A DNA stretch of 64,000 nucleotides from Verrucomicrobiales bacterium (GTDB taxonomy: Bacteria > Verrucomicrobiota > Verrucomicrobiia > Verrucomicrobiales > DEV007), in the NCBI GenBank assembly GCA_016795505.1, contig JAEUHH010000059.1, positions 1 through 64,000 on the forward strand, read 5' to 3'. Each line of letters opens with the position of its first letter. The first letter of the stretch is position 1. Below, in pieces: positions 1-64,000 of this stretch. Below the pieces are notes generated by a model that searched no databases, was not told the DNA's origin, and worked only from the letters and a program-made list of their open reading frames with translations. A program made the translations under genes and the position numbers.

Positions 1-1
1 T

Positions 2-814
2 CCCTTGCTGCTGTCCTCGCTCCACGCCGGGACGATTCCCGGCATCGAATTCGCCAAGGTGGACGGCCTTTCCCTGAAACTCGATCTCCATCGTCCCGAT
101 GCGGAAAAGCCGCCGCTCGTCGTCTACGTGCATGGCGGCGCGTGGCGGGCGGGCTCGCGCGACGACGTGCCGGTGCTCGGCTTGCTCGACCACGGCTTCG
201 CCATCGCCAGCGTGGACTACCGGCTCAGCCCGCAGGCACGGTTTCCGGCGCAGATCCACGACATCAAGGCGGCGATCCGTTTTCTCCGCGCCAAAGCGGA
301 GGAATTGAAGATCGACACGACCCGCATCGCCATCATCGGTTCCTCGGCGGGCGGTCATCTCGCCGCCCTCACCGGCGTCACGAACGGCCACGAGGAACTC
401 GAGGGACGGGTCGGCGATCACCTCGACCAGAGCAGCCGCATCGATGCCATCGTCAGCTTTTACGGCGCCTCGAACCTGCAAAGCATCCTCGGGCAAAGCA
501 CCGAATTCGGTCTCGGTGTGCGCGTTCCCGCCTTGAAGCTGTTGCTCGGTGATGTGCCTGACAAACAACCCATCCTCGCGAAACTCGCCAGCCCCGTGGC
601 CCATCTCGACGCCAAGGACCCGCCGCTGCTGCTGATCCACGGCGACGCCGACCCGCAAATGCCGCCCGCGCAGTCGGAAGAATTCCGCGAGGCCTGCGAG
701 AAGGCGGGTGTACCCGTCGAACTCGTCACTCTCCCCGGCGCCAAGCACGGCGGTGCCGAATTTTACGATGAAGCGCGCCTCCAAGCAGTCGCGGACTTCC
801 TGCAAAGAAAGTAG
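2..814 (+). CDS. Exported alpha/beta hydrolase (esterase), 5'-partial
   Basis: The protein is an esterase of the BD-FAE/alpha-beta hydrolase type whose 5' end is cut by the window edge. The frame is open from base 2, and the first possible initiator (TTG at 5) lies in what looks like the tail of a signal peptide (LLLSSLHAG), so the true start is upstream and export is likely. Counting from base 5, the oxyanion-hole motif HGGAW is near residue 43, the nucleophile elbow GSSAGG has Ser near 114, HGDADPQ gives an Asp near 216 and AKHGG a His near 248, so the Ser-Asp-His triad is complete. Relatives cleave acetyl or feruloyl esters on polysaccharides, but the substrate cannot be read here. The stop codon TAG belongs to the palindromic element that begins at 808. 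Confidence 0.85.
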   Translation, partial: PLLLSSLHAGTIPGIEFAKVDGLSLKLDLHRPDAEKPPLVVYVHGGAWRAGSRDDVPVLGLLDHGFAIASVDYRLSPQARFPAQIHDIKAAIRFLRAKAEELKIDTTRIAIIGSSAGGHLAALTGVTNGHEELEGRVGDHLDQSSRIDAIVSFYGASNLQSILGQSTEFGLGVRVPALKLLLGDVPDKQPILAKLASPVAHLDAKDPPLLLIHGDADPQMPPAQSEEFREACEKAGVPVELVTLPGAKHGGAEFYDEARLQAVADFLQRK

Positions 815-870
815 CTTGGGCTTCAGCCCAATTCACCTTGCCGGGCTTGGGCTAAAGCACAAACTACTTT
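808..870. repeat. PE1 palindromic element, full copy (intergenic, donates a stop codon)
   Basis: The left boundary AAAGTAG is followed by the hairpin TTGGGCTTCAGCCCAA. The right half is TTGGGCTAAAGC plus a decayed arm, then ACTACTTT, which mirrors the left boundary. The TAG inside AAAGTAG is the stop codon of the upstream hydrolase, so the element defines that protein's C terminus. It fills nearly the whole gap before the sugar-acid kinase. Confidence 0.85.
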
Positions 871-880
871 CTTCCTCCCC

Positions 881-1921
881 ATGATCGCCATCCTCGCCGA
901 CGACCTCTCCGGCGCCGCCGAATTGGCCGGCATCGCGGCGTCGCGCGGATTCACCGCGGAGGTGCAGACGGTCTTCGATCCCACCTCGACCGCCGACATC
1001 ATCGCCGTCGATACCGACACGCGCTTGAAAAGCGAAGCCGAAGCCGCGCGAATCGTCGGCGAAGTGACGAGGCACATCCTCGCGTCGCATCCCGCGTGGA
1101 TTTACAAAAAAACCGACTCCGTCTTGCGCGGCCACATCCGCGCCGAGATCGAGGCCATCCTCGACGCCGCCGGTCTCGACGATTGCGTTTTCAGTCCCGC
1201 CAATCCTTCGAAGGATCGTCTCATCCGAAAGGGCCGCTACGAAATCGGCGGCGTGCCGCTCGACGAAACCGTCTTCGCCCGCGATCCCGACTATCCGAGG
1301 ACTTCGTCCCTCGTCCGGGAGCTGCTGGGCGCGAGCGACCGGATCCAAACGCCCGATGCGATTGACCCCGACGATCTGATGATCGATCTGCCGCCGACAA
1401 CCCTCGCTGCCGGGGCCGCCGATTTCTTTGCCGCACAGCTCGCTAGGAAAGAAAGTAGCTTGGGCTTTAGCCCAAGCCCTTCTTCCACCCTTGGGCTGAA
1501 GCCCAAGCCACTTTCCACCCTCCTCCTTAGCGGCAGCCTCGCCGCCTGGGACCTCGACCGCGCCGCGCAGATGGAACAGCGCGGATTTCTCGTGAAAACC
1601 ATCGCCGACGACCTTTCTCCGTCGATCTGGCAAACCACCTCGAAACTGATGCTCGCGATCGGTCGTCCACCCTCCAGCGACCCGGCCACCCTGACCGAAA
1701 CGCTCATCGACAAGGCCCTTCCCCTGCTTTCCGGCCGCAACGATCTCCGCATCGGTCTCGAAGGCGGAGCCACCGCCATCGCCTTCATCCGGCGACTGGG
1801 CTGGACCCGTTTCGAAGTCATCCCCGAGGGCCACACGGGCGTCGGCACGCTGCGTCCCCCGGGAGAACCCGTCCTGTATGTGAAGCCGGGCAGTTATCCT
1901 TGGCCGGAGGGGTGTCTCTGA
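881..1921 (+). CDS. Four-carbon acid sugar kinase family protein (DUF1537)
   Basis: The protein belongs to the family that phosphorylates four-carbon sugar acids (threonate, erythronate) ahead of PdxA2-type dehydrogenases. The N-terminal substrate domain shows ADDLSGAAE (residues 6-14) and KKTDSVLRGH (76-85). The C-terminal nucleotide domain shows GLEGGATA near 287, a variant of the family's GGDTA-type loop, and ends in a KPGSYPWP motif near the C terminus. At 346 residues it is shorter than most members (about 400-450). Residues about 190-212 (KESSLGFSP...GLKPKPLS) are not family sequence: they translate a full PE1 element inserted in frame at the junction of the two domains. The frame stays open on both sides and the flanking motifs are intact, so the protein may still fold. 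No PdxA2 or other pathway partner is adjacent. Confidence 0.8.
   Translation: MIAILADDLSGAAELAGIAASRGFTAEVQTVFDPTSTADIIAVDTDTRLKSEAEAARIVGEVTRHILASHPAWIYKKTDSVLRGHIRAEIEAILDAAGLDDCVFSPANPSKDRLIRKGRYEIGGVPLDETVFARDPDYPRTSSLVRELLGASDRIQTPDAIDPDDLMIDLPPTTLAAGAADFFAAQLARKESSLGFSPSPSSTLGLKPKPLSTLLLSGSLAAWDLDRAAQMEQRGFLVKTIADDLSPSIWQTTSKLMLAIGRPPSSDPATLTETLIDKALPLLSGRNDLRIGLEGGATAIAFIRRLGWTRFEVIPEGHTGVGTLRPPGEPVLYVKPGSYPWPEGCL
1452..1514. repeat. PE1 palindromic element, full copy inside the sugar-acid kinase gene
   Basis: AAAGTAG and TTGGGCTTTAGCCCAA form the left half; TTGGGCTGAAGCCCAA and GCCACTTT form the right half, with a short linker between. It is read through in frame as about 21 residues between the two kinase domains. 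Confidence 0.92.
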
Positions 1922-1961
1922 TGTCAGGATCGACTCCGCCGTCGCGTTACTCCAAGACACC

Positions 1962-2507
1962 ATGCCCCTCGACCACGAAACCATCCTGAGACACCTCTTC
2001 GAGGCGCGCCCGCGGCTCAGCGGGGCGGCATGGCTGATCGTGCGCGACGCAGCGTCGGCGGAAGACCTCTTCCAGAACGTGGCGCTGAAGTCGGTGACGA
2101 AAAACGTCTCTTTCGAGCACGAGGGTGCGCTGCTCTCGTGGGCGATGATCTCGATCAAGCGCGAGGCGATCGACTGGCTGCGCAAGCGCAGGCCGGAGAC
2201 GCTCGGCCTGGAGCCGGAGGTGCTCGATCTGATCAGCGGGGAATGGTCGGCCCATCCGCAGCCCGAGGGACGCCGCATGGAGGCGCTGCGAGAATGCCTC
2301 GCTTCGGTCCCGGAGCGATCACGGCAACTCCTGCACCTGCGTTATTTCGAAGGCCACTCCTGCGACGAGGTGGCGGAACGGGTCGGCGCCAAGGTCGACG
2401 CGGTTTACCAGAGGCTCTCGCGCCTGCACCGGCAATTGCGGCAGTGCGTCGATGAGCGCCTCCAACAAAGTGGTTTGGGCTTCAGCCCAAGCTCGGATTT
2501 GGGCTGA
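1962..2507 (+). CDS. ECF-type RNA polymerase sigma factor
   Basis: This 181-residue protein is a small sigma-70 family factor with only regions 2 and 4. Region 2 is about residues 12-75 (ARPRLSGAAWLIVRD, then AEDLFQNVALKSV, then SIKREAIDWLRKRR). Region 4 is a helix-turn-helix at about 120-165 (LLHLRYFEGHSCDEVAERVGAKVDAVYQRLSRLH). Its partner is the FecR-like membrane protein just downstream, the usual anti-sigma arrangement in this phylum. The last residues (QQSGLGFSPSSDLG) and the stop codon are encoded by a PE1 element, so the native C terminus has been replaced or extended. The ATG at 1962 follows the kinase stop by about 40 bases, which allows co-transcription. Confidence 0.85.
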   Translation: MPLDHETILRHLFEARPRLSGAAWLIVRDAASAEDLFQNVALKSVTKNVSFEHEGALLSWAMISIKREAIDWLRKRRPETLGLEPEVLDLISGEWSAHPQPEGRRMEALRECLASVPERSRQLLHLRYFEGHSCDEVAERVGAKVDAVYQRLSRLHRQLRQCVDERLQQSGLGFSPSSDLG

Positions 2508-2521
2508 AGCCAAGCGACTTT
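2467..2521. repeat. PE1 palindromic element, full copy at the sigma/FecR junction
   Basis: AAAGTGG plus TTGGGCTTCAGCCCAA is followed by a TTGGGCTGAAGCCAA half and GCGACTTT. It encodes the tail and stop of the sigma factor and then fills the spacer to the FecR start codon. Confidence 0.88.
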
Positions 2522-2529
2522 TGATTTCC

Positions 2530-3792
2530 ATGAACGACGATCTCCTCACGCAACGCTACCTCGATGGCGCGCTCTCCGACGGTGAGCTGGCCACCTTCCA
2601 GCAGCGTCTCCGCGAGGACGCGGAGCTGCGCGAGCATCTGCGCGCGATCGCAGAACAAGCGGTGGCTTTCGGCGATCTGGCTCGGAGCCAGACCATCGCT
2701 CCGGCTGCACCGCCCATCCGGAGCGGGCGAGCTTCGTGGTTGGCATTGGCGGCCTCCCTGGCGGTACTGGCGGCGAGCGCGGCGCTTTTTCTTTACAACC
2801 GGCAGCCCACGGTCCTAACACTCGTCGAAAACACTGGCACGGTGACCTGGAGCGACGGTTCACCCATCGCCCCACAGGACCGCCTGCCCGCCGGCACGAT
2901 CGCGACGGTGGGAGAGACGAGTTCGGCCCAGTTCCGCTTCGGCGATGGCACGCTCATCACCCTGCACGGGGAGACCGAGCTGACCTTCTCGGAGGACGGG
3001 CGGAAAATCCTCGCCCTTTCCCGTGGTGCGCTTTCCGCGGAGGTGAAACCGCAGCCCGCCGGTCGTCCCATGCTCGTCCGCACGCCCAGCGCGGAGGCCG
3101 AGGTCGTGGGCACAGCCTTCGATCTCACCGCGCGGCCCGAGGACACCGTCTTGAAGGTCAACGAAGGTCTTGTGAAACTGAAGCGCCTCGCGGACGGCAG
3201 CGAGATCGACGTGTCGGCCAACCGCAGCGCCGTTGCCTCGCTCGACGCGGGTAGCGCCCTCGATGCGGCCTCCACGCCTGAGCCGCTCACGGACTGGAGC
3301 TTCGATTTCACCACGACCACGCCGCCGCGAGATTGGCGTGGTTTCGCCAAGGACGGCGCCATGCACGCGAGCCCCTACGTGGCGAAGAAGCAGGATGACG
3401 GCCGGGTCACCACGCACTACGGCGTTTCCGTCCGCACCGCGCTGCTGGAAGAGCCGCTGCGCCTGCTCGCGACCGGGTCCAGCGTGATCCGTTACCGGCT
3501 ACGACAGGTGGAACCGGGATCGCTCCAGTTCATGCTCCTCACCCACCGTGCGGAAGGAGGCTTCGGCGGCAACTTCGAATGCAAGATCGGAGCGGAGGAA
3601 TTGCAGCCCGATGCCGACGGCTGGTGCGAGATCGCCATTCCGATCACCCGCTTCGAGCCGATCGATTCGCGCGTCTACCTGCGAAAACGACACCCGACCG
3701 CGGCGGGCAATGTCATCACCTCGGCCATCGTCAGCAGCTACCGCGAGGACCGGAAGCTCACCGTCTGCCGATTCGAACTGATCGGAAAGTAG
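2530..3792 (+). CDS. FecR-domain membrane protein, probable anti-sigma regulator
   Basis: This 421-residue protein has a cytoplasmic N-terminal helical region (1-60), one membrane helix (about 69-89, WLALAASLAVLAASAALFLY) and a periplasmic FecR domain (about 120-210; IATVGETSSAQFRFGDGT, LSRGALSAEV, VVGTAFDL). It probably senses an envelope signal and controls the sigma factor encoded upstream. I place the start at ATG 2530 (MNDDLLTQRYLDG). The frame extends upstream to 2452, but that extension only translates the PE1 element. The C-terminal 200 residues resemble a carbohydrate-binding beta domain but are not recognised with confidence. The last codon and the TAG stop come from a PE1 half element. 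Confidence 0.82.
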   Translation: MNDDLLTQRYLDGALSDGELATFQQRLREDAELREHLRAIAEQAVAFGDLARSQTIAPAAPPIRSGRASWLALAASLAVLAASAALFLYNRQPTVLTLVENTGTVTWSDGSPIAPQDRLPAGTIATVGETSSAQFRFGDGTLITLHGETELTFSEDGRKILALSRGALSAEVKPQPAGRPMLVRTPSAEAEVVGTAFDLTARPEDTVLKVNEGLVKLKRLADGSEIDVSANRSAVASLDAGSALDAASTPEPLTDWSFDFTTTTPPRDWRGFAKDGAMHASPYVAKKQDDGRVTTHYGVSVRTALLEEPLRLLATGSSVIRYRLRQVEPGSLQFMLLTHRAEGGFGGNFECKIGAEELQPDADGWCEIAIPITRFEPIDSRVYLRKRHPTAAGNVITSAIVSSYREDRKLTVCRFELIGK

Positions 3793-3810
3793 TTTGGGCT
3801 TCAGCCCAAG
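3786..3810. repeat. PE1 half element donating the FecR stop codon
   Basis: AAAGTAG and TTGGGCTTCAGCCCAA are present but no right half follows. The final Lys and TAG of the FecR gene lie in AAAGTAG, exactly as at 808-814. Confidence 0.82.
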
Positions 3811-3833
3811 CGGCCCATCAACAGTCGCGCCTC

Positions 3834-6734
3834 ATGAACCTGCGTCCGCGCACCGTTGCTCTTCTCGTGCTCGTGCTCGGCTCGTTGCCATTGGCCGCGG
3901 AGGTGCCTCAGGCCTTTGAAAGCTATTGTTTCCAATGCCACGATGCCACCCGGACGGAGGGCGAGCTGGATCTCGAGGATTTCGTTTTCCAAACCATCGG
4001 CGCGGAGCAGGTCGTCACGCTGGAGGAAATCCTCCTGCGTCTCGAGGAAGGCGACATGCCGCCGAAGAAGGCGCGCAAACAGCCGACTCCCGCCGAGCGT
4101 GAGGAGATGATGGCCTGGGCGCGTGGTCAGATCGACACTCTCGCCGAGTCTTCGATGGACGATCCCGGCCGGGTCGTCATTTCGCGTCTGAACCGGGGCG
4201 AATACCGCCGCGTCATCCGAGATCTCAGCGGCGGTCTGGTCACGGGCGCCGGCGAGTATCTGCCGAACGAAGGCGGAGCGGGCGAGGGCTTCTCCAACGT
4301 CGGCGAGGCCCAGGGGATGAGTGTGGCGCAGTTCGAAAAGTATCTCGAAGCCGCGAAGGGCGCCCTCAAACATCTGCGCGTGTCGCCGCACGATGGCCTC
4401 GTCTGGAGCGCGACACCGCACGAGCCGGTCGAGACCACCGCCGCCCAAATCCAGGAGGCCGTGGATGACCTCATCGCCTGGCACGTCGGCCAGCAGCAGA
4501 AGTGGGGCGAGCAACATCGCCAGGCGTTGGCGGCGCGGTTCGGCTCCGCGCATGCCGTGTATCTCGCGGCAGCGAAAAAAAGTAGCTTGGGCTTCAGCCC
4601 AACTCTCGAAGACCTTGGGCTGAAGCCCAATCACCTTTCCCCTGTCCCCCTCGAAAAATGGCAGGGTATTCTCGCCAACGAAGCCGCGGACTCCCCCTTC
4701 GCCGATTGGGCGAAGGCCTGGCGCGCCCTGCCCAAGGACCTCGACGAAAAAGCCTTGCTCGCCGCCTGCCAAGCCATCGTCCAGGGTGGCGCAAAGCCAC
4801 CGGAATCCGAAGACTACGCGCCCCCCTACGAGATCAGTTTTCACGAGGCCCGTGAGGAGGTGCTCGAAGCCGCGACGAAGGAAGGCCACTGGCCGTTCCG
4901 CATCGACATCGGCGAGGCGAAGGAGCTCTTCCTCGTCGTCACCGACGCCGGCGATGGTGGTCGCGGCGAATACGCGGTGTGGCGGAAAGGACGCGTTGTT
5001 TTCCAAGATGGCAGCGCCAAACCCTGGCAGGAGGCCGTGCAGGTCGTCGGCGCGAACAGCGGCAAGCCCTTCGCCTGGGGTGTCGATGGTGAAGGGTCGA
5101 AAACGCTCGGTCCCGATGCCATCGGGGTGCGGCCTCCCGGCGCGCTGAAATTCGCCGTGCCGGAAAACGCGATCGTCTTCGAGGTCGATCTCGCGCTCGA
5201 TTCCAACCGAACCAAGCTCGCCAGCATTCAGGCGCTCGTGCTGAAGGAAAAGCCGAAGTCACAGAGCTACATCCCCGGCCGCTACATCTTCGGCGGAAAA
5301 AAACGCGACAACGAGGCCGCCTCCGAAACGAACAAGGAACGCGATCGACTGCTGCGGAAGCGCAATGTCTCCGAGGCGAATCTCACCAAGGTCGGCCTGA
5401 ACGCAGAGCGGAATCTCTTCGCCGCGTGGACGCGCACCCCGCTGGAGGCCATCGGCGGCCCCTGGCCGGATCAGGTCGAGGAGAAAACGGAACCCGACGC
5501 ACCCTATCACTACACCGTCGCCGAGGTGCGGCGCAACGCCACACCCGAAGACCTCGCCGAGCTGGCCTTGCGCGAAGACCGGCTCGTCGCCCTGACGCAA
5601 ACCTTGCCATCGGAGTGGCAATTCGCCGACAACTTCGTCCGCCTCGCCTGGCGGCGCGAGGTGAGCTCGGATGAACGGGAACTCCTCGCCCGTCTTTACC
5701 GCGAGGCCGCCCAACCGGGCGTGAGCTACGACAGCGCGATGAAGGTGCCGCTGCTCGCCGTGCTGATGTCGCCGGAGTTTTTGTATAAAGTAGCCTGGGC
5801 TTCAGCCCAATCCGACTCTGACATTGGGCTAAAGCCCAAACCACTTTCTTCGCGCCTCTCCTTCTTCCTCTGGGCGAGCCTGCCCGACGACGAACTCCTT
5901 GCCGCCGATCTCACGCAGCCCGACGTGCTCGAAGCCCAAACGCGGCGCATGCTCCGCGATCCCCGTGCTTCGGCCCTCGCGGAGGTCTTCGCGGCGCAGG
6001 TGTGGCAGTTCGAGGACTTCGAGCACTTCACCGGTCCTGACGAAACGCGCTTTCCCGAATTCACCGCGGAGCGGCGGCGCGAGATGCTCGACGAGGTCCA
6101 CACCGCGCTGAACCGCGTCTTTCTTGGGGATGCGCCCCTGTCGCTCCTCCTCGACGAGGACTGCCTCGCCACGAAGCCGCTCTTTCTCACCAAGACCTCG
6201 CTGCCCCTGCGCACCTCTCCCGTGCAGCGCGGCGCCTGGGTCGTCGAGACGCTGCTGGGACGCCGCATCCCGCCACCGCCGCCGAACGTGCCGCAGCTCT
6301 CCGAGGACGACAAAAGCGCCGCCGGTCTCAACATCCGTGAGCAGCTCGCCAAGCATCGTGCCGACGCGAACTGCGCCGCCTGTCATGCCCGGATCGATCC
6401 ACCCGGCATCGCGTTGGAAAATTTCGACCCCATCGGCCGCTGGCGGGATACCGAGCGCGACGGCTCGCCCATCGTGAATCACGAGACCCTCTCCGACGGC
6501 ACCGAGCTCGCCGGCGTGGACGGCCTCAAGACCTGGCTCCTTTCGCGCGAGGACGAATTCCGCGCCAATCTCCACCGCAAGCTCCTCGGCTACGCCCTCG
6601 GCCGCGCCGTGCTGCCGGGCGACCGCAAGCTGCTGGAACGCATGGCCCGGCACGGGAAATTTTCCGATGTCGTCGTCGAGATCGTGACGAGTCCGCAGTT
6701 TTTGCAAAGGGGTTCGAGCTTCGGCTCGAAGTGA
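3834..6734 (+). CDS. DUF1592-type secreted multidomain c-type cytochrome
   Basis: This 966-residue protein belongs to the planctomycete/verrucomicrobial DUF1587-DUF1595-DUF1592-DUF1588-DUF1585 family. Seen in order: a Sec signal peptide (1-22), an N-terminal haem motif CFQCHD near 30, a DUF1587 stretch RLNRGEYRRVIRDL near 123, DUF1592 (RLSFFLWASLPDDELL near 674), DUF1588 with a second haem motif CAACHARIDPPGIALENF, and DUF1585 (LLGYALGRAVLPGD). The family's biochemical role is unproven; it is inferred to act in periplasmic electron transfer linked to polymer breakdown. Two PE1 elements are inserted in frame at about residues 249-268 and 652-671. A degenerate half element appears to supply the C-terminal tail after SPQFLQ, the conserved family end. 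I chose ATG 3834 because upstream sequence is FecR in another frame. Its usual DUF1552 partner is not adjacent but 6.9 kb downstream. Confidence 0.88.
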   Translation: MNLRPRTVALLVLVLGSLPLAAEVPQAFESYCFQCHDATRTEGELDLEDFVFQTIGAEQVVTLEEILLRLEEGDMPPKKARKQPTPAEREEMMAWARGQIDTLAESSMDDPGRVVISRLNRGEYRRVIRDLSGGLVTGAGEYLPNEGGAGEGFSNVGEAQGMSVAQFEKYLEAAKGALKHLRVSPHDGLVWSATPHEPVETTAAQIQEAVDDLIAWHVGQQQKWGEQHRQALAARFGSAHAVYLAAAKKSSLGFSPTLEDLGLKPNHLSPVPLEKWQGILANEAADSPFADWAKAWRALPKDLDEKALLAACQAIVQGGAKPPESEDYAPPYEISFHEAREEVLEAATKEGHWPFRIDIGEAKELFLVVTDAGDGGRGEYAVWRKGRVVFQDGSAKPWQEAVQVVGANSGKPFAWGVDGEGSKTLGPDAIGVRPPGALKFAVPENAIVFEVDLALDSNRTKLASIQALVLKEKPKSQSYIPGRYIFGGKKRDNEAASETNKERDRLLRKRNVSEANLTKVGLNAERNLFAAWTRTPLEAIGGPWPDQVEEKTEPDAPYHYTVAEVRRNATPEDLAELALREDRLVALTQTLPSEWQFADNFVRLAWRREVSSDERELLARLYREAAQPGVSYDSAMKVPLLAVLMSPEFLYKVAWASAQSDSDIGLKPKPLSSRLSFFLWASLPDDELLAADLTQPDVLEAQTRRMLRDPRASALAEVFAAQVWQFEDFEHFTGPDETRFPEFTAERRREMLDEVHTALNRVFLGDAPLSLLLDEDCLATKPLFLTKTSLPLRTSPVQRGAWVVETLLGRRIPPPPPNVPQLSEDDKSAAGLNIREQLAKHRADANCAACHARIDPPGIALENFDPIGRWRDTERDGSPIVNHETLSDGTELAGVDGLKTWLLSREDEFRANLHRKLLGYALGRAVLPGDRKLLERMARHGKFSDVVVEIVTSPQFLQRGSSFGSK
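4579..4638. repeat. PE1 palindromic element, full copy inside the DUF1592 gene (site 1)
   Basis: AAAGTAG and TTGGGCTTCAGCCCAA form the left half; TTGGGCTGAAGCCCAA and TCACCTTT form the right half. It is translated in frame as SSLGFSPTLEDLGLKPNHLS between unrelated family sequence. Confidence 0.92.
5787..5847. repeat. PE1 palindromic element, full copy inside the DUF1592 gene (site 2)
   Basis: AAAGTAG and CTGGGCTTCAGCCCAA form the left half; TTGGGCTAAAGCCCAA and ACCACTTT form the right half. It is read as KVAWASAQ...IGLKPKPLS. The left half uses a different reading frame from the copy at 4579, so the element tolerates more than one frame. It lies directly between the conserved SPEFLYK and RLSFFLW motifs of DUF1592. 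Confidence 0.92.
6706..6727. repeat. Possible diverged PE1 half element at the DUF1592 3' end
   Basis: AAAGGGG is followed by the perfect hairpin TTCGAGCTTCGGCTCGAA. The layout matches a PE1 left half (AAAGTGG plus hairpin), but both stem arms are changed in a matching way. It encodes the tail RGSSFGSK and abuts the stop of the DUF1592 gene. Membership in PE1 is inferred from layout only. Confidence 0.5.
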
Positions 6735-6865
6735 ATCGCTAGAGAGCGGGACCGCCCTCAAGAGAGCCGGACGCTTCGGCGAGCGCCCGAGGCAAACCTC
6801 AAAGGTTCGCACTTCCGCGGAAAACTCTGTCCACCTTTTGCGGGTTCAGGGAACATCCCCTTGAG

Positions 6866-7387
6866 ATGTCTCCTGAATCCGCAACCCTTCAGCAAGCCGC
6901 CGCCGCGTTCATTCGCGACCGGATGCGACTCGGCGCCTTTGTCGGCGGCCTGCTTCGGGACGCCCATGCCGCGGAGGACGTGATCCAGGAAGTCTGGCTC
7001 CAGCTCGCCGCTGAGGTTGAGAAGGGCACCGTCATGGAAAACCAACCGGCCTGGGGCCGCGCGAACGGCACGCAGTTCTGGCTCGACCGCACCAACCAAC
7101 TCTTCGGCATCTTCATGGTGCAGACGCAGCTCAACAGAGTGCCCACCTATGGCACCTTCAGACAACTCGTGAGCGAGTCAGCCAACATCGCCAGCAAAGG
7201 CGGCATGGGCGGGCTCGGCCAAGCTGGCGGCACGGGAGCCATGAACAGTCAGTTCAAGCAACGCGACAAGAACAACGACGGCAAACTCGGCCCCGATGAA
7301 CTCCCCGCCGCGCTGTTTGAGCGGTTGGATGCGGACAAGGATGGTTTTGTCGATGCGGAAGAGCTGAAGGCGCCGTGGAAGCGATGA
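6866..7387 (+). pseudogene. Chimeric remnant: sigma region 2 fused to a serine-hydrolase tail and EF-hands
   Basis: The 173-residue frame joins three unrelated pieces. Residues 1 to about 65 are the start of an ECF sigma factor (FVGGLLRDAHAAEDVIQEVWLQLAAEVEKG), broken off before region 4. Residues about 66-105 (GTQFWLDRTNQLFGIFMVQ) resemble the C-terminal end of class-C beta-lactamase-like serine hydrolases. Residues about 128-170 contain two EF-hand loops (DKNNDGKLGPDE and DADKDGFVDAEE). No piece is a complete functional domain except perhaps the EF-hands. The simplest reading is an internal deletion that fused the start of a sigma gene to the end of a downstream hydrolase gene and happened to keep the frame. 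It could still be expressed, but a sigma activity is not expected. Confidence 0.65.
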
Positions 7388-7752
7388 GGCGCGGGATACA
7401 AGCACTTGCAGAGGCACCTCAGAAATCCTCGCCATCAGAAACATTTTTCGGCAAATGAGGCGGTGGCAGGCGACGACTACGTTGTAATCCGCCCATGTCA
7501 CCGCCATCCGAACACGAGTTATCCGCCGCTAAGCGGAGAGCAAGGTGGCGGAGGTAATGCAGAAGGTGATGGCGGTCCTCTGGCAGACTTGCGGTCATGT
7601 GGCTGATTTCCGGCCTTGGGCACTCGGGGTGCCTCGCCTTGCTGTGTTGCGGTTGATGGGAGCGGATTAAAGGCTTCGTTGGACGGCACGGTGAACTAGA
7701 AGTCAAAAAATCTTGTCACCTTGATGGCCGTTTCGACCACTCCTAGGCAGCC
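7388..7752. other. Intergenic region with no recognised gene
   Basis: I see no convincing coding sequence, RNA gene or repeat in this stretch; short frames here are not family-like. The last 45 bases precede the membrane-fused sigma factor and probably hold its promoter: TCTTGTCACC at 7711-7720 partly matches CTCTGTCCACC at 6825-6835, ahead of the other sigma-derived frame. The base composition is visibly more AT-rich than the flanking cytochrome genes. Confidence 0.5.
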
Positions 7753-9216
7753 ATGAACACTCAGATGATGAATCCCCGTGACGTCTCAGATGCCGACCTT
7801 GTAGAACAATCTCGCGCAGGCGATGCAGCGGCGTTTGGCCGGTTGGTTGAGCGGCACCAGTCGCTCGTCTGCTCCGTGGCTCTCGGAGCTTGTGGGGATC
7901 TGCATCGCAGCGAAGACATCGCGCAGGAGGCGTTTGTGGGCGCGTGGCGGCAACTGGGTGAGTTGAACGAGCCGGGGAGTTTCAGGTCATGGGTCTGCGG
8001 CATCGCACGAAACATAGCGAACAGCTCCATACGCCGGGATGATCGCACACCGACGGCACTGGCTGGCGAGGCAAGCGGCGAGGAGGTGCAGGTCGAAGCC
8101 GCCACGCCTGCTGATCATGCCATCGACAGCGAAGAGCGTGCGATTCTGCTGCGTCAGTTGCAGGATCTGCCACCGCTGTATCGCGAGCCGATGGTGCTCT
8201 TTTATCGGCAGAACGAGTCGGTGGCGTCCGTGGCGGAGGTGCTTGGGATTTCGGAGGACGCGGTGAAGCAGCGTCTCTCACGAGGCCGCGTCATGTTCGC
8301 AGAGCAGGTTGAGCGTTCTCTCGGGGCCATGTTGCGCCGTTCTGCGCCGGGAGGAGCCTTTACACTCGCAGTGCTCGGCGCGGTTGCTTCCATCCCGGTT
8401 CAGGCCTCGGCGGCTACTGCTGGTTTGGGTCTGGCCAAGACAGCAGTCGGCAACTCGGCGGGCGGCCTGATAACACCCATGGTGGGCCTAGCTGGTGTGA
8501 CCGGTGGGCTCAGGAATATCATGAAGGGTCATGTGGATGACGCACGGTCCGCCGGGGAAAGAAGGTTCACGAGGCGCGCCTTCAAATGGATGACCGCAGT
8601 ATGCATCGTTCTGGGGTTGATGGTGGGAGTCCTGGCGGCAATGAAACCAAGTCTCGCCGTCCTGATTGGTGTTGGCACGCCGGTGGTGACGGGCCTGCTC
8701 GCTTGGCCGCTGCCCCTGTGGATTAAGCGCAGGCGGGACCAGTTTCGCCGTCTGAATGGGGGCGTCTCTGAGGGGCAAACGTATCTGGGGATGGGATCCG
8801 CTGCATTCCTCCGAACGATCACAGGCTTGATGGTGGCTGTGGGGTTCTTTCCGGCCTTCTGCGTCGGCTTGTTGGGGTTGGTTAGCCGTGAGATACACCA
8901 GACTGTCATCTTTGGATTCCTGGCGGCGTGTGGCGGGATCGTGCTGATTTCCACTAGGATGTTCAGGCTGCGCCCCGCACGATACCGGGTGGTATTGATG
9001 GCGCATTTCGCCTTGCTCTGGTCAGCCACTCTCTTTCTGGCTCTTTACATGCGCCAGACCTGGCTCGCATCGGGCCAATGGGAGGAAAACCAACTCGATT
9101 TCAGCATCCTGATTGGGCTCCCGCTGGCAGCTCTGACAACCACCTGGCTGGCATGGGCGACTTACAGTTTCCGACAAAAGGAACAGACAAATTTTGGGCC
9201 CACAAACGTCCCGTGA
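7753..9216 (+). CDS. ECF sigma factor fused to a multi-pass membrane domain
   Basis: The 487-residue protein starts with a full ECF sigma module: region 2 at about residues 13-90 (LVEQSRAGDAAAFGRLVERHQSLV, then RSEDIAQEAFVGAWRQL) and region 4 at about 135-185 (LPPLYREPMVLFYRQNESVASVAEVLGISEDAVKQRLSRGR). From about residue 200 to the end it contains roughly six or seven hydrophobic helices, for example LAVLIGVGTPVVTGLLAWPL and VVLMAHFALLWSATLFLALY. The sigma module would therefore be tethered to the inner face of the membrane. Sigma factors with C-terminal extensions are known in this and neighbouring phyla; what signal this one senses is unknown. Its stop overlaps the next start by one base (TGATG), which implies translational coupling. 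The gene is AT-richer than its surroundings. Confidence 0.82.
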   Translation: MNTQMMNPRDVSDADLVEQSRAGDAAAFGRLVERHQSLVCSVALGACGDLHRSEDIAQEAFVGAWRQLGELNEPGSFRSWVCGIARNIANSSIRRDDRTPTALAGEASGEEVQVEAATPADHAIDSEERAILLRQLQDLPPLYREPMVLFYRQNESVASVAEVLGISEDAVKQRLSRGRVMFAEQVERSLGAMLRRSAPGGAFTLAVLGAVASIPVQASAATAGLGLAKTAVGNSAGGLITPMVGLAGVTGGLRNIMKGHVDDARSAGERRFTRRAFKWMTAVCIVLGLMVGVLAAMKPSLAVLIGVGTPVVTGLLAWPLPLWIKRRRDQFRRLNGGVSEGQTYLGMGSAAFLRTITGLMVAVGFFPAFCVGLLGLVSREIHQTVIFGFLAACGGIVLISTRMFRLRPARYRVVLMAHFALLWSATLFLALYMRQTWLASGQWEENQLDFSILIGLPLAALTTTWLAWATYSFRQKEQTNFGPTNVP

Positions 9217-10022
9217 TGATGAACCAACGAACGCACGATCAAGCGAAACGAATCATGCAGACACTTATTCCTATCCTCTTGCTCCTTGCCATCACGGTCT
9301 TGAATGCCGCTGAGAAGGCTCCGCCCCCTTCATCGTGGACCGACGACTTCTCCGATGCGGGCACTTTGACGGACAACTGGCGAGCTTATGGCTTTCTCGC
9401 CAGCGGCATCGATGCCACTCATCCGCTCGGCAAGAGCGTGAGCGGCAAGGAGGCGCGTCCCGAATGGTGGCAGATCGTGGACGGTGCGTTGCGTGGTCAA
9501 TGTTTCCCTGAGGAGAAGCACCCGCCTGGTCTGCGACGGGCCATCAACGGGAACGATATCCGGCTCCACTGCCGCTTCAAACTGGCGGCCGAGGGCCAGA
9601 TCGGCATCAGCATCGGCGGACCGAATCCCATCGTGGAGAAAGACTTCTATGTCGCCGGCCTGCACATCCGCGCCGATGGCATCACCGCTTGGGACAACGA
9701 CGTCTTGCACCCGAAGGGCTCGCCCGAAGCCGCAGAACTCAAGGCCAAAGGCATCTGGAACCGCAAGTTCTTCTACGCGAAGACCGAGAAGGTCCAGATC
9801 GCTCGTGACGTGTGGCACAATCTCGCCGTTGAACTGCGCGGCAAAGAACTGCGGGTCACGCTGGATGGCAAACTGGCTCTCACCTACACCACGCTCTGCG
9901 GTGATGTGCCGAAGAACGACATCGGCCTCCAGCCAGGAGGAAAAAGCAAAAGCTCCGTCGCATCTTGGTTCGACGACATTCGCATCGAGCCGCTCTATGC
10001 AGCTAAACAGCCGCCACAATGA
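9216..10022 (+). CDS. Secreted LamG/DUF1080-like beta-sandwich protein
   Basis: This protein of about 268 residues has a signal peptide (LIPILLLLAITVLNAAE) followed by one concanavalin-like domain. Features typical of the DUF1080/GH16-like fold are WTDDFSD at the start, a WWQIVDGALRG strand, LHCRFKL, WHNLAVELRGKELRVTLDGK and the closing SWFDDIRIEPL. It probably binds or processes a carbohydrate outside the cytoplasm; no catalytic residue can be assigned. I chose the ATG at 9216 because it is coupled to the sigma stop; the ATG at 9255 would give a more ordinary signal peptide. It ends in an ATGA overlap with the thioredoxin-like gene, so the three genes form one operon. Confidence 0.72.
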   Translation: MMNQRTHDQAKRIMQTLIPILLLLAITVLNAAEKAPPPSSWTDDFSDAGTLTDNWRAYGFLASGIDATHPLGKSVSGKEARPEWWQIVDGALRGQCFPEEKHPPGLRRAINGNDIRLHCRFKLAAEGQIGISIGGPNPIVEKDFYVAGLHIRADGITAWDNDVLHPKGSPEAAELKAKGIWNRKFFYAKTEKVQIARDVWHNLAVELRGKELRVTLDGKLALTYTTLCGDVPKNDIGLQPGGKSKSSVASWFDDIRIEPLYAAKQPPQ

Positions 10023-11083
10023 GACTCACCACCATGAACACCACCCGCACACTCCTTACCGCACTGCTGCTCGCGCCGCTGGCCGCTCTGCATGCCGCTG
10101 AACCACAACTCAAAGTCGGTGATCCCGCCCCCCCTTTGCAGGTTGGGCAATGGGTTGCCGGCGCTCCCGTTGCCAAACTGGAATCCGGCCATGTTTATGC
10201 AATCGAGTTCTGGGCCACATGGTGCGCGCCTTGCATCGCAGCGATGCCGCATCTCGCCGAGCTTCAGCGAAAGCACGAAAAGGACGGCCTCACCGTCATC
10301 GCCGTTGCGGTCAAAGATGAGGCGAAGGCAGTGAAGGATTTCGTGGCGAAGCGAGCATCCCACTGGAATCACCCCGTGGCGACGGATGATGCCGAGGGCT
10401 TCATGGCAAAACACTGGTTAGACAAGTCAGGGCGCGAGGGCATCCCGCAGACCTTTCTCGTGGACCGAAAAGGCAGCATCGCCTGGATCGGCCATCCCAT
10501 GCGGGTGGATGGCCCCCTGGCAGCTGTGCTCGCCGGGACCTTCGACCCCGCAAGCCAGCAGCAGGTGGACGCCGCCTTTGCGGAACTCGATGTGAAGCTC
10601 GGAGAGGCCCTGTGCACCAGCCGCTGGCGGGAGGTGCTCGCCGTGCTGGATGAAATGAACCGGGCTGACCCGGCAAGCGCACCGCTGAACTACGCGACGA
10701 AAGTCAAAGCCCTGCTCCAACTCGGTGAACACCAGGACGCCCAGCACTTTGCAAAGGAAGTCGCCCCCACCGCATCGGAGAGCATCGTGGCGCATCTTGC
10801 TAGCGAACTCCTCACAGCACCTGAGAAGCATCCGATTGACCACGAACTGGTCATCAGCCTCGCGCAGCAGGCGATCACAAGCGGTGGTGCCCGCAATCCG
10901 GTAGCCCTCAGCGCCCTTGCCCGCGCCTACGAAGGTCAGGGCAAGGTGGCAGACGCCATCCGGGCCTGGCAGCAGATGTTGGCGCTCGATGATCCAGCCA
11001 TCGACAAAGACAATGTGCGCAAACGTCTTGCCACCCTGACTGGCGAGTCATCGGCGGGCACGCTGCCAAGGACGGCTCGCTGA
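10019..11083 (+). CDS. TlpA-like periplasmic thioredoxin with a helical C-terminal region
   Basis: This 354-residue protein has a signal peptide (TLLTALLLAPLAALHAAE) and a redoxin domain at about residues 30-170 with the active-site motif FWATWCAPC near 68-76 and a cis-Pro-type GIPQTFLVD near 141. It should reduce or exchange disulfides in the periplasm. The C-terminal half (about 185-340) is helical and TPR-like (APLNYATKVKALLQLGEHQDA; ALARAYEGQGKVADAIRAWQQML). The start overlaps the preceding stop by four bases. The C-terminal tail after LTGESS looks shifted: the next frame continues as an EF-hand-like segment to 11118, so the gene may have suffered a frameshift or been joined to another gene's end. 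Confidence 0.8.
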   Translation: MRLTTMNTTRTLLTALLLAPLAALHAAEPQLKVGDPAPPLQVGQWVAGAPVAKLESGHVYAIEFWATWCAPCIAAMPHLAELQRKHEKDGLTVIAVAVKDEAKAVKDFVAKRASHWNHPVATDDAEGFMAKHWLDKSGREGIPQTFLVDRKGSIAWIGHPMRVDGPLAAVLAGTFDPASQQQVDAAFAELDVKLGEALCTSRWREVLAVLDEMNRADPASAPLNYATKVKALLQLGEHQDAQHFAKEVAPTASESIVAHLASELLTAPEKHPIDHELVISLAQQAITSGGARNPVALSALARAYEGQGKVADAIRAWQQMLALDDPAIDKDNVRKRLATLTGESSAGTLPRTAR

Positions 11084-11118
11084 CCGAGGCAGAGCTGACG
11101 GCGTTGTGGAAGAACTGA
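11053..11118 (+). pseudogene. EF-hand-like C-terminal remnant
   Basis: In the +1 frame relative to the thioredoxin gene, AAKDGSLTEAELTALWKN is read up to a TGA at 11116-11118. The spacing D-x-S-x-T-x-x-E and the WKN end resemble the EF-hand end of the chimera at 6866-7387 (DADKDGFVDAEELKAPWKR). It is either a relic of another EF-hand gene or the original C terminus of the thioredoxin gene after a frameshift. Confidence 0.45.
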
Positions 11119-11212
11119 ACACCGTTTCGATTCAACCCTCTTGGATCGATGACCAAACAGGGTTGGAACGTGAAGCGCACGGTTTGCCATCACGCCATTA
11201 ACAGAACAAATC

Positions 11213-11229
11213 ATTGCACTTTATGCAAT
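11213..11229. promoter_or_regulatory. Inverted repeat, probable AbiEi operator
   Basis: ATTGCA-CTTTA-TGCAAT is a perfect 6-bp inverted repeat ending 18 bases before the AbiEi start. A TTGCAC/TAGAGT pair (11214 and 11236) could be the promoter, which would place the transcript start at or next to the ATG. AbiE systems are known to be repressed by AbiEi at inverted repeats, so autoregulation here is likely but inferred. Confidence 0.55.
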
Positions 11230-11247
11230 CTTTTGTAGAGTCAAGCC

Positions 11248-11790
11248 ATGCAGCCCATGCGCCAGGTCGCAGACACCCTCCGCTCCCTCGCGGACCGGGA
11301 GCACTGTGTCTTTGCGGCGTCCGATCTGGCCGGGGCGGTGCCGGGGTGCGGGCAGTTGGCGGTGCTGCTTTCGCGGGCGGCGAAGGGCGGGCTGCTGCGG
11401 CGGGTGTGCAAGGGCATCTATTTTTACCCGGTGGCGGACTATCCAGCGGGGAACCTGCTCTTTCATGCGGCGGCGCGGTTGCGGGCGGATGCGTTCAACT
11501 ACCTGAGCCTGGAGACGGTGCTGAGCGAGGCGGGCGTGATTTCGCAGGTCCCCATGAACTGGATCAGCCTGATGTCCTCGGGTCGCAGTCATGTGGTGGA
11601 CTGCGGGGACTACGGGCACATCGAGTTCGTGCACACGGCGCAGCGGCCGGACGAGGTGGCGGGCGAGCTGGTCTATGATCCCGACCGGCATCTGTGGCGG
11701 GCCTCGGTGCGGCAGGCGATGCGGGACATGAAGGCGACTCGACGGAGCCTGGAACTCGTGAACGAGGAGGTGCTGCATGGGCTTGTTTGA
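11248..11790 (+). CDS. Type IV toxin-antitoxin system AbiEi-family antitoxin
   Basis: This 180-residue protein has an N-terminal winged-helix region (about 1-60; FAASDLAGAVPGCGQLAVLLSRAAKGGLLRRVCKGIYFY) and a C-terminal domain (about 70-175), the layout of AbiEi antitoxins. AbiEi represses its own operon and neutralises the nucleotidyltransferase AbiEii without stable contact. The assignment rests on the wing motif GLLRRVCKGIY and on the adjacent AbiEii gene, which it overlaps by 14 bases. The upstream inverted repeat at 11213 fits an operator. Such pairs act in phage abortive infection or element maintenance, consistent with the accessory block it lies in. Confidence 0.82.
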   Translation: MQPMRQVADTLRSLADREHCVFAASDLAGAVPGCGQLAVLLSRAAKGGLLRRVCKGIYFYPVADYPAGNLLFHAAARLRADAFNYLSLETVLSEAGVISQVPMNWISLMSSGRSHVVDCGDYGHIEFVHTAQRPDEVAGELVYDPDRHLWRASVRQAMRDMKATRRSLELVNEEVLHGLV

Positions 11791-12640
11791 CCAATTGGTG
11801 GACGAGGCGCTGCGCTCGCGGGCCGATCTCGCGATCCTGCGGCCCGTGGTGGAGAAGGAGTTGCTGCATCACGACATCCTGCGCGAAATGAGCGGCGCGG
11901 GTTTGCTCGCGGGTCTAACCTTCATCGGCGGAACCTGTCTGCGGGCGTGCTATGGCTCGCAGCAGCTCAGCGAGGATCTGGACTTCACTGGCGGCAGCGA
12001 TTTCGAGAAGAGCGACCTCGCCACTCTGGCTGGTGTGCTGACCGAGCGACTGCACGAGCGCTACGACCTGCCGGTGACCGTGAGCGAACCGGTGAAGACC
12101 GGAGGCAAAGTCTCGACTTGGAAGCTCATGATCGAGACACGCCCCGGCCAGCGCCATCTGCCCGCGCAACGCATTCATCTCGACATCTGCGCCATCCCCA
12201 GCCATGACCCGAGGCCGATGATGCTGCGCAACCTCTACGGCATCGACCTCGGCACGTCCGGTCTCATCCTCCAGGCACAGAGCCGCGAGGAAATCCTGGC
12301 CGACAAAGTGATCGCGCTCGCCTTCCGCGAGAACCGCCTGAAAAACCGCGATCTGTGGGACATTGCCTGGCTGGTGCAGCAGGGCATCGCGCTGCCCGCA
12401 GCGCTCATCCCGCTCAAGATCGCCGACCATCAGCGCACGAACTCCGAGTTCAAAAGCCAACTGCAATCCCGCCTCGCCAGCCTCAAGACGGATCCGTCGA
12501 TGCGCGATGACTGCCTGAAGGAAATGCAGCGCTTCCTGCCCGCCGCGGTCGTTCGTGACACGCTGACCCAACCGGCATGGTGGAGCTATCTCACCTCGGT
12601 GCTCGATGACCAGGCTCGACTGGCGCTGGCGACGCTGTGA
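11777..12640 (+). CDS. AbiEii/AbiGii-type nucleotidyltransferase toxin
   Basis: This 287-residue toxin has a polymerase-beta-like nucleotidyltransferase core. The motif GGTCLRACYGSQQLSEDLDF (about residues 51-70) carries the G-G-T and D-x-D type signature of AbiEii; further family features are the basic EEILADKVIALAFREN stretch near 172 and KNRDLWDIAWLV near 192. Relatives add nucleotides to tRNA or other acceptors and stop growth. The length and all visible motifs look complete, so it is probably active. It is translated from the end of the antitoxin gene (14-base overlap). Confidence 0.85.
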   Translation: MGLFDQLVDEALRSRADLAILRPVVEKELLHHDILREMSGAGLLAGLTFIGGTCLRACYGSQQLSEDLDFTGGSDFEKSDLATLAGVLTERLHERYDLPVTVSEPVKTGGKVSTWKLMIETRPGQRHLPAQRIHLDICAIPSHDPRPMMLRNLYGIDLGTSGLILQAQSREEILADKVIALAFRENRLKNRDLWDIAWLVQQGIALPAALIPLKIADHQRTNSEFKSQLQSRLASLKTDPSMRDDCLKEMQRFLPAAVVRDTLTQPAWWSYLTSVLDDQARLALATL

Positions 12641-12726
12641 GCGACGACGGGGCGTTTGGTGGCATCCAACTCGACCCAAGCCCAAACGCGAGGCGGTATT
12701 TATCGGTAAAGCCGATCGGGAACTGG

Positions 12727-13164
12727 TCACGCGGACGGAAGATGGAGGAAGGAGAGGCCGGGAAAGGCGTGGAAATCCGAATCAAAGGAGACCAGCCGGG
12801 ACCCGGTGGTGAAGGCGAGCGCGGCGAGCCAGGCATCGGTCCAGCGGTGTGACGCGAAGGCGACGCTGTCCGTCCAGGCGGTGAATTGCGGCTCCACGCG
12901 GGGATTTTCCGGGAGAAAGGAAACCTCCGGCAGGGCGAGAAAGGTCCGGTAACCCTGCCAAGCCTCGGCGGGCGTGAACGGAGAGCCGCGCATGACCTTG
13001 GAATGGGTCAGCAGCCGCAGGAGCCCCAGCATGGAGAGGCGGCAGAATGCCAGCTCGGGTGCGGCCTCGGTTTCCCAATACTGCCGGGCGCGGCGGTGAT
13101 GCTGGTGGTCCGGATCCGCGAGCGCCAGCCAGACATTGAGATCGGGCAGATCACGGGCGGGCAT
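12727..13164 (-). CDS. VapC-like PIN-domain toxin
   Basis: This 145-residue protein has the four acidic positions expected of a PIN ribonuclease: D in LPDLNVWLALADPDHQHH (near 8), E in the ARQYWETEAAPELAF region, D in RWTDAWLAALA (near 109) and D in SFDSDFHAF (near 127). Such toxins cleave tRNA or rRNA. Its start overlaps the upstream antitoxin gene by 14 bases, the standard VapBC layout. The pair runs on the minus strand, opposite to its neighbours. Confidence 0.85.
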   Translation of the reverse strand: MPARDLPDLNVWLALADPDHQHHRRARQYWETEAAPELAFCRLSMLGLLRLLTHSKVMRGSPFTPAEAWQGYRTFLALPEVSFLPENPRVEPQFTAWTDSVAFASHRWTDAWLAALAFTTGSRLVSFDSDFHAFPGLSFLHLPSA

Positions 13165-13411
13165 GGGAATCGTCGATAGTCAGGATGTCTTCCACCACGG
13201 GATTGCTCAGCGCCGGATGGACGATGCCGGTGGGCGGACGAAGGATCGGCAGGGGGCTGCGGGGACGGCGTGCCGCCAGGACCTCCGGCTCGGCCGCGAG
13301 GCCTGTCTCGATCAGCCGACGCAGAAATTCCTTCAGCGTTTCGCCGCGCAAGGCGGCCTCGGCTTTCAACTGCCGGAAGGTTTCATCAGGAAGATCGAGA
13401 GTGGTTCTCAT
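13151..13411 (-). CDS. VapB-like ribbon-helix-helix antitoxin
   Basis: This 86-residue protein starts with MRTTLDLPDETFRQLKAEAA, the ribbon and first helix of an RHH/CopG DNA-binding fold. It is followed by LKEFLRRLIETGL and a Pro-rich C-terminal tail that would bind the PIN toxin. It probably represses the operon through the inverted repeat just upstream. The 14-base overlap with the toxin gene couples their translation. Confidence 0.82.
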   Translation of the reverse strand: MRTTLDLPDETFRQLKAEAALRGETLKEFLRRLIETGLAAEPEVLAARRPRSPLPILRPPTGIVHPALSNPVVEDILTIDDSHARP

Positions 13412-13420
13412 AAACGCATT

Positions 13421-13447
13421 TTTGCATCAATGCACCTTGATGTCAAA
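13421..13447. promoter_or_regulatory. Inverted repeat upstream of the VapBC-like operon
   Basis: TTTG-CATCAA, six bases, TTGATG-TCAAA forms an imperfect inverted repeat 10-36 bases upstream of the antitoxin start. It is AT-rich in a GC-rich setting and is the natural candidate for the RHH antitoxin operator. Confidence 0.5.
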
Positions 13448-13595
13448 GCGCTACCAGTTCTCCACAGGGTCGGCGTGTCAGGAACCCGCCGCGTCAGTCG
13501 TTGCTGATGAGGCGCGGTTGCGGTGATCGTGCCACTCCCGCATCGCTTTCCGGAATCCTGGTTGGCGCTTTCGTTGGGAGAGACTCCGCCCGCCC

Positions 13596-14984
13596 ATGAA
13601 ACCTTCGACCCCAGTTCCGGCCACGATTGGGCTGAAGCCCAAACTACTTTCCTCCCGCCGCGCCTTTCTGCGTGGAGCGGGAGCGACGCTGGCCTTGCCC
13701 TGGTTCGAGTCGCTCGCGGCCCAGGCCGAGGCGAAAGCGCCCGTCCGCTACGGCTGTCTGCTCTTTGCCAATGGCGTGAACCCTCACGAATGGAATGCCA
13801 GCGGTGAAGGCGCGGGCATGACGCTCTCGAGCACCCTGCAACCGCTTGCAGGTCTCAAGCAGCACCTCACCGTGTTGAAAGACCTGCACGTCTTCAACAA
13901 CACCAGCGGACCGCACTGGCCGCTCTTCTCGAACTACCTCAGCGGCGCGCAGTTCAAGGAAACGCTCATCCCCGAGGGCGGCGAATCGCTCGATCAGGTC
14001 ATCGCCCGCCACACCGGTCGTGAGACGACCGTCCAGAGTCTCGTCCTCGCCGTCGAACCCGCGGAGAGCGGACTGCGCGGCGGAGTGCCGGCGGTGTATT
14101 ACTCCACCATTTCGTGGTCGTCGAAGAACACCCCCATCGCCCCGGAGGTGTATCCGCGCGCCGTCTTCGACCGGCTCTTCGACACGAGCGGCCTGCTGCG
14201 CGACAAGAGCGTGCTCGATGCCGTACTCGCCCAGTCGAAAGACATGCGCCGCCAGCTCGGTGGCATGGACCAGCAGAAGCTCGACGAGTTCATGCACAGC
14301 GTCCGCGATCTGGAGCAACGCATCGAGCGGGCCGCGAAGGAGGAGCGGCTGGAGGGCCAGAAAAGTGGTTTGGGCTTTAGCCCAACGCTGAACGGAGTCA
14401 CCTTTGATCCCCGCGATCCCGCCGGTCGGGCTGAAGCCCGAGCCACTTTGCAGCATCAGGACGTGCGCGAACACATGCGGATGATGTGTGATCTCCTCGT
14501 CCTCGCCTGGCAGATGGACAAAACCCGGGTCGCCACGCTCCTCTTCAACCGCGACGTCTCGCACATGAAGTTCGGCTTCCTCGACGGCGTGCTCAACGAC
14601 CAGCTCCACGGCATCTCGCACCACAAGGAAGACGCGGACAAGCTCGCCAGCTACGCCCGCATCAACCGCTTCCACGTCGAGCAGCTCGCCTACGTGATGG
14701 AGCAGATGCGGGCGATCGACGAGGGCGGCGGCACCACGATGCTGGACAACGTCATCCTCCAGTTCGGCAGCAACATGTTCAACGGAGACAGCCACGACGG
14801 CCGGAACCTGCCCATGATCCTCGCCGGTCACGGCGGCGGCAGCATTGCCGGAGGACGTGTCCTCGACACTGGCCCGAAGTCCGAGGAGCAACAGCGCGCC
14901 TGCAATCTCTACCTCGCCATCGCGCAACGGATGGGAGTGAAACTCGACCGCTTCGGCGACAGTGTCGAGGCGATGGAGGTGTAA
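13596..14984 (+). CDS. DUF1552 Tat-exported protein
   Basis: This 462-residue protein carries a twin-arginine signal (SSRRAFLRGAGATLALPWFESLAAQ, about residues 19-43) and the DUF1552 fold (LLFANGVNPHEWNASGEG; HLTVLKDLHVFNN; TTMLDNVILQFGSNMFNGDSHDGRNLPMILAGHGGG). DUF1552 proteins are alkaline-phosphatase-superfamily-like and almost always pair with DUF1592 cytochromes; their substrate is not known. Two PE1 copies lie in the gene: a half element in the Tat n-region, and a full variant at about residues 256-284. The paralogue at 17567 has only nine residues before RRTFLRGAG, which shows that the extra n-region here is insertion. Its expected DUF1592 partner upstream is displaced by the 6.7-13.5 kb block. 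Confidence 0.86.
   Translation: MKPSTPVPATIGLKPKLLSSRRAFLRGAGATLALPWFESLAAQAEAKAPVRYGCLLFANGVNPHEWNASGEGAGMTLSSTLQPLAGLKQHLTVLKDLHVFNNTSGPHWPLFSNYLSGAQFKETLIPEGGESLDQVIARHTGRETTVQSLVLAVEPAESGLRGGVPAVYYSTISWSSKNTPIAPEVYPRAVFDRLFDTSGLLRDKSVLDAVLAQSKDMRRQLGGMDQQKLDEFMHSVRDLEQRIERAAKEERLEGQKSGLGFSPTLNGVTFDPRDPAGRAEARATLQHQDVREHMRMMCDLLVLAWQMDKTRVATLLFNRDVSHMKFGFLDGVLNDQLHGISHHKEDADKLASYARINRFHVEQLAYVMEQMRAIDEGGGTTMLDNVILQFGSNMFNGDSHDGRNLPMILAGHGGGSIAGGRVLDTGPKSEEQQRACNLYLAIAQRMGVKLDRFGDSVEAMEV
13627..13650. repeat. PE1 half element in the Tat signal n-region of DUF1552
   Basis: TTGGGCTGAAGCCCAA plus ACTACTTT is the right half of PE1, read as IGLKPKLLS directly before the twin-arginine motif. Confidence 0.88.
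14363..14449. repeat. PE1 palindromic element, long variant copy inside DUF1552
   Basis: AAAGTGG and TTGGGCTTTAGCCCAA form the left half; a longer linker of about 39 bases follows; the right half is TCGGGCTGAAGCCCGA plus GCCACTTT. The right hairpin has T-to-C and A-to-G changes on opposite arms, so pairing is kept. It is read in frame as KSGLGFSPTLN...RAEARATL. Confidence 0.9.
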
Positions 14985-15077
14985 AGCGAGGTCTTCCGCA
15001 TTTCCGTTCCGCGCGCTTTTCCGGAAACCGGTCAGATTTCCCCTGTCCCGCGCGTTTTTTTAGGTTTCCGGCTTTTC

Positions 15078-17549
15078 ATGAAATCCCTTCCCGCGTTTTG
15101 CCTCGCTTTCGTTCTGGTGCCGTCCGTGTTGGCGGTGGACCCGCCCGTGAAAGCGTTTCTCGGCACCTACTGCCTCGACTGCCACGGCGAAAAGAAGCAA
15201 AAGGGCGATTTCCGCGTCGATACGCTGCAAATCTCCGCCACCGCCGCCGATGCGGAAAACTGGCAGCTCGTGCTCGACAATCTGCACCTCGGCGAAATGC
15301 CGCCGGAGGATGAAAAACAGCCGACCGCGGCGGAAGTCGAGAATGTCACCGCCTGGATCCAAAGCGAGCTTTCCCGGGCCGCCACGGCACTCAAGGGCGC
15401 GGGCGGCGAGGTCGTGCTGCGCCGGCTGAACTGGACCGAATATCAACACACCGTCGCGGACCTCTTCGATGTGCATGGCGACTTCACCTCCGGCTTTCCC
15501 GAGGACATGCGGGAGCACGGTTTCGACAACAACGGAGCGGCCTTGATGCTCTCGGCGGCGCAGATGCAGGAATACATGAAAGCCGCCGACTTTGTCCTCG
15601 CGCGAGCCATCGCGCCCCGGCAGCGGCCCGAGACGAAGAGCGTGACCTTCACCCTGCATGACCTGAATCGGGAGGCCATCGAGAGTTCCCGCAAAAACCT
15701 CGCCAGCCGGCTGGAGAAATTCTCCAGCCTGACGCCGCAGGAGCAAAAGCGCACCCGGGAGGCCGAGGCGGCGGCCAAAGAGGCTCCCGACTCCCATGGC
15801 TATCGTTTCCCGGTGTTGGAAAATGGCGTGCTGCGTCCGCCCAAACCAACCGACGGGCCGCAGCTCGATGCGGTCATGACCGTGCAGCAGTATTTCAGCG
15901 GCGAGCCGCAGACCAATCGCCACTTTTCCATTCGCCAGCCGGGCTGGTATCGCGTGAAAGCGGTGGCTTATGCCCAGAAAAACGACGGCAAACCGGCGCG
16001 GCTGAAGTTCACCGCCGAGACGCCCTACAAGGGCTTGCTGCCGAAAGCAGAGAACGTCTTTGCGTTCACCGACGACAAGCCGCGCGAAGTCGAGGCGAGC
16101 TATTACCTGGAGCCCGGCGACCGCATCACCTTCACGATGATGGACGGCGCGCCGCACAGCCAGGGCCGCACCTATATCGACCAGCCGGGCCCCTTCATCG
16201 CCGTCCGCTCCTTCAGCATGGAAGGGCCGATCCATGACACGTGGCCGCCGCAGGGGCAACGCACGCTGTTTGGCGAGATCGATCCCGCGAATCCCACCCC
16301 TGACAAAGCCGCCGCCATCGCCGCGCATCTCGCGCCGAAGCTCTTTCGCAGGCCAGTGGATGCGGCCACGGTGGAGAAATACCGCGCGCTGTTCGAGAAA
16401 TTCACGCAGAGCATGACGCCCGACGAGGCCCTCCGCGGCATGTTGGCCGCGATGCTCGTCTCGCCACGCTTTCTCTACCATGAAGAGCCGCCGCAGGAGC
16501 CCGACGCCTTCGCCATCGCCTCGCGAATGTCGTATTTTCTCTGGCGCTCCACGCCGGATGACGAACTCATGAAAGCCGCCGCCGATGGCAGCCTGCTCGA
16601 TGCCGCCAAACGCCGCGCCCAGGCCGAGCGCATGATGGCGGATGCCCGCACCGGGCGTTTTCTGAGGGACTTCACCGGCCAATGGCTGCGCGTGCGCGAG
16701 GTCGGCGTGATGAAGGCCAACGCGGACCTTTATCCCGAATACGATGCAGAACTCGAGGCCGCCATGCGCGGGGAGACGGAACACTTCATCGCCGAGCTGT
16801 TCCAGCGCGATCTGCCCGTGGCCCAACTGATCGATTCCGACTGGACCATGCTCAATGAGCGCCTCGCCCGGCACTACGGCATCGATGGCGTCAGCGGTCC
16901 GGACTTTCGCCGCGTCAGTCTCGACAAATCGAAGACCGTGCGCGGCGGCTTGCTCACCCAGGCCAGCATCCACGCCATCACCTCGAACGGCACCGTCACC
17001 TCGCCCGTCGCGCGGGGCACCTGGCTGCTGGAGAAATTCCTCGGCACGCCCGCGCCGCCACCACCGCCGGACGTGCCGCCCATCGAACCCGATATCCGCG
17101 GCGCCACCACCATCAAAGAGCAACTCTCCAAACACCGCGAGACCGCCGCCTGCGCCTCCTGCCACAAGAAGATCGATCCGCTCGGCTTCGCGCTGGAAAA
17201 CTTCGATGTCATCGGCGGCTGGCGGGAAAACTACCGCGCCCTCGTGGAGTCCAAACCCGGAGCCCGCGCCAAGCTTTCCGACGGCAAGCCCGTGCAGCCC
17301 GCCGACGAATGGGCCGGCGTGGGCCGTTTCGCCACCTTCCAGGAGTTCCGCGAGCTGGTGAAAAAGCGCGACCATCTCGTCATCGAAAACGTCACCCATC
17401 AACTCGCCACCTTCGCCCTCGGCCGCGCCCCCGGATTCGCCGAGCGCGAGCCGCTCAAAGCCATCGCCACGACCGCCCGAGGGAATCAGCATGGCCTGCG
17501 GACCCTCGTGCTCGATCTCATCTCCAGCCCTGTTTTTACAAATCCCTAA
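15078..17549 (+). CDS. DUF1592-type secreted multidomain c-type cytochrome (second copy)
   Basis: This 823-residue paralogue of the protein at 3834 carries no insertions. It has a signal peptide (LPAFCLAFVLVPSVLA), the haem motif CLDCHGEKKQKGDF near 32, DUF1587 (VVLRRLNWTEYQHTVADLFDVHGDF near 112), an internal beta region (residues 300-390), DUF1592 (FAIASRMSYFLWRSTPDDELM), DUF1588 with CASCHKKIDPLGFALENFDVIG, and DUF1585 (LATFALGRAPGFAERE). It ends with the family-typical LISSPVFTNP. The next gene is its DUF1552 partner, 17 bases away, so the two form an operon. The function is unproven; it is presumed to be periplasmic redox chemistry linked to polymer use. Confidence 0.88.
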   Translation: MKSLPAFCLAFVLVPSVLAVDPPVKAFLGTYCLDCHGEKKQKGDFRVDTLQISATAADAENWQLVLDNLHLGEMPPEDEKQPTAAEVENVTAWIQSELSRAATALKGAGGEVVLRRLNWTEYQHTVADLFDVHGDFTSGFPEDMREHGFDNNGAALMLSAAQMQEYMKAADFVLARAIAPRQRPETKSVTFTLHDLNREAIESSRKNLASRLEKFSSLTPQEQKRTREAEAAAKEAPDSHGYRFPVLENGVLRPPKPTDGPQLDAVMTVQQYFSGEPQTNRHFSIRQPGWYRVKAVAYAQKNDGKPARLKFTAETPYKGLLPKAENVFAFTDDKPREVEASYYLEPGDRITFTMMDGAPHSQGRTYIDQPGPFIAVRSFSMEGPIHDTWPPQGQRTLFGEIDPANPTPDKAAAIAAHLAPKLFRRPVDAATVEKYRALFEKFTQSMTPDEALRGMLAAMLVSPRFLYHEEPPQEPDAFAIASRMSYFLWRSTPDDELMKAAADGSLLDAAKRRAQAERMMADARTGRFLRDFTGQWLRVREVGVMKANADLYPEYDAELEAAMRGETEHFIAELFQRDLPVAQLIDSDWTMLNERLARHYGIDGVSGPDFRRVSLDKSKTVRGGLLTQASIHAITSNGTVTSPVARGTWLLEKFLGTPAPPPPPDVPPIEPDIRGATTIKEQLSKHRETAACASCHKKIDPLGFALENFDVIGGWRENYRALVESKPGARAKLSDGKPVQPADEWAGVGRFATFQEFRELVKKRDHLVIENVTHQLATFALGRAPGFAEREPLKAIATTARGNQHGLRTLVLDLISSPVFTNP

Positions 17550-17566
17550 GCCGACCCTTTTTACCC

Positions 17567-18820
17567 ATGAACACCCAACCCGCCCTCTCCTCCCGCCGCA
17601 CCTTCCTTCGCGGAGCCGGCATCACCCTCACGCTGCCGTGGCTCGAGTCGCTCGGCGGCATCGCCCATGCCGCTGAACCCGGCCAGGAACCGCGCCGCCT
17701 CCTGCTCGTCTGTCTGCCGCTCGGCATTTACCGCGATTCCTTCATCCCGAAGCAATCAGGAGCCGGTTACGAGCTGACCGAATATCTCACCCCGCTGGCG
17801 GAGTTTCGCGACCGCTTCACCGTCGTCTCCGGACTCGAGCACCCGGGCGTCAGCGGTGGGCACGCCGCCCAGCCGCGCATCTTCACCGGCCAGCCATCGT
17901 CCGAGCGCAACCGCCGCTCGCTCGACCAGCATGTCGCCGCCACGCTCGGCCAGCACACGCGCTTCGACTCGCTCACGCTGAGCGCCGGGGCCAACGACTT
18001 CGGCTGGACCGATGGCGGCAGCATGGTGCCCGCGGAAAAAAACGTCGTCGATGCCTTCGCCAAGCTCTTTGCCGAGGAAGGCGCCGCCAACAAAACCAAA
18101 GTCCTCGCCGAGATCGGTCGCGGCAAAAGCATCCTCGACCACGTGCTCGACGAGGCGCGCGACCTGCAGCCCCGGCTCTCAAAGCGCGACCAGGAAAAGC
18201 TCGACGAATACTTCGAGTCCGTCCGCGCCACCGAAAAGCGCCTCGTGAAATCCGAGGAATGGATCCACCAGCCCAAGCCGAAGGTGGATGCCAAAGCGCC
18301 CGCAACCTTCGCCCCGGAGGAGATCATCACCAACCTCCGCGGCGTCTGCGACCTGACCCATCTCGCCTTCAAGACCGACAGCACCCGCGTCATCACCTTC
18401 GGCTATTTCCGGCAGGACACCGTGGCCGTGCCCGGCGTGAACATCGGCTACCACAATCTCTCCCACCACGGCCAGGACGAGGGCAACATCGCCCAGCTCA
18501 AACGCGTCGAGCGCGTCTTTTTCGACGAGCTGAACACCTTGCTCACCCATCTGAAAAACACCCGCGAGGGAGACGCCACGCTGCTGGACCGCACGACCAT
18601 CGTCGTCACCTCGAACCTCGGCAGCGGCAACAGTCACAGCAACAAAGACCTGCCCGTGCTCCTCGCCGGAGGCCGCTTCCAACACGGCCAGCATCTGGCC
18701 TTCGAGCCCGGTTCCACCCCCCTGAGCAATCTCTATGTCAGCGTGCTGAACCAGCTGGGTTTTGAAGATCAAAGCTTCGGCACGTCCACGGGGCCGCTCA
18801 AAGGGCTGGGGCTGGTGTGA
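17567..18820 (+). CDS. DUF1552 Tat-exported protein (second copy)
   Basis: This 417-residue protein starts MNTQPALSSRRTFLRGAGITLTLPWLESLG, a clear twin-arginine signal, followed by the DUF1552 domain (LLLVCLPLGIYRDSFIP; FTVVSGLEHPGVSGGH; LLDRTTIVVTSNLGSGNSHSNKDLPVLLAGG). I place the start at ATG 17567; the frame is open upstream only as an overlap with the DUF1592 gene. It is the partner of the DUF1592 cytochrome before it. Because it lacks PE1, it serves as the reference for spotting the insertions in the copy at 13596. Confidence 0.87.
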   Translation: MNTQPALSSRRTFLRGAGITLTLPWLESLGGIAHAAEPGQEPRRLLLVCLPLGIYRDSFIPKQSGAGYELTEYLTPLAEFRDRFTVVSGLEHPGVSGGHAAQPRIFTGQPSSERNRRSLDQHVAATLGQHTRFDSLTLSAGANDFGWTDGGSMVPAEKNVVDAFAKLFAEEGAANKTKVLAEIGRGKSILDHVLDEARDLQPRLSKRDQEKLDEYFESVRATEKRLVKSEEWIHQPKPKVDAKAPATFAPEEIITNLRGVCDLTHLAFKTDSTRVITFGYFRQDTVAVPGVNIGYHNLSHHGQDEGNIAQLKRVERVFFDELNTLLTHLKNTREGDATLLDRTTIVVTSNLGSGNSHSNKDLPVLLAGGRFQHGQHLAFEPGSTPLSNLYVSVLNQLGFEDQSFGTSTGPLKGLGLV

Positions 18821-18837
18821 AGCCGCTCTGGACCGCG

Positions 18838-18890
18838 GTTTCCGATGCAACAGGGTATGATCGGAGATCGAACAGGGTATGATCGGAGAT
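18838..18890. repeat. PE2 palindromic element, double copy after DUF1552
   Basis: Two tandem units have the core AACAGGGT between TCCGAT and ATCGGA arms. The element starts 18 bases after the DUF1552 stop and could act as a 3'-end hairpin for the operon, although no T-run follows. Confidence 0.82.
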
Positions 18891-19022
18891 GCTGCCCCGC
18901 CGGTTCCCTGGCACGATCCGCCCCCTCCCCAAACCCGACCATGCGCGGCTGACCTGCCGCCATGCCGGAGGTGACTTCCGATTGACCACGGTCTTTGGTA
19001 AGATCGTCGACGAAATCGCCGC

Positions 19023-22000
19023 ATGAAACCCCGCCTTCTCGCCCTCGCCACGCTCTTCGCCTTCGCCGGGCCTCTTCCTGCGGCGGAGTATTTCGTTTCA
19101 CCGCACGGCGATGACTCCGCCGCGGGCACGTCGGCGCAGGCGCCGCTGAAGACGATCACCAAAGGCGTATCACTGCTCAAGGCGGGCGACACGCTGACGC
19201 TGCTGCCGGGCGAGTATGTCGAGTCGGTCACCACCGATGTCTCCGGCACGGCGGAGGCTCCGGTGACGATCCGGGCGCAGCGTCCGGGCACGGCGACCTT
19301 GCGCGGGGATGTGGAGGTTTCCGGCTTCGAGCCGGTGACGGGGCTGAGGCATGTCTATGGCGTGGATTTCAAACGGCGCGTCGAGAGCGTGGCGGAGCGC
19401 GCCAGTCTGCGCACGCTCGACCCGCGTCTGACGCTGGCGGAGGTGGAGATGGACCTCGGCACCTATTTTCACGATGAGAAGGCGGGGCGGCTCTATGTCC
19501 ACTGCACGGACTCGCGCCCGCCGGATCAGCATCGCCTGACGGTCTCGGTCACGAACGCCTGCGGCCTCGCGTTCATGGGCAGGAACGGCATCCAGCATGT
19601 CGTCGTGGACGGGCTGGCTTTCACCGGCTTTTACAATCGCGACTACGGCGTGCAGCACGGCTCCCGCAATCGCTGGGGGCTGTTTTTTCGAGATGCGAAA
19701 CACTCCACGGTGCGGCGCTGCGTGGCCTACCTCAACAGCGGCGGCATCGGCCTGCTCGGCGAGGGCGAAGGCATCGTGGTGGAGGACTGCCTCGCCTTTG
19801 CCAACGAATCGCGGCATCACAGCATCGGCTGCAACCTCAACGGCTGGGGTCTCGGTGGCGCGACCTTCCGCCGCAACCGCGTCGAGGGCCACAGCCCGGG
19901 CCCGACGAGCGAGCACGACATCACCTTCTACAGCGGGCGCGACGGCTGCGCGATGGAGGACAACCTGGCTCTCAATGCCGGCCTCATGATCAAGGGCGAT
20001 CTCAAGGACGCGATCCAGCGCGGCAATGTCGTGGTGGGACACAAGTTCTACCGCTTCCCCGATGAAACGAATCTGGAGTTGCTCCATCTGCACGCGCCGG
20101 AACTCGCTCAAACCTACGCCGATCCACTCAATGGGGACTTCCGCCTGCAAAGCGGAGCCACCGCGAAATCGGTGCCGCGGCCGGCGGCCGACGACGTGTT
20201 TTATGTGTCGCCGGAGGGCGATGACGCGGCTCCTGGAAGCGCCATCGGCAAGCCCTGGCGCACGCTGGCCCATGCGGCGAAATCGGCGCGGCCCGGTGAC
20301 ACGATTTATCTGCTGCCCGGCGTGTATGCGGAGAGCCTTGTGCCTGCCCAATCCGGGAAGGAGGAGAAGCCGATCCGGTTCGTCCGTCACGGTCATGGAC
20401 TCGTGGTGCTGGACGGCGGCGGCGGCGCTGTTGAGATCGGCGCGAACCTCTCAGGGCGTGAGCACATCGAGTTGCGCGGGCTGGTGCTGCGCGGTCACGC
20501 GCGTTCTGGCATCCTGGCGCAAGGCAGCAAGCATCTGCACATCGAAAAATGCGTCATCGAGAACAGCGCCGGTGACGGGGCGGCGTTTGCCTTCGTGAAC
20601 GGACTGCGCTTCGCGCACAATCTGGTGCGCGACGGCGGGGGCACGGCCCTGCGGCTGCGTCAGACGATCGGAGCGGAGGTGGTGGGCAATGTATTTGCCG
20701 GCGGCAAAGGCGCGGGTCTCGCGACTGATGCGGCCAGCCTTTCCAGTCTCTGGTCGGATCGCAATGCGTTCGAGCCTGGCGCCGGCGTGGCGGAGCTGGA
20801 CGGGCAGCCTTTGATCAGCCTCGCCGACTGGCAAAGCCGCACCCGGCTCGACGCGCATTCCCTCACCGCCGCATCCGGCATCGTGCCCGATGAAGAAACC
20901 GGCGGACTCATGCTCGGCGCCGACTCACCTCTGCTCGGCGCGGGACCACACGCATTGCCGATCGGCCCGTTTTTGCGCCTGACGGAGAGGACCGAGCCCG
21001 AGGTCGCGGACATCCGCGTGCGCGGCGTCACCAGTACGACCGCCAGCCTCGAGTGGTGGCTGCCCGGCGCTCCCGGCGAGGCCTTCCTCGAATGGGGCGA
21101 CACGCCGGCCTGTGCGAACCGCATCGAGCTGCAGCCCGCCGCCTACCACAGCGCCAGTCTGGTGGGTCTCAAGCCGGGCGCGGCTTACCACTTCCGCATC
21201 CAGCCTGCCCGCTACCAAGAGACGCTCCGCTTTGCCACCGCCGCCCGCGCGGAACGAAAGCGCACCCCGCGCCCGCCCGCCACCGGGGTGGAGACCTTCA
21301 CCACCGCAGCCGCCGCGCCCACGCCGCGCACCCTGCATGTCTCGACCCACGGCGATGACACCCGGGACGGCCTCACCGCCGACACCGCCTGGCGCAGCAT
21401 CGCCCGCGCCGCCGCCGAGGCCCGTGCCGGCGACACGGTGCTCGTCCACGGCGGCGAGTATGAGGAGTTCGTCGTCGTGCGCGGCACCGGCGACACGGGA
21501 GCGCCGCTCACCTTCCGCGCCGCGCCCGGCGAAGTCGTCTGGATGACCGGCAGCGGCCGCGCGCGGCACACCGCCTTCCTCGTCACGGGGAAAAGCCACG
21601 TCGTCATCGATGGCTTCCGTTTCCGGGACTTCAACGCGCTCGATGGCAGCCAGGTCGTGCGCTTCGAGGGCGGCGCGGGCCATGTCGTGCGGCGCTGTTT
21701 TTTCGACGGGCGGGTCGCCTCCGGCTACGTCAACAGCTTCCTCGGCGTGGGCGGGGTGGACGGCATCCTGGTGGAAAACAATGTCGTCATCGCCGGCATG
21801 GGGGACGCCCTTTCCTTCAGCCGCTGCCCGCGCGTCACCGTGCAGCACAATGTCATCTACGCGCCCAGTGTCCGCGCCATCACCTGCCAGGGCTGGGACC
21901 TGAAGGCGAAGTTTCACCTCACGCACAACATCGTCTTTGATACCCTGCCCTCGAAGGTGAACAACCCGCTCGTGCGCCTCATGGACCTCGAAAACCTCGA

Positions 22001-22382
22001 GTCCGGGCACAACCTCTGGTTCACCCGCACCGGCCCGGAACAGCGCGCCCTCTTCGAGCCCATGCGCATCGGCGACAAGGACGTGTGGCAGGCCAAGCCG
22101 GGCAGCCGCATCGGCCAAAAGCTCCTCCACGCCGAAGTCGTGAAGCTCACCGGCGGCCAGGACGCGACTTCCCGCTTCGCCAATCCCGGTCTGCCCGTGC
22201 TCGCCGAACTCTACCGACCCGGCAAGGAAGGCCTCGTTCACCGCGAGTGGATGAAAGCCGAGATGCATCTGCTCGACGGCGGTACCTTTGCCCCGCTCGA
22301 TTTCAAAGACTTCCTGCCCGTAACGCCCTTGCTCGCCACGGACGGCCAGCCCATCGGCCTCGATCCGGCCGCCTTTCGCTGA
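19023..22382 (+). CDS. Large secreted protein with three DUF1565/parallel beta-helix modules and an FN3-like domain
   Basis: This 1119-residue protein has a signal peptide (LLALATLFAFAGPLPA). Three modules each begin with the same DUF1565-type signature: YFVSPHGDDSAAGTSAQ (about 22), FYVSPEGDDAAPGSA (about 394) and LHVSTHGDDTRDGL (about 772), each followed by a x-GDTxxLxxGxY motif and right-handed beta-helix rungs (for example VVDGLAFTGFYNRDYG, LHIEKCVIENSAGDG, VTVQHNVIYAPSV). An FN3-like domain (about 660-745; TSTTASLEWWLPGAPGEAFLEWGD) separates modules two and three. Beta-helix proteins of this type bind or cleave acidic or sulfated polysaccharides; no catalytic residues can be named. It starts an operon with GH43 and a sulfatase. 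Confidence 0.84.
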   Translation: MKPRLLALATLFAFAGPLPAAEYFVSPHGDDSAAGTSAQAPLKTITKGVSLLKAGDTLTLLPGEYVESVTTDVSGTAEAPVTIRAQRPGTATLRGDVEVSGFEPVTGLRHVYGVDFKRRVESVAERASLRTLDPRLTLAEVEMDLGTYFHDEKAGRLYVHCTDSRPPDQHRLTVSVTNACGLAFMGRNGIQHVVVDGLAFTGFYNRDYGVQHGSRNRWGLFFRDAKHSTVRRCVAYLNSGGIGLLGEGEGIVVEDCLAFANESRHHSIGCNLNGWGLGGATFRRNRVEGHSPGPTSEHDITFYSGRDGCAMEDNLALNAGLMIKGDLKDAIQRGNVVVGHKFYRFPDETNLELLHLHAPELAQTYADPLNGDFRLQSGATAKSVPRPAADDVFYVSPEGDDAAPGSAIGKPWRTLAHAAKSARPGDTIYLLPGVYAESLVPAQSGKEEKPIRFVRHGHGLVVLDGGGGAVEIGANLSGREHIELRGLVLRGHARSGILAQGSKHLHIEKCVIENSAGDGAAFAFVNGLRFAHNLVRDGGGTALRLRQTIGAEVVGNVFAGGKGAGLATDAASLSSLWSDRNAFEPGAGVAELDGQPLISLADWQSRTRLDAHSLTAASGIVPDEETGGLMLGADSPLLGAGPHALPIGPFLRLTERTEPEVADIRVRGVTSTTASLEWWLPGAPGEAFLEWGDTPACANRIELQPAAYHSASLVGLKPGAAYHFRIQPARYQETLRFATAARAERKRTPRPPATGVETFTTAAAAPTPRTLHVSTHGDDTRDGLTADTAWRSIARAAAEARAGDTVLVHGGEYEEFVVVRGTGDTGAPLTFRAAPGEVVWMTGSGRARHTAFLVTGKSHVVIDGFRFRDFNALDGSQVVRFEGGAGHVVRRCFFDGRVASGYVNSFLGVGGVDGILVENNVVIAGMGDALSFSRCPRVTVQHNVIYAPSVRAITCQGWDLKAKFHLTHNIVFDTLPSKVNNPLVRLMDLENLESGHNLWFTRTGPEQRALFEPMRIGDKDVWQAKPGSRIGQKLLHAEVVKLTGGQDATSRFANPGLPVLAELYRPGKEGLVHREWMKAEMHLLDGGTFAPLDFKDFLPVTPLLATDGQPIGLDPAAFR

Positions 22383-22391
22383 AATCGCCCC

Positions 22392-23858
22392 ATGAAACGC
22401 CTCGCCGCCCTCCTGATCGCCTGGCCTCTCGGCTCGCTCGCCCAAGGTCCCTCCGAAGCGAGGCTGCTGCTCGGCGGCAACCATCCGGATCCGAGCATCC
22501 TGCGCGACGGGGAGGATTACTACCTGACGCATTCCAGCTTCGAGTACCAGCCCGGCCTGCTGATCTGGCACTCGCGCGACCTGCGGAACTGGCAGCCGGT
22601 GACGCACGCGCTGCGACACTTCGACACGACCGTCTGGGCGCCGGAGCTGATCCGTCACGAGGGACGCTACTTTGTCTACTTCCCGGGCGTGCAGGAGGGA
22701 AAATTCGCGAACTGGGTGGTGTGGGCGGACGACATCCGCGGCCCCTGGTCGGAACCGAAGGCGCTGGGCGTGGGCAAGATCGATCCCGGCCACGTCGTCG
22801 ATGACAAGGGCAGGCGTTACCTCCACCTTTCCGGCGGGCACGTCGTCGATCTGTCGCCGGATGGTCTCACCGCCGTGGGTAAGCCGCGCGAAGTCCACGA
22901 AGGCTGGCCGATCCCTCCGGACTGGGCGGTGGAATGTTTCTGCCTCGAATCGCCCAAACTGACGCGGCGCGACGGCTGGTATCACCTCACCGCGGCCCAG
23001 GGCGGCACTTTCGGCCCCTCGACGAGCCACATGATGACTTCGTTCCGATCGCGGACGCCGGTCGGGCCGTGGGAAATGTCGCCCTACAACCCGGTCATCC
23101 GCACCTGGTCGCGCCAGGAGGCGTGGTGGTCCAAGGGACACGGCACCCTGGTGGAGGCGCCCGGCGGGCAGTGGTTCGCGGTGCTGCACGGCATTCGCAA
23201 TGGCTTCCGCTCCGCGGGACGCTCCACTTTGATCGAGCCGGTTGAATGGACTGAGGACGGCTGGTATCGCGTGGTCGAAGCCTGGCCAGAAGGCTGGGAA
23301 AAATTCACTGCCGATCTGTCGCTCAGCGATGAATTCGACGGCGGGGAACTGGGCCTCCAGTGGCAGTTTTTCCGCAAACGGGACCCGGCGCGCTTCACCC
23401 TCGCCGACGGCGTCTTGAAGCTGCGCGGATTTGGCGAAACGGCCGGAAAATCGCATCCGCTCACCGTGATCCCGCGCGACCTCGCCTACGAGATCGAGAC
23501 CGAGGTGGAAGTGGGAGCCGGAGCGAAGGCCGGTCTGATGCTCTTCGTCGGCGAGCGCGAGTTCATCGGCTTGTCCCTCGACGCGGAAGGGCGGATCCGC
23601 CGCGAGCAGGAGGGCTACCAGCGCTACGGCCGCACCGACGAGCCGCGGATCGAGGGAAGCCGGGCCGCCTTTCGCATCGTCAACGACCAGCAGGACGTGC
23701 GTTTCTACCTCCGGGAGGGCGATGGGTGGCGTCTGCTCGGACCGAGCATGGAGATCTCGCAGAATGGCATCGTTCGTCCGGCCTTGTTCGCCCATGGCGA
23801 CGGCGAAGCCACTTTCTTCCACTTCCGCTACCGCACCCTGCCAGCCAATCCCCGTTGA
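22392..23858 (+). CDS. Glycoside hydrolase family 43 (xylosidase/arabinofuranosidase-type), exported
   Basis: This 488-residue protein has a short signal peptide (MKRLAALLIAWPLGSLAQ) and a five-bladed beta-propeller. The GH43 catalytic residues are visible: general base D33 in GGNHPDPSI, the pKa-modulating D131 in VGKIDPGH and general acid E186 in CFCLESPKL. The C-terminal 170 residues form a concanavalin-like domain (SDEFDGGELGLQWQFF to ATFFHFRYRTL), as in multidomain beta-xylosidases. It lies 10 bases after the beta-helix gene and 13 before the sulfatase gene, which suggests joint breakdown of a sulfated pentose-containing glycan. Confidence 0.9.
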   Translation: MKRLAALLIAWPLGSLAQGPSEARLLLGGNHPDPSILRDGEDYYLTHSSFEYQPGLLIWHSRDLRNWQPVTHALRHFDTTVWAPELIRHEGRYFVYFPGVQEGKFANWVVWADDIRGPWSEPKALGVGKIDPGHVVDDKGRRYLHLSGGHVVDLSPDGLTAVGKPREVHEGWPIPPDWAVECFCLESPKLTRRDGWYHLTAAQGGTFGPSTSHMMTSFRSRTPVGPWEMSPYNPVIRTWSRQEAWWSKGHGTLVEAPGGQWFAVLHGIRNGFRSAGRSTLIEPVEWTEDGWYRVVEAWPEGWEKFTADLSLSDEFDGGELGLQWQFFRKRDPARFTLADGVLKLRGFGETAGKSHPLTVIPRDLAYEIETEVEVGAGAKAGLMLFVGEREFIGLSLDAEGRIRREQEGYQRYGRTDEPRIEGSRAAFRIVNDQQDVRFYLREGDGWRLLGPSMEISQNGIVRPALFAHGDGEATFFHFRYRTLPANPR

Positions 23859-23870
23859 CCTCGTCACCCG

Positions 23871-25463
23871 ATGCGCCCACGACCCACCTCCCTGATCTGC
23901 ATCGTCATCGCCACACTGGCCACAGGCATCTCCGCCCACGCTGACGAGCGCAGGCCCAACTTCGTCGTCATCCTTGCCGACGATCTCGGCTGGTCGGACA
24001 TCGGCTGCTACGGGAGCGAGATCCCCACGCCGCACCTCGACGCGCTCGCGGCGGGCGGAATGAAATTCGCGGCCTTTTACAACGGCGCCCAATGCTGTCC
24101 GACCCGTGCCTCGCTCATCAGCGGGATGTATCCGCACGAGGCGGGCGTCGGCGACATGATCGATCCTCATTCCCTCGCCGTGCGCGAGGCCGCGAACAGT
24201 CCGCGCTACAGCGACCGCCTCGATCCACGGGCCAAAACGATCGCCGAGCACCTGCGGGCCGCGGATTACCAGACCTACATGACCGGCAAGTGGCATCTCG
24301 GTTATCAGGACGGTCAGCGCCCGGTCCAGCGTGGCTTCGAACGCTACTACGGCATCATCTCCGGCGCGGACAGCTACTTCCGGCCGAAATCCCTCCGCGA
24401 GGACGACCGCCCCGTCGCGCCAGAGAGCCTGCCGGCCGACTTTTACGCGACCGACGCCTTCACCACCCAGGCGATGGAGTTCATCCAGGCGGGCGACCGG
24501 TCGAAGCCCTTCTTTCTCTATCTCGCCTACAATGCCCCCCACGCTCCGATGCACGCGCCGGAGGACGAGATCGCGAAACATCGCGGCAAATACGATGTCG
24601 GCTTCGAGGTCATCCGCGAACGTCGACTGGCGATACAAAAGCAACTCGGCCTCGTGCCCGAGACAACCGCGCTCCCGGCGCGTGATCCGAAAAGCCTGCC
24701 ATGGACCGGCAGTCCGGAGCAAATGAAGGAGGTGCGCAACATGGAGATCTACGCCGCCATGGTCACGCGCATGGACGCGAACATTGGACGCCTCACCGCT
24801 TTTCTCCGCGAGCGCGGCCAGCTCGACGACACGCTGATCCTGTTCCTCAGCGACAACGGCGCCTGGGCCAGCGGCGCCACCTACGAGCAGGAGTGGGCCG
24901 AGACGGGCGACACGCCCTTCCGCCTCTTCAAGCTCTTCACCCACGAGGGCGGCATCCGCACGCCCTGCCTCGCCCATTGGCCCGCCCGTATCCCGGCTGG
25001 AGTAGTCCAGCGGAGTCGTTATGCGCACGTGAAGGACATCCTGCCGACCCTGCTCGACGCGGCCGGAGCCCGACCGCTCGCGGGCGACGCCCTCCCGCTC
25101 TCCGGCCGGAGTTTTCTCCCCGCCTTGCTCGACCCGGAACACGGCGACAGCGAGACCCTCTTCTGGGAGCGACTCGGCAACGAGGCGGTGCGCGAGGGAA
25201 ACTGGAAGCTGGTCCGCTTTTACAACGACCTCCGCGACTACAACCCCCGGATCAAACGCGGTCCCGGCAGCGGCGAACGCAGCGGCGCGTGGGAACTCTA
25301 CGATTTCGAAGCCGACCCGAACGAAATCCGCGATCTGTCCGCGGCCCACCCGGAGAAAGTCGCCGAACTGGCCGCCAAACACCGGGCCTGGGCCGATCAG
25401 ATCGGCGTGATTCCCCGCGAGGAAATCGCGCGCGGGATCGAGTCCGCCGCCGGCAAACGATGA
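23871..25463 (+). CDS. Arylsulfatase (type I formylglycine sulfatase), exported
   Basis: This 530-residue sulfatase has a signal peptide (CIVIATLATGISAHA). The N-terminal metal site is ILADDLGWSDIG, and the sulfatase signature CCPTRASL (C75-x-P-x-R) carries the Cys to be converted to formylglycine. TGKWHLGYQDG and YLAYNAPHAPMHAP supply further active-site residues, and FLSDNGAW gives the C-terminal Asp-Asn metal ligands. The length and motifs are complete. It closes the operon with the beta-helix and GH43 proteins and should remove sulfate esters from the same glycan. The formylglycine-generating enzyme it needs is not in the window. Confidence 0.92.
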   Translation: MRPRPTSLICIVIATLATGISAHADERRPNFVVILADDLGWSDIGCYGSEIPTPHLDALAAGGMKFAAFYNGAQCCPTRASLISGMYPHEAGVGDMIDPHSLAVREAANSPRYSDRLDPRAKTIAEHLRAADYQTYMTGKWHLGYQDGQRPVQRGFERYYGIISGADSYFRPKSLREDDRPVAPESLPADFYATDAFTTQAMEFIQAGDRSKPFFLYLAYNAPHAPMHAPEDEIAKHRGKYDVGFEVIRERRLAIQKQLGLVPETTALPARDPKSLPWTGSPEQMKEVRNMEIYAAMVTRMDANIGRLTAFLRERGQLDDTLILFLSDNGAWASGATYEQEWAETGDTPFRLFKLFTHEGGIRTPCLAHWPARIPAGVVQRSRYAHVKDILPTLLDAAGARPLAGDALPLSGRSFLPALLDPEHGDSETLFWERLGNEAVREGNWKLVRFYNDLRDYNPRIKRGPGSGERSGAWELYDFEADPNEIRDLSAAHPEKVAELAAKHRAWADQIGVIPREEIARGIESAAGKR

Positions 25464-25473
25464 GGCTCCGGAA

Positions 25474-26277
25474 TCACTCCACGCCCTGCACCACCGGCAG
25501 GCAGCCCCGCACGCTCGGGCGGTGAATTCGCAGGTCGGGATCGGTGCCGATCCATCCCGGCTCGCCCCGTCCGTCCACGAAGGCCACGCCGATGGGAATC
25601 TCCGGCCTCGTGTCCGCCAGCCGGGTGATCTCCGCATCGGCCCGGTCCGACATCGCAATCCAGGCCTTTTTCAAGGCGATGGGATCGAGCTGACGGGCCT
25701 GGATGGTTTCGAGCTGGCGCGGATTGATGCGGGCAAAGCGGCGCATCATGTCGAGCAGCAGCATCGGGCTGAATCCGGCATCCTTGCCACAGGCCGCCCA
25801 GATCACGGCTTCCAGCGGATAGGTGCGATCGAGTTCCACGATGTCAACATAGTCGCGTGTCACCGAACGCGCCGCCAGGGCCAGCGCCTTGTTGGTGGCC
25901 ATATCAAAAAGGTGCAGCCGCCAACCGAGCACGTCGTCTTTTTGAATGGGGAAGAAACGGAAGGCGGAGTCCGCCGCCCAGTCGATCTCCAGAGCCTCGC
26001 CACCCTGAATGAGCCTTGCCTTCCGAAAGCTGGTGGGAACCATCCAATCCCCGACGACCTGTTCCACCTCGTAACCGGCGGCACGCAGGGCGGCGACATC
26101 ACGATCACTGGCCCGCGCCACCTCGGATTCCGCCTCGTGAAAGATGTCGAAGTCGTGGCTGTAACGCGCCGAATCCTCCGGCGCATTGAGCACGAGACCT
26201 CCGGCGAAATGGCTTTCCTCGCTGCGGTTGACCGCCAGAACACGCAACACCTGTTTCTGGAGCGTCGTCAGAGGCAT
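25474..26277 (-). CDS. AbiEii-like nucleotidyltransferase, probable toxin
   Basis: This 267-residue protein has a minimal nucleotidyltransferase core: FAGGLVLN near 24 stands where AbiEii has GGTxLR, followed by RYSHDFDIFHE near 38-48 with the D-x-D pair, and EIDWAADSAFRFFPI near 97. Further family features are NKALALAARSVTRDYVDIVELDR near 128-146. The small gene upstream overlaps its start by 10 bases, as in type IV toxin-antitoxin pairs. It lies tail to tail with the sulfatase gene, 10 bases away. A non-toxin role for this nucleotidyltransferase group cannot be excluded. Confidence 0.7.
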   Translation of the reverse strand: MPLTTLQKQVLRVLAVNRSEESHFAGGLVLNAPEDSARYSHDFDIFHEAESEVARASDRDVAALRAAGYEVEQVVGDWMVPTSFRKARLIQGGEALEIDWAADSAFRFFPIQKDDVLGWRLHLFDMATNKALALAARSVTRDYVDIVELDRTYPLEAVIWAACGKDAGFSPMLLLDMMRRFARINPRQLETIQARQLDPIALKKAWIAMSDRADAEITRLADTRPEIPIGVAFVDGRGEPGWIGTDPDLRIHRPSVRGCLPVVQGVE

Positions 26278-26486
26278 GAGTTGAGTTCCTGAGCCCGCTG
26301 CCAGGCCTGATGGCCACCTTTGCGAAGATTCAAGACGATCTCACGCACGTCCTCCACCGTTCGCGGAGTGAAGTCCGGATTCCACCACCAAAAACACTCA
26401 TGAAAGTCCCGCACCGCCTGACGCGCCATTTCCACCACGGCGGCGGAGACGGGCTGGCTGCTGGTGTCTGTAGACTCGGTGGCCAT
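26268..26486 (-). CDS. Small protein paired with the nucleotidyltransferase (putative antitoxin)
   Basis: This 72-residue protein (from ATG 26486; GTG 26504 would add six residues) contains VRDFHECFWWWNPDFTPRTV and REIVLNLRKGGHQAWQRAQEL. I do not know a named domain for it. Small partners of similar size commonly precede nucleotidyltransferase toxins of this type, and the 10-base overlap with the downstream gene supports a functional pair. The antitoxin role is inferred from context alone. Confidence 0.6.
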   Translation of the reverse strand: MATESTDTSSQPVSAAVVEMARQAVRDFHECFWWWNPDFTPRTVEDVREIVLNLRKGGHQAWQRAQELNSCL

Positions 26487-26557
26487 GTCGCAAACTACAT
26501 CCACGAGAGGCCGCTCTCAAGCGGTCAGATTCCCGGGCTCCCGTTCGTTTGCTTCCC

Positions 26558-27076
26558 GTGACCGAAGAACTGCTCGTCAAGACCCTCCTCGATGCCCGGC
26601 CGCGCCTCATCGCCGCGACCTTGGCGGTCTTGCGCGATGTCCACCAGGCCGAGGACGTCTTCCAGGAGGTCATGGTCAAGGCCCTGCGGATGCGCGACAG
26701 CTTTTCCGACGAAGCCGGACTGCTGGCGTGGACCCGGGTCTCGATGCGGAATCAGGGCATCGACTTCGTGCGCCGGGCCGGTCGTCTCGACATCATCCTG
26801 AGCGAGCTGGCCCTCGACGCCGTCGAAGCCAGTCTGGAGAAAGGCGACACCTCACCTCCCCGCGTGGCCGCCCTGCGCCAGTGCATCGCCGCGCTGCCCG
26901 CGGAGTCGCAGCGACTGCTCCGCCTGCGCTATGACGAGGGCCACAGCGGACGCGATCTGGCGAAGCTCCTGCAGCGGAGCGAAGACGCCATCTACAAGGC
27001 CCTCAGCCGGCTCCACGCCGCGCTGCGCCGCTGCACGGAGGAACGCCTCGCCTTCACAAAGGAGGTCGGATCATGA
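26558..27076 (+). CDS. ECF-type RNA polymerase sigma factor
   Basis: This protein of about 172 residues has region 2 (ARPRLIAATLAVLRDVHQAEDVFQEVMVKALRM) and region 4 (LLRLRYDEGHSGRDLAKLLQRSEDAIYKALSRLHAALRRC). It is of the same subtype as the factor at 1962. I chose GTG 26558 (MTEELLVKTLLDARPRL); TTG 26549 is the alternative. The stop overlaps the start of the FecR-like gene by four bases (ATGA), so the two are translated together. The gene is divergent from the toxin-antitoxin-like pair, with a short shared upstream region containing CCGCT-CTCA-AGCGG at 26510-26523. Confidence 0.85.
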   Translation: MTEELLVKTLLDARPRLIAATLAVLRDVHQAEDVFQEVMVKALRMRDSFSDEAGLLAWTRVSMRNQGIDFVRRAGRLDIILSELALDAVEASLEKGDTSPPRVAALRQCIAALPAESQRLLRLRYDEGHSGRDLAKLLQRSEDAIYKALSRLHAALRRCTEERLAFTKEVGS

Positions 27077-28347
27077 AGGGCGCGGATGACGATCTTCCCT
27101 GGGAAATGCTCGCGCGCTACGTGGCGGGCGGATGCGATGCCGCGGAAGCCGACGCCCTGTCGCGCCGCATCGAAAGCGAGCCCGCCGTGGCCGAGGCGTT
27201 GGCGGACGTGTTGCGACACGCTGTCGCCATCCGCGACGATGCCGAGGCGCACCCGGATCGGACGATGGTCTCGGCGCCGCGACCACACTGGACCACCTCG
27301 ATACTTCCCTACGCCGTGGCGTTGATCACCCTGCTGTCAGCCTTTCTGTGGCTGATCCGCTCCGGGAGTGGGCAGGACCTGCTCACCGTGACCCAGGCCG
27401 ATGGCAGCGTGCGCTGGACTGGCGCGGGAGGCGAGATCCGCGAGACGCTGGAGGTCGGCTCGACCCAGCCGGGAGGATCGCTGGAGACGGTTTCGGAAGA
27501 CAGCACACTGACGGTCGCCTTTTCCGACGGCACCTCGCTCACGCTGCTCGGACGCACTGCGGCGACGATCTCCGGCGACGGGCAAAAGACGGTCCACCTG
27601 CGATCCGGCAGCCTTTCCGCGGAGGTCAGTCCCCAGCCAAGCCGCCGGCCCCTGCTCATCCACACGCCGACCGCGCTGCTGGAGGTGCTGGGCACGCGCT
27701 TTGAGGTGGATTCCGATGACGCGAACACCCGGCTCGCCGTGAACGAGGGCCGGGTGCGCCTCACGCGGCTGGTCGATGGGCGGGTGGCAGAGGTCTCCGC
27801 GCGGCACGAGGCCGTCGCGTCGCTCTCCGGCGATGACATGCCCGTGGTGCCGCGCAAGTTGCCCGAGGTGCTCTGGCGCTCGGACTTTGCCGCCGGACCG
27901 GCGGGAACGCAGGGGCAGTGGCTGCCCGCCTCCGGGGGCAGGGAGGCCCGCGTCGCCGCCGAGCCGGTTTACCTGCCGAAAAGCAGCCGGGGAGCGGTGA
28001 CGATTCATCGGGTCGGCCTCACCCCGCCATGGCAGGAGCGGGCCAACATCCAGGTTCGGCCGGACTCCCGCGTGCGCCTGCGGGGCCATGCGGCGAACAC
28101 AGCGACCCTCGAGGTGATGCTGAGCTGCATGAAAGCCGCGGGCGGTTATTCCGGAAACTGGTTCCAGCAGCGCGACATCGCCTCGGGTGAATGGCAGATC
28201 GAATTGCCGGTGAGCGCCTTCCGGAAATGGAATGCCCAGGCCAATGAGGCACCGTCCGAGCCGCTCGAACTCCGCGGCATCGCCATCTACACGATAAATG
28301 CCGACGTCAGCCTCGAGGTCGAAAGCGTCGAGGTGCTGAGCGAATGA
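27073..28347 (+). CDS. FecR-domain membrane protein, probable anti-sigma regulator
   Basis: This 424-residue protein has the same layout as the one at 2530: a cytoplasmic N terminus (1-72), one membrane helix (about 77-96, ILPYAVALITLLSAFLWLI), a FecR domain (about 120-205; GSLETVSEDSTLTVAFSDGTSLTL, LRSGSLSAEVSPQPSRRPLLIHTPTALLEVLGTRFEV) and a C-terminal beta domain (about 265-424). It probably holds the preceding sigma factor until an outside signal arrives. The regulon is not readable; the downstream secreted proteins are candidates. Confidence 0.84.
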   Translation: MKGADDDLPWEMLARYVAGGCDAAEADALSRRIESEPAVAEALADVLRHAVAIRDDAEAHPDRTMVSAPRPHWTTSILPYAVALITLLSAFLWLIRSGSGQDLLTVTQADGSVRWTGAGGEIRETLEVGSTQPGGSLETVSEDSTLTVAFSDGTSLTLLGRTAATISGDGQKTVHLRSGSLSAEVSPQPSRRPLLIHTPTALLEVLGTRFEVDSDDANTRLAVNEGRVRLTRLVDGRVAEVSARHEAVASLSGDDMPVVPRKLPEVLWRSDFAAGPAGTQGQWLPASGGREARVAAEPVYLPKSSRGAVTIHRVGLTPPWQERANIQVRPDSRVRLRGHAANTATLEVMLSCMKAAGGYSGNWFQQRDIASGEWQIELPVSAFRKWNAQANEAPSEPLELRGIAIYTINADVSLEVESVEVLSE

Positions 28348-28361
28348 TGATCCGGCCGCGA

Positions 28362-28411
28362 TTTCCGATGGAACCCTGTTGGATCGGAGATGAGACAGGG
28401 TCTGATCGGAA
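28362..28411. repeat. PE2 palindromic element, double copy after FecR
   Basis: One unit lies in inverted orientation (AACCCTGTTGGATCGGA) and one forward (GAGACAGGGTCTGATCGGA). It begins 15 bases after the FecR stop and separates that operon from the next gene. Confidence 0.8.
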
Positions 28412-28498
28412 CGCCACGATCACGAATCCGCCCCTGTGTCCCCGAAAATGAGGCCCCGATCCGTCAGAATCTCCGTGGCCGTTCGTTCCTCAGCTATC

Positions 28499-29452
28499 AT
28501 GCACCGCCTCACTGTTTCCCTGATCGTCTTGGCTCCGCTCCTCACCGCCCGGGCCGTCGACCTGCCCCTCGTCCCGGCCGAAAAGGCGGTCATCGACCAG
28601 ATCGGCGTGACCGAGGGTGTCACCCTCGCGATCGCCTCCAAGCCCGGCTTTTCTGCCCGATCCACCTCCGAATCCCTGGTCGCTCTCGGCATCGCGAAAG
28701 AAAAGATCGGCTCGGTGACACTCCACGACAGCAGGGAGGAACGGCGCGCCTTCACCATCACCCACGATGAGGCGGGACACGTCCTCGCCATCACCGGCAA
28801 CGGCCCGTGGCTGCGCAACAGCACGCTGCGTTCGTTCACGGCGCTGCCGGAGCTGCGCATCCTCCGCATGGACCACAACGGCTTCGTCGGCAAGGACCCG
28901 CGCATCTCCGAATTCGACGGGAGCGGCTTCGCCGCGCTGGCGGACTCGAAGCTCGCGGAGATCAAGATCGGCCTCAGCTTTTCGGACAAGGGCATGGAGC
29001 CATGCGCGAAGATCAAAACGCTGCGCTCCTTCACCGTCGCCCATTCCCAGGTGACGGAGGCAGGCATCGCGTTCTTTGCGGGTCATCCGGGGCTGACGGA
29101 GTTTTCCATCGGCGAGATGGCCAGCCCACGCGTCACCGAGAAGGCGCTCGCCGCCATTGCGAAGATTCCGCATCTCACGAAGGTCGGTTTCAAGGAATGC
29201 TACGTCACCTATGCCGGTGGTTTCGCCCATCTCGCGCCGCTGAAGGGCCAGCTCACCGAGATCGACCTCAGCATGAGCCTCGCCAGCGCGGAAGATCTGG
29301 CCAAGTTGCAGGCGGACTTTCCCCAGGCGAAGATCATCACGCTCACCCCGGAGGAGATCGCCAAGCGGCACAAGTTCATCGCCCAGAACCTCGCCAAACA
29401 AGCTCCGCCCGAACTCGCCGCACCGCTGAAAGCCGCGCTGGGAACGCGCTGA
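28499..29452 (+). CDS. Secreted leucine-rich-repeat-like protein
   Basis: This 317-residue protein starts at ATG 28499 with a signal peptide (LTVSLIVLAPLLTARA). Residues about 100-280 hold irregular leucine-rich repeats such as LRSFTALPELRILRMDHNGF, LRSFTVAHSQVTEAGIAFFAG and LTEFSIGEMASPRVTEKALAAIAKIPHLTKVGF. Related LRR proteins are common outside the cytoplasm in PVC bacteria, where they bind other proteins. No enzyme motif is visible. It is the first of four secreted proteins encoded in a row. Confidence 0.7.
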   Translation: MHRLTVSLIVLAPLLTARAVDLPLVPAEKAVIDQIGVTEGVTLAIASKPGFSARSTSESLVALGIAKEKIGSVTLHDSREERRAFTITHDEAGHVLAITGNGPWLRNSTLRSFTALPELRILRMDHNGFVGKDPRISEFDGSGFAALADSKLAEIKIGLSFSDKGMEPCAKIKTLRSFTVAHSQVTEAGIAFFAGHPGLTEFSIGEMASPRVTEKALAAIAKIPHLTKVGFKECYVTYAGGFAHLAPLKGQLTEIDLSMSLASAEDLAKLQADFPQAKIITLTPEEIAKRHKFIAQNLAKQAPPELAAPLKAALGTR

Positions 29453-29476
29453 AACATTTCCCGAAGCTTCCGCCTC

Positions 29477-30424
29477 ATGAACCTACGCCTCTGCCTCGCC
29501 GTCTTCCTCCTGCCCGCTTGGGCGGAAGCCCAAACCACCTTGCTCAATCTCTGGCCCGGCACGCCGCCCGGTCCGGCCGCGTTGGTCGAAGGCGCGGAGC
29601 GCGATCTGACGAAAGCGGAGGACAAACTCATCGCGGGACGTCCCATCATCAAACTCGGCCATGTCAGCACGCCGCAGATACACGTGTCTCTGCCGCCGAA
29701 GGACAAAGCGAACGGCGGCGCGGTGCTCATCTGTCCCGGCGGCGGCTTTTCCATCCTCGCCTGGGACCTCGAAGGCACCGAGGTGGCCGAATGGCTGAAC
29801 TCGATTGGTTTTGCCGCCGTCGTCGTGAAATACCGCGTGCCGACGCGCGAGCACGGCGATGCTTTGAATGATTCCGGCACCGCGCCGCTGAAGGCCGTCG
29901 GCCCGGTGATGGACGCACAGCGGGCCATCAGCCTGACGCGGGCGCATGCGGCCGAATGGGGCATCGATCCCGATCGCGTCGGCATCCTGGGTTTTTCCGC
30001 CGGCGGGGAAACCGCGGGGCTCACCACCCTGCTCGGCGGGCAGCGGCTCTATCCGGCGCTGTCACCGGATGAACCCTCTTGTGCCCCCGACTTCACCCTG
30101 TTGATCTATCCCGGCGGTTTTTACGACAAGGAGAGCGGCGGCTTGAAATCGCATCTCAAGGTGACGAAAGACACGCCGCCCATGTTCTTCGTCATGGCGC
30201 AGGACGATCACGTGAATCCACTCAACTGCACCGTGCTCTACACCGCGCTGACGAAGGAAAAGGTGCCGGCCGAGCTGCATCTATTCCCTCGGGGCGGTCA
30301 TGGCTACGGGCTGCGGCCGACTTCTGAACCGGTGACGCTTTGGCCCAAGGCCGCGGAGGTCTGGCTGAAAAGCCTGGCCGCTCCCGATCCCGCTCTTTCC
30401 CAACCCAAACCTGTCCGTCCATGA
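29477..30424 (+). CDS. Exported alpha/beta hydrolase (BD-FAE/axe-type esterase)
   Basis: This 315-residue protein begins with LLNLWPGTPPGP after the signal peptide, the entry motif of acetyl-xylan-esterase-like hydrolases. The oxyanion-hole motif is ICPGGGFSILA, the nucleophile elbow is GFSAGGE with Ser near 175, QDDHVNP gives the Asp and RGGHGYG the His. It probably removes acyl groups from polysaccharide. The signal-peptide end AWAEAQ is encoded by a PE1 half element. The stop overlaps the start of the next gene (ATGA). Confidence 0.84.
   Translation: MNLRLCLAVFLLPAWAEAQTTLLNLWPGTPPGPAALVEGAERDLTKAEDKLIAGRPIIKLGHVSTPQIHVSLPPKDKANGGAVLICPGGGFSILAWDLEGTEVAEWLNSIGFAAVVVKYRVPTREHGDALNDSGTAPLKAVGPVMDAQRAISLTRAHAAEWGIDPDRVGILGFSAGGETAGLTTLLGGQRLYPALSPDEPSCAPDFTLLIYPGGFYDKESGGLKSHLKVTKDTPPMFFVMAQDDHVNPLNCTVLYTALTKEKVPAELHLFPRGGHGYGLRPTSEPVTLWPKAAEVWLKSLAAPDPALSQPKPVRP
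29518..29541. repeat. PE1 half element in a signal peptide
   Basis: TTGGGCGGAAGCCCAA plus ACCACCTT differs from the standard right half at two positions only. It encodes AWAEAQTT, the predicted signal-peptidase region of the esterase. Confidence 0.72.
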
Positions 30425-31554
30425 AATCGCTGCTCTTTCCCCTGCTGCTCCTCGCCTCCGGTTCCGCCCTCGCTGCCGAATCGCCCGAAGCCATCGCCGC
30501 TGGTGAAAAACGCCGCGAGGAGATCGCTCTCGGCGGCAATTTCCAGCCGAACGCGAAGGTCCCCGCTTTCGTCGTCTGCGGTCACGGGGGACGCATCATT
30601 GTGTCCAAGGATGATGGGAAGACCTGGACGCAGACCTTCTTTGGCTATCCCGCCGCCGATCATGGCGTCTGGGCGACCCGCACGATGACTTATGGCGACG
30701 GTCTCTTTGTCGTGGCCTTCGGCTGGGGCGCTCCGACAAGCTGGCTGGCCTCCGATGATGGCGTGAATTGGCGTCACCTCACCAGCGGCGCGACGGTGCT
30801 TCCCGAAGCCAAGGGCAATCCCCGCGTCATGCCCGGCACCTGGGGACTCGCCGCAGGCAAAGGCACCATCGTCGGCACCGGTTACATGACGATGGCCGCG
30901 ACCTCCGATTTTGGAAAAACCTTTCACGGTTTCGGCATGTGGGGTGCCTTCAAGGACGATCCGCGCGGCAAGTTCCAGACCCACCACCTCGATCCCGTTT
31001 ACTGCGGCGACGCGAGTGGCCGTTTCCTCGCCCTCGGCGACAACCGGGGCAAGGAAGGGCCAGCGTTTGGGCACTTCTTCGCCAGCGACGATCTCGGCAA
31101 GACCTGGAAATGGCTCGCACCGAAAGGGCTTGAGGCCTCGACGGGCCGGGGAGCACTCGTCGCGAAGGGCGATCTCCTCCTCATGACCGACAAGGATGCC
31201 GCCAACGCCTGGACGAGCGCCGACGCGGGTGAAACCTGGGCGGGACCATTCGCCACGGGAACGAAACGCGCCGTGCTCAGCGTCGTGAACGGAGAGTTCT
31301 GGCTCTGCGGCAAGACGAGCCGGGCCAGCACCGATGGAAAAACCTGGCGCGATCTCCCCGCCGCGGTGCCCGAGGGACAAGTCATCGCCAGCGACCAGGG
31401 CACCCTCGTCAGCATCCATCCGCAGCGCACCCACATCCTGCGCAGCGCGGACGGAGGAGCGAGCTGGCAGGAGGTTCACCGCTACGAGCCGGAGGAGATC
31501 GGTGGCGGTGCCCAAGGTCTGCGCGACGGGGCTTTTGGAAGGGTCGCACCGTGA
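30421..31554 (+). CDS. Secreted BNR/sialidase-like beta-propeller protein
   Basis: This 377-residue protein starts at ATG 30421 with a signal peptide (SLLFPLLLLASGSALA). It contains repeated Asp-box type motifs (S-x-D-x-G-x-T-W): VSKDDGKTWTQ, ASDDGVNWRH, TSDFGKTFHG, ASDDLGKTWKW, TSADAGETWAG, STDGKTWRD and SADGGASWQE. These mark a BNR-type propeller found in sialidases, photosystem assembly factors and glycan-binding proteins. No catalytic set can be assigned. It is translationally coupled to the esterase before it. Confidence 0.76.
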   Translation: MKSLLFPLLLLASGSALAAESPEAIAAGEKRREEIALGGNFQPNAKVPAFVVCGHGGRIIVSKDDGKTWTQTFFGYPAADHGVWATRTMTYGDGLFVVAFGWGAPTSWLASDDGVNWRHLTSGATVLPEAKGNPRVMPGTWGLAAGKGTIVGTGYMTMAATSDFGKTFHGFGMWGAFKDDPRGKFQTHHLDPVYCGDASGRFLALGDNRGKEGPAFGHFFASDDLGKTWKWLAPKGLEASTGRGALVAKGDLLLMTDKDAANAWTSADAGETWAGPFATGTKRAVLSVVNGEFWLCGKTSRASTDGKTWRDLPAAVPEGQVIASDQGTLVSIHPQRTHILRSADGGASWQEVHRYEPEEIGGGAQGLRDGAFGRVAP

Positions 31555-31680
31555 TCTGTCTGCCCCTGACGAGGCGGATTCACTGTTTTTGCTTTCTCAG
31601 ATCCTCACCCCGCGGCCACCTTGATTCCCCGGCGTTCGCACGCCAAAGTGGCCCTCTTTCCCATCTGGATCACACTTCCC

Positions 31681-32532
31681 ATGAAACGCCCTGCCTTCCT
31701 GCTCGCTTTTTCGGCGCTTGTCTTCACCTCCGCCGCTGCTGACCCACCGGCGGCTCCCGCTGCCTTCCCCCTCTGGCCCGGAGGCGCGCCGGGATCGGAG
31801 GCGCGGAAGGACGAGCCGGAAAAGCAGGACGGCAGCAACATCACCAACATCCACCATCCCTCGCTCACGCCCTACCTGCCGGAGAGCGGCAAGGGCACCG
31901 GCACGGCCGTCATCGTCTGTCCGGGCGGTGGCCACGCCAAGCTGTGCGTCGGCCACGAAGGCCACGCCCTCTGCGAGTGGTTCCGCGACCAGGGCATCGC
32001 CGCGTTTCTGCTGAAATACCGCCTCTGCCGCGAGGAAGGCTCCACCTACACCCTCGAGGGTCATGCCATGGACGACACCCGGCGCGCCATCCGGATCGTG
32101 CGCAGCCGGGCGGCGGAATGGGGACTCAAGCCGGACCGCATCGGCATCATCGGCTTTTCCGCCGGGGGCGAGCTGGCGGCCTACTCGGCGATGTGGCCCC
32201 GACCGGGCGATCCCGCGGCCACCGATCCCGTCGAGCGCGTCGACAGCCGGCCTGACTTCCAGGCGCTGATCTATCCCGGCAAATCCGGCACCTTCACCGT
32301 CGAGGCCGGCATGCCGCCGGTCTTCATCGCGTGCGGCTACGGCGACCGGCCCGACATCGCCGAGGGCATGGCGTCGCTCTACCTCAAATACAAAGCCGCC
32401 GGCGTGAAGGCCGAGCTGCACATCTATGCGAACGCCGGGCACGGCTTCGGCTTCCGTCCCGAGAATCGCTCCGCCGCTGGACGCTGGGTCGATCGGTTCC
32501 ACGACTGGCTCGGCGACAGCGGCCTGCGGTGA
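31681..32532 (+). CDS. Exported alpha/beta hydrolase (second acetyl-xylan-esterase-like enzyme)
   Basis: This 283-residue protein starts at ATG 31681 with a signal peptide (AFLLAFSALVFTSAAA). The mature start FPLWPGGAPGSE, the oxyanion motif VCPGGGHAKL, the nucleophile elbow GFSAGGELAAY and the final NAGHGFGF His form a complete triad layout; the Asp is probably in the CGYGDRPD segment. It is a paralogue of the enzyme at 29477, so the cluster carries two esterases for acylated glycans. Confidence 0.84.
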   Translation: MKRPAFLLAFSALVFTSAAADPPAAPAAFPLWPGGAPGSEARKDEPEKQDGSNITNIHHPSLTPYLPESGKGTGTAVIVCPGGGHAKLCVGHEGHALCEWFRDQGIAAFLLKYRLCREEGSTYTLEGHAMDDTRRAIRIVRSRAAEWGLKPDRIGIIGFSAGGELAAYSAMWPRPGDPAATDPVERVDSRPDFQALIYPGKSGTFTVEAGMPPVFIACGYGDRPDIAEGMASLYLKYKAAGVKAELHIYANAGHGFGFRPENRSAAGRWVDRFHDWLGDSGLR

Positions 32533-32613
32533 GCCGCTCCGGCGACCGGGCGAACCCGCATAAGCCGTCGTTTTTTCTCGATCGCGATCCGAAATCGTGG
32601 GACGATCGGGTCC

Positions 32614-32745
32614 ATGAAGGCCTACGCTTCACTGGTGCCTCTCTTGTTCGTGGCGGCCATTGGTCTGGTGCTGGCCATGGGCGTGGCCCGGCTCGGCTGT
32701 CTCGCGGCCCGATCCGCGCGGCTGTTCCGGAGCGGCGGATCGTGA
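32614..32745 (+). CDS. Possible 43-residue single-pass membrane peptide
   Basis: ATG 32614 opens a frame of 43 codons with one hydrophobic helix (YASLVPLLFVAAIGLVLAMG) and a basic tail (RLGCLAARSARLFRSGGS). It is too short to recognise by family. It sits alone between the esterase and the minus-strand membrane gene. It may be real or a chance frame. Confidence 0.35.
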   Translation: MKAYASLVPLLFVAAIGLVLAMGVARLGCLAARSARLFRSGGS

Positions 32746-32800
32746 GTGGGCGGGATGGCCCTGCTGGCCCGTCCCGGTGTCGTTTCGCTGTCGTCGGGCG

Positions 32801-33085
32801 CTATTCTTTGCGTCGAAGGCAGAAGGCCGTGATCCCGAGACCAAACAGGAGGCCGAGCGATCCATAGGTCCGCGCACCCGTCCGCGTGATAAGTTCTATC
32901 GGATCGGCATTTCGAATTCCTCGACTGCGATGATAGGGATGCGATACCACCGTTTCGACAGGAAACAGGATCATCCAGATCCCACCGAGCATCAGGCATG
33001 CGCCCAGCAGAGCCCCGCCGATTTCGATCGAGGTAAAGGGCCGATTCTCCTTTGATTGCCGGTCTTTCACAAATGATCGATCCAC
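32801..33085 (-). CDS. Hypothetical two-helix membrane protein
   Basis: This 94-residue protein starts with GTG at 33085 and has two hydrophobic segments (IGGALLGACLMLGGIWMILFP and TYGSLGLLFGLGITAFCL) separated by a short polar loop, ending in RRKE. I do not recognise a family. It is the first gene of the minus-strand stretch next to the DUF1501 gene. Confidence 0.5.
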   Translation of the reverse strand: MDRSFVKDRQSKENRPFTSIEIGGALLGACLMLGGIWMILFPVETVVSHPYHRSRGIRNADPIELITRTGARTYGSLGLLFGLGITAFCLRRKE

Positions 33086-33103
33086 CTTACTGCCCAGCCG
33101 CCC

Positions 33104-34555
33104 TCACGCCAGCAGCTTCTCCACCACCTTGGCGCCCTGATTGTCTGTCAGGGAGGCGGCCAGGCCGTTGCGCTGGTAGGTGAGCTGGGTGTGGTCGAGT
33201 CCGAAGGCCTGCAGCAGGGTGGCGTGCCAGTCGTAGTGTTTCACCTCGTCGATGACGGCCTTGTGGCTCCACTCGTCGGTCTCACCATGGACGTAACCAC
33301 CCCGGAAGCCACCGCCGGCGACCCACATGCTGAAGCCATAGGTGTTGTGGTCGCGGCCCCATTTCTCGCGGCCGGCGTCATTTTGCAGCACGGGGAGCCG
33401 GCCCATCTCGCCGCCCCAATGGACGACGGTGCTGTCGAGCAGACCGCGTTGTTTCAGGTCGGTGACCAGCGCGGCAGTGGGTTGGTCGGTGGCGGCGCAG
33501 AGGGCGGGCAGCGAGCCGATCAGCGCGCTGTGCTGGTCCCAGGACTGGCCGGAGTTCAGCACCTGCACATAGCGCACCCCGCGCTCCACGAGGCGCCGGG
33601 CAATGATGCAGCGCGTCGCGTAGTCGGCGGTCACGGGATTGTCGACGCCGTAGAGGTCGCGGATGGACTTCGGCTCGCTGGAAATGTCGAGCGCCTCCTT
33701 GGCGGCGGTCTGCATGCTGGCGGCCAGCTCGTAGCTGGCGATGCGGGCCTGGAGATCCAGCTCGCCGGGGTGCTCGGAGAGATGCTCCTCATTGAGCGCC
33801 TTGAGCAGGCCGAGCTGGCGCTGCTGCGGGGCGCCGGCGAGGGCGGGCGGGGCGTCGAGATTGAGGATGCGCGGCTCGGACGGCCGCACCACGGTCCCCT
33901 GGTAGAGAGCGGGGAGCCAGCCGTTGGTGAAATGCTCCTGCTGGAAGGTGGGCAGCCCGTTGGGATGGGCGAGCACCATGTAGGCGGGCAGGTCCTGCGT
34001 CTCGCTGCCGAGGCCGTAGGTGAGCCACGAACCGAGGGCGGGCCGGCCGGGGGTGATGCGCCCGGCATTCATGGCATAGAGGCCCTGCCCGTGATTGCTC
34101 ACCCCGGAGGTCATGGAGCGGATCAGGGTGATGTCGTCGGCGACGCGGCCGAGATGGGGCAGCAGCTCGCTCAGCTCCATGCCGCACTGGCCGTGGCGGT
34201 GGAATTTCCACGGGGAGCCGAAGACCTTCGACGACGCCTGGGCGAGGTTGTCATACTTGATCTCGCCGGGGAAATTCTTCCCATCGTACTTCGTCAGCAT
34301 GGGCTTGGGATCGAACAGATCCATCTGCGACGGGCCGCCCATCATGAAGAGGGAGATCATGGCCTTGGCCTTGCCGGGAAAATGGGCCTTTTTCGGAGTC
34401 AGGTCGAAGCGGGCGCCGCCGGCCTCGATCGGCTTGGCCGGATTGGCGAGCAGGCCATCCCGCTGCAACAGGGTGGCGAGGGCCAGACTGCCGAGGCCGA
34501 AGCCGTTGGCATGCAGGAAATGGCGGCGGGAACAGAGGCGCGACGGGGCGTTCAT
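33104..34555 (-). CDS. DUF1501 Tat-exported protein
   Basis: This 483-residue protein starts at ATG 34555 with a twin-arginine signal (CSRRHFLHANGFGLGSLALA) and the DUF1501 core: MISLFMMGGPSQMDLFDPKPML near 63, FGSPWKFHRHGQCGMELSELLPHLG, SMTSGVSNHGQG and VVHWGGEMGRLPVLQND. DUF1501 proteins resemble sulfatases or phosphatases but lack a proven reaction. The start overlaps the stop of the DUF1549/1553 gene upstream by four bases (ATGA), so they form a coupled pair, the typical PVC arrangement. Confidence 0.87.
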   Translation of the reverse strand: MNAPSRLCSRRHFLHANGFGLGSLALATLLQRDGLLANPAKPIEAGGARFDLTPKKAHFPGKAKAMISLFMMGGPSQMDLFDPKPMLTKYDGKNFPGEIKYDNLAQASSKVFGSPWKFHRHGQCGMELSELLPHLGRVADDITLIRSMTSGVSNHGQGLYAMNAGRITPGRPALGSWLTYGLGSETQDLPAYMVLAHPNGLPTFQQEHFTNGWLPALYQGTVVRPSEPRILNLDAPPALAGAPQQRQLGLLKALNEEHLSEHPGELDLQARIASYELAASMQTAAKEALDISSEPKSIRDLYGVDNPVTADYATRCIIARRLVERGVRYVQVLNSGQSWDQHSALIGSLPALCAATDQPTAALVTDLKQRGLLDSTVVHWGGEMGRLPVLQNDAGREKWGRDHNTYGFSMWVAGGGFRGGYVHGETDEWSHKAVIDEVKHYDWHATLLQAFGLDHTQLTYQRNGLAASLTDNQGAKVVEKLLA

Positions 34556-37206
34556 TCGATGTAGAGGAAACGGTTGGAGCTGAGCAGCACCTGGCACAGG
34601 CTGGCGAGGGCCTCGCGATCGGGCTGGGGCTTGGGAGGGGCGGGAGCAGCGGCCTTGGCGGCGCCTTTGGGGGCTTCTTTGGCGGGCGGCTGGGCCTGGT
34701 GATAGGCGGCGAGGGCCTTTTCCTGCTCGGCGAGGTAGGCCTGGCAGCGGGCCACATCCGACTCGGCAGCCGGCAGGCTGTAAAGAAGATCCCAGGCGCG
34801 GCGGATCTGCGCGGCGGGGTCGCCGGGGGCCTCGGCCACGAGGCGGTCGGCGAGGCGGCGGGCATTTTCCAGCACGAAGGTGTCGTTCATCAGCAGCAGC
34901 GACTGCGGGGCCACCGTCGTCTGGTTGCGCTTCTCGCAGTGGGGCACCATCGACGGCGCGTCGAAGGTATCGAGCACCGTGAGGGGCTGGCTGCGGCGGG
35001 CCTGGACGTAGATGGAGCGCCGGAAATCAGCCTGGCCGCCACTCTCGACCTTGAAGCTGGTGATGGAGCCCTTGTCGATGCCGACGACGACGCGGCCCTG
35101 GGGATCGCGGCCGATGCCGCTGGGCGGTCCGTAGGCGACGCGGGCGAGGGAACCGGTGACGCCGAGGATGGCATCGCGCAGCGTCTCGGCGTCGAAGCGG
35201 CGCAGGGCAAAGCGGCCGTAGAGCTGGTTCTCGGGGTCCTCGCGCAGGGCCACGGGATTCGCCGCCGACTGGCGGTAGGCGTGGCTGAGCAGGAGGGTGC
35301 GGTGCAGGGGCTTGAGCTTCCACCCGCCGCGGACGAATTCATCGGCCAGCCAGTCGAGCAGCTCGGGATGGCTGGGGCGCTCGCCGCCGTGGCCGAAGTC
35401 ACCGGGCGTGCTGACGAGGCCGCGGCCGAAGTGGTGCAGCCAGAAGCGGTTCACCAGTACCCGGGCGGTCAGAGGGTGCTGACCGCTGGTGAGCCAGCGC
35501 GCGTAGGCGAGCCGGCGTCCGGTCGAGCCGGCGGGGGTGGGGGCGATGGCCAGCTCCGGCTGACCCGGCTGGGTCAGGATGGTGAGCTCGCCGGGCGTGA
35601 CGACCTCCTTGGGCTGCTCGTGGTCGCCGCGGTTGAAGCGCTTCGACACCGGCACCTGGCCTTTCACCTCGGTCAGGGCCATCAGGAAACCCTCGGCCGG
35701 CTTGGTGGCGCGGAGCTTGGTGGCTTCGGCCATCTTGGCATCGACGATGTCCTGCTTTTTCTGGTCGTAGAGGTTCAGGGAATAGGTCGCCAGGGCGGAG
35801 GGGTATTTTTTGATCAGCGCCTTCTGCTCCGGCGTGCGGTCCTTCTCAGCCGTGGCACGGGCCTGGCGGTAGGGCGCGCGCTCAGGCTCGGGGAGCTTCA
35901 GGATCTCCACCTCGAAGATCTCATCGAGGAATTTCTTGCTCAAGGCGCGGGCGTCGGCCTCGATGGCCTGGGCCTGCTTCTCGATCTCGGCGGCGCGGGC
36001 GCGCTCCTCCGGCGTGTAGAGCGAGTAGAGACGCTGGGCGGGATTCCGCCACGCCTCCCAGTGGTAGGCGGGGTCAAACACGGCCCGCAGCCGGTAGTAA
36101 TCGGTCTGGGAGATCGGGTCGTAGCGGTGATCGTGGCACTGGGCGCAGGCCACCGTCAGGCCGAGCAGCGAGGACGACACGATCTTCAGCTGGTCGGCGA
36201 TGGTCTGGTTGCGGGCCAGCTTGGGATCGTCGACCGCCTCGCCGGTGCCGTCGGGAGCCATGCGGAGGAAGGCCGTCGCGATGAGCTGGTCGGTGCGCTG
36301 CGGGTCCAGCACGGCCTGCTGGTAGTCGCCGTGGGTGGCGCCGGCCAGCTCGTCGCCGGCCAGCTGCTCCTGGATGAACTGGTCCCACGGTTTGTCCTCG
36401 TTCAGCGAGCGGATCACATAGTCCCGGTAGCGCCACGCGTGGGGGCGCACGGAATCGGCCTCCGTGAAGCCATTCGAGTCGGCGTAGCCGGCCACATCCA
36501 GCCAGTGGCGCGCCCAGCGCTCGCCATAGGCCTGCGAGTCCAGCAGCCGGTCGATGAGCTTTTCATAGGCATCGGGCGAGGGATCGGCGACAAACGCCTC
36601 CACCTCCTGCGGCTCGGGCAGCAGCCCGGTGAGATCCAGCGTCACCCGGCGGATCAGCGTGCGCCGGTCGGCCTCGGGAGCGTAATCGAGGCCCTTTTCC
36701 CGCAGCGCTTTCCGGACAAAGGCATCCACCGGCGAGCCCAGGCGGTCCCCGGCGCCGTCCTCGGGCACGGCGGGGCGTTTCACAGGCTGGAAGGCCCAGA
36801 AAGCCCGGTCCTCCTCCGTGATCAGCGGTCCCGGAGCCAGCGTCAGCGGCTCGGGGCGGGCCGTCTTGGCGCCCTGGGCGATCCATTTCTCGATCACCGC
36901 CAGCTCGGCCTCGGGCATCGGCTTGCCCTTCTTCGGCATCTCGCCGCTGCGGACGATGCGCACCAGTTCGCTCTCGGCGGGCCGTCCGGGCACCACGACA
37001 CGCGCCCCGCTGTCGAGGACCTGGTCCATGAAGCGCCGCAGCCGCAGATCCACCCCGCCGCCCGGCTTTTCCTCCTCGCCATGGCAGTGGGTGCAGTGCG
37101 CCTTCACGATCGGGCGCACATCCCGTTCGAAAGTCAGTTCTGTTTCCGCGCCGTAGGCCGGGGAGAGGGCGGCCATCAGGGCGATGACAGGGGTCAGTCT
37201 CATCAT
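34552..37206 (-). CDS. DUF1549/DUF1553 secreted c-type cytochrome (PSCyt-type)
   Basis: This 884-residue protein has a signal peptide ([15 protein letters not shown]), an N-terminal planctomycete cytochrome c domain with [14 protein letters not shown] near 38, DUF1549 ([60 protein letters not shown], a second CxxCH) and DUF1553 ([56 protein letters not shown]). An A/P/K-rich segment (about 850) lies near the C terminus. It forms an operon with the DUF1501 gene. The family is inferred to act in periplasmic oxidation linked to glycan breakdown; this has not been shown directly. Confidence 0.88.
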
Positions 37207-37350
37207 CGGCTAAAGGTCGGAGCATCAGGCAGATGGACAAGCGGCGCGGTCGCGTCCGCATCTGGCGCGAATCGAATCCGAGCCGGTGCGGAAAAAATCC
37301 CGCCGTCTCCCACCCGCAGCCCGTAAAATGGCCCCGCCATCCCGTCTGCC

Positions 37351-37707
37351 ATGCACCCCGTCCTGTCCGCCATCGGCCTGCTCTGTCTGAGCAATATCTT
37401 CATGACCTTCGCCTGGTACGCCCACCTCAAGGAGATGGGCCACAAGCCCTGGCTGGTCGCCGCCCTGATCAGTTGGGGCATCGCCCTGTTCGAATACCTG
37501 CTCCAGGTGCCGGCAAACCGCATCGGCTACACCGTCATGAGCGTCGGGCAGCTGAAAATCCTCCAGGAAGTCATCACCCTGTCGGTGTTCGTGCCCTTTG
37601 CCGTGTTTTACCTCAAGGAACCGCTGAAACTCGACTACCTCTGGGCCGCCCTCTGCGTCTGCGGGGCGGTCTACTTCGTGTTTCGCGGCCAGATGGGGGC
37701 GGGCTGA
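37351..37707 (+). CDS. DUF486 (DMT-like) small membrane protein
   Basis: This 118-residue protein has four hydrophobic helices and the family pattern NIFMTFAWYAHLK, SWGIALFEYLLQVPANRIG and QLKILQEVITLSVFVPFAVFYL. DUF486 proteins are single-domain relatives of drug/metabolite transporters; their substrate is unknown. It stands alone, divergent from the DUF1549 gene and followed by the tandem repeat array. Confidence 0.86.
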   Translation: MHPVLSAIGLLCLSNIFMTFAWYAHLKEMGHKPWLVAALISWGIALFEYLLQVPANRIGYTVMSVGQLKILQEVITLSVFVPFAVFYLKEPLKLDYLWAALCVCGAVYFVFRGQMGAG

Positions 37708-37722
37708 CGTGGCCGCCGACCG

Positions 37723-37985
37723 AAATGCAGCCTCGTCGGAGGCGTGCCGGAGCCTCCTGATCGGCGTTGCGGTCACGACGGAGGCGTGCCGGAGCCTCCG
37801 GCACGGCGTTGCGGTCACGACGGAGGCGTGCCGGAGCCTCCGGCACGGCGTTGCAGGCACGACGGAGGCACGCCGGAGCCTCCGGCACGGCGTTGCGGTC
37901 ACGACGGAGGCATGCCGGAGCCTCCGCCACGGCGTTGCGGTCACGACGGAGACGATCGGGAGCACCCGGCACGCCGTTGCAGGCA
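37723..37985. repeat. 42-bp tandem repeat array, about six units
   Basis: The unit runs GGCGTTGCGGTCACGACGG then AGGCGTGCCGGAGCCTCCGGCAC, with period 42. Inner units are nearly identical; the first and last are diverged. GCCGGAGCCTCCGGC is itself a short hairpin in each unit. The units abut with no unique spacer. The period is a multiple of three, so all frames stay open as 14-residue repeats; I do not regard these as genes. Confidence 0.85.
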
Positions 37986-37990
37986 CCGCT

Positions 37991-38061
37991 TTTCGATCAA
38001 ACAGGGTCTGATCTCCGATCAAACAGGGTCTCATCGGCGATCCAACCCGGTCTGATCGGAA
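37991..38061. repeat. PE2 palindromic element, triple copy
   Basis: Three units (CGATCAAACAGGGTCTGATC, CCGATCAAACAGGGTCTCAT, CGATCCAACCCGGTCTGATC) follow one another directly after the 42-bp array and upstream of the DUF1549 gene at 38140. It is the longest PE2 copy in the window. Confidence 0.82.
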
Positions 38062-38139
38062 TCCCGCTCCCCTTTTTGCGGCGGCTGAAAGGCTCGACAG
38101 GGGCGTGGCTTTCCCGGAAACTGTCGGTCGCTTTTTCCG

Positions 38140-40089
38140 ATGTCCGGCGCCTTCCATCGACTCACCCTTGCCGCCGCCCTGTCTCTGGGCGCGGGCCTGT
38201 CGTCGTGGGGCGAGGAGGCGCTGCCGCCCAAGGTGGCGCGATTGTTCACCAAGGCCGAAAGCCACTGGGCCTATCAACCGCTGGCCGATGCGCCCCTGCC
38301 GGAGCTGACGGCGGCGGCGGAGTCGTCGGTGCGCGACGGGATCGACCGATTCATCCTGGCGCGGCTGGCAGCGGCGGGGCTGTCGCTGTCGCCGGAGGCG
38401 GACCGGGCGACCTACATCCGGCGGGTGACGCTGGATCTGACCGGCCTGCCGCCGTCGCCGGAGGAGGTGGCGGCCTTTGTCGCCGATCCGTCGGACCGCG
38501 CCCACGAGCGGCTGGTGGACCGCCTGCTGGCCAGTCCGCACTACGGGGAGCGCTGGGGCCGGCACTGGCTCGACCTGGCCCGCTACGCGGACAGCAGCGG
38601 CTTTCACAACGATCTGGACCGGCCCCATGCCTGGAAATACCGCGACTATGTGATCCGCAGTTTCAACGAGGACAAGCCCTACGGGCGCTTCGTGGCCGAG
38701 CAACTGGCGGGCGACGAGGTGGAGGGCGCCAGCGAGGAGACGCTGATCGCCACCGGCTTCTGCCGCAACGGGCCGAGCAACGACGACAACATGGGCAAGA
38801 CGCCCGCGGCCCTGGCCCAGTACCGCGCCGATCAGCTCGATGACGTGATTTCCACGGCCAGCACGGTTTTCCTGGGCGTGACGATCGGCTGCGCCCGCTG
38901 CCACGACCACAAGACGGATGCCTTCACGGCGCGGGACTACTACAGCCTGCTGGCCATTTTCAACGGCACCCAGAAATACGGCCTGGTGCCCGGCACCGAG
39001 GATGCGAAGGGCAAAAAGGTCCCGACCGACCGGGCGGTGCAGATCCAGGCGCTGGTGGAGACTTCGCCGCAGGTGCCGCCGACGCAGGTGATGCGCCGGG
39101 GGCTGGCCAGCGAGCTGGGCGAGGAGGTGCCGCCGGCGGTGCCCGCGGTGCTGGCCCGGACGGTGGCGCCGGCGCCGGCTTTTCCCGCCCCGGCGGCGGA
39201 CGCGAAGACGTCGGGCCGGCGGCTGGCGCTGGCCCGCTGGATCGCCTCGCCGGACAATGCGCTGGCCTGGCGGGTGTTGGCGAACCGGGTCTGGCAGCAT
39301 CATTTCGGCACCGGTCTGGTCGCCACGCCGGGGGACTTCGGCTTCACCGGGGAGGAGCCGACCCATCCTGAGCTGCTCGACCACCTGGCGCGGCATCTGG
39401 TGGAAAACGGGGGCCGGCTCAAGTCGCTGCACAAGCGCATCGTGCTCTCGGCGACCTACCGCCAGTCCTCGGCCCACCGGGAGGCGGCGGCGGCGGTCGA
39501 TCCGGCCAATGCCCTGCTCTGGCGGATGAATCTGCGCCGGATGGAGGCCGAGGTGATCCGCGACGGCATCCTCGCGGCGAGCGGCAAGCTCAATCGCCAG
39601 CCCGGCGGCCCGGGCATCAAGCCGCGGCTGCGACCGGACCTGATCCCGGCCAGCCAGCGCAACAAGTGGCCGGCCATCGCGCAGGAAAACGACAGTCACT
39701 GGCGCCGCAGCGTTTACATCTATGCGAAGCGGCAACTGCTGATGCCGATGCTGGAGCTGTTCGACGCGCCCACCACGACGGACAGTTGCGCGGCCCGGGC
39801 CGAGAGCGTGGTGCCGACCCAGGCGCTGGTCCTGATGAATGATGAATTCGTCGAGGAACAGGCGGGCTATCTCGCGCGGCGCGCCGTGGCGGAAGCCGGT
39901 GACGATCCGGAGCGGGCGGTGCGCCGCCTGCTGGCGCTGGCCCTGTCCGCCGAGCCGGCCGGGGACCGGGTGGACGAGGCGCGGCGCTTCGTCGAGGCGC
40001 GCACTGCGGAGACGGGCGACCGGCTCGCGGCGCTGACCGACCTGGCCCACGTGGTCTATAACAGCAGTGATTTCCTTTACATCCGCTGA
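38140..40089 (+). CDS. DUF1549/DUF1553 secreted protein (short form)
   Basis: This 649-residue protein has a signal peptide (RLTLAAALSLGAGLSSWG) but no N-terminal cytochrome domain. DUF1549 shows [42 protein letters not shown] and one haem-type motif CARCHDHKTDAF. DUF1553 shows RRLALARWIASPDNALAWRVLANRVWQHHFGTGLV and SVYIYAKRQLLMPMLELFDAP and ends HVVYNSSDFLYIR. It is a shorter paralogue of the protein at 34552, with a reduced middle region. The DUF1501 gene follows after 22 bases, so they form an operon. Confidence 0.86.
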   Translation: MSGAFHRLTLAAALSLGAGLSSWGEEALPPKVARLFTKAESHWAYQPLADAPLPELTAAAESSVRDGIDRFILARLAAAGLSLSPEADRATYIRRVTLDLTGLPPSPEEVAAFVADPSDRAHERLVDRLLASPHYGERWGRHWLDLARYADSSGFHNDLDRPHAWKYRDYVIRSFNEDKPYGRFVAEQLAGDEVEGASEETLIATGFCRNGPSNDDNMGKTPAALAQYRADQLDDVISTASTVFLGVTIGCARCHDHKTDAFTARDYYSLLAIFNGTQKYGLVPGTEDAKGKKVPTDRAVQIQALVETSPQVPPTQVMRRGLASELGEEVPPAVPAVLARTVAPAPAFPAPAADAKTSGRRLALARWIASPDNALAWRVLANRVWQHHFGTGLVATPGDFGFTGEEPTHPELLDHLARHLVENGGRLKSLHKRIVLSATYRQSSAHREAAAAVDPANALLWRMNLRRMEAEVIRDGILAASGKLNRQPGGPGIKPRLRPDLIPASQRNKWPAIAQENDSHWRRSVYIYAKRQLLMPMLELFDAPTTTDSCAARAESVVPTQALVLMNDEFVEEQAGYLARRAVAEAGDDPERAVRRLLALALSAEPAGDRVDEARRFVEARTAETGDRLAALTDLAHVVYNSSDFLYIR

Positions 40090-40111
40090 GAGGTCCGAGA
40101 ACCCGAGTCCC

Positions 40112-41506
<1,395 letters not shown>

Positions 41507-41508
41507 CC

Positions 41509-42993
41509 ATGAGACCTGCCTCCCTGCCCGCCCTTTTCTCCGCCGTCCTGTGCCTCGCCGGGCCGGCAAGTGCCGCGGACTGGCATCACGCCGAGCTGCG
41601 ACGCTTTCCCGCCGCCGAGGCCATCCAGGGGGTCGCGGTCGACGAGTCCCACTTCTACGCCATCACCAACCGGGCGATCGGGAAATACCGCAAAGACACC
41701 GGCGCGCGCGTCGGCGGCTGGGAGGACGCCCCCGACGGCCGGCTGCGGCACCTCAATGCCGGCTTCGTCCTCGACGGCAGGCTCTACTGCGCCCACTCGA
41801 ACTTCCCGGCCCGGCCGGAGGAGAGTTCCCTGGAGATCTGGGACGCCGCGTCGATGCGCCACCTGGAGTCGCGGCCTTTCGAAAAGCCGCCCGGCTCGCT
41901 GACCTGGGTGGACCGGCACGGCAGCGGCTGGGTGGCCTGCTTTGCCCACTATGCGAAGACCAGCGACCCCGCCCTGACGCGGGTGGTGAGCTACGACGCG
42001 GCCTGGCAGCCGGGCGCGACGTGGCGGTTTCCCGACGCGTTGATCCGCCGCTTCGCCGGCAGCAGCGCGTCGGGCGGGAGCTTCGGTCCGGGCGGGCATC
42101 TTTTCGTCACCGGCCACGACGCCCGCGAGCTCTACGTGCTCGACCTGCCCGAGGGCGGCGGGGAGGCGGTCTGGCGGGACACCATCGCCATCAGCGCCGC
42201 CGGGCAGGCCTTTGCCTGGGACCGCTCGCCGGGCGGCGAGGGCACGCTCTATGCCATCCAGCGGAAAACCCGCGAAGTGATCGTCTCGCGGGTGGTGGCG
42301 GATGGGTTCACGTCCCTGTTCGATGGGAAGACCTTCACCGGATGGGAGCACGGCGGCAACTGGACCATCGAGGACGGCGCCTTTTACCGGAAGGCGGCGG
42401 GCGGGTCGCTGACCTACACCACGCGGACCGTGCCCGACGACTTCGAGCTGCGCTTCGAGTGGAAAGTGTCCCAGGGCTGCAACAGCGGCGTCTATTACCG
42501 GCCCGCCCAGTATGAGTATCAGGTGCTGGACAATGTCCACAGCCCCTATGGCGAGAATCCGCGTCAGGCAGCCGCCTCGCTCTTCTTCTGCATGGCGCCG
42601 TCGCGCGACGCGACGCGGCCCCACGGCGAATGGAACGAAGGCCGCGTGATCGGCAAGGGCACGGTGATCGAGCACTGGCTCAACGGCGAGCGCGTCCTTT
42701 CCTTCGACTACACCGATCCCCGCTGGACCGCGGAGGTCGCGCTACTGCGCCTCCGCGGTGCCGACCTGGCCGCGCGGGGTGGGAAACTCTGGCTTCAGGA
42801 TCACGGGGCCGACGTGTGGTTCCGCGACCTGCGCTGGCGCGAGATCCCCGCCGACGAGGTCATCGTGGCCGATCCCGATTTCAAGCCGATGCCCATCCCG
42901 CCGGCGGCGCTGGAAAAGGAAAACGAACGCGTCCGCAAGATGCGCGAGGCGGCGGCCGCCAAAGCCGGGGGCAAGAGCCAGGCCAAACCCTGA
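41509..42993 (+). CDS. Secreted protein: N-terminal propeller-like region plus C-terminal DUF1080 domain
   Basis: This 494-residue protein has a signal peptide (SLPALFSAVLCLAGPASA). Residues about 25-265 look like a beta-propeller (FYAITNRAIGKY; YCAHSNFPARPEESSLEIWD; GHLFVTGHDARELYVLDLP). Residues about 268-445 are a DUF1080 (3-keto-glycoside hydrolase type) domain: SLFDGKTFTGWEHGGNWTIEDGAFY, FELRFEWKVSQGCNSGVYYRP and EWNEGRVIGKGTVIEHWLNGERV. A charged coiled tail follows. DUF1080 domains act on 3-keto sugars or bind glycans. Its place after a DUF1501 gene suggests that the whole operon handles one sugar polymer. Confidence 0.8.
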   Translation: MRPASLPALFSAVLCLAGPASAADWHHAELRRFPAAEAIQGVAVDESHFYAITNRAIGKYRKDTGARVGGWEDAPDGRLRHLNAGFVLDGRLYCAHSNFPARPEESSLEIWDAASMRHLESRPFEKPPGSLTWVDRHGSGWVACFAHYAKTSDPALTRVVSYDAAWQPGATWRFPDALIRRFAGSSASGGSFGPGGHLFVTGHDARELYVLDLPEGGGEAVWRDTIAISAAGQAFAWDRSPGGEGTLYAIQRKTREVIVSRVVADGFTSLFDGKTFTGWEHGGNWTIEDGAFYRKAAGGSLTYTTRTVPDDFELRFEWKVSQGCNSGVYYRPAQYEYQVLDNVHSPYGENPRQAAASLFFCMAPSRDATRPHGEWNEGRVIGKGTVIEHWLNGERVLSFDYTDPRWTAEVALLRLRGADLAARGGKLWLQDHGADVWFRDLRWREIPADEVIVADPDFKPMPIPPAALEKENERVRKMREAAAAKAGGKSQAKP

Positions 42994-43141
42994 TCCCGCG
43001 CTTTGTAGACCGGGCGACGCATTCGGTCGGGGCTTGAAAATCACCAACCAGACTTTCGATTTTCAAGGAACCCGCCTCCCCATGGCGCCAACGAGGGACG
43101 CGTCCGGCGCTCTCCTGTTTCGGTCGATCGCCTGACCAGGC

Positions 43142-44320
43142 TCACCCGATCCGCACCGCGCGCTTCTTGTTCAGCTTGAGCACCTGCCCGGCGGTCCAGG
43201 CGGGCTCGGCCTTGGGATCGGCCAGCTTGTCGCCCTCGAGCTGCACGCTGCCCTGCTGGATGAGGCGGCGGGCATCGGAGCCGGTGAGGGGCTCGCCGAG
43301 CGCCTCAAAGGCCGCCAGCACGACGCCGAGCACATCGCGACGCTCCCCGATGGAGAAGACCGGCAGCTCGACCGCGGAGATGTCGCGGCGGCTGAACAGC
43401 GCCTCCCAGTTTTCGCGGGCCTGCCGGCCGGCCTCGGGGCTGTGGTAGCGGGCGGTGATCTTTTCGGCGAGCGCCTTCTTCGACTCCATCGGATGGCGCG
43501 CCGGATCGAGATCCTCGCCGAGCAAGAGCAGGTAGTAGCGGGCCATCAGCTCGTCGGAAATGCTCATCAGCTTGCCGAACATCTCGCCGGCGGGCTCGCT
43601 GACGCCGACGTAGTTGTTCAGGCTCTTGCTCATCTTCTGCACGCCGTCGAGACCCTCCAGGATCGGCACGCACATGACGACCTGGGGCTCCTGGCCCTCG
43701 GCTTTCTGCATGTCGCGGCCTACCAGGATGTTGAACAACTGGTCGGTGCCGCCCAGCTCGACGTCGGCGCGCACCATGACGGAGTCCCAGCCCTGCACGA
43801 GGGGGTACTGGATCTCGTGGAGCCGCACTTCCTGGTCATGGGCGAGACGGTTGCGGAAGTCCTCGCGCTGGAGCATCTGCTGCAGGGTGACGCGGGCATT
43901 GAGCTGGATCACCTCGGCAAAGGTCATGCGGTTGAACCACTCGCCGTTGAAGACGATCTCGGTGCGGTCCTTGTCGAGGATCTTGAAGGCCTGGTCGGTG
44001 TAGGTCTTCGCGTTGGCCAGCACCTCGTCGCGGGTGAGTTGGGGACGGGTCTTGGATCGGCCGCTGGGGTCGCCGATCATGGCGGTGAAGTCACCGATGA
44101 TGAGCACGGCCTGGTGGCCCAGCTCCTGGAACTGGCGCAGCTTTTCCAAGGCGACGCTGTGGCCGAGGTGCAGATCGGGCGAGGTGGGATCGACGCCGAG
44201 CTTGGCGCGGAGCGGGCGGCCGCTCTCCAGTTTGGCCAGCAGGTCCTTTTCACTGATCACCTGGGCGGTGCCTCGGGTGAGCAGTTCGAGCTGGTCGCGG
44301 GCGGAAAGCGGGGAAGTCAT
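43142..44320 (-). CDS. tyrS: Tyrosyl-tRNA synthetase
   Basis: This 392-residue class I synthetase charges tRNA-Tyr. The HIGH-type motif is DLHLGHS (50-55), the tyrosine-binding core is GGTDQLFNILVGRDMQ, the KMSKS motif is VQKMSKSLNN and the C-terminal S4 RNA-binding domain is RRLIQQGSVQLEGDKLADP. The 392-residue length and the GFVDPTSP/LGVDPTSP-type entry match the TyrRS group with an S4 tail. I chose ATG 44320; the open frame upstream is the sulfatase gene read in another frame. Confidence 0.94.
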   Translation of the reverse strand: MTSPLSARDQLELLTRGTAQVISEKDLLAKLESGRPLRAKLGVDPTSPDLHLGHSVALEKLRQFQELGHQAVLIIGDFTAMIGDPSGRSKTRPQLTRDEVLANAKTYTDQAFKILDKDRTEIVFNGEWFNRMTFAEVIQLNARVTLQQMLQREDFRNRLAHDQEVRLHEIQYPLVQGWDSVMVRADVELGGTDQLFNILVGRDMQKAEGQEPQVVMCVPILEGLDGVQKMSKSLNNYVGVSEPAGEMFGKLMSISDELMARYYLLLLGEDLDPARHPMESKKALAEKITARYHSPEAGRQARENWEALFSRRDISAVELPVFSIGERRDVLGVVLAAFEALGEPLTGSDARRLIQQGSVQLEGDKLADPKAEPAWTAGQVLKLNKKRAVRIG

Positions 44321-44481
44321 GGGGGGAAAATGGGGAAAGCCGGAAAAAACGCCGCATCTCCCCGCCGCGCAACCGGGAATGGCCGCCGTGATCTTTCTGC
44401 CCGTCGCCGGCTCCAGAGGATCTGGCCGGGTCACCGGCGGGAATCCACCGGTCAGACGGCTTACCCTGGTGGACACGTCCC

Positions 44482-45843
44482 TCAGCGCATCGGCACCATT
44501 TCCCGCTCCCAGAGCAGCAGGGCGCGCTGCAGCCGGGCGTAGTCCCCGGGCCGGGTGCCGGTGAGGCTTTTCGTTTCGCCGGGATCGGCGGCGAGATCGT
44601 AGAGCCACTCCTCCACCCGGTCGCCATCGGCCCGGCGGATGAGTTTCAGATGGCCATCGCGGGCCGCCCACCAGGTCACCGCCTCGCGCCGGTAGCGCCA
44701 GTAGAGGGTGCGCGGGATTTCCGGCGCGCCATCGACGACCCGCTGCAGGATGTCGATGCCGTCGAGTGGCTTGCCATCGGGGACCGCGGCTCCGGCCACG
44801 CGCACCAGGCTGGTGGTGAGATCCATCAGGGTGCCGACTTGGTGCGACACGGTGCCCGGCTCGATCGTGCCGGGCCAGCGGACCAGGCAGGGCACGCGGA
44901 TGCCGCCTTCGTAGAGGGTGCCCTTGTAGTCGCGCCACGGGGCATTGCGGCCGGGCAGTTGCGCGCCATTGTCGCTGGCGAAGATGACGAGGGTCCTCCC
45001 CGCCTGACCGTTTTTCTCCAGAGCATCGAGCACCGCGCCGACTGCGGCATCGAGATCCTCCAGCATGGCGACATAGCTCTGCCGCGTGCCGGTGTTCCAT
45101 TCCTCCTTGGTCGGCAGCCGGCCGAGGTCATCCCCGGGTGCCTGAAAGGGGAAATGGGGCGAGGCGTGGGGCAGGTAGAGGAAAAACGGCTTGCCGGGTT
45201 CGCGAGCCCGCTCGTTGAGGAAGGCGACCGCATCGTCGGTGATCAGGTGCGTCAGATAGCCCTCGCGCGTCACCGGTTCCCGGCCCTGGAGATAGACCGG
45301 CAGGTCCGACTGCTCGACATGACGAAAATACTCGACATTCCCCCCGAGAAAGCCGGTGAAAGCGTCGAATCCCTGGTCGAGGGGGTGGAATTTCGGCTCG
45401 TAGCCGAGGTGCCATTTGCCAAAGACGGCATTCACGTAGCCCGCGGCCTTCAATGCCGGAGCCAGCACGGCCAGCCGGGGCGGCAGCCCGAGTTCGCGGC
45501 GACCGGCCAGGGCGATGGCGTCGTCGTAGCGGCCGACATTGCCGGTGCCGATGGCGCACTCCATGCCACCGACCCGCTGGGGATAGCGACCGGTGAGGAT
45601 GGAGGTGCGCGACGGCGTGCATTCCGGTCCCATGGAGTAGCATTGGGTGAATTTCACCCCCTCGGCCGCGAGCTGATCGAGCCGGGGCGTCTTGGCATCC
45701 GGCACGCCGTAGGGACCCGTGTCGCCATGGCCGAGATCGTCGGCCAGGATGAAGACGATGTTCGGCTTTTCCTGGGCGCACAGAGGAGAGATTCCCCAGA
45801 TGAGGCAAACGGACCAGGCGGAAAGGAGCAGCCATCGAGTCAT
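44482..45843 (-). CDS. Sulfatase (arylsulfatase A-like), exported
   Basis: This 453-residue sulfatase starts at ATG 45843 with a signal peptide (WLLLSAWSVCLIWGISPLCA). The metal site is [13 protein letters not shown], the formylglycine motif is CTPSRTSILTG with C75, and VFGKWHLGYE, FLYLPHASPHFPF and FASDNGAQ complete the active site. All motifs are intact. Bases 45623-45766, which encode [11 protein letters not shown] through SMGPE, are repeated with three mismatches at 48197-48340 in a truncated second copy. The two copies have unrelated signal peptides, so this gene's 5' end may have been rebuilt by recombination. Confidence 0.92.
   Translation of the reverse strand: MTRWLLLSAWSVCLIWGISPLCAQEKPNIVFILADDLGHGDTGPYGVPDAKTPRLDQLAAEGVKFTQCYSMGPECTPSRTSILTGRYPQRVGGMECAIGTGNVGRYDDAIALAGRRELGLPPRLAVLAPALKAAGYVNAVFGKWHLGYEPKFHPLDQGFDAFTGFLGGNVEYFRHVEQSDLPVYLQGREPVTREGYLTHLITDDAVAFLNERAREPGKPFFLYLPHASPHFPFQAPGDDLGRLPTKEEWNTGTRQSYVAMLEDLDAAVGAVLDALEKNGQAGRTLVIFASDNGAQLPGRNAPWRDYKGTLYEGGIRVPCLVRWPGTIEPGTVSHQVGTLMDLTTSLVRVAGAAVPDGKPLDGIDILQRVVDGAPEIPRTLYWRYRREAVTWWAARDGHLKLIRRADGDRVEEWLYDLAADPGETKSLTGTRPGDYARLQRALLLWEREMVPMR
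45623..45766. repeat. 144-bp direct repeat, copy 1 (inside the intact sulfatase)
   Basis: Aligned by eye with 48197-48340, this block differs at three positions out of 144. Both copies are in the same orientation. Homology stops abruptly on both sides: at the codon just before the catalytic Cys, and just before the first shared residues of the mature protein. Confidence 0.9.
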
Positions 45844-46181
45844 GATCAGGTTGATACCCGATTTCGCCGGGCTTGGCAATGGGCGGTCCCGGTGGCGTCT
45901 CGGGTGCCTCCGGCTCGCCCCGATCGCTGAGCCCCCGGCCAGCGAGGGGAAAGGCGGGAGCGCCTTCCTGAGCGGGTGGCCGACTGGCCGGCCCGGCGAT
46001 GGGGTGGCCTGGGATGGGAACCGGCAGGGTCACTAGCACAATGGCCTCGTCGTGGCCGCGGATGCCTTCGTTCACTCCATCGGCGGCGGGCCGGTCATCG
46101 ACCGCGGCCGGTTCTCGTGGAAAGGGATCGCACACTACCGCTTCCCTCCCGAGGCGGGTGCTTCGGTTTAAGGACAGGGAA
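45844..46181. other. Intergenic region with no recognised gene
   Basis: I found no family-like frame, RNA gene or palindromic element of the PE families in this stretch. It lies between the sulfatase start and the HsdR stump and is probably part sulfatase promoter, part debris of the defence insertion. Confidence 0.45.
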
Positions 46182-46400
46182 TCATTGGGGAAGCGGCATT
46201 TCCCTGGCTCTATAAATGGCCGGTTTCAGCCGCCGGATCGCCTCGCGCTCTTCCTCCTTCTCCCGCTGGGAGAAGGCCGAGATGAGGGTGCCTTTGGCAT
46301 ATTCACCGGGCGCGAGCTGCGGCCCTTGCCCGACCGCAAAGCCCAGCCCCCCGAACCATTCGAGGGCGGCGTCTTCGACGATGGATTCGGTCAAGGACAT
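46182..46400 (-). pseudogene. Type I restriction HsdR N-terminal stump
   Basis: This 72-codon frame begins MSLTESIVEDAALEWFGGLGFAVGQGPQLAPGE, which matches the conserved start of type I restriction endonuclease subunit R. After about 33 residues the homology ends and the frame continues as ISAFSQREKEEER, the translation of a hairpin repeat. A complete HsdR has about 800-1000 residues, so this is a broken 5' remnant. It lies 27 bases downstream of the DUF262 gene on the same strand, the order seen where DUF262 genes accompany type I systems. No hsdM or hsdS is present. Confidence 0.75.
46256..46276. repeat. Perfect hairpin at the HsdR break point
   Basis: CCTTCTCCC-GCT-GGGAGAAGG is a 9-bp perfect stem with a 3-base loop. 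It lies where HsdR homology ends and is read as SQREKEE. Similar dispersed hairpins occur in many genomes; only this copy was noticed here. Confidence 0.7.
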
Positions 46401-46427
46401 GACATTTCACCGAGTGGCCTGCCCGGC

Positions 46428-48140
46428 TCAGAACGTTAGTGCCCAAATAGCCTTGGCCACTTTTGCCATATCCGCCTGTCGCTTTGCAATTGTCTCCTCG
46501 GTCCAGTCGGTGAATTGGTTCAATTCCTTTGATGTTCGATACTGCGATTTCGCATACACCGTCTGCTTTTGGGCGAAAGCAGCGTTGCCCGCTTGCTGCC
46601 CATTCAAGCCACGCTCCAATAACGAGTAGTTCCCGACTCGCTCGTAGCTGCGTTCGTGAGCTTCGGCGGTGAAATGTTCCCAGCCGACTTCGCCGGGATT
46701 CTCCGGCAGGATGTGCTCAACAGTAGCGGTCATTCCTTCGTCGGTGATGTCGGCCCCGCTCAGTTGCTTTTCAATCTTCGCCAGGATGTAGCGAAGACGT
46801 TTGCCTGACGTGCTGCGATTCCGGAGTCTCAGGGCGGCGAAATCCGACTCAAATTCTTCGTCTGGAATGTATATCGGCCGCAAAGACTGACGAACTGCTG
46901 CGAGACTTTTGGAGGTGCCGCGGCGAATCTCCAACGCTGCGCGATTGTAAATCTCCTCCAAGAGATGCGTGCTTCGTCTGCTGACCCCATTGAACCTCAC
47001 AGACAGCACGGCACAGTAGCGGAGGATCTCCACCACATCCGGCGGTGAGCTGAACGCGTCTTTCGCAGCAAGCACCAACGGCGTAAATTGCGAAACGTTG
47101 AACAGATTCAGCACACGCACTTGTTCCTTCGCACCTTGGTAATCCAACCAGAATTGACTGGAGTAATCGTTCAAACCCTCGAACCACGCAGCGTCTTCCT
47201 CCAGTCGATCAAGTAAGTTAAAGACGTGATCCAGCGTGGTAATATCCCTCTTGATAGTCTTGAAAAGTTGCTTCTGCCGGACATATTCGCGATCCGAGTT
47301 CAGGTGATGCCTGAGGAACTCGGGAAAGCGGGCGATCCCGACGCGAGCAGTGATCCGCGCCCACTGGCGTAGCACCGGCTCCATCTGGGACTTGCTGAGG
47401 CGATCCGCCAGTGACAGCAGGTAGTTCTTGAGCAGATCGGTTTCCGTCAATTCCAGGCCCCGCGCATTCAGCGTCTCAAACACCGTGTAGGCGCTCAATT
47501 GGTCCTGCACGCGCACACTGATGAACACCAGACGCTCCGTGACAATCTCGCTCACAAACGCAGCAACCTCCTCACCCTTCTTCTTCGCCGAAAACTTGTC
47601 CTGAATCTTGCCCTTGAAAAACTGAAAGCACTGCCAAAGCAGACGCTCAGAGTCCCGCAAGCCGCGCACACCGCCCTGAGGTGCCTTGCGCTGCGCGAGG
47701 TTCAATTGGAAAAAGTCATCGTCGTTGGCGTTGAGCTTTAACTTTGGGGTAATTCGCAAGCTCGCTGGGTCTTTTGCTCCGAGGTAGCTGCTTTCCAGCA
47801 GATTGGCGCGCTCACTGTTGGCCGCCGCATCCACGCCAGCAGCGGCAAGGCCGTAGAGATAATCGACGCTAGCGAGAATCAGGATGCTCAGGGTGGCCAT
47901 ACGCTGTTGGCCGTCAATCACGCGGAATTGTTTTCGCTCCCCACTTTCGAGCACGATGGCACCCATGTAATGGTCTTCGCGATTGGCTTCAACGGTGGCG
48001 AGATCTTCCCATAGATCCTCCCAATGCTCCTGCTTCCATGAATAATCGCGCTGGTAAGGGGGCACGCTGTAGCTCTTCCCGTTGCTTAGAATCTCTTTAA
48101 GGTCTTCGGTGTCCGTGTTCAGTAGTGTGCTGCGGGCCAT
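46428..48140 (-). CDS. DUF262/DUF1524 (GmrSD-type) restriction protein
   Basis: This 570-residue protein carries the DUF262 ParB-like nucleotide-binding motifs YSVPPYQRDYSWK (about 23-36) and FRVIDGQQRMATLSIL (about 72-88), a long helical middle with VFETLNARGLELTETDLLKNYLL, and a C-terminal DUF1524 HNH-type nuclease motif (ATVEHILPENPGEVGW, then ERVGNYSLLERGLN). Fused DUF262-DUF1524 proteins are type IV-like modification-dependent nucleases that cut modified phage DNA. The gene is complete and visibly AT-richer than its neighbours, which suggests horizontal gain. It is flanked by an HsdR stump and a sulfatase stump. Confidence 0.85.
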   Translation of the reverse strand: MARSTLLNTDTEDLKEILSNGKSYSVPPYQRDYSWKQEHWEDLWEDLATVEANREDHYMGAIVLESGERKQFRVIDGQQRMATLSILILASVDYLYGLAAAGVDAAANSERANLLESSYLGAKDPASLRITPKLKLNANDDDFFQLNLAQRKAPQGGVRGLRDSERLLWQCFQFFKGKIQDKFSAKKKGEEVAAFVSEIVTERLVFISVRVQDQLSAYTVFETLNARGLELTETDLLKNYLLSLADRLSKSQMEPVLRQWARITARVGIARFPEFLRHHLNSDREYVRQKQLFKTIKRDITTLDHVFNLLDRLEEDAAWFEGLNDYSSQFWLDYQGAKEQVRVLNLFNVSQFTPLVLAAKDAFSSPPDVVEILRYCAVLSVRFNGVSRRSTHLLEEIYNRAALEIRRGTSKSLAAVRQSLRPIYIPDEEFESDFAALRLRNRSTSGKRLRYILAKIEKQLSGADITDEGMTATVEHILPENPGEVGWEHFTAEAHERSYERVGNYSLLERGLNGQQAGNAAFAQKQTVYAKSQYRTSKELNQFTDWTEETIAKRQADMAKVAKAIWALTF

Positions 48141-48153
48141 AGTGATGTGAAAT

Positions 48154-48423
48154 TTACTCGGTTGCGGAAGAAATGACAGCCTTTGTCACGCTCAACTCCG
48201 GTCCCATGGAGTAGCATTGGGTGAATTTCACCCCCTCGGCCGCGAGCTGATCGAGCCGGGGCGTTTTGGCATCCGGCACGCCGTAGGGACCCGTGTCGCC
48301 ATAGCCGAGATCGTCAGCCAGGATGAAGACGATGTTCGGCGGCAGGTCGTCGGCGGAAACCAAGCCGGCGGCGAGACAAAAGCAGCCGGCAAGCAGGGCA
48401 GCTATCGAATGGGAAATCGACAT
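48154..48423 (-). pseudogene. Truncated sulfatase (N-terminal stump)
   Basis: The frame starts at ATG 48423 with its own signal peptide ([19 protein letters not shown]) and continues [16 protein letters not shown] through CYSMGPE, then leaves homology ([13 protein letters not shown]). The break falls exactly before the catalytic Cys, so the product cannot be a sulfatase. Bases 48197-48340 are 141/144 identical to the intact sulfatase at 45623-45766. It starts five bases after the fcl stop and was probably the resident gene before the insertion. Confidence 0.85.
48197..48340. repeat. 144-bp direct repeat, copy 2 (inside the sulfatase stump)
   Basis: This is the partner of 45623-45766, in the same orientation, with the copy starts 2574 bp apart. 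Recombination between the copies would remove the DUF262 gene and HsdR stump and leave one intact sulfatase with the signal peptide of the stump. Confidence 0.9.
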
Positions 48424-48427
48424 GCCG

Positions 48428-49381
48428 TCAGCGTACCGGACCGCGCGCGGCATTACCAGCATATTCCCGGCACACGGCAGCGAGACCCTCGTCCAAGCCG
48501 ATGCGCGGCTCCCATCCCATCGCCCGGAGCCGGGAGGAATCGAGCGCTTTCCGCGGGGTGCCGTCCGGTCGGGACGGATCGGTGAGAAGGCGACCCCGGT
48601 AGCCGAGATGGGCGGCGATCCGGCGGGCGAGATCGAGGATGCTGACCTCCTCGCCGGATCCAGCATTGACCCAATCGGGCGGGTCGGCGAGATCCAGCAG
48701 ATGGAGGCAGGCGGCGGCGAGGTCGGCGGCGTGGAGAAACTCCCGCAGCGGCGTGCCCGTGCCCCAGATGACGACCTCGGGGGCGCCGCTCTCGCGAGCC
48801 TCATGGATGCGGCGGATCAGCCCCGGGATGACGTGGGATTGCTCGGGATGGTAGTTGTCGCCCGGACCGTAGAGATTGGTCGGCATGATGGCGTGGTAGA
48901 GCAGGCCGTGCTGACGGCGCATCGCCTGGCAGAGCTTGAGGCCGGCGATCTTGGCGATGGCGTAGCCTTCATTGGTCGGCTCGAGTGGTCCGCTGAGCAG
49001 GGCCTCCTCGCGGATGGGCTGAGGGGCTTCGCGCGGGTAAATGCACGAGCTGCCGAGGTACAACAGCCGCGTCACGCCGGCCTCGCGGGCCGCCGGGATC
49101 ACATGGGTGGCGATGGCGAGGTTTTCCTGGAGGAACTCGACCGGCCGGGTGCGGTTCGCCTCGATCCCGCCGACCCGTGCCGCCGCGAGGACGATCTGGT
49201 CCGGCTTTTCGCGGAGCAGAAAGGCGCGCGTCGCGGCCTGGTCGGTGAGATCGACGACCTCCCGGCCCGCGAGCAGCAGTTCCCGGTCGCCACGGGCCGC
49301 CACCGCGCGGACGATGGCGCTGCCGACCAGACCGCGATGGCCGGCCACCCAGAGACGGGGTCGCTTTTCCGTCGTGCTCAT
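48428..49381 (-). CDS. fcl: GDP-L-fucose synthase
   Basis: This 317-residue SDR-family enzyme converts GDP-4-keto-6-deoxymannose to GDP-L-fucose by epimerisation and NADPH reduction. The Rossmann motif is [13 protein letters not shown] (about 12-24), then [15 protein letters not shown], the Ser of LGSSCIYP and the Tyr-Lys pair of [11 protein letters not shown], with [21 protein letters not shown] downstream. I chose ATG 49381, which overlaps the gmd stop by one base; the two enzymes act in sequence and form an operon. GDP-fucose would feed surface polysaccharide. Confidence 0.93.
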
Positions 49382-50409
49382 CAGCCGTAGGCGTTCAGCA
49401 AATGGCCGCCGCCCTGCTTTTCTTGTTCCGCGAGGGCCAGATCGGCATCGATCATCAGCCCGACGAGGTCGGTGAAGGCTGTCCGCGCCCGCCAGCCGAA
49501 AGCCTGCGCGGCCAGCGACGCGTCGCCAACCAGCAGATCGACCTCCAGCGGTCGGCAATAGGCCGGGTCGAGCTCTAAATGCGCCTGCCAATCGAGATCG
49601 AGCCGGGAAAACGCCGCCTCGCAGAAATCCCGCACGCTGCGCGTCTCGCCCGTGGCGATGACGTAGTCGCCGGGCTGGTCCTGTTGCAGCATCAGCCACA
49701 TCGCCTCGACGTATTCCTTCGCATAGCCCCAGTCGCGGCGGGCGTCCAGGTTGCCCAGATACAGTTTGTCCTGCAGGCCCAGTCTGATCCGGGTGGCGGC
49801 GCGGGTGATCTTCCGCGTCACGAAGGTCTCGCCGCGCCGGGGCGACTCGTGATTGAACAGGATGCCATTGCTGGCGTGGATCCCATAGGCATCGCGATAG
49901 GTCACCGTGGTCCAGTAGGCGAAGACCTTGGCGCAGCCGTAGGGCGAGCGCGGGCGGAATGGCGTCGTCTCCCGCTGCGGGGTCTCGGCGACGGCACCAT
50001 ACATTTCCGACGACGACGCCTGGTAAAAGCGCGTCTCCCCGGTCAGGCCGGCCTGGCGGATCGCCTCCAGCAGATGGAGGGTGCCAAGGGCTCCCGAGTC
50101 CGCCGTGGTCACCGGGATGTCAAAGGACACCCGCACGTGGCTCTGGGCGGCGAGGTGGTAGATTTCCGCCGGTCTCAGTTCCCGCAGCAGGCCGACGAGG
50201 CCCAGCGGGTCATTCAGATCCCCGTAGTGGAGGAAAAGCCGGCGCGCCGGATCGTGCGGATCGCGATAGAGGTGGTCGATGCGCGACGTGTTGAACGTCG
50301 AGGCCCGCCGGATCAGGCCATGCACCTCGTAGCCCTTCTCCAGCAACAACTCGGCCAGATAGGAGCCATCCTGACCGGTGATGCCGGTGATGAACGCGCG
50401 TTTGGTCAT
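49381..50409 (-). CDS. gmd: GDP-mannose 4,6-dehydratase
   Basis: This 342-residue SDR enzyme makes GDP-4-keto-6-deoxymannose from GDP-mannose. The NADP motif is [22 protein letters not shown] (6-27), then [28 protein letters not shown], the catalytic S/T of QASSSEMYG, the Tyr-Lys pair of [28 protein letters not shown] and [17 protein letters not shown], all diagnostic of GMD. I chose ATG 50409 because upstream sequence is intergenic. It is coupled to fcl. Confidence 0.95.
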
Positions 50410-50532
50410 AAGCCGCCGCCGGGCGGGAAAAAGGAATCGCACGGTAAGGCCGCCACCATCGCCTGACAAGCCCGCGCGGGCCGGTGAATCCCCGTTGCGC
50501 AAGCCGCCCGGCGCCCCGACGATGCGCCAGCC

Positions 50533-51135
50533 ATGTCGCACCCGACCGATCCCATCGCCCTGCCCCTCATCCTCGCCTCCGGCTCGCCGCGCCGGCGGGA
50601 GCTGATGGCGGAGGCGGGCTATGACTTCGAGGTGGTGAAGCCGGACATCGAGGAGATCGACGACCCGGCGCGGTCCATCCAGGCGCTGACGCGAGAGAAC
50701 GCGCGGCTCAAGGCCGAGGCGGTCGCCCGGCACCACCCGGACCGCATCGTCATCGCCGCCGACACCCTGGTGCTCCGCGACCAGACCGCCCTCGGCAAGC
50801 CCGTCGACCGCGAGGCGGCCTTCGCCATGGTGCGGTCGCTCAGCGGACGCACCCACCAGGTCTTCACCGCCGTCTGCGTGACCTGCGAGACGGCCGGCCG
50901 CGAAGTGGAGTTCTCCGTCGTCACGGACGTGACCTTCAAACCCCTCGGCGATGACGAGCTGCGTCGTTACCACGAGCTCATCGATCCCATGGACAAGGCC
51001 GGCTCGTACGCGGCGCAGGATCACGGGGACTTCATCATTTCCCACGTGGAGGGCTCGTGGACGAATGTGGTCGGCCTGCCGATGGAGCGCCTCACCGCCG
51101 TGCTGGCCGACGATTTCGGGGTGATACCCGGTTGA
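50533..51135 (+). CDS. maf: Maf-family nucleotide pyrophosphatase
   Basis: This 200-residue protein hydrolyses modified or non-canonical nucleoside triphosphates. The signature is [23 protein letters not shown] (about 12-35), followed by [47 protein letters not shown] and [16 protein letters not shown]. The length is normal. The bioA gene follows after six bases, so the two may be co-transcribed. Confidence 0.93.
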
Positions 51136-51141
51136 AAAGCC

Positions 51142-52443
51142 ATGTCCCCCGACGACCTGAGCCAGCTCGACAAGGAACGCCTCTGGCATCCCTTCACCCC
51201 CATGGGGGACTGGTGCGCCCCGGACCATGATCCCGTCGTCATCGCCGGCGGCGAGGGCGCCTGGCTCCGGGACACGCGGGGCAACCGCTATCTCGACGGG
51301 AACAGCTCCATCTGGACCAACATCCACGGCCACCGGCATCCGGCCATCGATGCCGCCATCCGCGAGCAACTCGACCGGATCGCGCACTGCTCCGGCCTGG
51401 GGCTGACCAACGAGCCGGCCATCCGCCTCGCGGACGCGCTGGTCGGAAAATTCCCACCCGGCAGCCTGACGCGCGTGTTTTACTCCGACGACGGCTCCAC
51501 CGCCATCGAGTGTGCCTGCAAGATGGCGCTGCAATACTGGCAGCTCACCGGCCAGCCGGAGCGCCGGGTCTTTGCCGCCTTTGACCGGGCCTACCACGGC
51601 GACACGGCGGGCGCGGCGTCGCTGGGCGGCATCGGCACCTTTCACGGCCGCTTCCGCCGCACCGGCTATGAGACGATCCACCTGGCCGATCCCGACGCGC
51701 TGGATCGCCTGCCTGATGAAGTAAGAAATACCCTCGCCGCCGTGGCCATCGAGCCCCTGATCCAGGGCGCCGCCGGGATGCGGCTCTGGCCCGCGGGCCT
51801 GCTGCGGCGGCTGCGCGAGTGGTGCGACGCGCACGGCATCCTGCTCATCTGTGACGAGGTGCTGACGGGCTTCGGTCGTACGGGCACGCTCTTCGCCTGC
51901 GAGCAGGAGGCGGTGGTGCCCGATTTCCTCGCCCTAGCGAAGGGCCTCACCGGCGGCTATCTGCCGCTGGCGGCGACCCTGACCACGGAGCGGGTCTTCG
52001 AGGCCTTCCTCGGCCCGGTCGGGGAGCGGAAGACGTTCTATTACGGGCACAGCTATTACGGGAATCCCCTGGGCTGTGCGGCGGCGCTGGCGAGCCTCGG
52101 GGTCTTTGATTCCGATCAGACCCTGTTGCATCTCCGATCAAACAGGGTTGTACTGGAATCGGCCCTGAACCGGCACTTCGGCGGTCACCGGCATGTCGGG
52201 GAGATCCGCCAGCTCGGCCTGATCGCCGGCATCGATGTGGTGAGCGACCGGGAGACGGGCGAGACATTCCCCTGGGAGGCGCTCACGGGAGCCCGGATCT
52301 GCGCAGCGGCGCGGCGGCACGGGCTGATGACGCGGCCCATCCTCGACACGCTGGTTTTCATGCCCCCGCTCTGCGTGTCGGCGGCGGAAATCGAAGCCGG
52401 CGTGGCGGCTCTGGCGGCGGGCTTGGCGGATGTGCTAGGCTGA
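51142..52443 (+). CDS. bioA: Adenosylmethionine-8-amino-7-oxononanoate aminotransferase
   Basis: This 433-residue PLP enzyme forms 7,8-diaminopelargonate in biotin synthesis. Diagnostic stretches are [82 protein letters not shown], the PLP-lysine segment [19 protein letters not shown] (K267) and [20 protein letters not shown]. Residues about 323-339 ([18 protein letters not shown]) translate a PE2 element lying in frame just after the conserved [17 protein letters not shown] helix. The rest is full length, so activity may survive. No other biotin gene is adjacent. Confidence 0.92.
52110..52160. repeat. PE2 palindromic element inside bioA, in frame
   Basis: One inverted unit (TCCGATCAGACCCTGTTGCA) is followed by one forward unit (TCCGATCAAACAGGGTTG) and a decayed arm (GGAATCGG). 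It is read through as about 17 residues of BioA. Confidence 0.85.
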
Positions 52444-52448
52444 GGGGT

Positions 52449-53609
52449 ATGCACTTTCGGATTTTTCTCTTCGGGATGGTGGCGATGACCGGTCAGGCCG
52501 CCGAGGTGACGGTCGACTCGCATGAGAGCCTCGTGGCCGCCCTGCGTGCCGCCGGCCCGGGCACGACGATCCGGGTGGCGCCGGGCACCTATCGCGGGGG
52601 GCATCATCTGGCGGGATTGTCCGGCACGGCCGCGGCTCCGATCGTGATCGAGGCGGCCGACGAGGCGAATCCGCCCCTGTTTTCGGCAGAGCGGGGCGGC
52701 TCGGAGGCGTTTCACCTGTCCGGTTGTTCCCACGTGACCCTGCGACGGCTGCGGGTGTCGGGCTTCCCGGCCAACGGGATCAATGCCGACGACGGCGGCG
52801 CGGCGGGAACGGGCTCGGAGGGCCTGCGCTTTGAGCGGCTGAGCATCGAAAACACCGGGCCGACGGGCAATCACGACGCGCTGAAGCTCTCGGGGCTCGA
52901 CCGTTTCGCGGTGACGGACTGCCATCTGGCCGGCTGGGGCGGATCGGGCATCGATCTGGTCGGCTGCCACGAGGGAACGATCGCGGGTTGCGTGTTCGAG
53001 GGCAGGCCCGGCTTTTCCCAGGATAATGGGGTGCAGTTGAAGGGCGGCACGTCGCGGGTCACGGTGCGGGACTGTTTCTTCAATCAGCCGGGCCAGCGGG
53101 GCATCAACCTGGGCGGCAGCACGGGGCTGGCTTACTTCCGGCCGGCGGATGCGACCTGGGAGGCGCGGGACATCGAGGTGACGGGCAACCGCTTCGTCGG
53201 CAGTCTGGCGCCGATCGTCTGGGTGGGCTGCGAAAACGGCCGCGTGGTGGGCAATACCTTCCACCTGCCGGAGAAATGGGTGGTGCGCATCCTGCAGGAA
53301 AACACCGCGGCGCGGTTCGGGCGCTGTCGGGGCGGGCGATTTGAGCGAAACCTGATCCTTTTCGACCGCCGGGTGCGGGTCTTCGCGAACATCGGGCCGG
53401 GGACCGAGCCGGAGAGCTTCGTGTTTGCCCGGAACGCCTGGTTTTGCGTCGATGACGCCGGCCGCGGGCCGCGCGATCTGCCGGTAGCGGAGACGGACGC
53501 GGTGATCGGGGTGGATCCCGTCCTGCGCGAGCCAGGCACGGCGAGAATGGCCATCGGCTCCACAGATCCGCGACTGCGGGGCATCGGGGCGGGCGCGGCG
53601 GCGGAGTGA
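52449..53609 (+). CDS. Secreted right-handed parallel beta-helix protein
   Basis: This 386-residue protein has a signal peptide (FRIFLFGMVAMTGQAAE). An entry motif ALRAAGPGTTIRVAPGTYRGG is followed by beta-helix rungs (VTLRRLRVSGFPANGI, FAVTDCHLAGWGGSGIDLVG, GTIAGCVFEGRPGFSQDNGVQLKGG, VTVRDCFFNQPGQRGINLGG). The fold is that of polysaccharide lyases and pectinases; no catalytic residues can be assigned. It begins five bases after bioA, but its function is unrelated. Confidence 0.82.
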   Translation: MHFRIFLFGMVAMTGQAAEVTVDSHESLVAALRAAGPGTTIRVAPGTYRGGHHLAGLSGTAAAPIVIEAADEANPPLFSAERGGSEAFHLSGCSHVTLRRLRVSGFPANGINADDGGAAGTGSEGLRFERLSIENTGPTGNHDALKLSGLDRFAVTDCHLAGWGGSGIDLVGCHEGTIAGCVFEGRPGFSQDNGVQLKGGTSRVTVRDCFFNQPGQRGINLGGSTGLAYFRPADATWEARDIEVTGNRFVGSLAPIVWVGCENGRVVGNTFHLPEKWVVRILQENTAARFGRCRGGRFERNLILFDRRVRVFANIGPGTEPESFVFARNAWFCVDDAGRGPRDLPVAETDAVIGVDPVLREPGTARMAIGSTDPRLRGIGAGAAAE

Positions 53610-53663
53610 AAAGCCCCGGGAAGCGGTGTAGGGTGCGGCCTTCTCCCTCTTTTTCCTTTTTTC

Positions 53664-54137
53664 ATGCCGACGCCGCCTGCGATCCCCCATCTGGAGTGCT
53701 ACGAGCACTGCGCCGTGCCGGGCCTGTCCTCCGAGTCGCTGGCAGAGCGGGCGCGGCTGGCCTTGCCCCGCTGCCTGGAGGCGGTGGGAGGGGCCGAGCC
53801 GCCGGTCCTGGGCGGACTGGACGAGGTGGAGGTGAGTCTGATCTCCGACGACGCCATCGCGGCGGTCCACGGGGATTTCATGGACGACCCGACGGCGACG
53901 GATGTGATCACGTTTCATCACGGCGAGATTCTCATCTCGGTCGAGACGGCGGTGCGCTGTGCGGCAGAGCACGGGCATCCGGCCGAGCGCGAGGCCCTGC
54001 TGTATGTGATCCACGGGCTGCTGCACCTGAACGGGCACGACGATCTCTCCGAGCCGGCCCGCAGCCGGATGCACGCCACCCAGGAGGCGATCCTGGAGGC
54101 GGTTTGGCCTTGGCGGGGACCGGAAAACCGGGGATAA
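53664..54137 (+). CDS. ybeY: YbeY endoribonuclease (rRNA maturation)
   Basis: This 157-residue metalloprotein acts in 16S rRNA 3' maturation and ribosome quality control. It shows MDDPTATDVITFHHGEILIS (the family's T-DVLSFP-type strand) and the zinc motif HGLLHLNGHDD. The first two His ligands are present, but the third ligand position holds Asp instead of His (H-x3-H-x5-D), a variant also found in other phyla. The N terminus is typical of the family. Confidence 0.88.
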   Translation: MPTPPAIPHLECYEHCAVPGLSSESLAERARLALPRCLEAVGGAEPPVLGGLDEVEVSLISDDAIAAVHGDFMDDPTATDVITFHHGEILISVETAVRCAAEHGHPAEREALLYVIHGLLHLNGHDDLSEPARSRMHATQEAILEAVWPWRGPENRG

Positions 54138-54168
54138 TGCCGCGCGTTTTCCGCTCCCCAACCGACCC

Positions 54169-54828
54169 ATGAGTTACCGACCCGACCGCCGAGACGATGT
54201 CCCGATCTACGCTGCCGATGCAGCGGACGGGCGCGAACAACTGCGGGCCGATGCCATCGCCCGGCTCGGAGCCACCGATGCGCGGGAGCCGGGCACCTTC
54301 CTGCCGCCCGTCTCGGGAGCGCCGGCGACATTGGCATGGCGACGCTGGCTGGCCGAGCCATTCGAGGCGTGGCTGGGCATGGCATTCATCGACATCTACC
54401 GGGCCACCGGTCGCATGGCGCTGGATCGCGTGCTGGAGCTGGATCGGGAGATCGACGCCCGGCTGGAAGTCGCCGCGCGGGAGCGGAGCCGGCAGGCGGC
54501 CCTGCCCTGGCTGGAAGGCCGCACGGAGGTCCGGCGGCAGCCCCAGTGGGTGAAATACCTCCGGGCGCAGGAGACGGGAGACACGCCGGGTCATCTGCCG
54601 ACCATTTTCGCGCTCCAGGCGGCGCTGTTTCACCTGCCGTTGTTGCCGACCCTGACGGCCTATGTCATTTTCGAAGGAATGAACGGACGAGCCGCGGTGG
54701 ACCCGAAAAGCCGGCGCGATCCCGAAGCCTTCGCCTCGCGCCATCCCGAGGCGATGGAGACCGCGCGCCGGGTCTTCCGGTCGGCGGCCGAGGCGGGCGA
54801 AGCCGGCGGCTGGCTGACGAGCGTCTGA
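54169..54828 (+). CDS. Hypothetical protein between ybeY and clpS
   Basis: This 219-residue protein has no motif I recognise. It is mostly helical by composition, with many Arg and Ala and one hydrophobic stretch (LQAALFHLPLLPTLTAYVIF, about 145-165) that is too polar at its edges to be a clear membrane anchor. It begins 31 bases after ybeY and ends 28 before clpS, so it is probably co-transcribed with the protein-quality genes. Codon use matches its neighbours, so it looks like a native gene. Confidence 0.6.
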   Translation: MSYRPDRRDDVPIYAADAADGREQLRADAIARLGATDAREPGTFLPPVSGAPATLAWRRWLAEPFEAWLGMAFIDIYRATGRMALDRVLELDREIDARLEVAARERSRQAALPWLEGRTEVRRQPQWVKYLRAQETGDTPGHLPTIFALQAALFHLPLLPTLTAYVIFEGMNGRAAVDPKSRRDPEAFASRHPEAMETARRVFRSAAEAGEAGGWLTSV

Positions 54829-54856
54829 CGGACCGGCTTCTCTCTCTGAGACGACC

Positions 54857-55153
54857 ATGAGTTTCGATACCGACACCGGAAAGACGACCGTGCTGGAGGC
54901 CCGCCCCGAGGCCTCCCTCGACGTGCCGTGGAATGTCGTGGTCTTCAACGACCCGGTGAACCTGATGGGATTCGTGACCCTGGTGCTGCGCCGGATCTTC
55001 GGCTACTCCGAGGAAGTGGCCACCCGGCTGATGCTGGAGGTCCACCATCTCGGCCAGTCGGTGGTCTGGACCGGCGAGCGGGAAAAAGCCGAGCTGTATG
55101 TGCAGGAGTTGCAGAGCTATCAGTTGCTGGCGGCGATGCGTCAGGCGAACTGA
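54857..55153 (+). CDS. clpS: ClpS adaptor of the Clp protease
   Basis: This 98-residue protein delivers N-degron substrates to ClpAP/ClpCP. The core is WNVVVFNDPVNLMGFVTLVLRRIFGYSEEVATRLMLEVHHLGQSVVWTGEREKAELYV. The substrate-pocket NDPVN segment and the MLEVHHLG helix are both present. The VNLMGFV form resembles actinobacterial ClpS more than the E. coli form. The following gene is a DUF2017 member, the same order as in Actinobacteria. Confidence 0.93.
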   Translation: MSFDTDTGKTTVLEARPEASLDVPWNVVVFNDPVNLMGFVTLVLRRIFGYSEEVATRLMLEVHHLGQSVVWTGEREKAELYVQELQSYQLLAAMRQAN

Positions 55154-55210
55154 GCGGCGCCGACCCGCGAGTCTGTAACCCGGATTTTTCCCCTCTCTCC
55201 TCATCCAGGC

Positions 55211-55963
55211 ATGAAGTTCATCCTCACCCCGGCGCAGTGGATCCTCGCCGATCTCGACCCGATCGAGTGGCGGTTCCTCGACGCCCTGCCGCGGATCGCG
55301 TCGGGAGAGGTGTTCCCCCCCGATATCCGGCGCCGGCTGCTGCCCGATCCGCTGGACGTGCCGGCCGGCAAGCGGCAGGAGCATGAGACTTTCCTCGAAG
55401 ACTGGGACGAATACGTGCGTCCCGATCTGGACTCCCGCTTTTCCGCTGATCGCGATCAGGTGAGCCGGGATCTCGCCCTGGCACTGGTCCGCGAGGCCGG
55501 TCTCGATGAGGATGATGACGACGACGAGGACGACGATCTCTTCGACGATTTCGAGGATGATGAGGACGACGACCTGTGGGACGAAGAAGACGACGAAGAC
55601 GAAGATGATGGGCAGGACCGGCAGCCGGAGCTGTTCGAATTCGACGATCTGGATGATGACGACGAGGACGACGGCGACGATCAGGATGCCGTGCCCACCC
55701 AGGTGGTGATCTCACGGGCCTCGGCGGAGGCGTGGTACAGCACGCTGAATCAGGCCCGGCTGCTGATGAACGAGGCGCACGACCTGGCCGATGCCGTCGA
55801 GCGGCGCGGCTGGACACTGCAGGAGTCGCCGGCGGACCCGACGATGGACCCGGGCCGGATCGTGATGCTGGCTCAGTACGATTTTTACACCGCTCTCCAG
55901 AGCATTCTCATCGAAACGATGATGCGGATGCCCGACCCGGGCGGCGAGGAATCCCCGGACTGA
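55211..55963 (+). CDS. DUF2017-like protein with a long Asp/Glu-rich insertion
   Basis: This 250-residue protein has an N-terminal segment (FILTPAQWILADLDPIEWRFLDALPRIASG) and a C-terminal helical segment (AEAWYSTLNQARLLMNEAHDLADAVERRGW; FYTALQSILIETMM) like DUF2017 proteins encoded next to clpS. Between them, about residues 99-160, lies an almost purely acidic tract (EDDDDDEDDDLFDDFEDDED and onward) that ordinary members lack. It could mimic nucleic acid, bind metal or protein, or act as a flexible linker. The family's function is unknown; a link to Clp proteolysis is inferred from the conserved gene order. Confidence 0.72.
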   Translation: MKFILTPAQWILADLDPIEWRFLDALPRIASGEVFPPDIRRRLLPDPLDVPAGKRQEHETFLEDWDEYVRPDLDSRFSADRDQVSRDLALALVREAGLDEDDDDDEDDDLFDDFEDDEDDDLWDEEDDEDEDDGQDRQPELFEFDDLDDDDEDDGDDQDAVPTQVVISRASAEAWYSTLNQARLLMNEAHDLADAVERRGWTLQESPADPTMDPGRIVMLAQYDFYTALQSILIETMMRMPDPGGEESPD

Positions 55964-55973
55964 CCGGCGCGGA

Positions 55974-56522
55974 TCACCGCGGGATCGGCGGGAATTTCGG
56001 CGGCAGGCGCTTCGGGTTGTACTGTTCGCCGGGTTGGAAAAGGAATCCCGGCCGCGAGGAGATCAGCTCGTAGTTTTGCAGCACGAACTCCGGGAGCATG
56101 AGGTTCGAGTTCGGATCGTAGACCTCCTGGCCGCTGAAGTGGCCAAAGAGCCGGTACTCGTAGTTGTGGTCAAAGCCATGGGCCGGGCCGGTCAGCGGCT
56201 CCTCGGGGAGGCGGTCGGGCTGGTGCTTCGACGATTCATTGATGACCACCAGCTTCGACTCGGACCACGGGCGGCCCGGACGGCGCAGGTAGCCCCAAAA
56301 ACGGGTGCCCTCGGTCCACCAGCGGCGTCCGACCCAGTAGTCACCGGGCGGCTCGGCGGCGATATCGGCGGCGCGCTTCCGCATGGCGGGGTGATTCGGA
56401 TCGTAACCGCCGCTCGATCCGCGGTCACCCGTGCTGACGCAGGCCGCCGGCAGCAGGCACAGCAGGGCGAGCAGGATCCGGGACAGCGGGTGGAGGAGGC
56501 CGGCGAAGGGGGCGGAGTTCAT
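55974..56522 (-). CDS. Putative lipoprotein of unknown function
   Basis: This 182-residue protein starts at ATG 56522 and has a lipoprotein signal (ILLALLCLLPAACVSTG) with the lipobox Cys near 28. The mature part is rich in Arg, Tyr and Pro (GDYWVGRRWWTEGTRFWGYLRRPGRPW; LMLPEFVLQNYELISSRPGFLF) and matches no family I know. It lies downstream of mntR on the same strand, 47 bases away, so it may be co-regulated with metal homeostasis. Confidence 0.7.
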   Translation of the reverse strand: MNSAPFAGLLHPLSRILLALLCLLPAACVSTGDRGSSGGYDPNHPAMRKRAADIAAEPPGDYWVGRRWWTEGTRFWGYLRRPGRPWSESKLVVINESSKHQPDRLPEEPLTGPAHGFDHNYEYRLFGHFSGQEVYDPNSNLMLPEFVLQNYELISSRPGFLFQPGEQYNPKRLPPKFPPIPR

Positions 56523-56569
56523 GGCGGGGGGTGACTTGGCGCGAAGGAAAAGGCCGACGGCCCGGAAGC

Positions 56570-57013
56570 TCAAGCGGTTTTCCCGAGCGCAGCCGCGCGG
56601 ACCCGGGCCCGCAGCGGGGCGTCGGCTTTGAGTTCGGCGATGATTTGCTCGATCCCGCGCAGCGTCTGCGTGCTGATGTGGTGCTCCATGCCCTCCACAT
56701 CGCGGTAGGCGGTCTCGGCATCGAGACCGAGCAGGTCGAGGAATTCGCTGAGGATGCCGTGGCGCTCCGCAATCCGCCGGGCGAGCCGCTCGCCTTCGGT
56801 GGTCAGGGTCATGCCGCGGTACTTCTCGTGTTTGACCAGGCCCTTTTCGTCGAGCCGGCGCACCATGTTCGACACGCTGGGCCGGGCGATGCCAAAGCTC
56901 TCCGCGATGTCGGCGACGCGGGCATAGCCCTTGGCGTCGATCAATTCGTGGATCTTTTCCAGGTAGTCCTCGACGGCGACGGACTCCCGGGTGGAGGCGG
57001 CGGAGGTGGACAC
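56570..57013 (-). CDS. mntR: MntR-type metal-dependent transcription repressor (DtxR family)
   Basis: This 147-residue protein starts with GTG at 57013. The winged helix is GYARVADIAESFGIARPSVSNMVRRLDEKGLVKHEKYRGMTLT (29-71) and the dimerisation domain follows. The six metal ligands of Bacillus MntR are all matched: D16 and E19 in VEDYLEK, H85 in AERHGIL, and E107, E110 and H111 in DVEGMEHH. The Asp at the first position favours manganese over iron sensing. It should repress manganese uptake genes when metal is plentiful; none are adjacent. Confidence 0.88.
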   Translation of the reverse strand: MSTSAASTRESVAVEDYLEKIHELIDAKGYARVADIAESFGIARPSVSNMVRRLDEKGLVKHEKYRGMTLTTEGERLARRIAERHGILSEFLDLLGLDAETAYRDVEGMEHHISTQTLRGIEQIIAELKADAPLRARVRAAALGKTA

Positions 57014-57158
57014 GGCGGGCGGGGACGGGGGGCGGAGGTGGAGAGGGTGGCTTTTCCCGGGAGGAGCTTGGGGTACCGCCCGGCATTCGGTGTGCGGGAC
57101 TATGACACGGAGCGCCGGCTTTGCCAATCCCGGCCATGCGCCGGGGGCGGCGCCGCCG

Positions 57159-58487
57159 TCATTCCGGACGGTCCGCGGGATTGGCGTAGGTCCACTCGGC
57201 GATCCAGTAGCGGGGCAGGGAAAAGTCGGCCGCGGCGTGGCCCACGTAGGCATTGGCGGCTTTGGGATCTTTGCGGAGATGCTCGTCCCAGGGCACCAGG
57301 ATCGCGTGCATCTGATTACCCGTCGAGATGCGGCCCAGCGGCTCCAGGCGGCGGTCGACGATCCCGGGACCGATGGCCACAAGTCGCTCCGGCACGCCCG
57401 CGGCGGGCTCGACCACGGTGGCCTCGAGTTCCACCAGGGCATCGGCGTAGGGCAGGCGTTTCAGGTCGGCTTCATCCTCCTCGCGCGACCAGCCCGGTGA
57501 ACTGGCGATGCGCAGGGTCACCGTGAGGCTTTCCCCACCCGAACCCGGTTCCGTCCGCAGCGGAGGAAAGGCGGGCTGGGTCAGGAGGCGATACGACATG
57601 AGCCAGTAAACCCGGCCGGTGCCCTCCAAATTCTCCCGCGGAAAAAGAAACAACTGATCCGCCACCTTGCCCCGGTCACCGAGGGTGTGGACGATGCGCA
57701 ACTCTGACCACGGCGCGCCCCCGGTGCGCAGGATCTCCCCGAACTGCCGGGCAAAACACTCGCCCATCAGGAGGGGACGCCCGTCCGGAGGCGTCAGAGC
57801 CCCTTCCACAGTCGCCCGGAGGCGGCCAGCGACGCGCTCCAGCGCCTCGTCGGCGAGGTGGCAGCCGTCCGTGTCCCAATCGGAGGGTTCCCTCACCTCC
57901 CGATTGAAGGCGTCCCACAGATCGATCGCCGGGATGCCCGCGTCCCGCAGCGCGGCGAGAGCCTGGCGGGCGACGGTCGATTCCCGGGTGGGCCGCAGCA
58001 CGGGGCTCGATCCGGCGAGGGACCGCTTCTCCAAATGATCCCGATAGGGCATGGCCAGCACGACGAGTTCCACGCCCCGGGCGGCCAGTGCTTCGTTCAA
58101 CGTCTTGAGATGGGCCACCGAAGCCCCGGCAGACGGGTGTTGGATCGCCGCCTTGGGCTGGGCGCGCTGGTAGCGCCACAGGTCCCAGGTGGGCCGGAGA
58201 AAATGACTGGCGATGCCCAGTGCGGCCAGCGCCACCACCGAGAACAGGGCCTCCCGGACGAGCGTCCTGCGATCCGCGACCACGGCGCGCCACGACCGGG
58301 CCAGCCACACCAGAGCGGCGATCACCGCCATCGCGCCGCCGATCCGGGCGGGCCAGCGCAGGGCATTGCCCAGCAGCGGAAAAGCCAGCGCCAGCCCCCA
58401 GGCGACCGCCAGACAGAGCCAAGCCGGCCACCACGAGCGGAAGCGCGGGCGTACGGGCAGGGTTTCGGTGACCGGGGTGGACGACAT
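57159..58487 (-). CDS. Membrane-anchored AlgX/AlgJ-like SGNH-hydrolase-type protein
   Basis: This 442-residue protein starts at ATG 58487. Three hydrophobic helices fill the N terminus (about 19-40, 47-66, 79-96), followed by a periplasmic domain with VELVVLAMPYRDHLEKRSL, a catalytic-type DWDTDGCHLADEALERVA (D-x-x-H) and LLMGECFARQFGEIL. This pattern fits the AlgX/AlgJ proteins that O-acetylate exopolysaccharides, but the expected MBOAT acyltransferase gene is not adjacent. The C-terminal 170 residues are beta-rich and not recognised. Confidence 0.6.
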   Translation of the reverse strand: MSSTPVTETLPVRPRFRSWWPAWLCLAVAWGLALAFPLLGNALRWPARIGGAMAVIAALVWLARSWRAVVADRRTLVREALFSVVALAALGIASHFLRPTWDLWRYQRAQPKAAIQHPSAGASVAHLKTLNEALAARGVELVVLAMPYRDHLEKRSLAGSSPVLRPTRESTVARQALAALRDAGIPAIDLWDAFNREVREPSDWDTDGCHLADEALERVAGRLRATVEGALTPPDGRPLLMGECFARQFGEILRTGGAPWSELRIVHTLGDRGKVADQLFLFPRENLEGTGRVYWLMSYRLLTQPAFPPLRTEPGSGGESLTVTLRIASSPGWSREEDEADLKRLPYADALVELEATVVEPAAGVPERLVAIGPGIVDRRLEPLGRISTGNQMHAILVPWDEHLRKDPKAANAYVGHAAADFSLPRYWIAEWTYANPADRPE

Positions 58488-58637
58488 CGGGCGGCGGTTT
58501 CTGGTAGAATCTGGATGGACCGGCCGCCGGAGCAAATGGAAGTCGCGGAAATGCCGGGGTTTGGCCCGATTGGCTGGGTGCGTGTGGCGCATTAAAGGGC
58601 TTGTCGGGGCTGCCGACGGTGGGGGAGAATAGACGCC

Positions 58638-61600
58638 ATGAAATTCCCGGTTTTGATCGCCCTCTGTTGCCTTCCCGTCCTGCTCGCGACGGCTCAAGAG
58701 AAAAAGGCCGCCCCGCCGGCCCAATCCGGAGCCGACGTGACCAAGGCCGGCAACGACCAGGTGGCGGAGATCATCAAAACCTATCAGGGCCGTGGCACGC
58801 TCGCCGACGACACGCCTCCGACGCCCGCCGTTGAGGCGGTAAAGCGTTTCAAGATGCGCGAGGGCTTCGCCATCGATCTCATGGCCAGCGAGCCCGCGGT
58901 GGGGCAGCCGTTGCAAATGAGCTGGGACTCGCGCGGCCGGCTGTGGGTGATGCAGTATCTCCAGTACCAGTTCCCCGCCGGATTGAAGATCGTCGAGTAC
59001 GACAACCACCTGCGGGCGCAGTTCGACAAGATCCCCGAGCCGCCGCCGCAGGGCACGAAGGGCGCGGACAAGGTCACCGTCTTTGAGGACACCGACGGCG
59101 ACGGCTATTTCGACCGCCACGAGGATGTCATCACGGGCCTGAACATTGCCACCTCAGTCGAGACCGGCCACGGGGGCATCTGGGTGACGAATCCGCCCTA
59201 CCTGCTCTTTTACCCCGACCCGGACGGCGATGGAAAACCCAACGGCGACCCCGAGGTCCGGCTTTCGGGCTTCGGCATCGAGGATACCCACGCGGTGATG
59301 AACAGCCTGGAGTGGGGTCCCGACGGCTGGCTTTACGGGGTGAACGGATCGACCACCACCGGCAAGGTGAAGGACCCCGCCTCTGGACGCGACGTCGCCT
59401 GGCAGGGTCAGATGGTGTGGCGCTACCACCCGGAGACCCGCGCCTTCGAGATCTACGGCGAAGGCGGCGGCAATACCTTCAGCCTGGAGATCGACTCGGT
59501 CGGCCGGGTCTTTTCGGGCACCAACAACGGCAACACCCGCGGCATGTACTACCCGCAGGGCAGCTACGGGGTCAAAGGCTGGGGCAAACACGGTCCGCTG
59601 ACGAATCCCTACGCCTTCGGCTACTTCGAGCACATGCGCCACGAGGGCGACCGCGACCGCTTTCCGCAGGCCTTTTGCATCTACGAGGGCGGCCTCTATC
59701 CCGAGAGCTTCACCGGCAAGATCATCGCGCCGAACTCGTTGCTGAACCGCGTCTATGTCAGCACCGTCCTGTCCGACACCTCCACCTTCCGCACCGTCGA
59801 CGAGCCCTACCTGGCCGAGAGTCCCGACCGGTGGTTCCGGCCTGTCTTCGCCGGTGTCGGCCCCGATGGCTGCGTCTATATGGGTGACTGGTACGATACC
59901 CGGCTGAGCCACGTGCGGCCCGTCGATGACTGGCACAAGGAGAGCGGCCGCATCTACCGCATCCGCCCCACCGATGCCAAGCCGGCTTACCGGCACGGCG
60001 ACCTGACCAAGCTCGAGTCCGGGAAATTGATCGCCCTTTTCTCCGATCCCAACCGCTGGGTGCGGCGTCGCGCCGTCCTTGAGCTGGGCTGGCGAAAGGA
60101 TGCCGCCGTCCTGCCGGACCTGCTGGAGTTGGTCCGCGCCGGCAAAGGCCAGGCCTCCCTGGAGGCGCTCTGGGCCGTCCACCTGCTCGGCGGGCTGACC
60201 GAAAAGCTGGCCATCGAATGGCTCGGACACCAGGATGAGCACGTGCGCCGTTGGGTCGCCCGGCTCATCGGCGACCGGCGCGAGGCCGGACACGATCTGG
60301 CCGATACCCTGAGCGAACTGGCCGGCCGCGAGCCCAGCGTAGAGGTGCGCTCACAGCTCGCCGCCTCCGCCAAGCGGCTGCCGCCCGAGGTAGCCATCCC
60401 CATCGTCCGCAATCTGCTGGACCGCGACGAGGACGCCGGCGACCTGCACCTCCCGCTGATGAACTGGTGGGCGCTGGAAGCCCACGCCGAAGACGGGCGC
60501 GATCTCGTGCTCCGCATGGCGGCCGATCCCGCGACGTGGAAGCTGCCGCTCTTTCGCGAGCAGGTGGCCGAGCGGCTGATGCGCCGCTACGCCATGGCCG
60601 GTGGCGAGCAGAACTACGACACCTGCGCCAAACTCCTCGCCCTCGCGCCTGACGAGGATGCGTCGAAACGCCTCATGACCGGCCTGCAACTCGCCTTCCA
60701 GGGCACCGCCATGCCGGCGCTGCCCCCGGCCCTGACGAAGGCGATGGACGATTACGCCGCCAAGTTCGGCCAGAACGACCTCGTCCTCGGCATCCGCCGC
60801 GGGGACAAGGAAGCCCTGAAGAAGGCCTTCGCCGCGATCGCCGATGCCAAGACCGATCCCGTCGAGCGCATCGAGCTGGCCAAGGCCGCCGGAGCCGCCG
60901 GCGACCCCTCGGTGGTGAAAACCCTGCTCGGCGTGCTGGGCGGCGACGGCCAGAGCGCGCTGAAGCGGGTCAGCCTCCAGGCGCTGGCGAATTTCAACGA
61001 CCCGTCCATCCCCACCACCATCCTCAGCCGCTACGGCTCCAGCCTGCCTGCCGAGCACGATGTGCGCTCCACCGCCGACCGGGTGCTGGCGGGACGGCTG
61101 GAATGGGCGCGCTCCTACCTGGAGCGGATCGACTCCGCCGAGATCAAGGCCCGCGACATCGCGCCCGATGTGGTGCAGCTCCTCGCCCAGCACAAGGACC
61201 CCGGCATCAACGGCAAGATCGCCCGCCACTGGCCCGACATGCGCGCCGCCACTTCGGAAGAAAACCAGGCCGAGATCGCCCGCATCAAGGCCATCCTCAA
61301 GGGCGCGCCCGGCAATCCCGAGGCCGGACGCGTGCTCTTCCAGCAGCGCTGCATGGCGTGTCACAAGCTCTTCGAGGAAGGCAGCGCGGTCGCCCCCGAC
61401 CTCACCGGCTACGAGCGGGGAAATCTCGACTTCTGGCTGCCCGCCATCGTCGATCCCAGCCTCGAGATTCGCGAAGGCTACGGCAACTACGTGGCGAAAA
61501 TGAAGGACGGCCGCATGCTCATCGGCATGGTGGCCGATCAGAACCCCCAGACCGTGACCCTGCGCGACGTCGCCGGCCAGACCACACAGATTGCCCGCGC

Positions 61601-61718
61601 TGATGCCGCCAGCATCGAGGCCACGCCCGTGTCCCTGATGCCCCCGGGACTGCTGCTCGGACTGTCGGACGCCCAGCTCCGCGACTTCTTCGCCTACCTC
61701 ATGTTGAACGCGAAATGA
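58638..61718 (+). CDS. PVC-type CxxCH protein: dehydrogenase-like propeller, HEAT-like region and cytochrome c domain
   Basis: This 1026-residue protein has a signal peptide (FPVLIALCCLPVLLATAQ). Residues about 60-450 form a membrane-bound-dehydrogenase-like propeller of the GDH/PQQ type (GFAIDLMASEPAVGQPLQMSWDSRGRLWV; VTVFEDTDGDGYFD; DTHAVMNSLEWGPDGWLYG; DGCVYMGDWYDTRLSH). Residues about 460-880 are HEAT-like helical repeats. The C terminus is a haem domain with CMACHKLFEEGSAVAPDLTGYE near 905 and a Heme-CxxCH tail (LMPPGLLLGLSDAQLRDFFAYL). Such proteins are presumed periplasmic sugar or alcohol oxidases that pass electrons to cytochromes. The stop overlaps the sulfatase start by four bases. 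Confidence 0.88.
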   Translation: MKFPVLIALCCLPVLLATAQEKKAAPPAQSGADVTKAGNDQVAEIIKTYQGRGTLADDTPPTPAVEAVKRFKMREGFAIDLMASEPAVGQPLQMSWDSRGRLWVMQYLQYQFPAGLKIVEYDNHLRAQFDKIPEPPPQGTKGADKVTVFEDTDGDGYFDRHEDVITGLNIATSVETGHGGIWVTNPPYLLFYPDPDGDGKPNGDPEVRLSGFGIEDTHAVMNSLEWGPDGWLYGVNGSTTTGKVKDPASGRDVAWQGQMVWRYHPETRAFEIYGEGGGNTFSLEIDSVGRVFSGTNNGNTRGMYYPQGSYGVKGWGKHGPLTNPYAFGYFEHMRHEGDRDRFPQAFCIYEGGLYPESFTGKIIAPNSLLNRVYVSTVLSDTSTFRTVDEPYLAESPDRWFRPVFAGVGPDGCVYMGDWYDTRLSHVRPVDDWHKESGRIYRIRPTDAKPAYRHGDLTKLESGKLIALFSDPNRWVRRRAVLELGWRKDAAVLPDLLELVRAGKGQASLEALWAVHLLGGLTEKLAIEWLGHQDEHVRRWVARLIGDRREAGHDLADTLSELAGREPSVEVRSQLAASAKRLPPEVAIPIVRNLLDRDEDAGDLHLPLMNWWALEAHAEDGRDLVLRMAADPATWKLPLFREQVAERLMRRYAMAGGEQNYDTCAKLLALAPDEDASKRLMTGLQLAFQGTAMPALPPALTKAMDDYAAKFGQNDLVLGIRRGDKEALKKAFAAIADAKTDPVERIELAKAAGAAGDPSVVKTLLGVLGGDGQSALKRVSLQALANFNDPSIPTTILSRYGSSLPAEHDVRSTADRVLAGRLEWARSYLERIDSAEIKARDIAPDVVQLLAQHKDPGINGKIARHWPDMRAATSEENQAEIARIKAILKGAPGNPEAGRVLFQQRCMACHKLFEEGSAVAPDLTGYERGNLDFWLPAIVDPSLEIREGYGNYVAKMKDGRMLIGMVADQNPQTVTLRDVAGQTTQIARADAASIEATPVSLMPPGLLLGLSDAQLRDFFAYLMLNAK

Positions 61719-63067
61719 CGCGGCTCGGTCTGCTCTTCCTGCTGTTCCTCGCCCCGCTGGCCGCCGCGGACCCGCGGCCGAACGTCCTCCTCATCCTCGC
61801 CGACGACCTACGCCCCGATTACGGCGGCGCCCGCACGCCGCATCTCGACGAGCTGGCCGCCCGCGGCATGACCTTCACCCGGGCCACCTGCTCGTATCCC
61901 ATCTGTGTCGTCAGCCGCACCGAGATCCTCACCGGCCTGCACGGCTGGGAGCGGGAGCGCGACCTCCCGCTCTGGCCCGAGGCCTTCCGCGCCGCCGGCT
62001 ACCGCACCTGGCATGTCGGCAAATGGCACGTCGGCGGCCGGCCCGCCGATCGCGGTTACAGCGAGGTGGCCGGCCATTTCGCCTCCGGCGGCGGCGCGTG
62101 GGTCGTGCCCGGACAGCGCGATTGGGAGGGCTTTCCCGTCACCGGCTATCGCGGCTGGATCTTCCAGTCCGGCGACGGTCGCGAGAAATACCCCGACCTC
62201 GGCGTCGGCCTGACGCCGGACATCAGCCGCCGGTTCGCGGACGCCGCCATTTCCCTGATCGATCGGAAAGGCGACGTCCCGTGGTTCGGCCAGCTCGATT
62301 TCACCGCGCCCCACGACCCCCTGTTCATGCCACCCGGCCTGGAGGGCAAATACCCGCCGGAGACCCGCGAGCTGCCGCCGGATTTCCTGCCCGAGCATCC
62401 CTTTGACCACGGCAACTTCACCGGCCGCGACGAACTGCTGCTCGACTGGCCGCGCACCGGCGACGCAGTGCGGCGCCTGCTCAGCGTGTATGCCGCCGTG
62501 GTCGACGATCTCGACGCCCAGATCGGCCGCGTGCTCGCGGCATTGGAGCAAAGCGGCCAGCGGGACAGGACTCTGGTCATTTTCTCCAGCGACCACGGCA
62601 TGGCCTGCGGCTCCCACGGCCTGCGGGGCAAGCAGAACCAGTACGAGCACACCATCGGCGTGCCCTTCATCGCCGCTGGCCCCGGCATACCGGCCGGCCG
62701 CCGCTCGGAGGCGCAGATCTACCTGCGCGAGCTCTACCCGACCACCGCGGAGATGGCCGGTGTGCCCGTGCCCGCCCGGCTCGCCGCAGGCAGCTTTGCC
62801 CCCGTCCTCCGCGGGGAGAAAGCCGGCCACCACGAGGCCATCCACGGCTATTTCACCGACACCCAGCGGATGATCCGCACCGCCGACGGCTGGAAGCTGA
62901 TCCGTTACCCGCAGGTCGATCGCTGGCAGCTCTTCGATCTCACCAACGATCCGCACGAGCGCCGCGATCTTTCCTCCGATCCCGCCCACCGCGCCCGGTT
63001 CGAGGACCTGCGCGCCCGCCTCGCCACCTGGCGCCGCGAAGCCGGCGATCCGCTGGACCGGGAGTGA
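61715..63067 (+). CDS. Sulfatase-family protein with an atypical CVVSR motif
   Basis: This 450-residue protein has a signal peptide (LGLLFLLFLAPLAAA), the metal site LLILADDLRPDYGG, WHVGKWHVGGRPADRGY, DFTAPHDPLFMPPG and FSSDHGMACGSHGLRGKQ; these point to the choline-/iduronate-sulfatase branch. The signature reads PICVVSRTEILTG: Cys64 and Arg68 are present, but the middle Pro/Ala of C-x-(P/A)-x-R is Val. Formylglycine-generating enzyme depends on that position, so modification may be poor or made by another enzyme. It is translationally coupled to the CxxCH protein, suggesting a joint role on a sulfated sugar. Confidence 0.85.
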   Translation: MTRLGLLFLLFLAPLAAADPRPNVLLILADDLRPDYGGARTPHLDELAARGMTFTRATCSYPICVVSRTEILTGLHGWERERDLPLWPEAFRAAGYRTWHVGKWHVGGRPADRGYSEVAGHFASGGGAWVVPGQRDWEGFPVTGYRGWIFQSGDGREKYPDLGVGLTPDISRRFADAAISLIDRKGDVPWFGQLDFTAPHDPLFMPPGLEGKYPPETRELPPDFLPEHPFDHGNFTGRDELLLDWPRTGDAVRRLLSVYAAVVDDLDAQIGRVLAALEQSGQRDRTLVIFSSDHGMACGSHGLRGKQNQYEHTIGVPFIAAGPGIPAGRRSEAQIYLRELYPTTAEMAGVPVPARLAAGSFAPVLRGEKAGHHEAIHGYFTDTQRMIRTADGWKLIRYPQVDRWQLFDLTNDPHERRDLSSDPAHRARFEDLRARLATWRREAGDPLDRE

Positions 63068-63071
63068 GCGG

Positions 63072-63122
63072 GTTTCCGATGAGACAGGGTACGATCGGAG
63101 ATGAAACAGGGTCTGATCGGAA
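63072..63122. repeat. PE2 palindromic element, double copy after the sulfatase
   Basis: Two forward units (TCCGATGAGACAGGGTACGA and GAAACAGGGTCTGATCGGA) lie between the convergent sulfatase and SCO genes, starting five bases after the sulfatase stop. The position suits a shared 3'-end hairpin for both transcripts. Confidence 0.83.
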
Positions 63123-63133
63123 ACACCCGCGGC

Positions 63134-64000
63134 TTACTTCGCCCGCATGGCGGCGGCGAGATCGGCCGGGGTCCAGTCCTCGTCGAGGAAGAGCTTCGCG
63201 ACAGTGCCGTCGGGCCTCAGCACCACGGTGCGCAGGTTGTGCTGGTAGGGCCCCTGCGGCTCGGCACGTCCGTAGCGCAGGCCGACGTCGCGGGCGATGG
63301 CCGCGGTCGTGTCGGTATCGCCGACGAGCAGGGTCCACCGGGCGGGATCCTGTCCGTAGGCCTGACCAAAGGCCTTGAGCACGGCGGGGGTGTCGGTTTC
63401 CGGATCGAAGGACACCGTGAGCAGGTGCCAGTCGTCGGGACCATCGGCCAGCAGGGTGGCGGTCTCGGCGAAGTGGCGCATCATCTTCGGGCAGAAATCG
63501 GGCGCGGGGCAGCGGGTGAAGATGAAGGTCAAAGCCACGGTCTTCCCGCGAAACTCGGACAGGCGGCGCGGCCGGCCTTCCTGATCGACAAAACTGCGGT
63601 CGGGCATGGCGTCGCCGGCCTTCAGGACGGGCGTCTCGACGGTGGCATCATCGGGCGCGGGGGCGGGGCCGGAGCCGGTCACGGTGACATTTTCCACCCA
63701 GGCGTCGGAGTCGCTGACGTAATAGTCGAAGATGACCCGGTCCCCCGGCTTTACGGCGGCGAACACGGCAGTGTCGCGGGCGTGAAAGGGCATCACCATG
63801 CGCTCCATGTAGCCGGGGATCTCGTCGTGATCGATCACCGCGATGCGGCCTTCGTTCTTGAGCTTCCGGATGCTGCCGGTGACGCGGAAGTGGCGGGTTT
63901 TCGCCTCCACTGGCGCCTCGGCGGCGGGCTCTGGCGCAGATTCGGGGGCGTCGGGCGATGCTGCGGGCTGGCAGGCGGCCAGGACGAGAGCGCCCGCGGC
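63134..64000 (-). CDS. CusF-like copper domain fused to SCO1/SenC, lipoprotein, 5'-partial
   Basis: The frame is open to the window end; the visible 5' part (LVLAACQPAASPDAPE) is the end of a lipoprotein signal, so the start lies just outside. An A/P/E-rich linker leads to a CusF-like copper-binding domain (VTGSIRKLKNEGRIAVIDHDEIPGYMERMVMPFHARD, with the M-x-MPF-type Met ligands) and then an SCO thioredoxin-fold domain (LTFIFTRCPAPDFCPKMM with two Cys in C-x5-C spacing, and the His of GPYQHNLRTVVL). SCO proteins deliver copper to the Cu-A site of cytochrome oxidase. The fusion would let one protein pick up and hand over copper. The neighbouring respiratory genes are presumably beyond the window. 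Confidence 0.88.
   Translation of the reverse strand, partial: AAGALVLAACQPAASPDAPESAPEPAAEAPVEAKTRHFRVTGSIRKLKNEGRIAVIDHDEIPGYMERMVMPFHARDTAVFAAVKPGDRVIFDYYVSDSDAWVENVTVTGSGPAPAPDDATVETPVLKAGDAMPDRSFVDQEGRPRRLSEFRGKTVALTFIFTRCPAPDFCPKMMRHFAETATLLADGPDDWHLLTVSFDPETDTPAVLKAFGQAYGQDPARWTLLVGDTDTTAAIARDVGLRYGRAEPQGPYQHNLRTVVLRPDGTVAKLFLDEDWTPADLAAAMRAK

Follow-up and report, generated by a model that had tools for sequence, protein, structure and literature searches.

The closest described relatives of the elements analysed here are the GTAG REPs. In-frame copies of these within genes are known in Opitutus terrae, a verrucomicrobium (Di Nocera et al. 2013, PMC3733652), two Xanthomonas species have been described with different REPs at nearly the same recB position, and the TAG of a REP head has been reported to serve as the stop codon of a gene for other REPs (PMC3733652). 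In the REPINs and BIMEs of Pseudomonas and E. coli, two REPs form an inverted pair, the dimer moves as a unit and the RAYT gene lies between the same REPs (PMC3116915, PMC2817692, PMC8266576). A further group, the Rickettsia palindromic elements (RPE), is described in PMC3733652 as palindromes kept in frame in protein genes and read as peptides; RPE-4 and RPE-6 are assigned there to the CGTC group, with no dedicated transposase.

The work presented here concerns a 64,000 nt stretch of DNA from a Verrucomicrobiales bacterium, referred to as the window, in which a palindromic element, PE1, is found twice in a single gene. PE1 has in common with the GTAG REPs of PMC3733652 the GTAG/GTGG head, a perfect 6–9 bp stem, a TY loop, the occurrence as dimers, in-frame copies in genes, the use of the head as a stop codon and the association with a RAYT, a match which is one of described features and not of consensus sequences. 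Like the REPINs and BIMEs, it forms inverted REP pairs and is found, in a related genome, on both sides of a RAYT gene. As with the RPEs, PE1 copies are in-frame palindromes in protein genes and are read as peptides, but its GTAG head and a RAYT flanked by the same family set it apart from them on the class description given in PMC3733652. In contrast to the REPs of that study, three families occupy two sites of one gene here, together with a probable remnant of an overwritten copy.

Results

The host gene and its two elements

The gene which carries both copies (the host gene) and the parts of its elements are as follows, in window positions:

3834–6734, + strand: host gene, encoding a PSCyt1-DUF1587-DUF1595-DUF1592-DUF1588-DUF1585 protein of 966 aa (Pfam domains, orthologues, purifying selection)
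4579–4602, + strand: site 1, left REP arm of family A, AAAGTAGCTTGGGCTTCAGCCCAA, read SSLGFSP (arm pattern match)
4603–4614, + strand: site 1, spacer between the arms, 11/14 identical to G223
4615–4638, − strand: site 1, right REP arm with a degenerate head, AAAGGTGATTGGGCTTCAGCCCAA (arm alignment)
5787–5810, + strand: site 2, left REP arm of family A, AAAGTAGCCTGGGCTTCAGCCCAA, read KVAWASAQ (arm pattern match)
5811–5823, + strand: site 2, spacer, 3/13 identical to G213
5824–5847, − strand: site 2, right REP arm, AAAGTGGTTTGGGCTTTAGCCCAA, in the DUF1595/DUF1592 linker (arms and Pfam)

The ATG at 3834 is preferred as the start of the host gene; a start at 3579, which would give a longer mechanical ORF, is not likely. 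Orthologues are present in 11 other genomes and comparison with that of G223 reveals purifying selection (dN 0.15, dS 0.99). An AlphaFold2 model of the protein, built from a 3-row alignment, reached a pLDDT of 33 and was left out of the analysis.

A sequence-only reading of the window had placed two copies of the element in this cytochrome-like gene, at 4579 and 5787, and had observed that their left halves are read in different forward frames. Both observations hold: the two inverted-repeat elements (4579–4638 and 5787–5847) are in frame, and the left arm is read as SSLGFSP in copy 1 and as VAWASAQ in copy 2. The codons of copy 1 (tat ctc gcg gca gcg aaa aaa AGT AGC TTG GGC TTC AGC CCA ...) yield YLAAAKK-SSLGFSP-TLED-LGLKPN and those of copy 2 (ttt ttg tat AAA GTA GCC TGG GCT TCA GCC CAA ...) yield FLYK-VAWASAQ-SDSDI-GLKPKP. 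The right arms, which the earlier reading did not mention, share one frame and give GLKP in both copies. That of copy 1 is without a GTRG head (AAAGGTGA, 3 mismatches to the consensus). Both REP dimers are found in one gene, where they would be read in frame as part of the predicted protein.

The suggestion that copy 2 splits conserved DUF1592 motifs proved to be wrong. Pfam places DUF1595 (PSD5) at aa 597–653 and DUF1592 (PSD4) at aa 667–777 of the host protein, and copy 2 encodes approximately aa 652–671, that is, the linker between the two domains. This linker varies in both length and sequence among the orthologues, including those free of elements.

PE1 as a family of GTAG REPs

PE1 is a dimer of a GTAG-type REP, with two hairpins whose GTRG heads point outward. 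The arm of this family, which we call family A, is AAAGTRGYTTGGGCTTYAGCCCAA and occurs in inverted pairs. Nearly all arms carry AAAGTRGY followed by TTGGGCT-TY-AGCCCAA, a GTAG/GTRG tetranucleotide directly 5′ of a perfect hairpin, as in GTAG-type REPs, whose hairpins measure 20–40 nt. With up to 3 mismatches allowed, the arm pattern matches the window 16 times, whereas 100 shuffles yielded no match; a control with reversed sequence is invalid for inverted repeats, since reversal keeps them, and was left out. Family-A copies of the window outside the host gene are:

808–870, no strand assigned: dimer after ORF 5–814, whose stop is the TAG of the REP head
1452–1514, no strand assigned: in-frame dimer within the SBD_N sugar-binding gene 881–1921, behind the SBD_N domain
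2467–2490, + strand: single REP at the 3′ end of the ECF sigma factor gene, where relatives carry family F
3786–3809, + strand: single REP whose TAG ends the FecR gene 2452–3792
13627–13650, − strand: single REP at the start of the DUF1552 gene
14362–14449, no strand assigned: dimer in frame in the DUF1552 gene, where seven relatives have 44 native nt
29518–29541, − strand: degenerate single REP

In the genome of 6.5 Mb, about 40 arms (~41) are distributed over 13 contigs, many of them in a few gene clusters (window 1–15 kb and contigs C25, C67 and C68), and no family-A arm was found in three genomes of the same genus. This is a modest copy number: REPINs and BIMEs are often present in more than 100 copies and are mostly extragenic, whereas many of the PE1 arms are in genes. 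Most copies are inverted REP pairs with the GTRG heads outward and spacers of 12–46 nt. Several lie inside conserved genes of the acquired gene set described below, and the family is not mainly extragenic as REPs generally are; an extragenic location is nevertheless a typical and not a defining feature of REPs, and intragenic exceptions belong to the published family. Some copies within the genome share their spacers (for example those at 1666 and 3962 of locus L081), which would point to the movement of whole dimers, but most do not. The dimers often replace variable native sequence rather than simply adding length. The sequence preceding the element showed no target motif other than AAA, which is itself part of the element, and a weak purine bias before it.

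Other repeats were also observed. A different family, based on TCCGATCAAACAGGGT, is present at window positions 11124, 18839, 28362, 37990, 52109 and 63073, and a tandem array with a 42-nt unit occupies 37684–38019. Two adjacent ORFs at 11248–12640 resemble, by eye, an AbiEi/AbiEii toxin-antitoxin pair. Gene clusters of Verrucomicrobiaceae carry a palindromic dimer family, AACCACAGAGACACAGAGCACACAGAG (L174, 8030–8100 and 16122–16201; L177, 55–144).

Stop codons and reading frames

From the two frames read within one gene, the sequence-only reading had suggested that an element free of stops in several frames is adapted to harmless insertion into genes, and had proposed a comparison of its stops with those of shuffled sequence. 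A single arm has 4 of its 6 frames open, compared to means of 4.06 in dinucleotide shuffles, 4.13 in mononucleotide shuffles and 3.93 for random stems in which the palindrome is kept. Together, 13 whole dimers have 34 open frames where 31.7 are expected. Moreover, there is a stop codon in the head: one forward frame is closed by the TAG within the conserved GTAG, as one frame of the mirrored arm is by TGA/TAA, and the ORFs 5–814 and 2452–3792 both terminate at the TAG of a REP head (window 805–814 and 3786–3792). By the comparison which that reading had itself proposed, a special adaptation to stop-free frames is refuted, and we consider it extremely improbable; what stands of the proposed nature of the element is a repeated palindrome that lies inside a coding gene and whose copies are read in at least two frames. 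The in-gene copies are survivors in which the frame was kept and the closed frames were missed, and which frame is read is accidental, since random entry followed by selection for an open gene accounts for the different frames of surviving copies.

The sigma factor ORF (1962–2507) extends across a REP to give the tail SGLGFSP.

The RAYT of family A

A RAYT ORF flanked by family-A dimers is present in G149, a related Verrucomicrobiaceae genome (locus L211, ORF 2106–1384 on the − strand, dimers at 1323/1446 and 2081/2135). Loci L132 and L159 likewise include a RAYT gene with family-A dimers on both sides. The arrangement in G149 and in L132/L159 is that of a REPtron, a Y1 transposase flanked by the same REP family. 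In the genome to which the window belongs, none of the 17 Y1_Tnp matches is a RAYT located beside family A, the best being 44% identical to the RAYT of family A. Further RAYT genes of the same genus each lie between REPs of their own family (L200, L205, L209, L210 and L213).

Lateral origin of the gene set

The host gene shares 77% identity with the orthologue of G223 (family f4, genus g24 in our labelling) and 54% with that of G002, which belongs to the same genus as the window. The pattern is reversed for proteins encoded at 43–45 and 58–62 kb of this contig, which have 76–86% identity to the same genus and 53–67% to g24. These opposing patterns suggest that the gene set bearing the elements was most likely acquired laterally, from Verrucomicrobiaceae-like donors. 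Misbinning of the whole contig was considered as the source of the lateral signal and rejected, two proteins (43–45 and 58–62 kb) being closest to the same genus; an assembly chimera is an unlikely source.

Gene order in the acquired set is shuffled between genomes and several break points are located at REPs. On contig C25 (L081, 1663–11300), two family-A REPs enclose a segment of 9.5 kb, and in MAG-13 (L160, 94% identical) the flanks of this segment are joined directly at the REP.

Different REP families at the same two sites

Orthologues of the host gene were aligned, the window's own genome being labelled G000. Some genomes appear under two labels for the same record (G223/CALMTT, G149/JABTUN, G175/D8_MAG_00034 and G213/W1111) and each pair was counted once. 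Site 1 is occupied by family A in G000 and G223, by an A-like single REP in G149 and by a second family, C (GTGRNACAGACACTCTTGTCTGT), in G015, G175 and G167. Site 2 carries family A in G000 and G213, family B (GTAGAACGAGTTTTCCAACTCGTT) in G223 and G149 and family C in G015 and G137, while G175 and G167 have a short tandem repeat there. No REP was found at the sites covered in G165, G209, G157 (in which the gene is split over two contigs) and G002. B and C are dispersed low-copy dimers in g24 genomes, and in G015 family C is found only in the host gene, as a passenger. Both linkers are reused docks for unrelated REP families.

Other sites are also used repeatedly. The loop of the DUF1552 gene carries family A in G000 and in L161, with a shared spacer, and again in G175 and G167, with other boundaries; seven others carry the 44 native nt. 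At the sigma/FecR junction, the window has family A and three relatives have family F. A DUF1592-type paralogue on contig C68 of the same genome (L083, 211–3015) includes two A dimers, one just before DUF1595, and one A dimer of this paralogue occupies a position that L129 and L133 use as well. In general, A dimers at the same site have arms which are 79–100% identical, and most of their spacers are unrelated.

Such reuse might simply reflect tolerance: few places accept 15–25 extra residues, and random independent insertions, with neither targeting nor exchange, would be seen only there. The position of site 2 between two Pfam domains and its variability in element-free orthologues agree with this, as do the 8 orthologues with elements, all of which keep the reading frame open, and the DUF1552 loop and a site designated Y in gene 2, which hold REPs in several lineages with differing boundaries. 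However, the probability that at least six entries fall by chance on 2 positions is P = 3e-3 for 10 and 5e-6 for 50 tolerant positions, where the count of six presumes no allele transfer by recombination. In addition, the complete element heads of all three families lie within approximately 1 nt of the conserved edge. Tolerance alone also leaves unexplained the near-total loss of A where B entered G223, and we regard it as quite possible without being probable.

At site 2 of G223, B is directly followed by GCTACTTTC, nine bases from the end of an A arm, after which the sequence agrees with that of G000. This is the one clear case of what appears to be B written over an older A. In the gene tree, in which two forks are weakly supported, G213 (A) and G223 (B) group as sisters with support 99/99 and G149 (B) is placed apart; with this arrangement, the B state at site 2 changes at least twice.

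Homologous recombination between orthologues could also have moved the differing elements, so that one old entry would look like several. The host gene is itself most likely laterally transferred, and in G213 the sequence to the left of site 2 is similar to that of G175, which makes mosaicism likely. Recombination nevertheless moves existing alleles and gives no account of how A, B and C first reached the same position, and both the spacers and the right junctions of B are unlike between G223 and G149. We regard it as an unlikely source of the pattern.

A third explanation is exchange in place, in which a RAYT would cut a resident dimer and join another REP family, making in-gene REP positions heritable docks at which families turn over. 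Recognition of GTAG is common to RAYTs, and their cuts fall in the vicinity of REPs. In vitro, TnpAREP enzymes cleave at CT beside REPs and join the strands, and GTAG guides the choice of the cleavage site (PMC8266576); exchange, a step that we infer, is on this basis mechanistically possible. It would agree with the A remnant beside B in G223, the two or more changes of B on the tree, the occurrence of A versus C at both host-gene sites in two clades and that of A versus F at the sigma/FecR junction. The remnant is however also compatible with loss of A and a later, separate entry of B, and the RAYTs assayed so far act on their own REPs; as an explanation in its own right, exchange in place seems somewhat doubtful.

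Discussion

The reading that we prefer, and consider highly probable, is that PE1 is a GTAG REP dimer moved by a RAYT, located in a laterally gained gene, kept in tolerant linkers and inserted at sites which are reused. PE1 would be mobile but passive, depending on the RAYT, an HUH, Y1 transposase, to move it as single-stranded DNA. The host gene would have arrived laterally from Verrucomicrobiaceae-like donors with its REPs already aboard, or might have gained them afterwards, and its two copies would persist because the linkers tolerate extra residues and the frame is kept. The element family, its dimer form, the RAYT gene between the same dimers in a relative and the in-frame retention under purifying selection are supported by observation, as are the reuse of both sites by other REP families, one probably overwritten element and a most likely lateral origin. 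The reuse of sites is likely to result from tolerated linkers combined with a target or exchange preference of RAYTs: in addition to tolerance, we infer that targeting by RAYTs, or the exchange of one REP for another, directs different families to these two linkers.

REPs in genes and the same-site case of recB are already published. The new part is comparative and consists of the reuse of sites and the remnant; in the open-licence papers searched, we found no precedent for two sites in one gene reused by three REP families, with a remnant.

These data illustrate how mobile hairpins rewrite protein linkers while the gene is not lost. For the choice of sites by REPs and their RAYT-driven spread, the host gene offers a defined natural test of targeting or exchange. 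A candidate for in-vitro work can also be named, the RAYT of family A.
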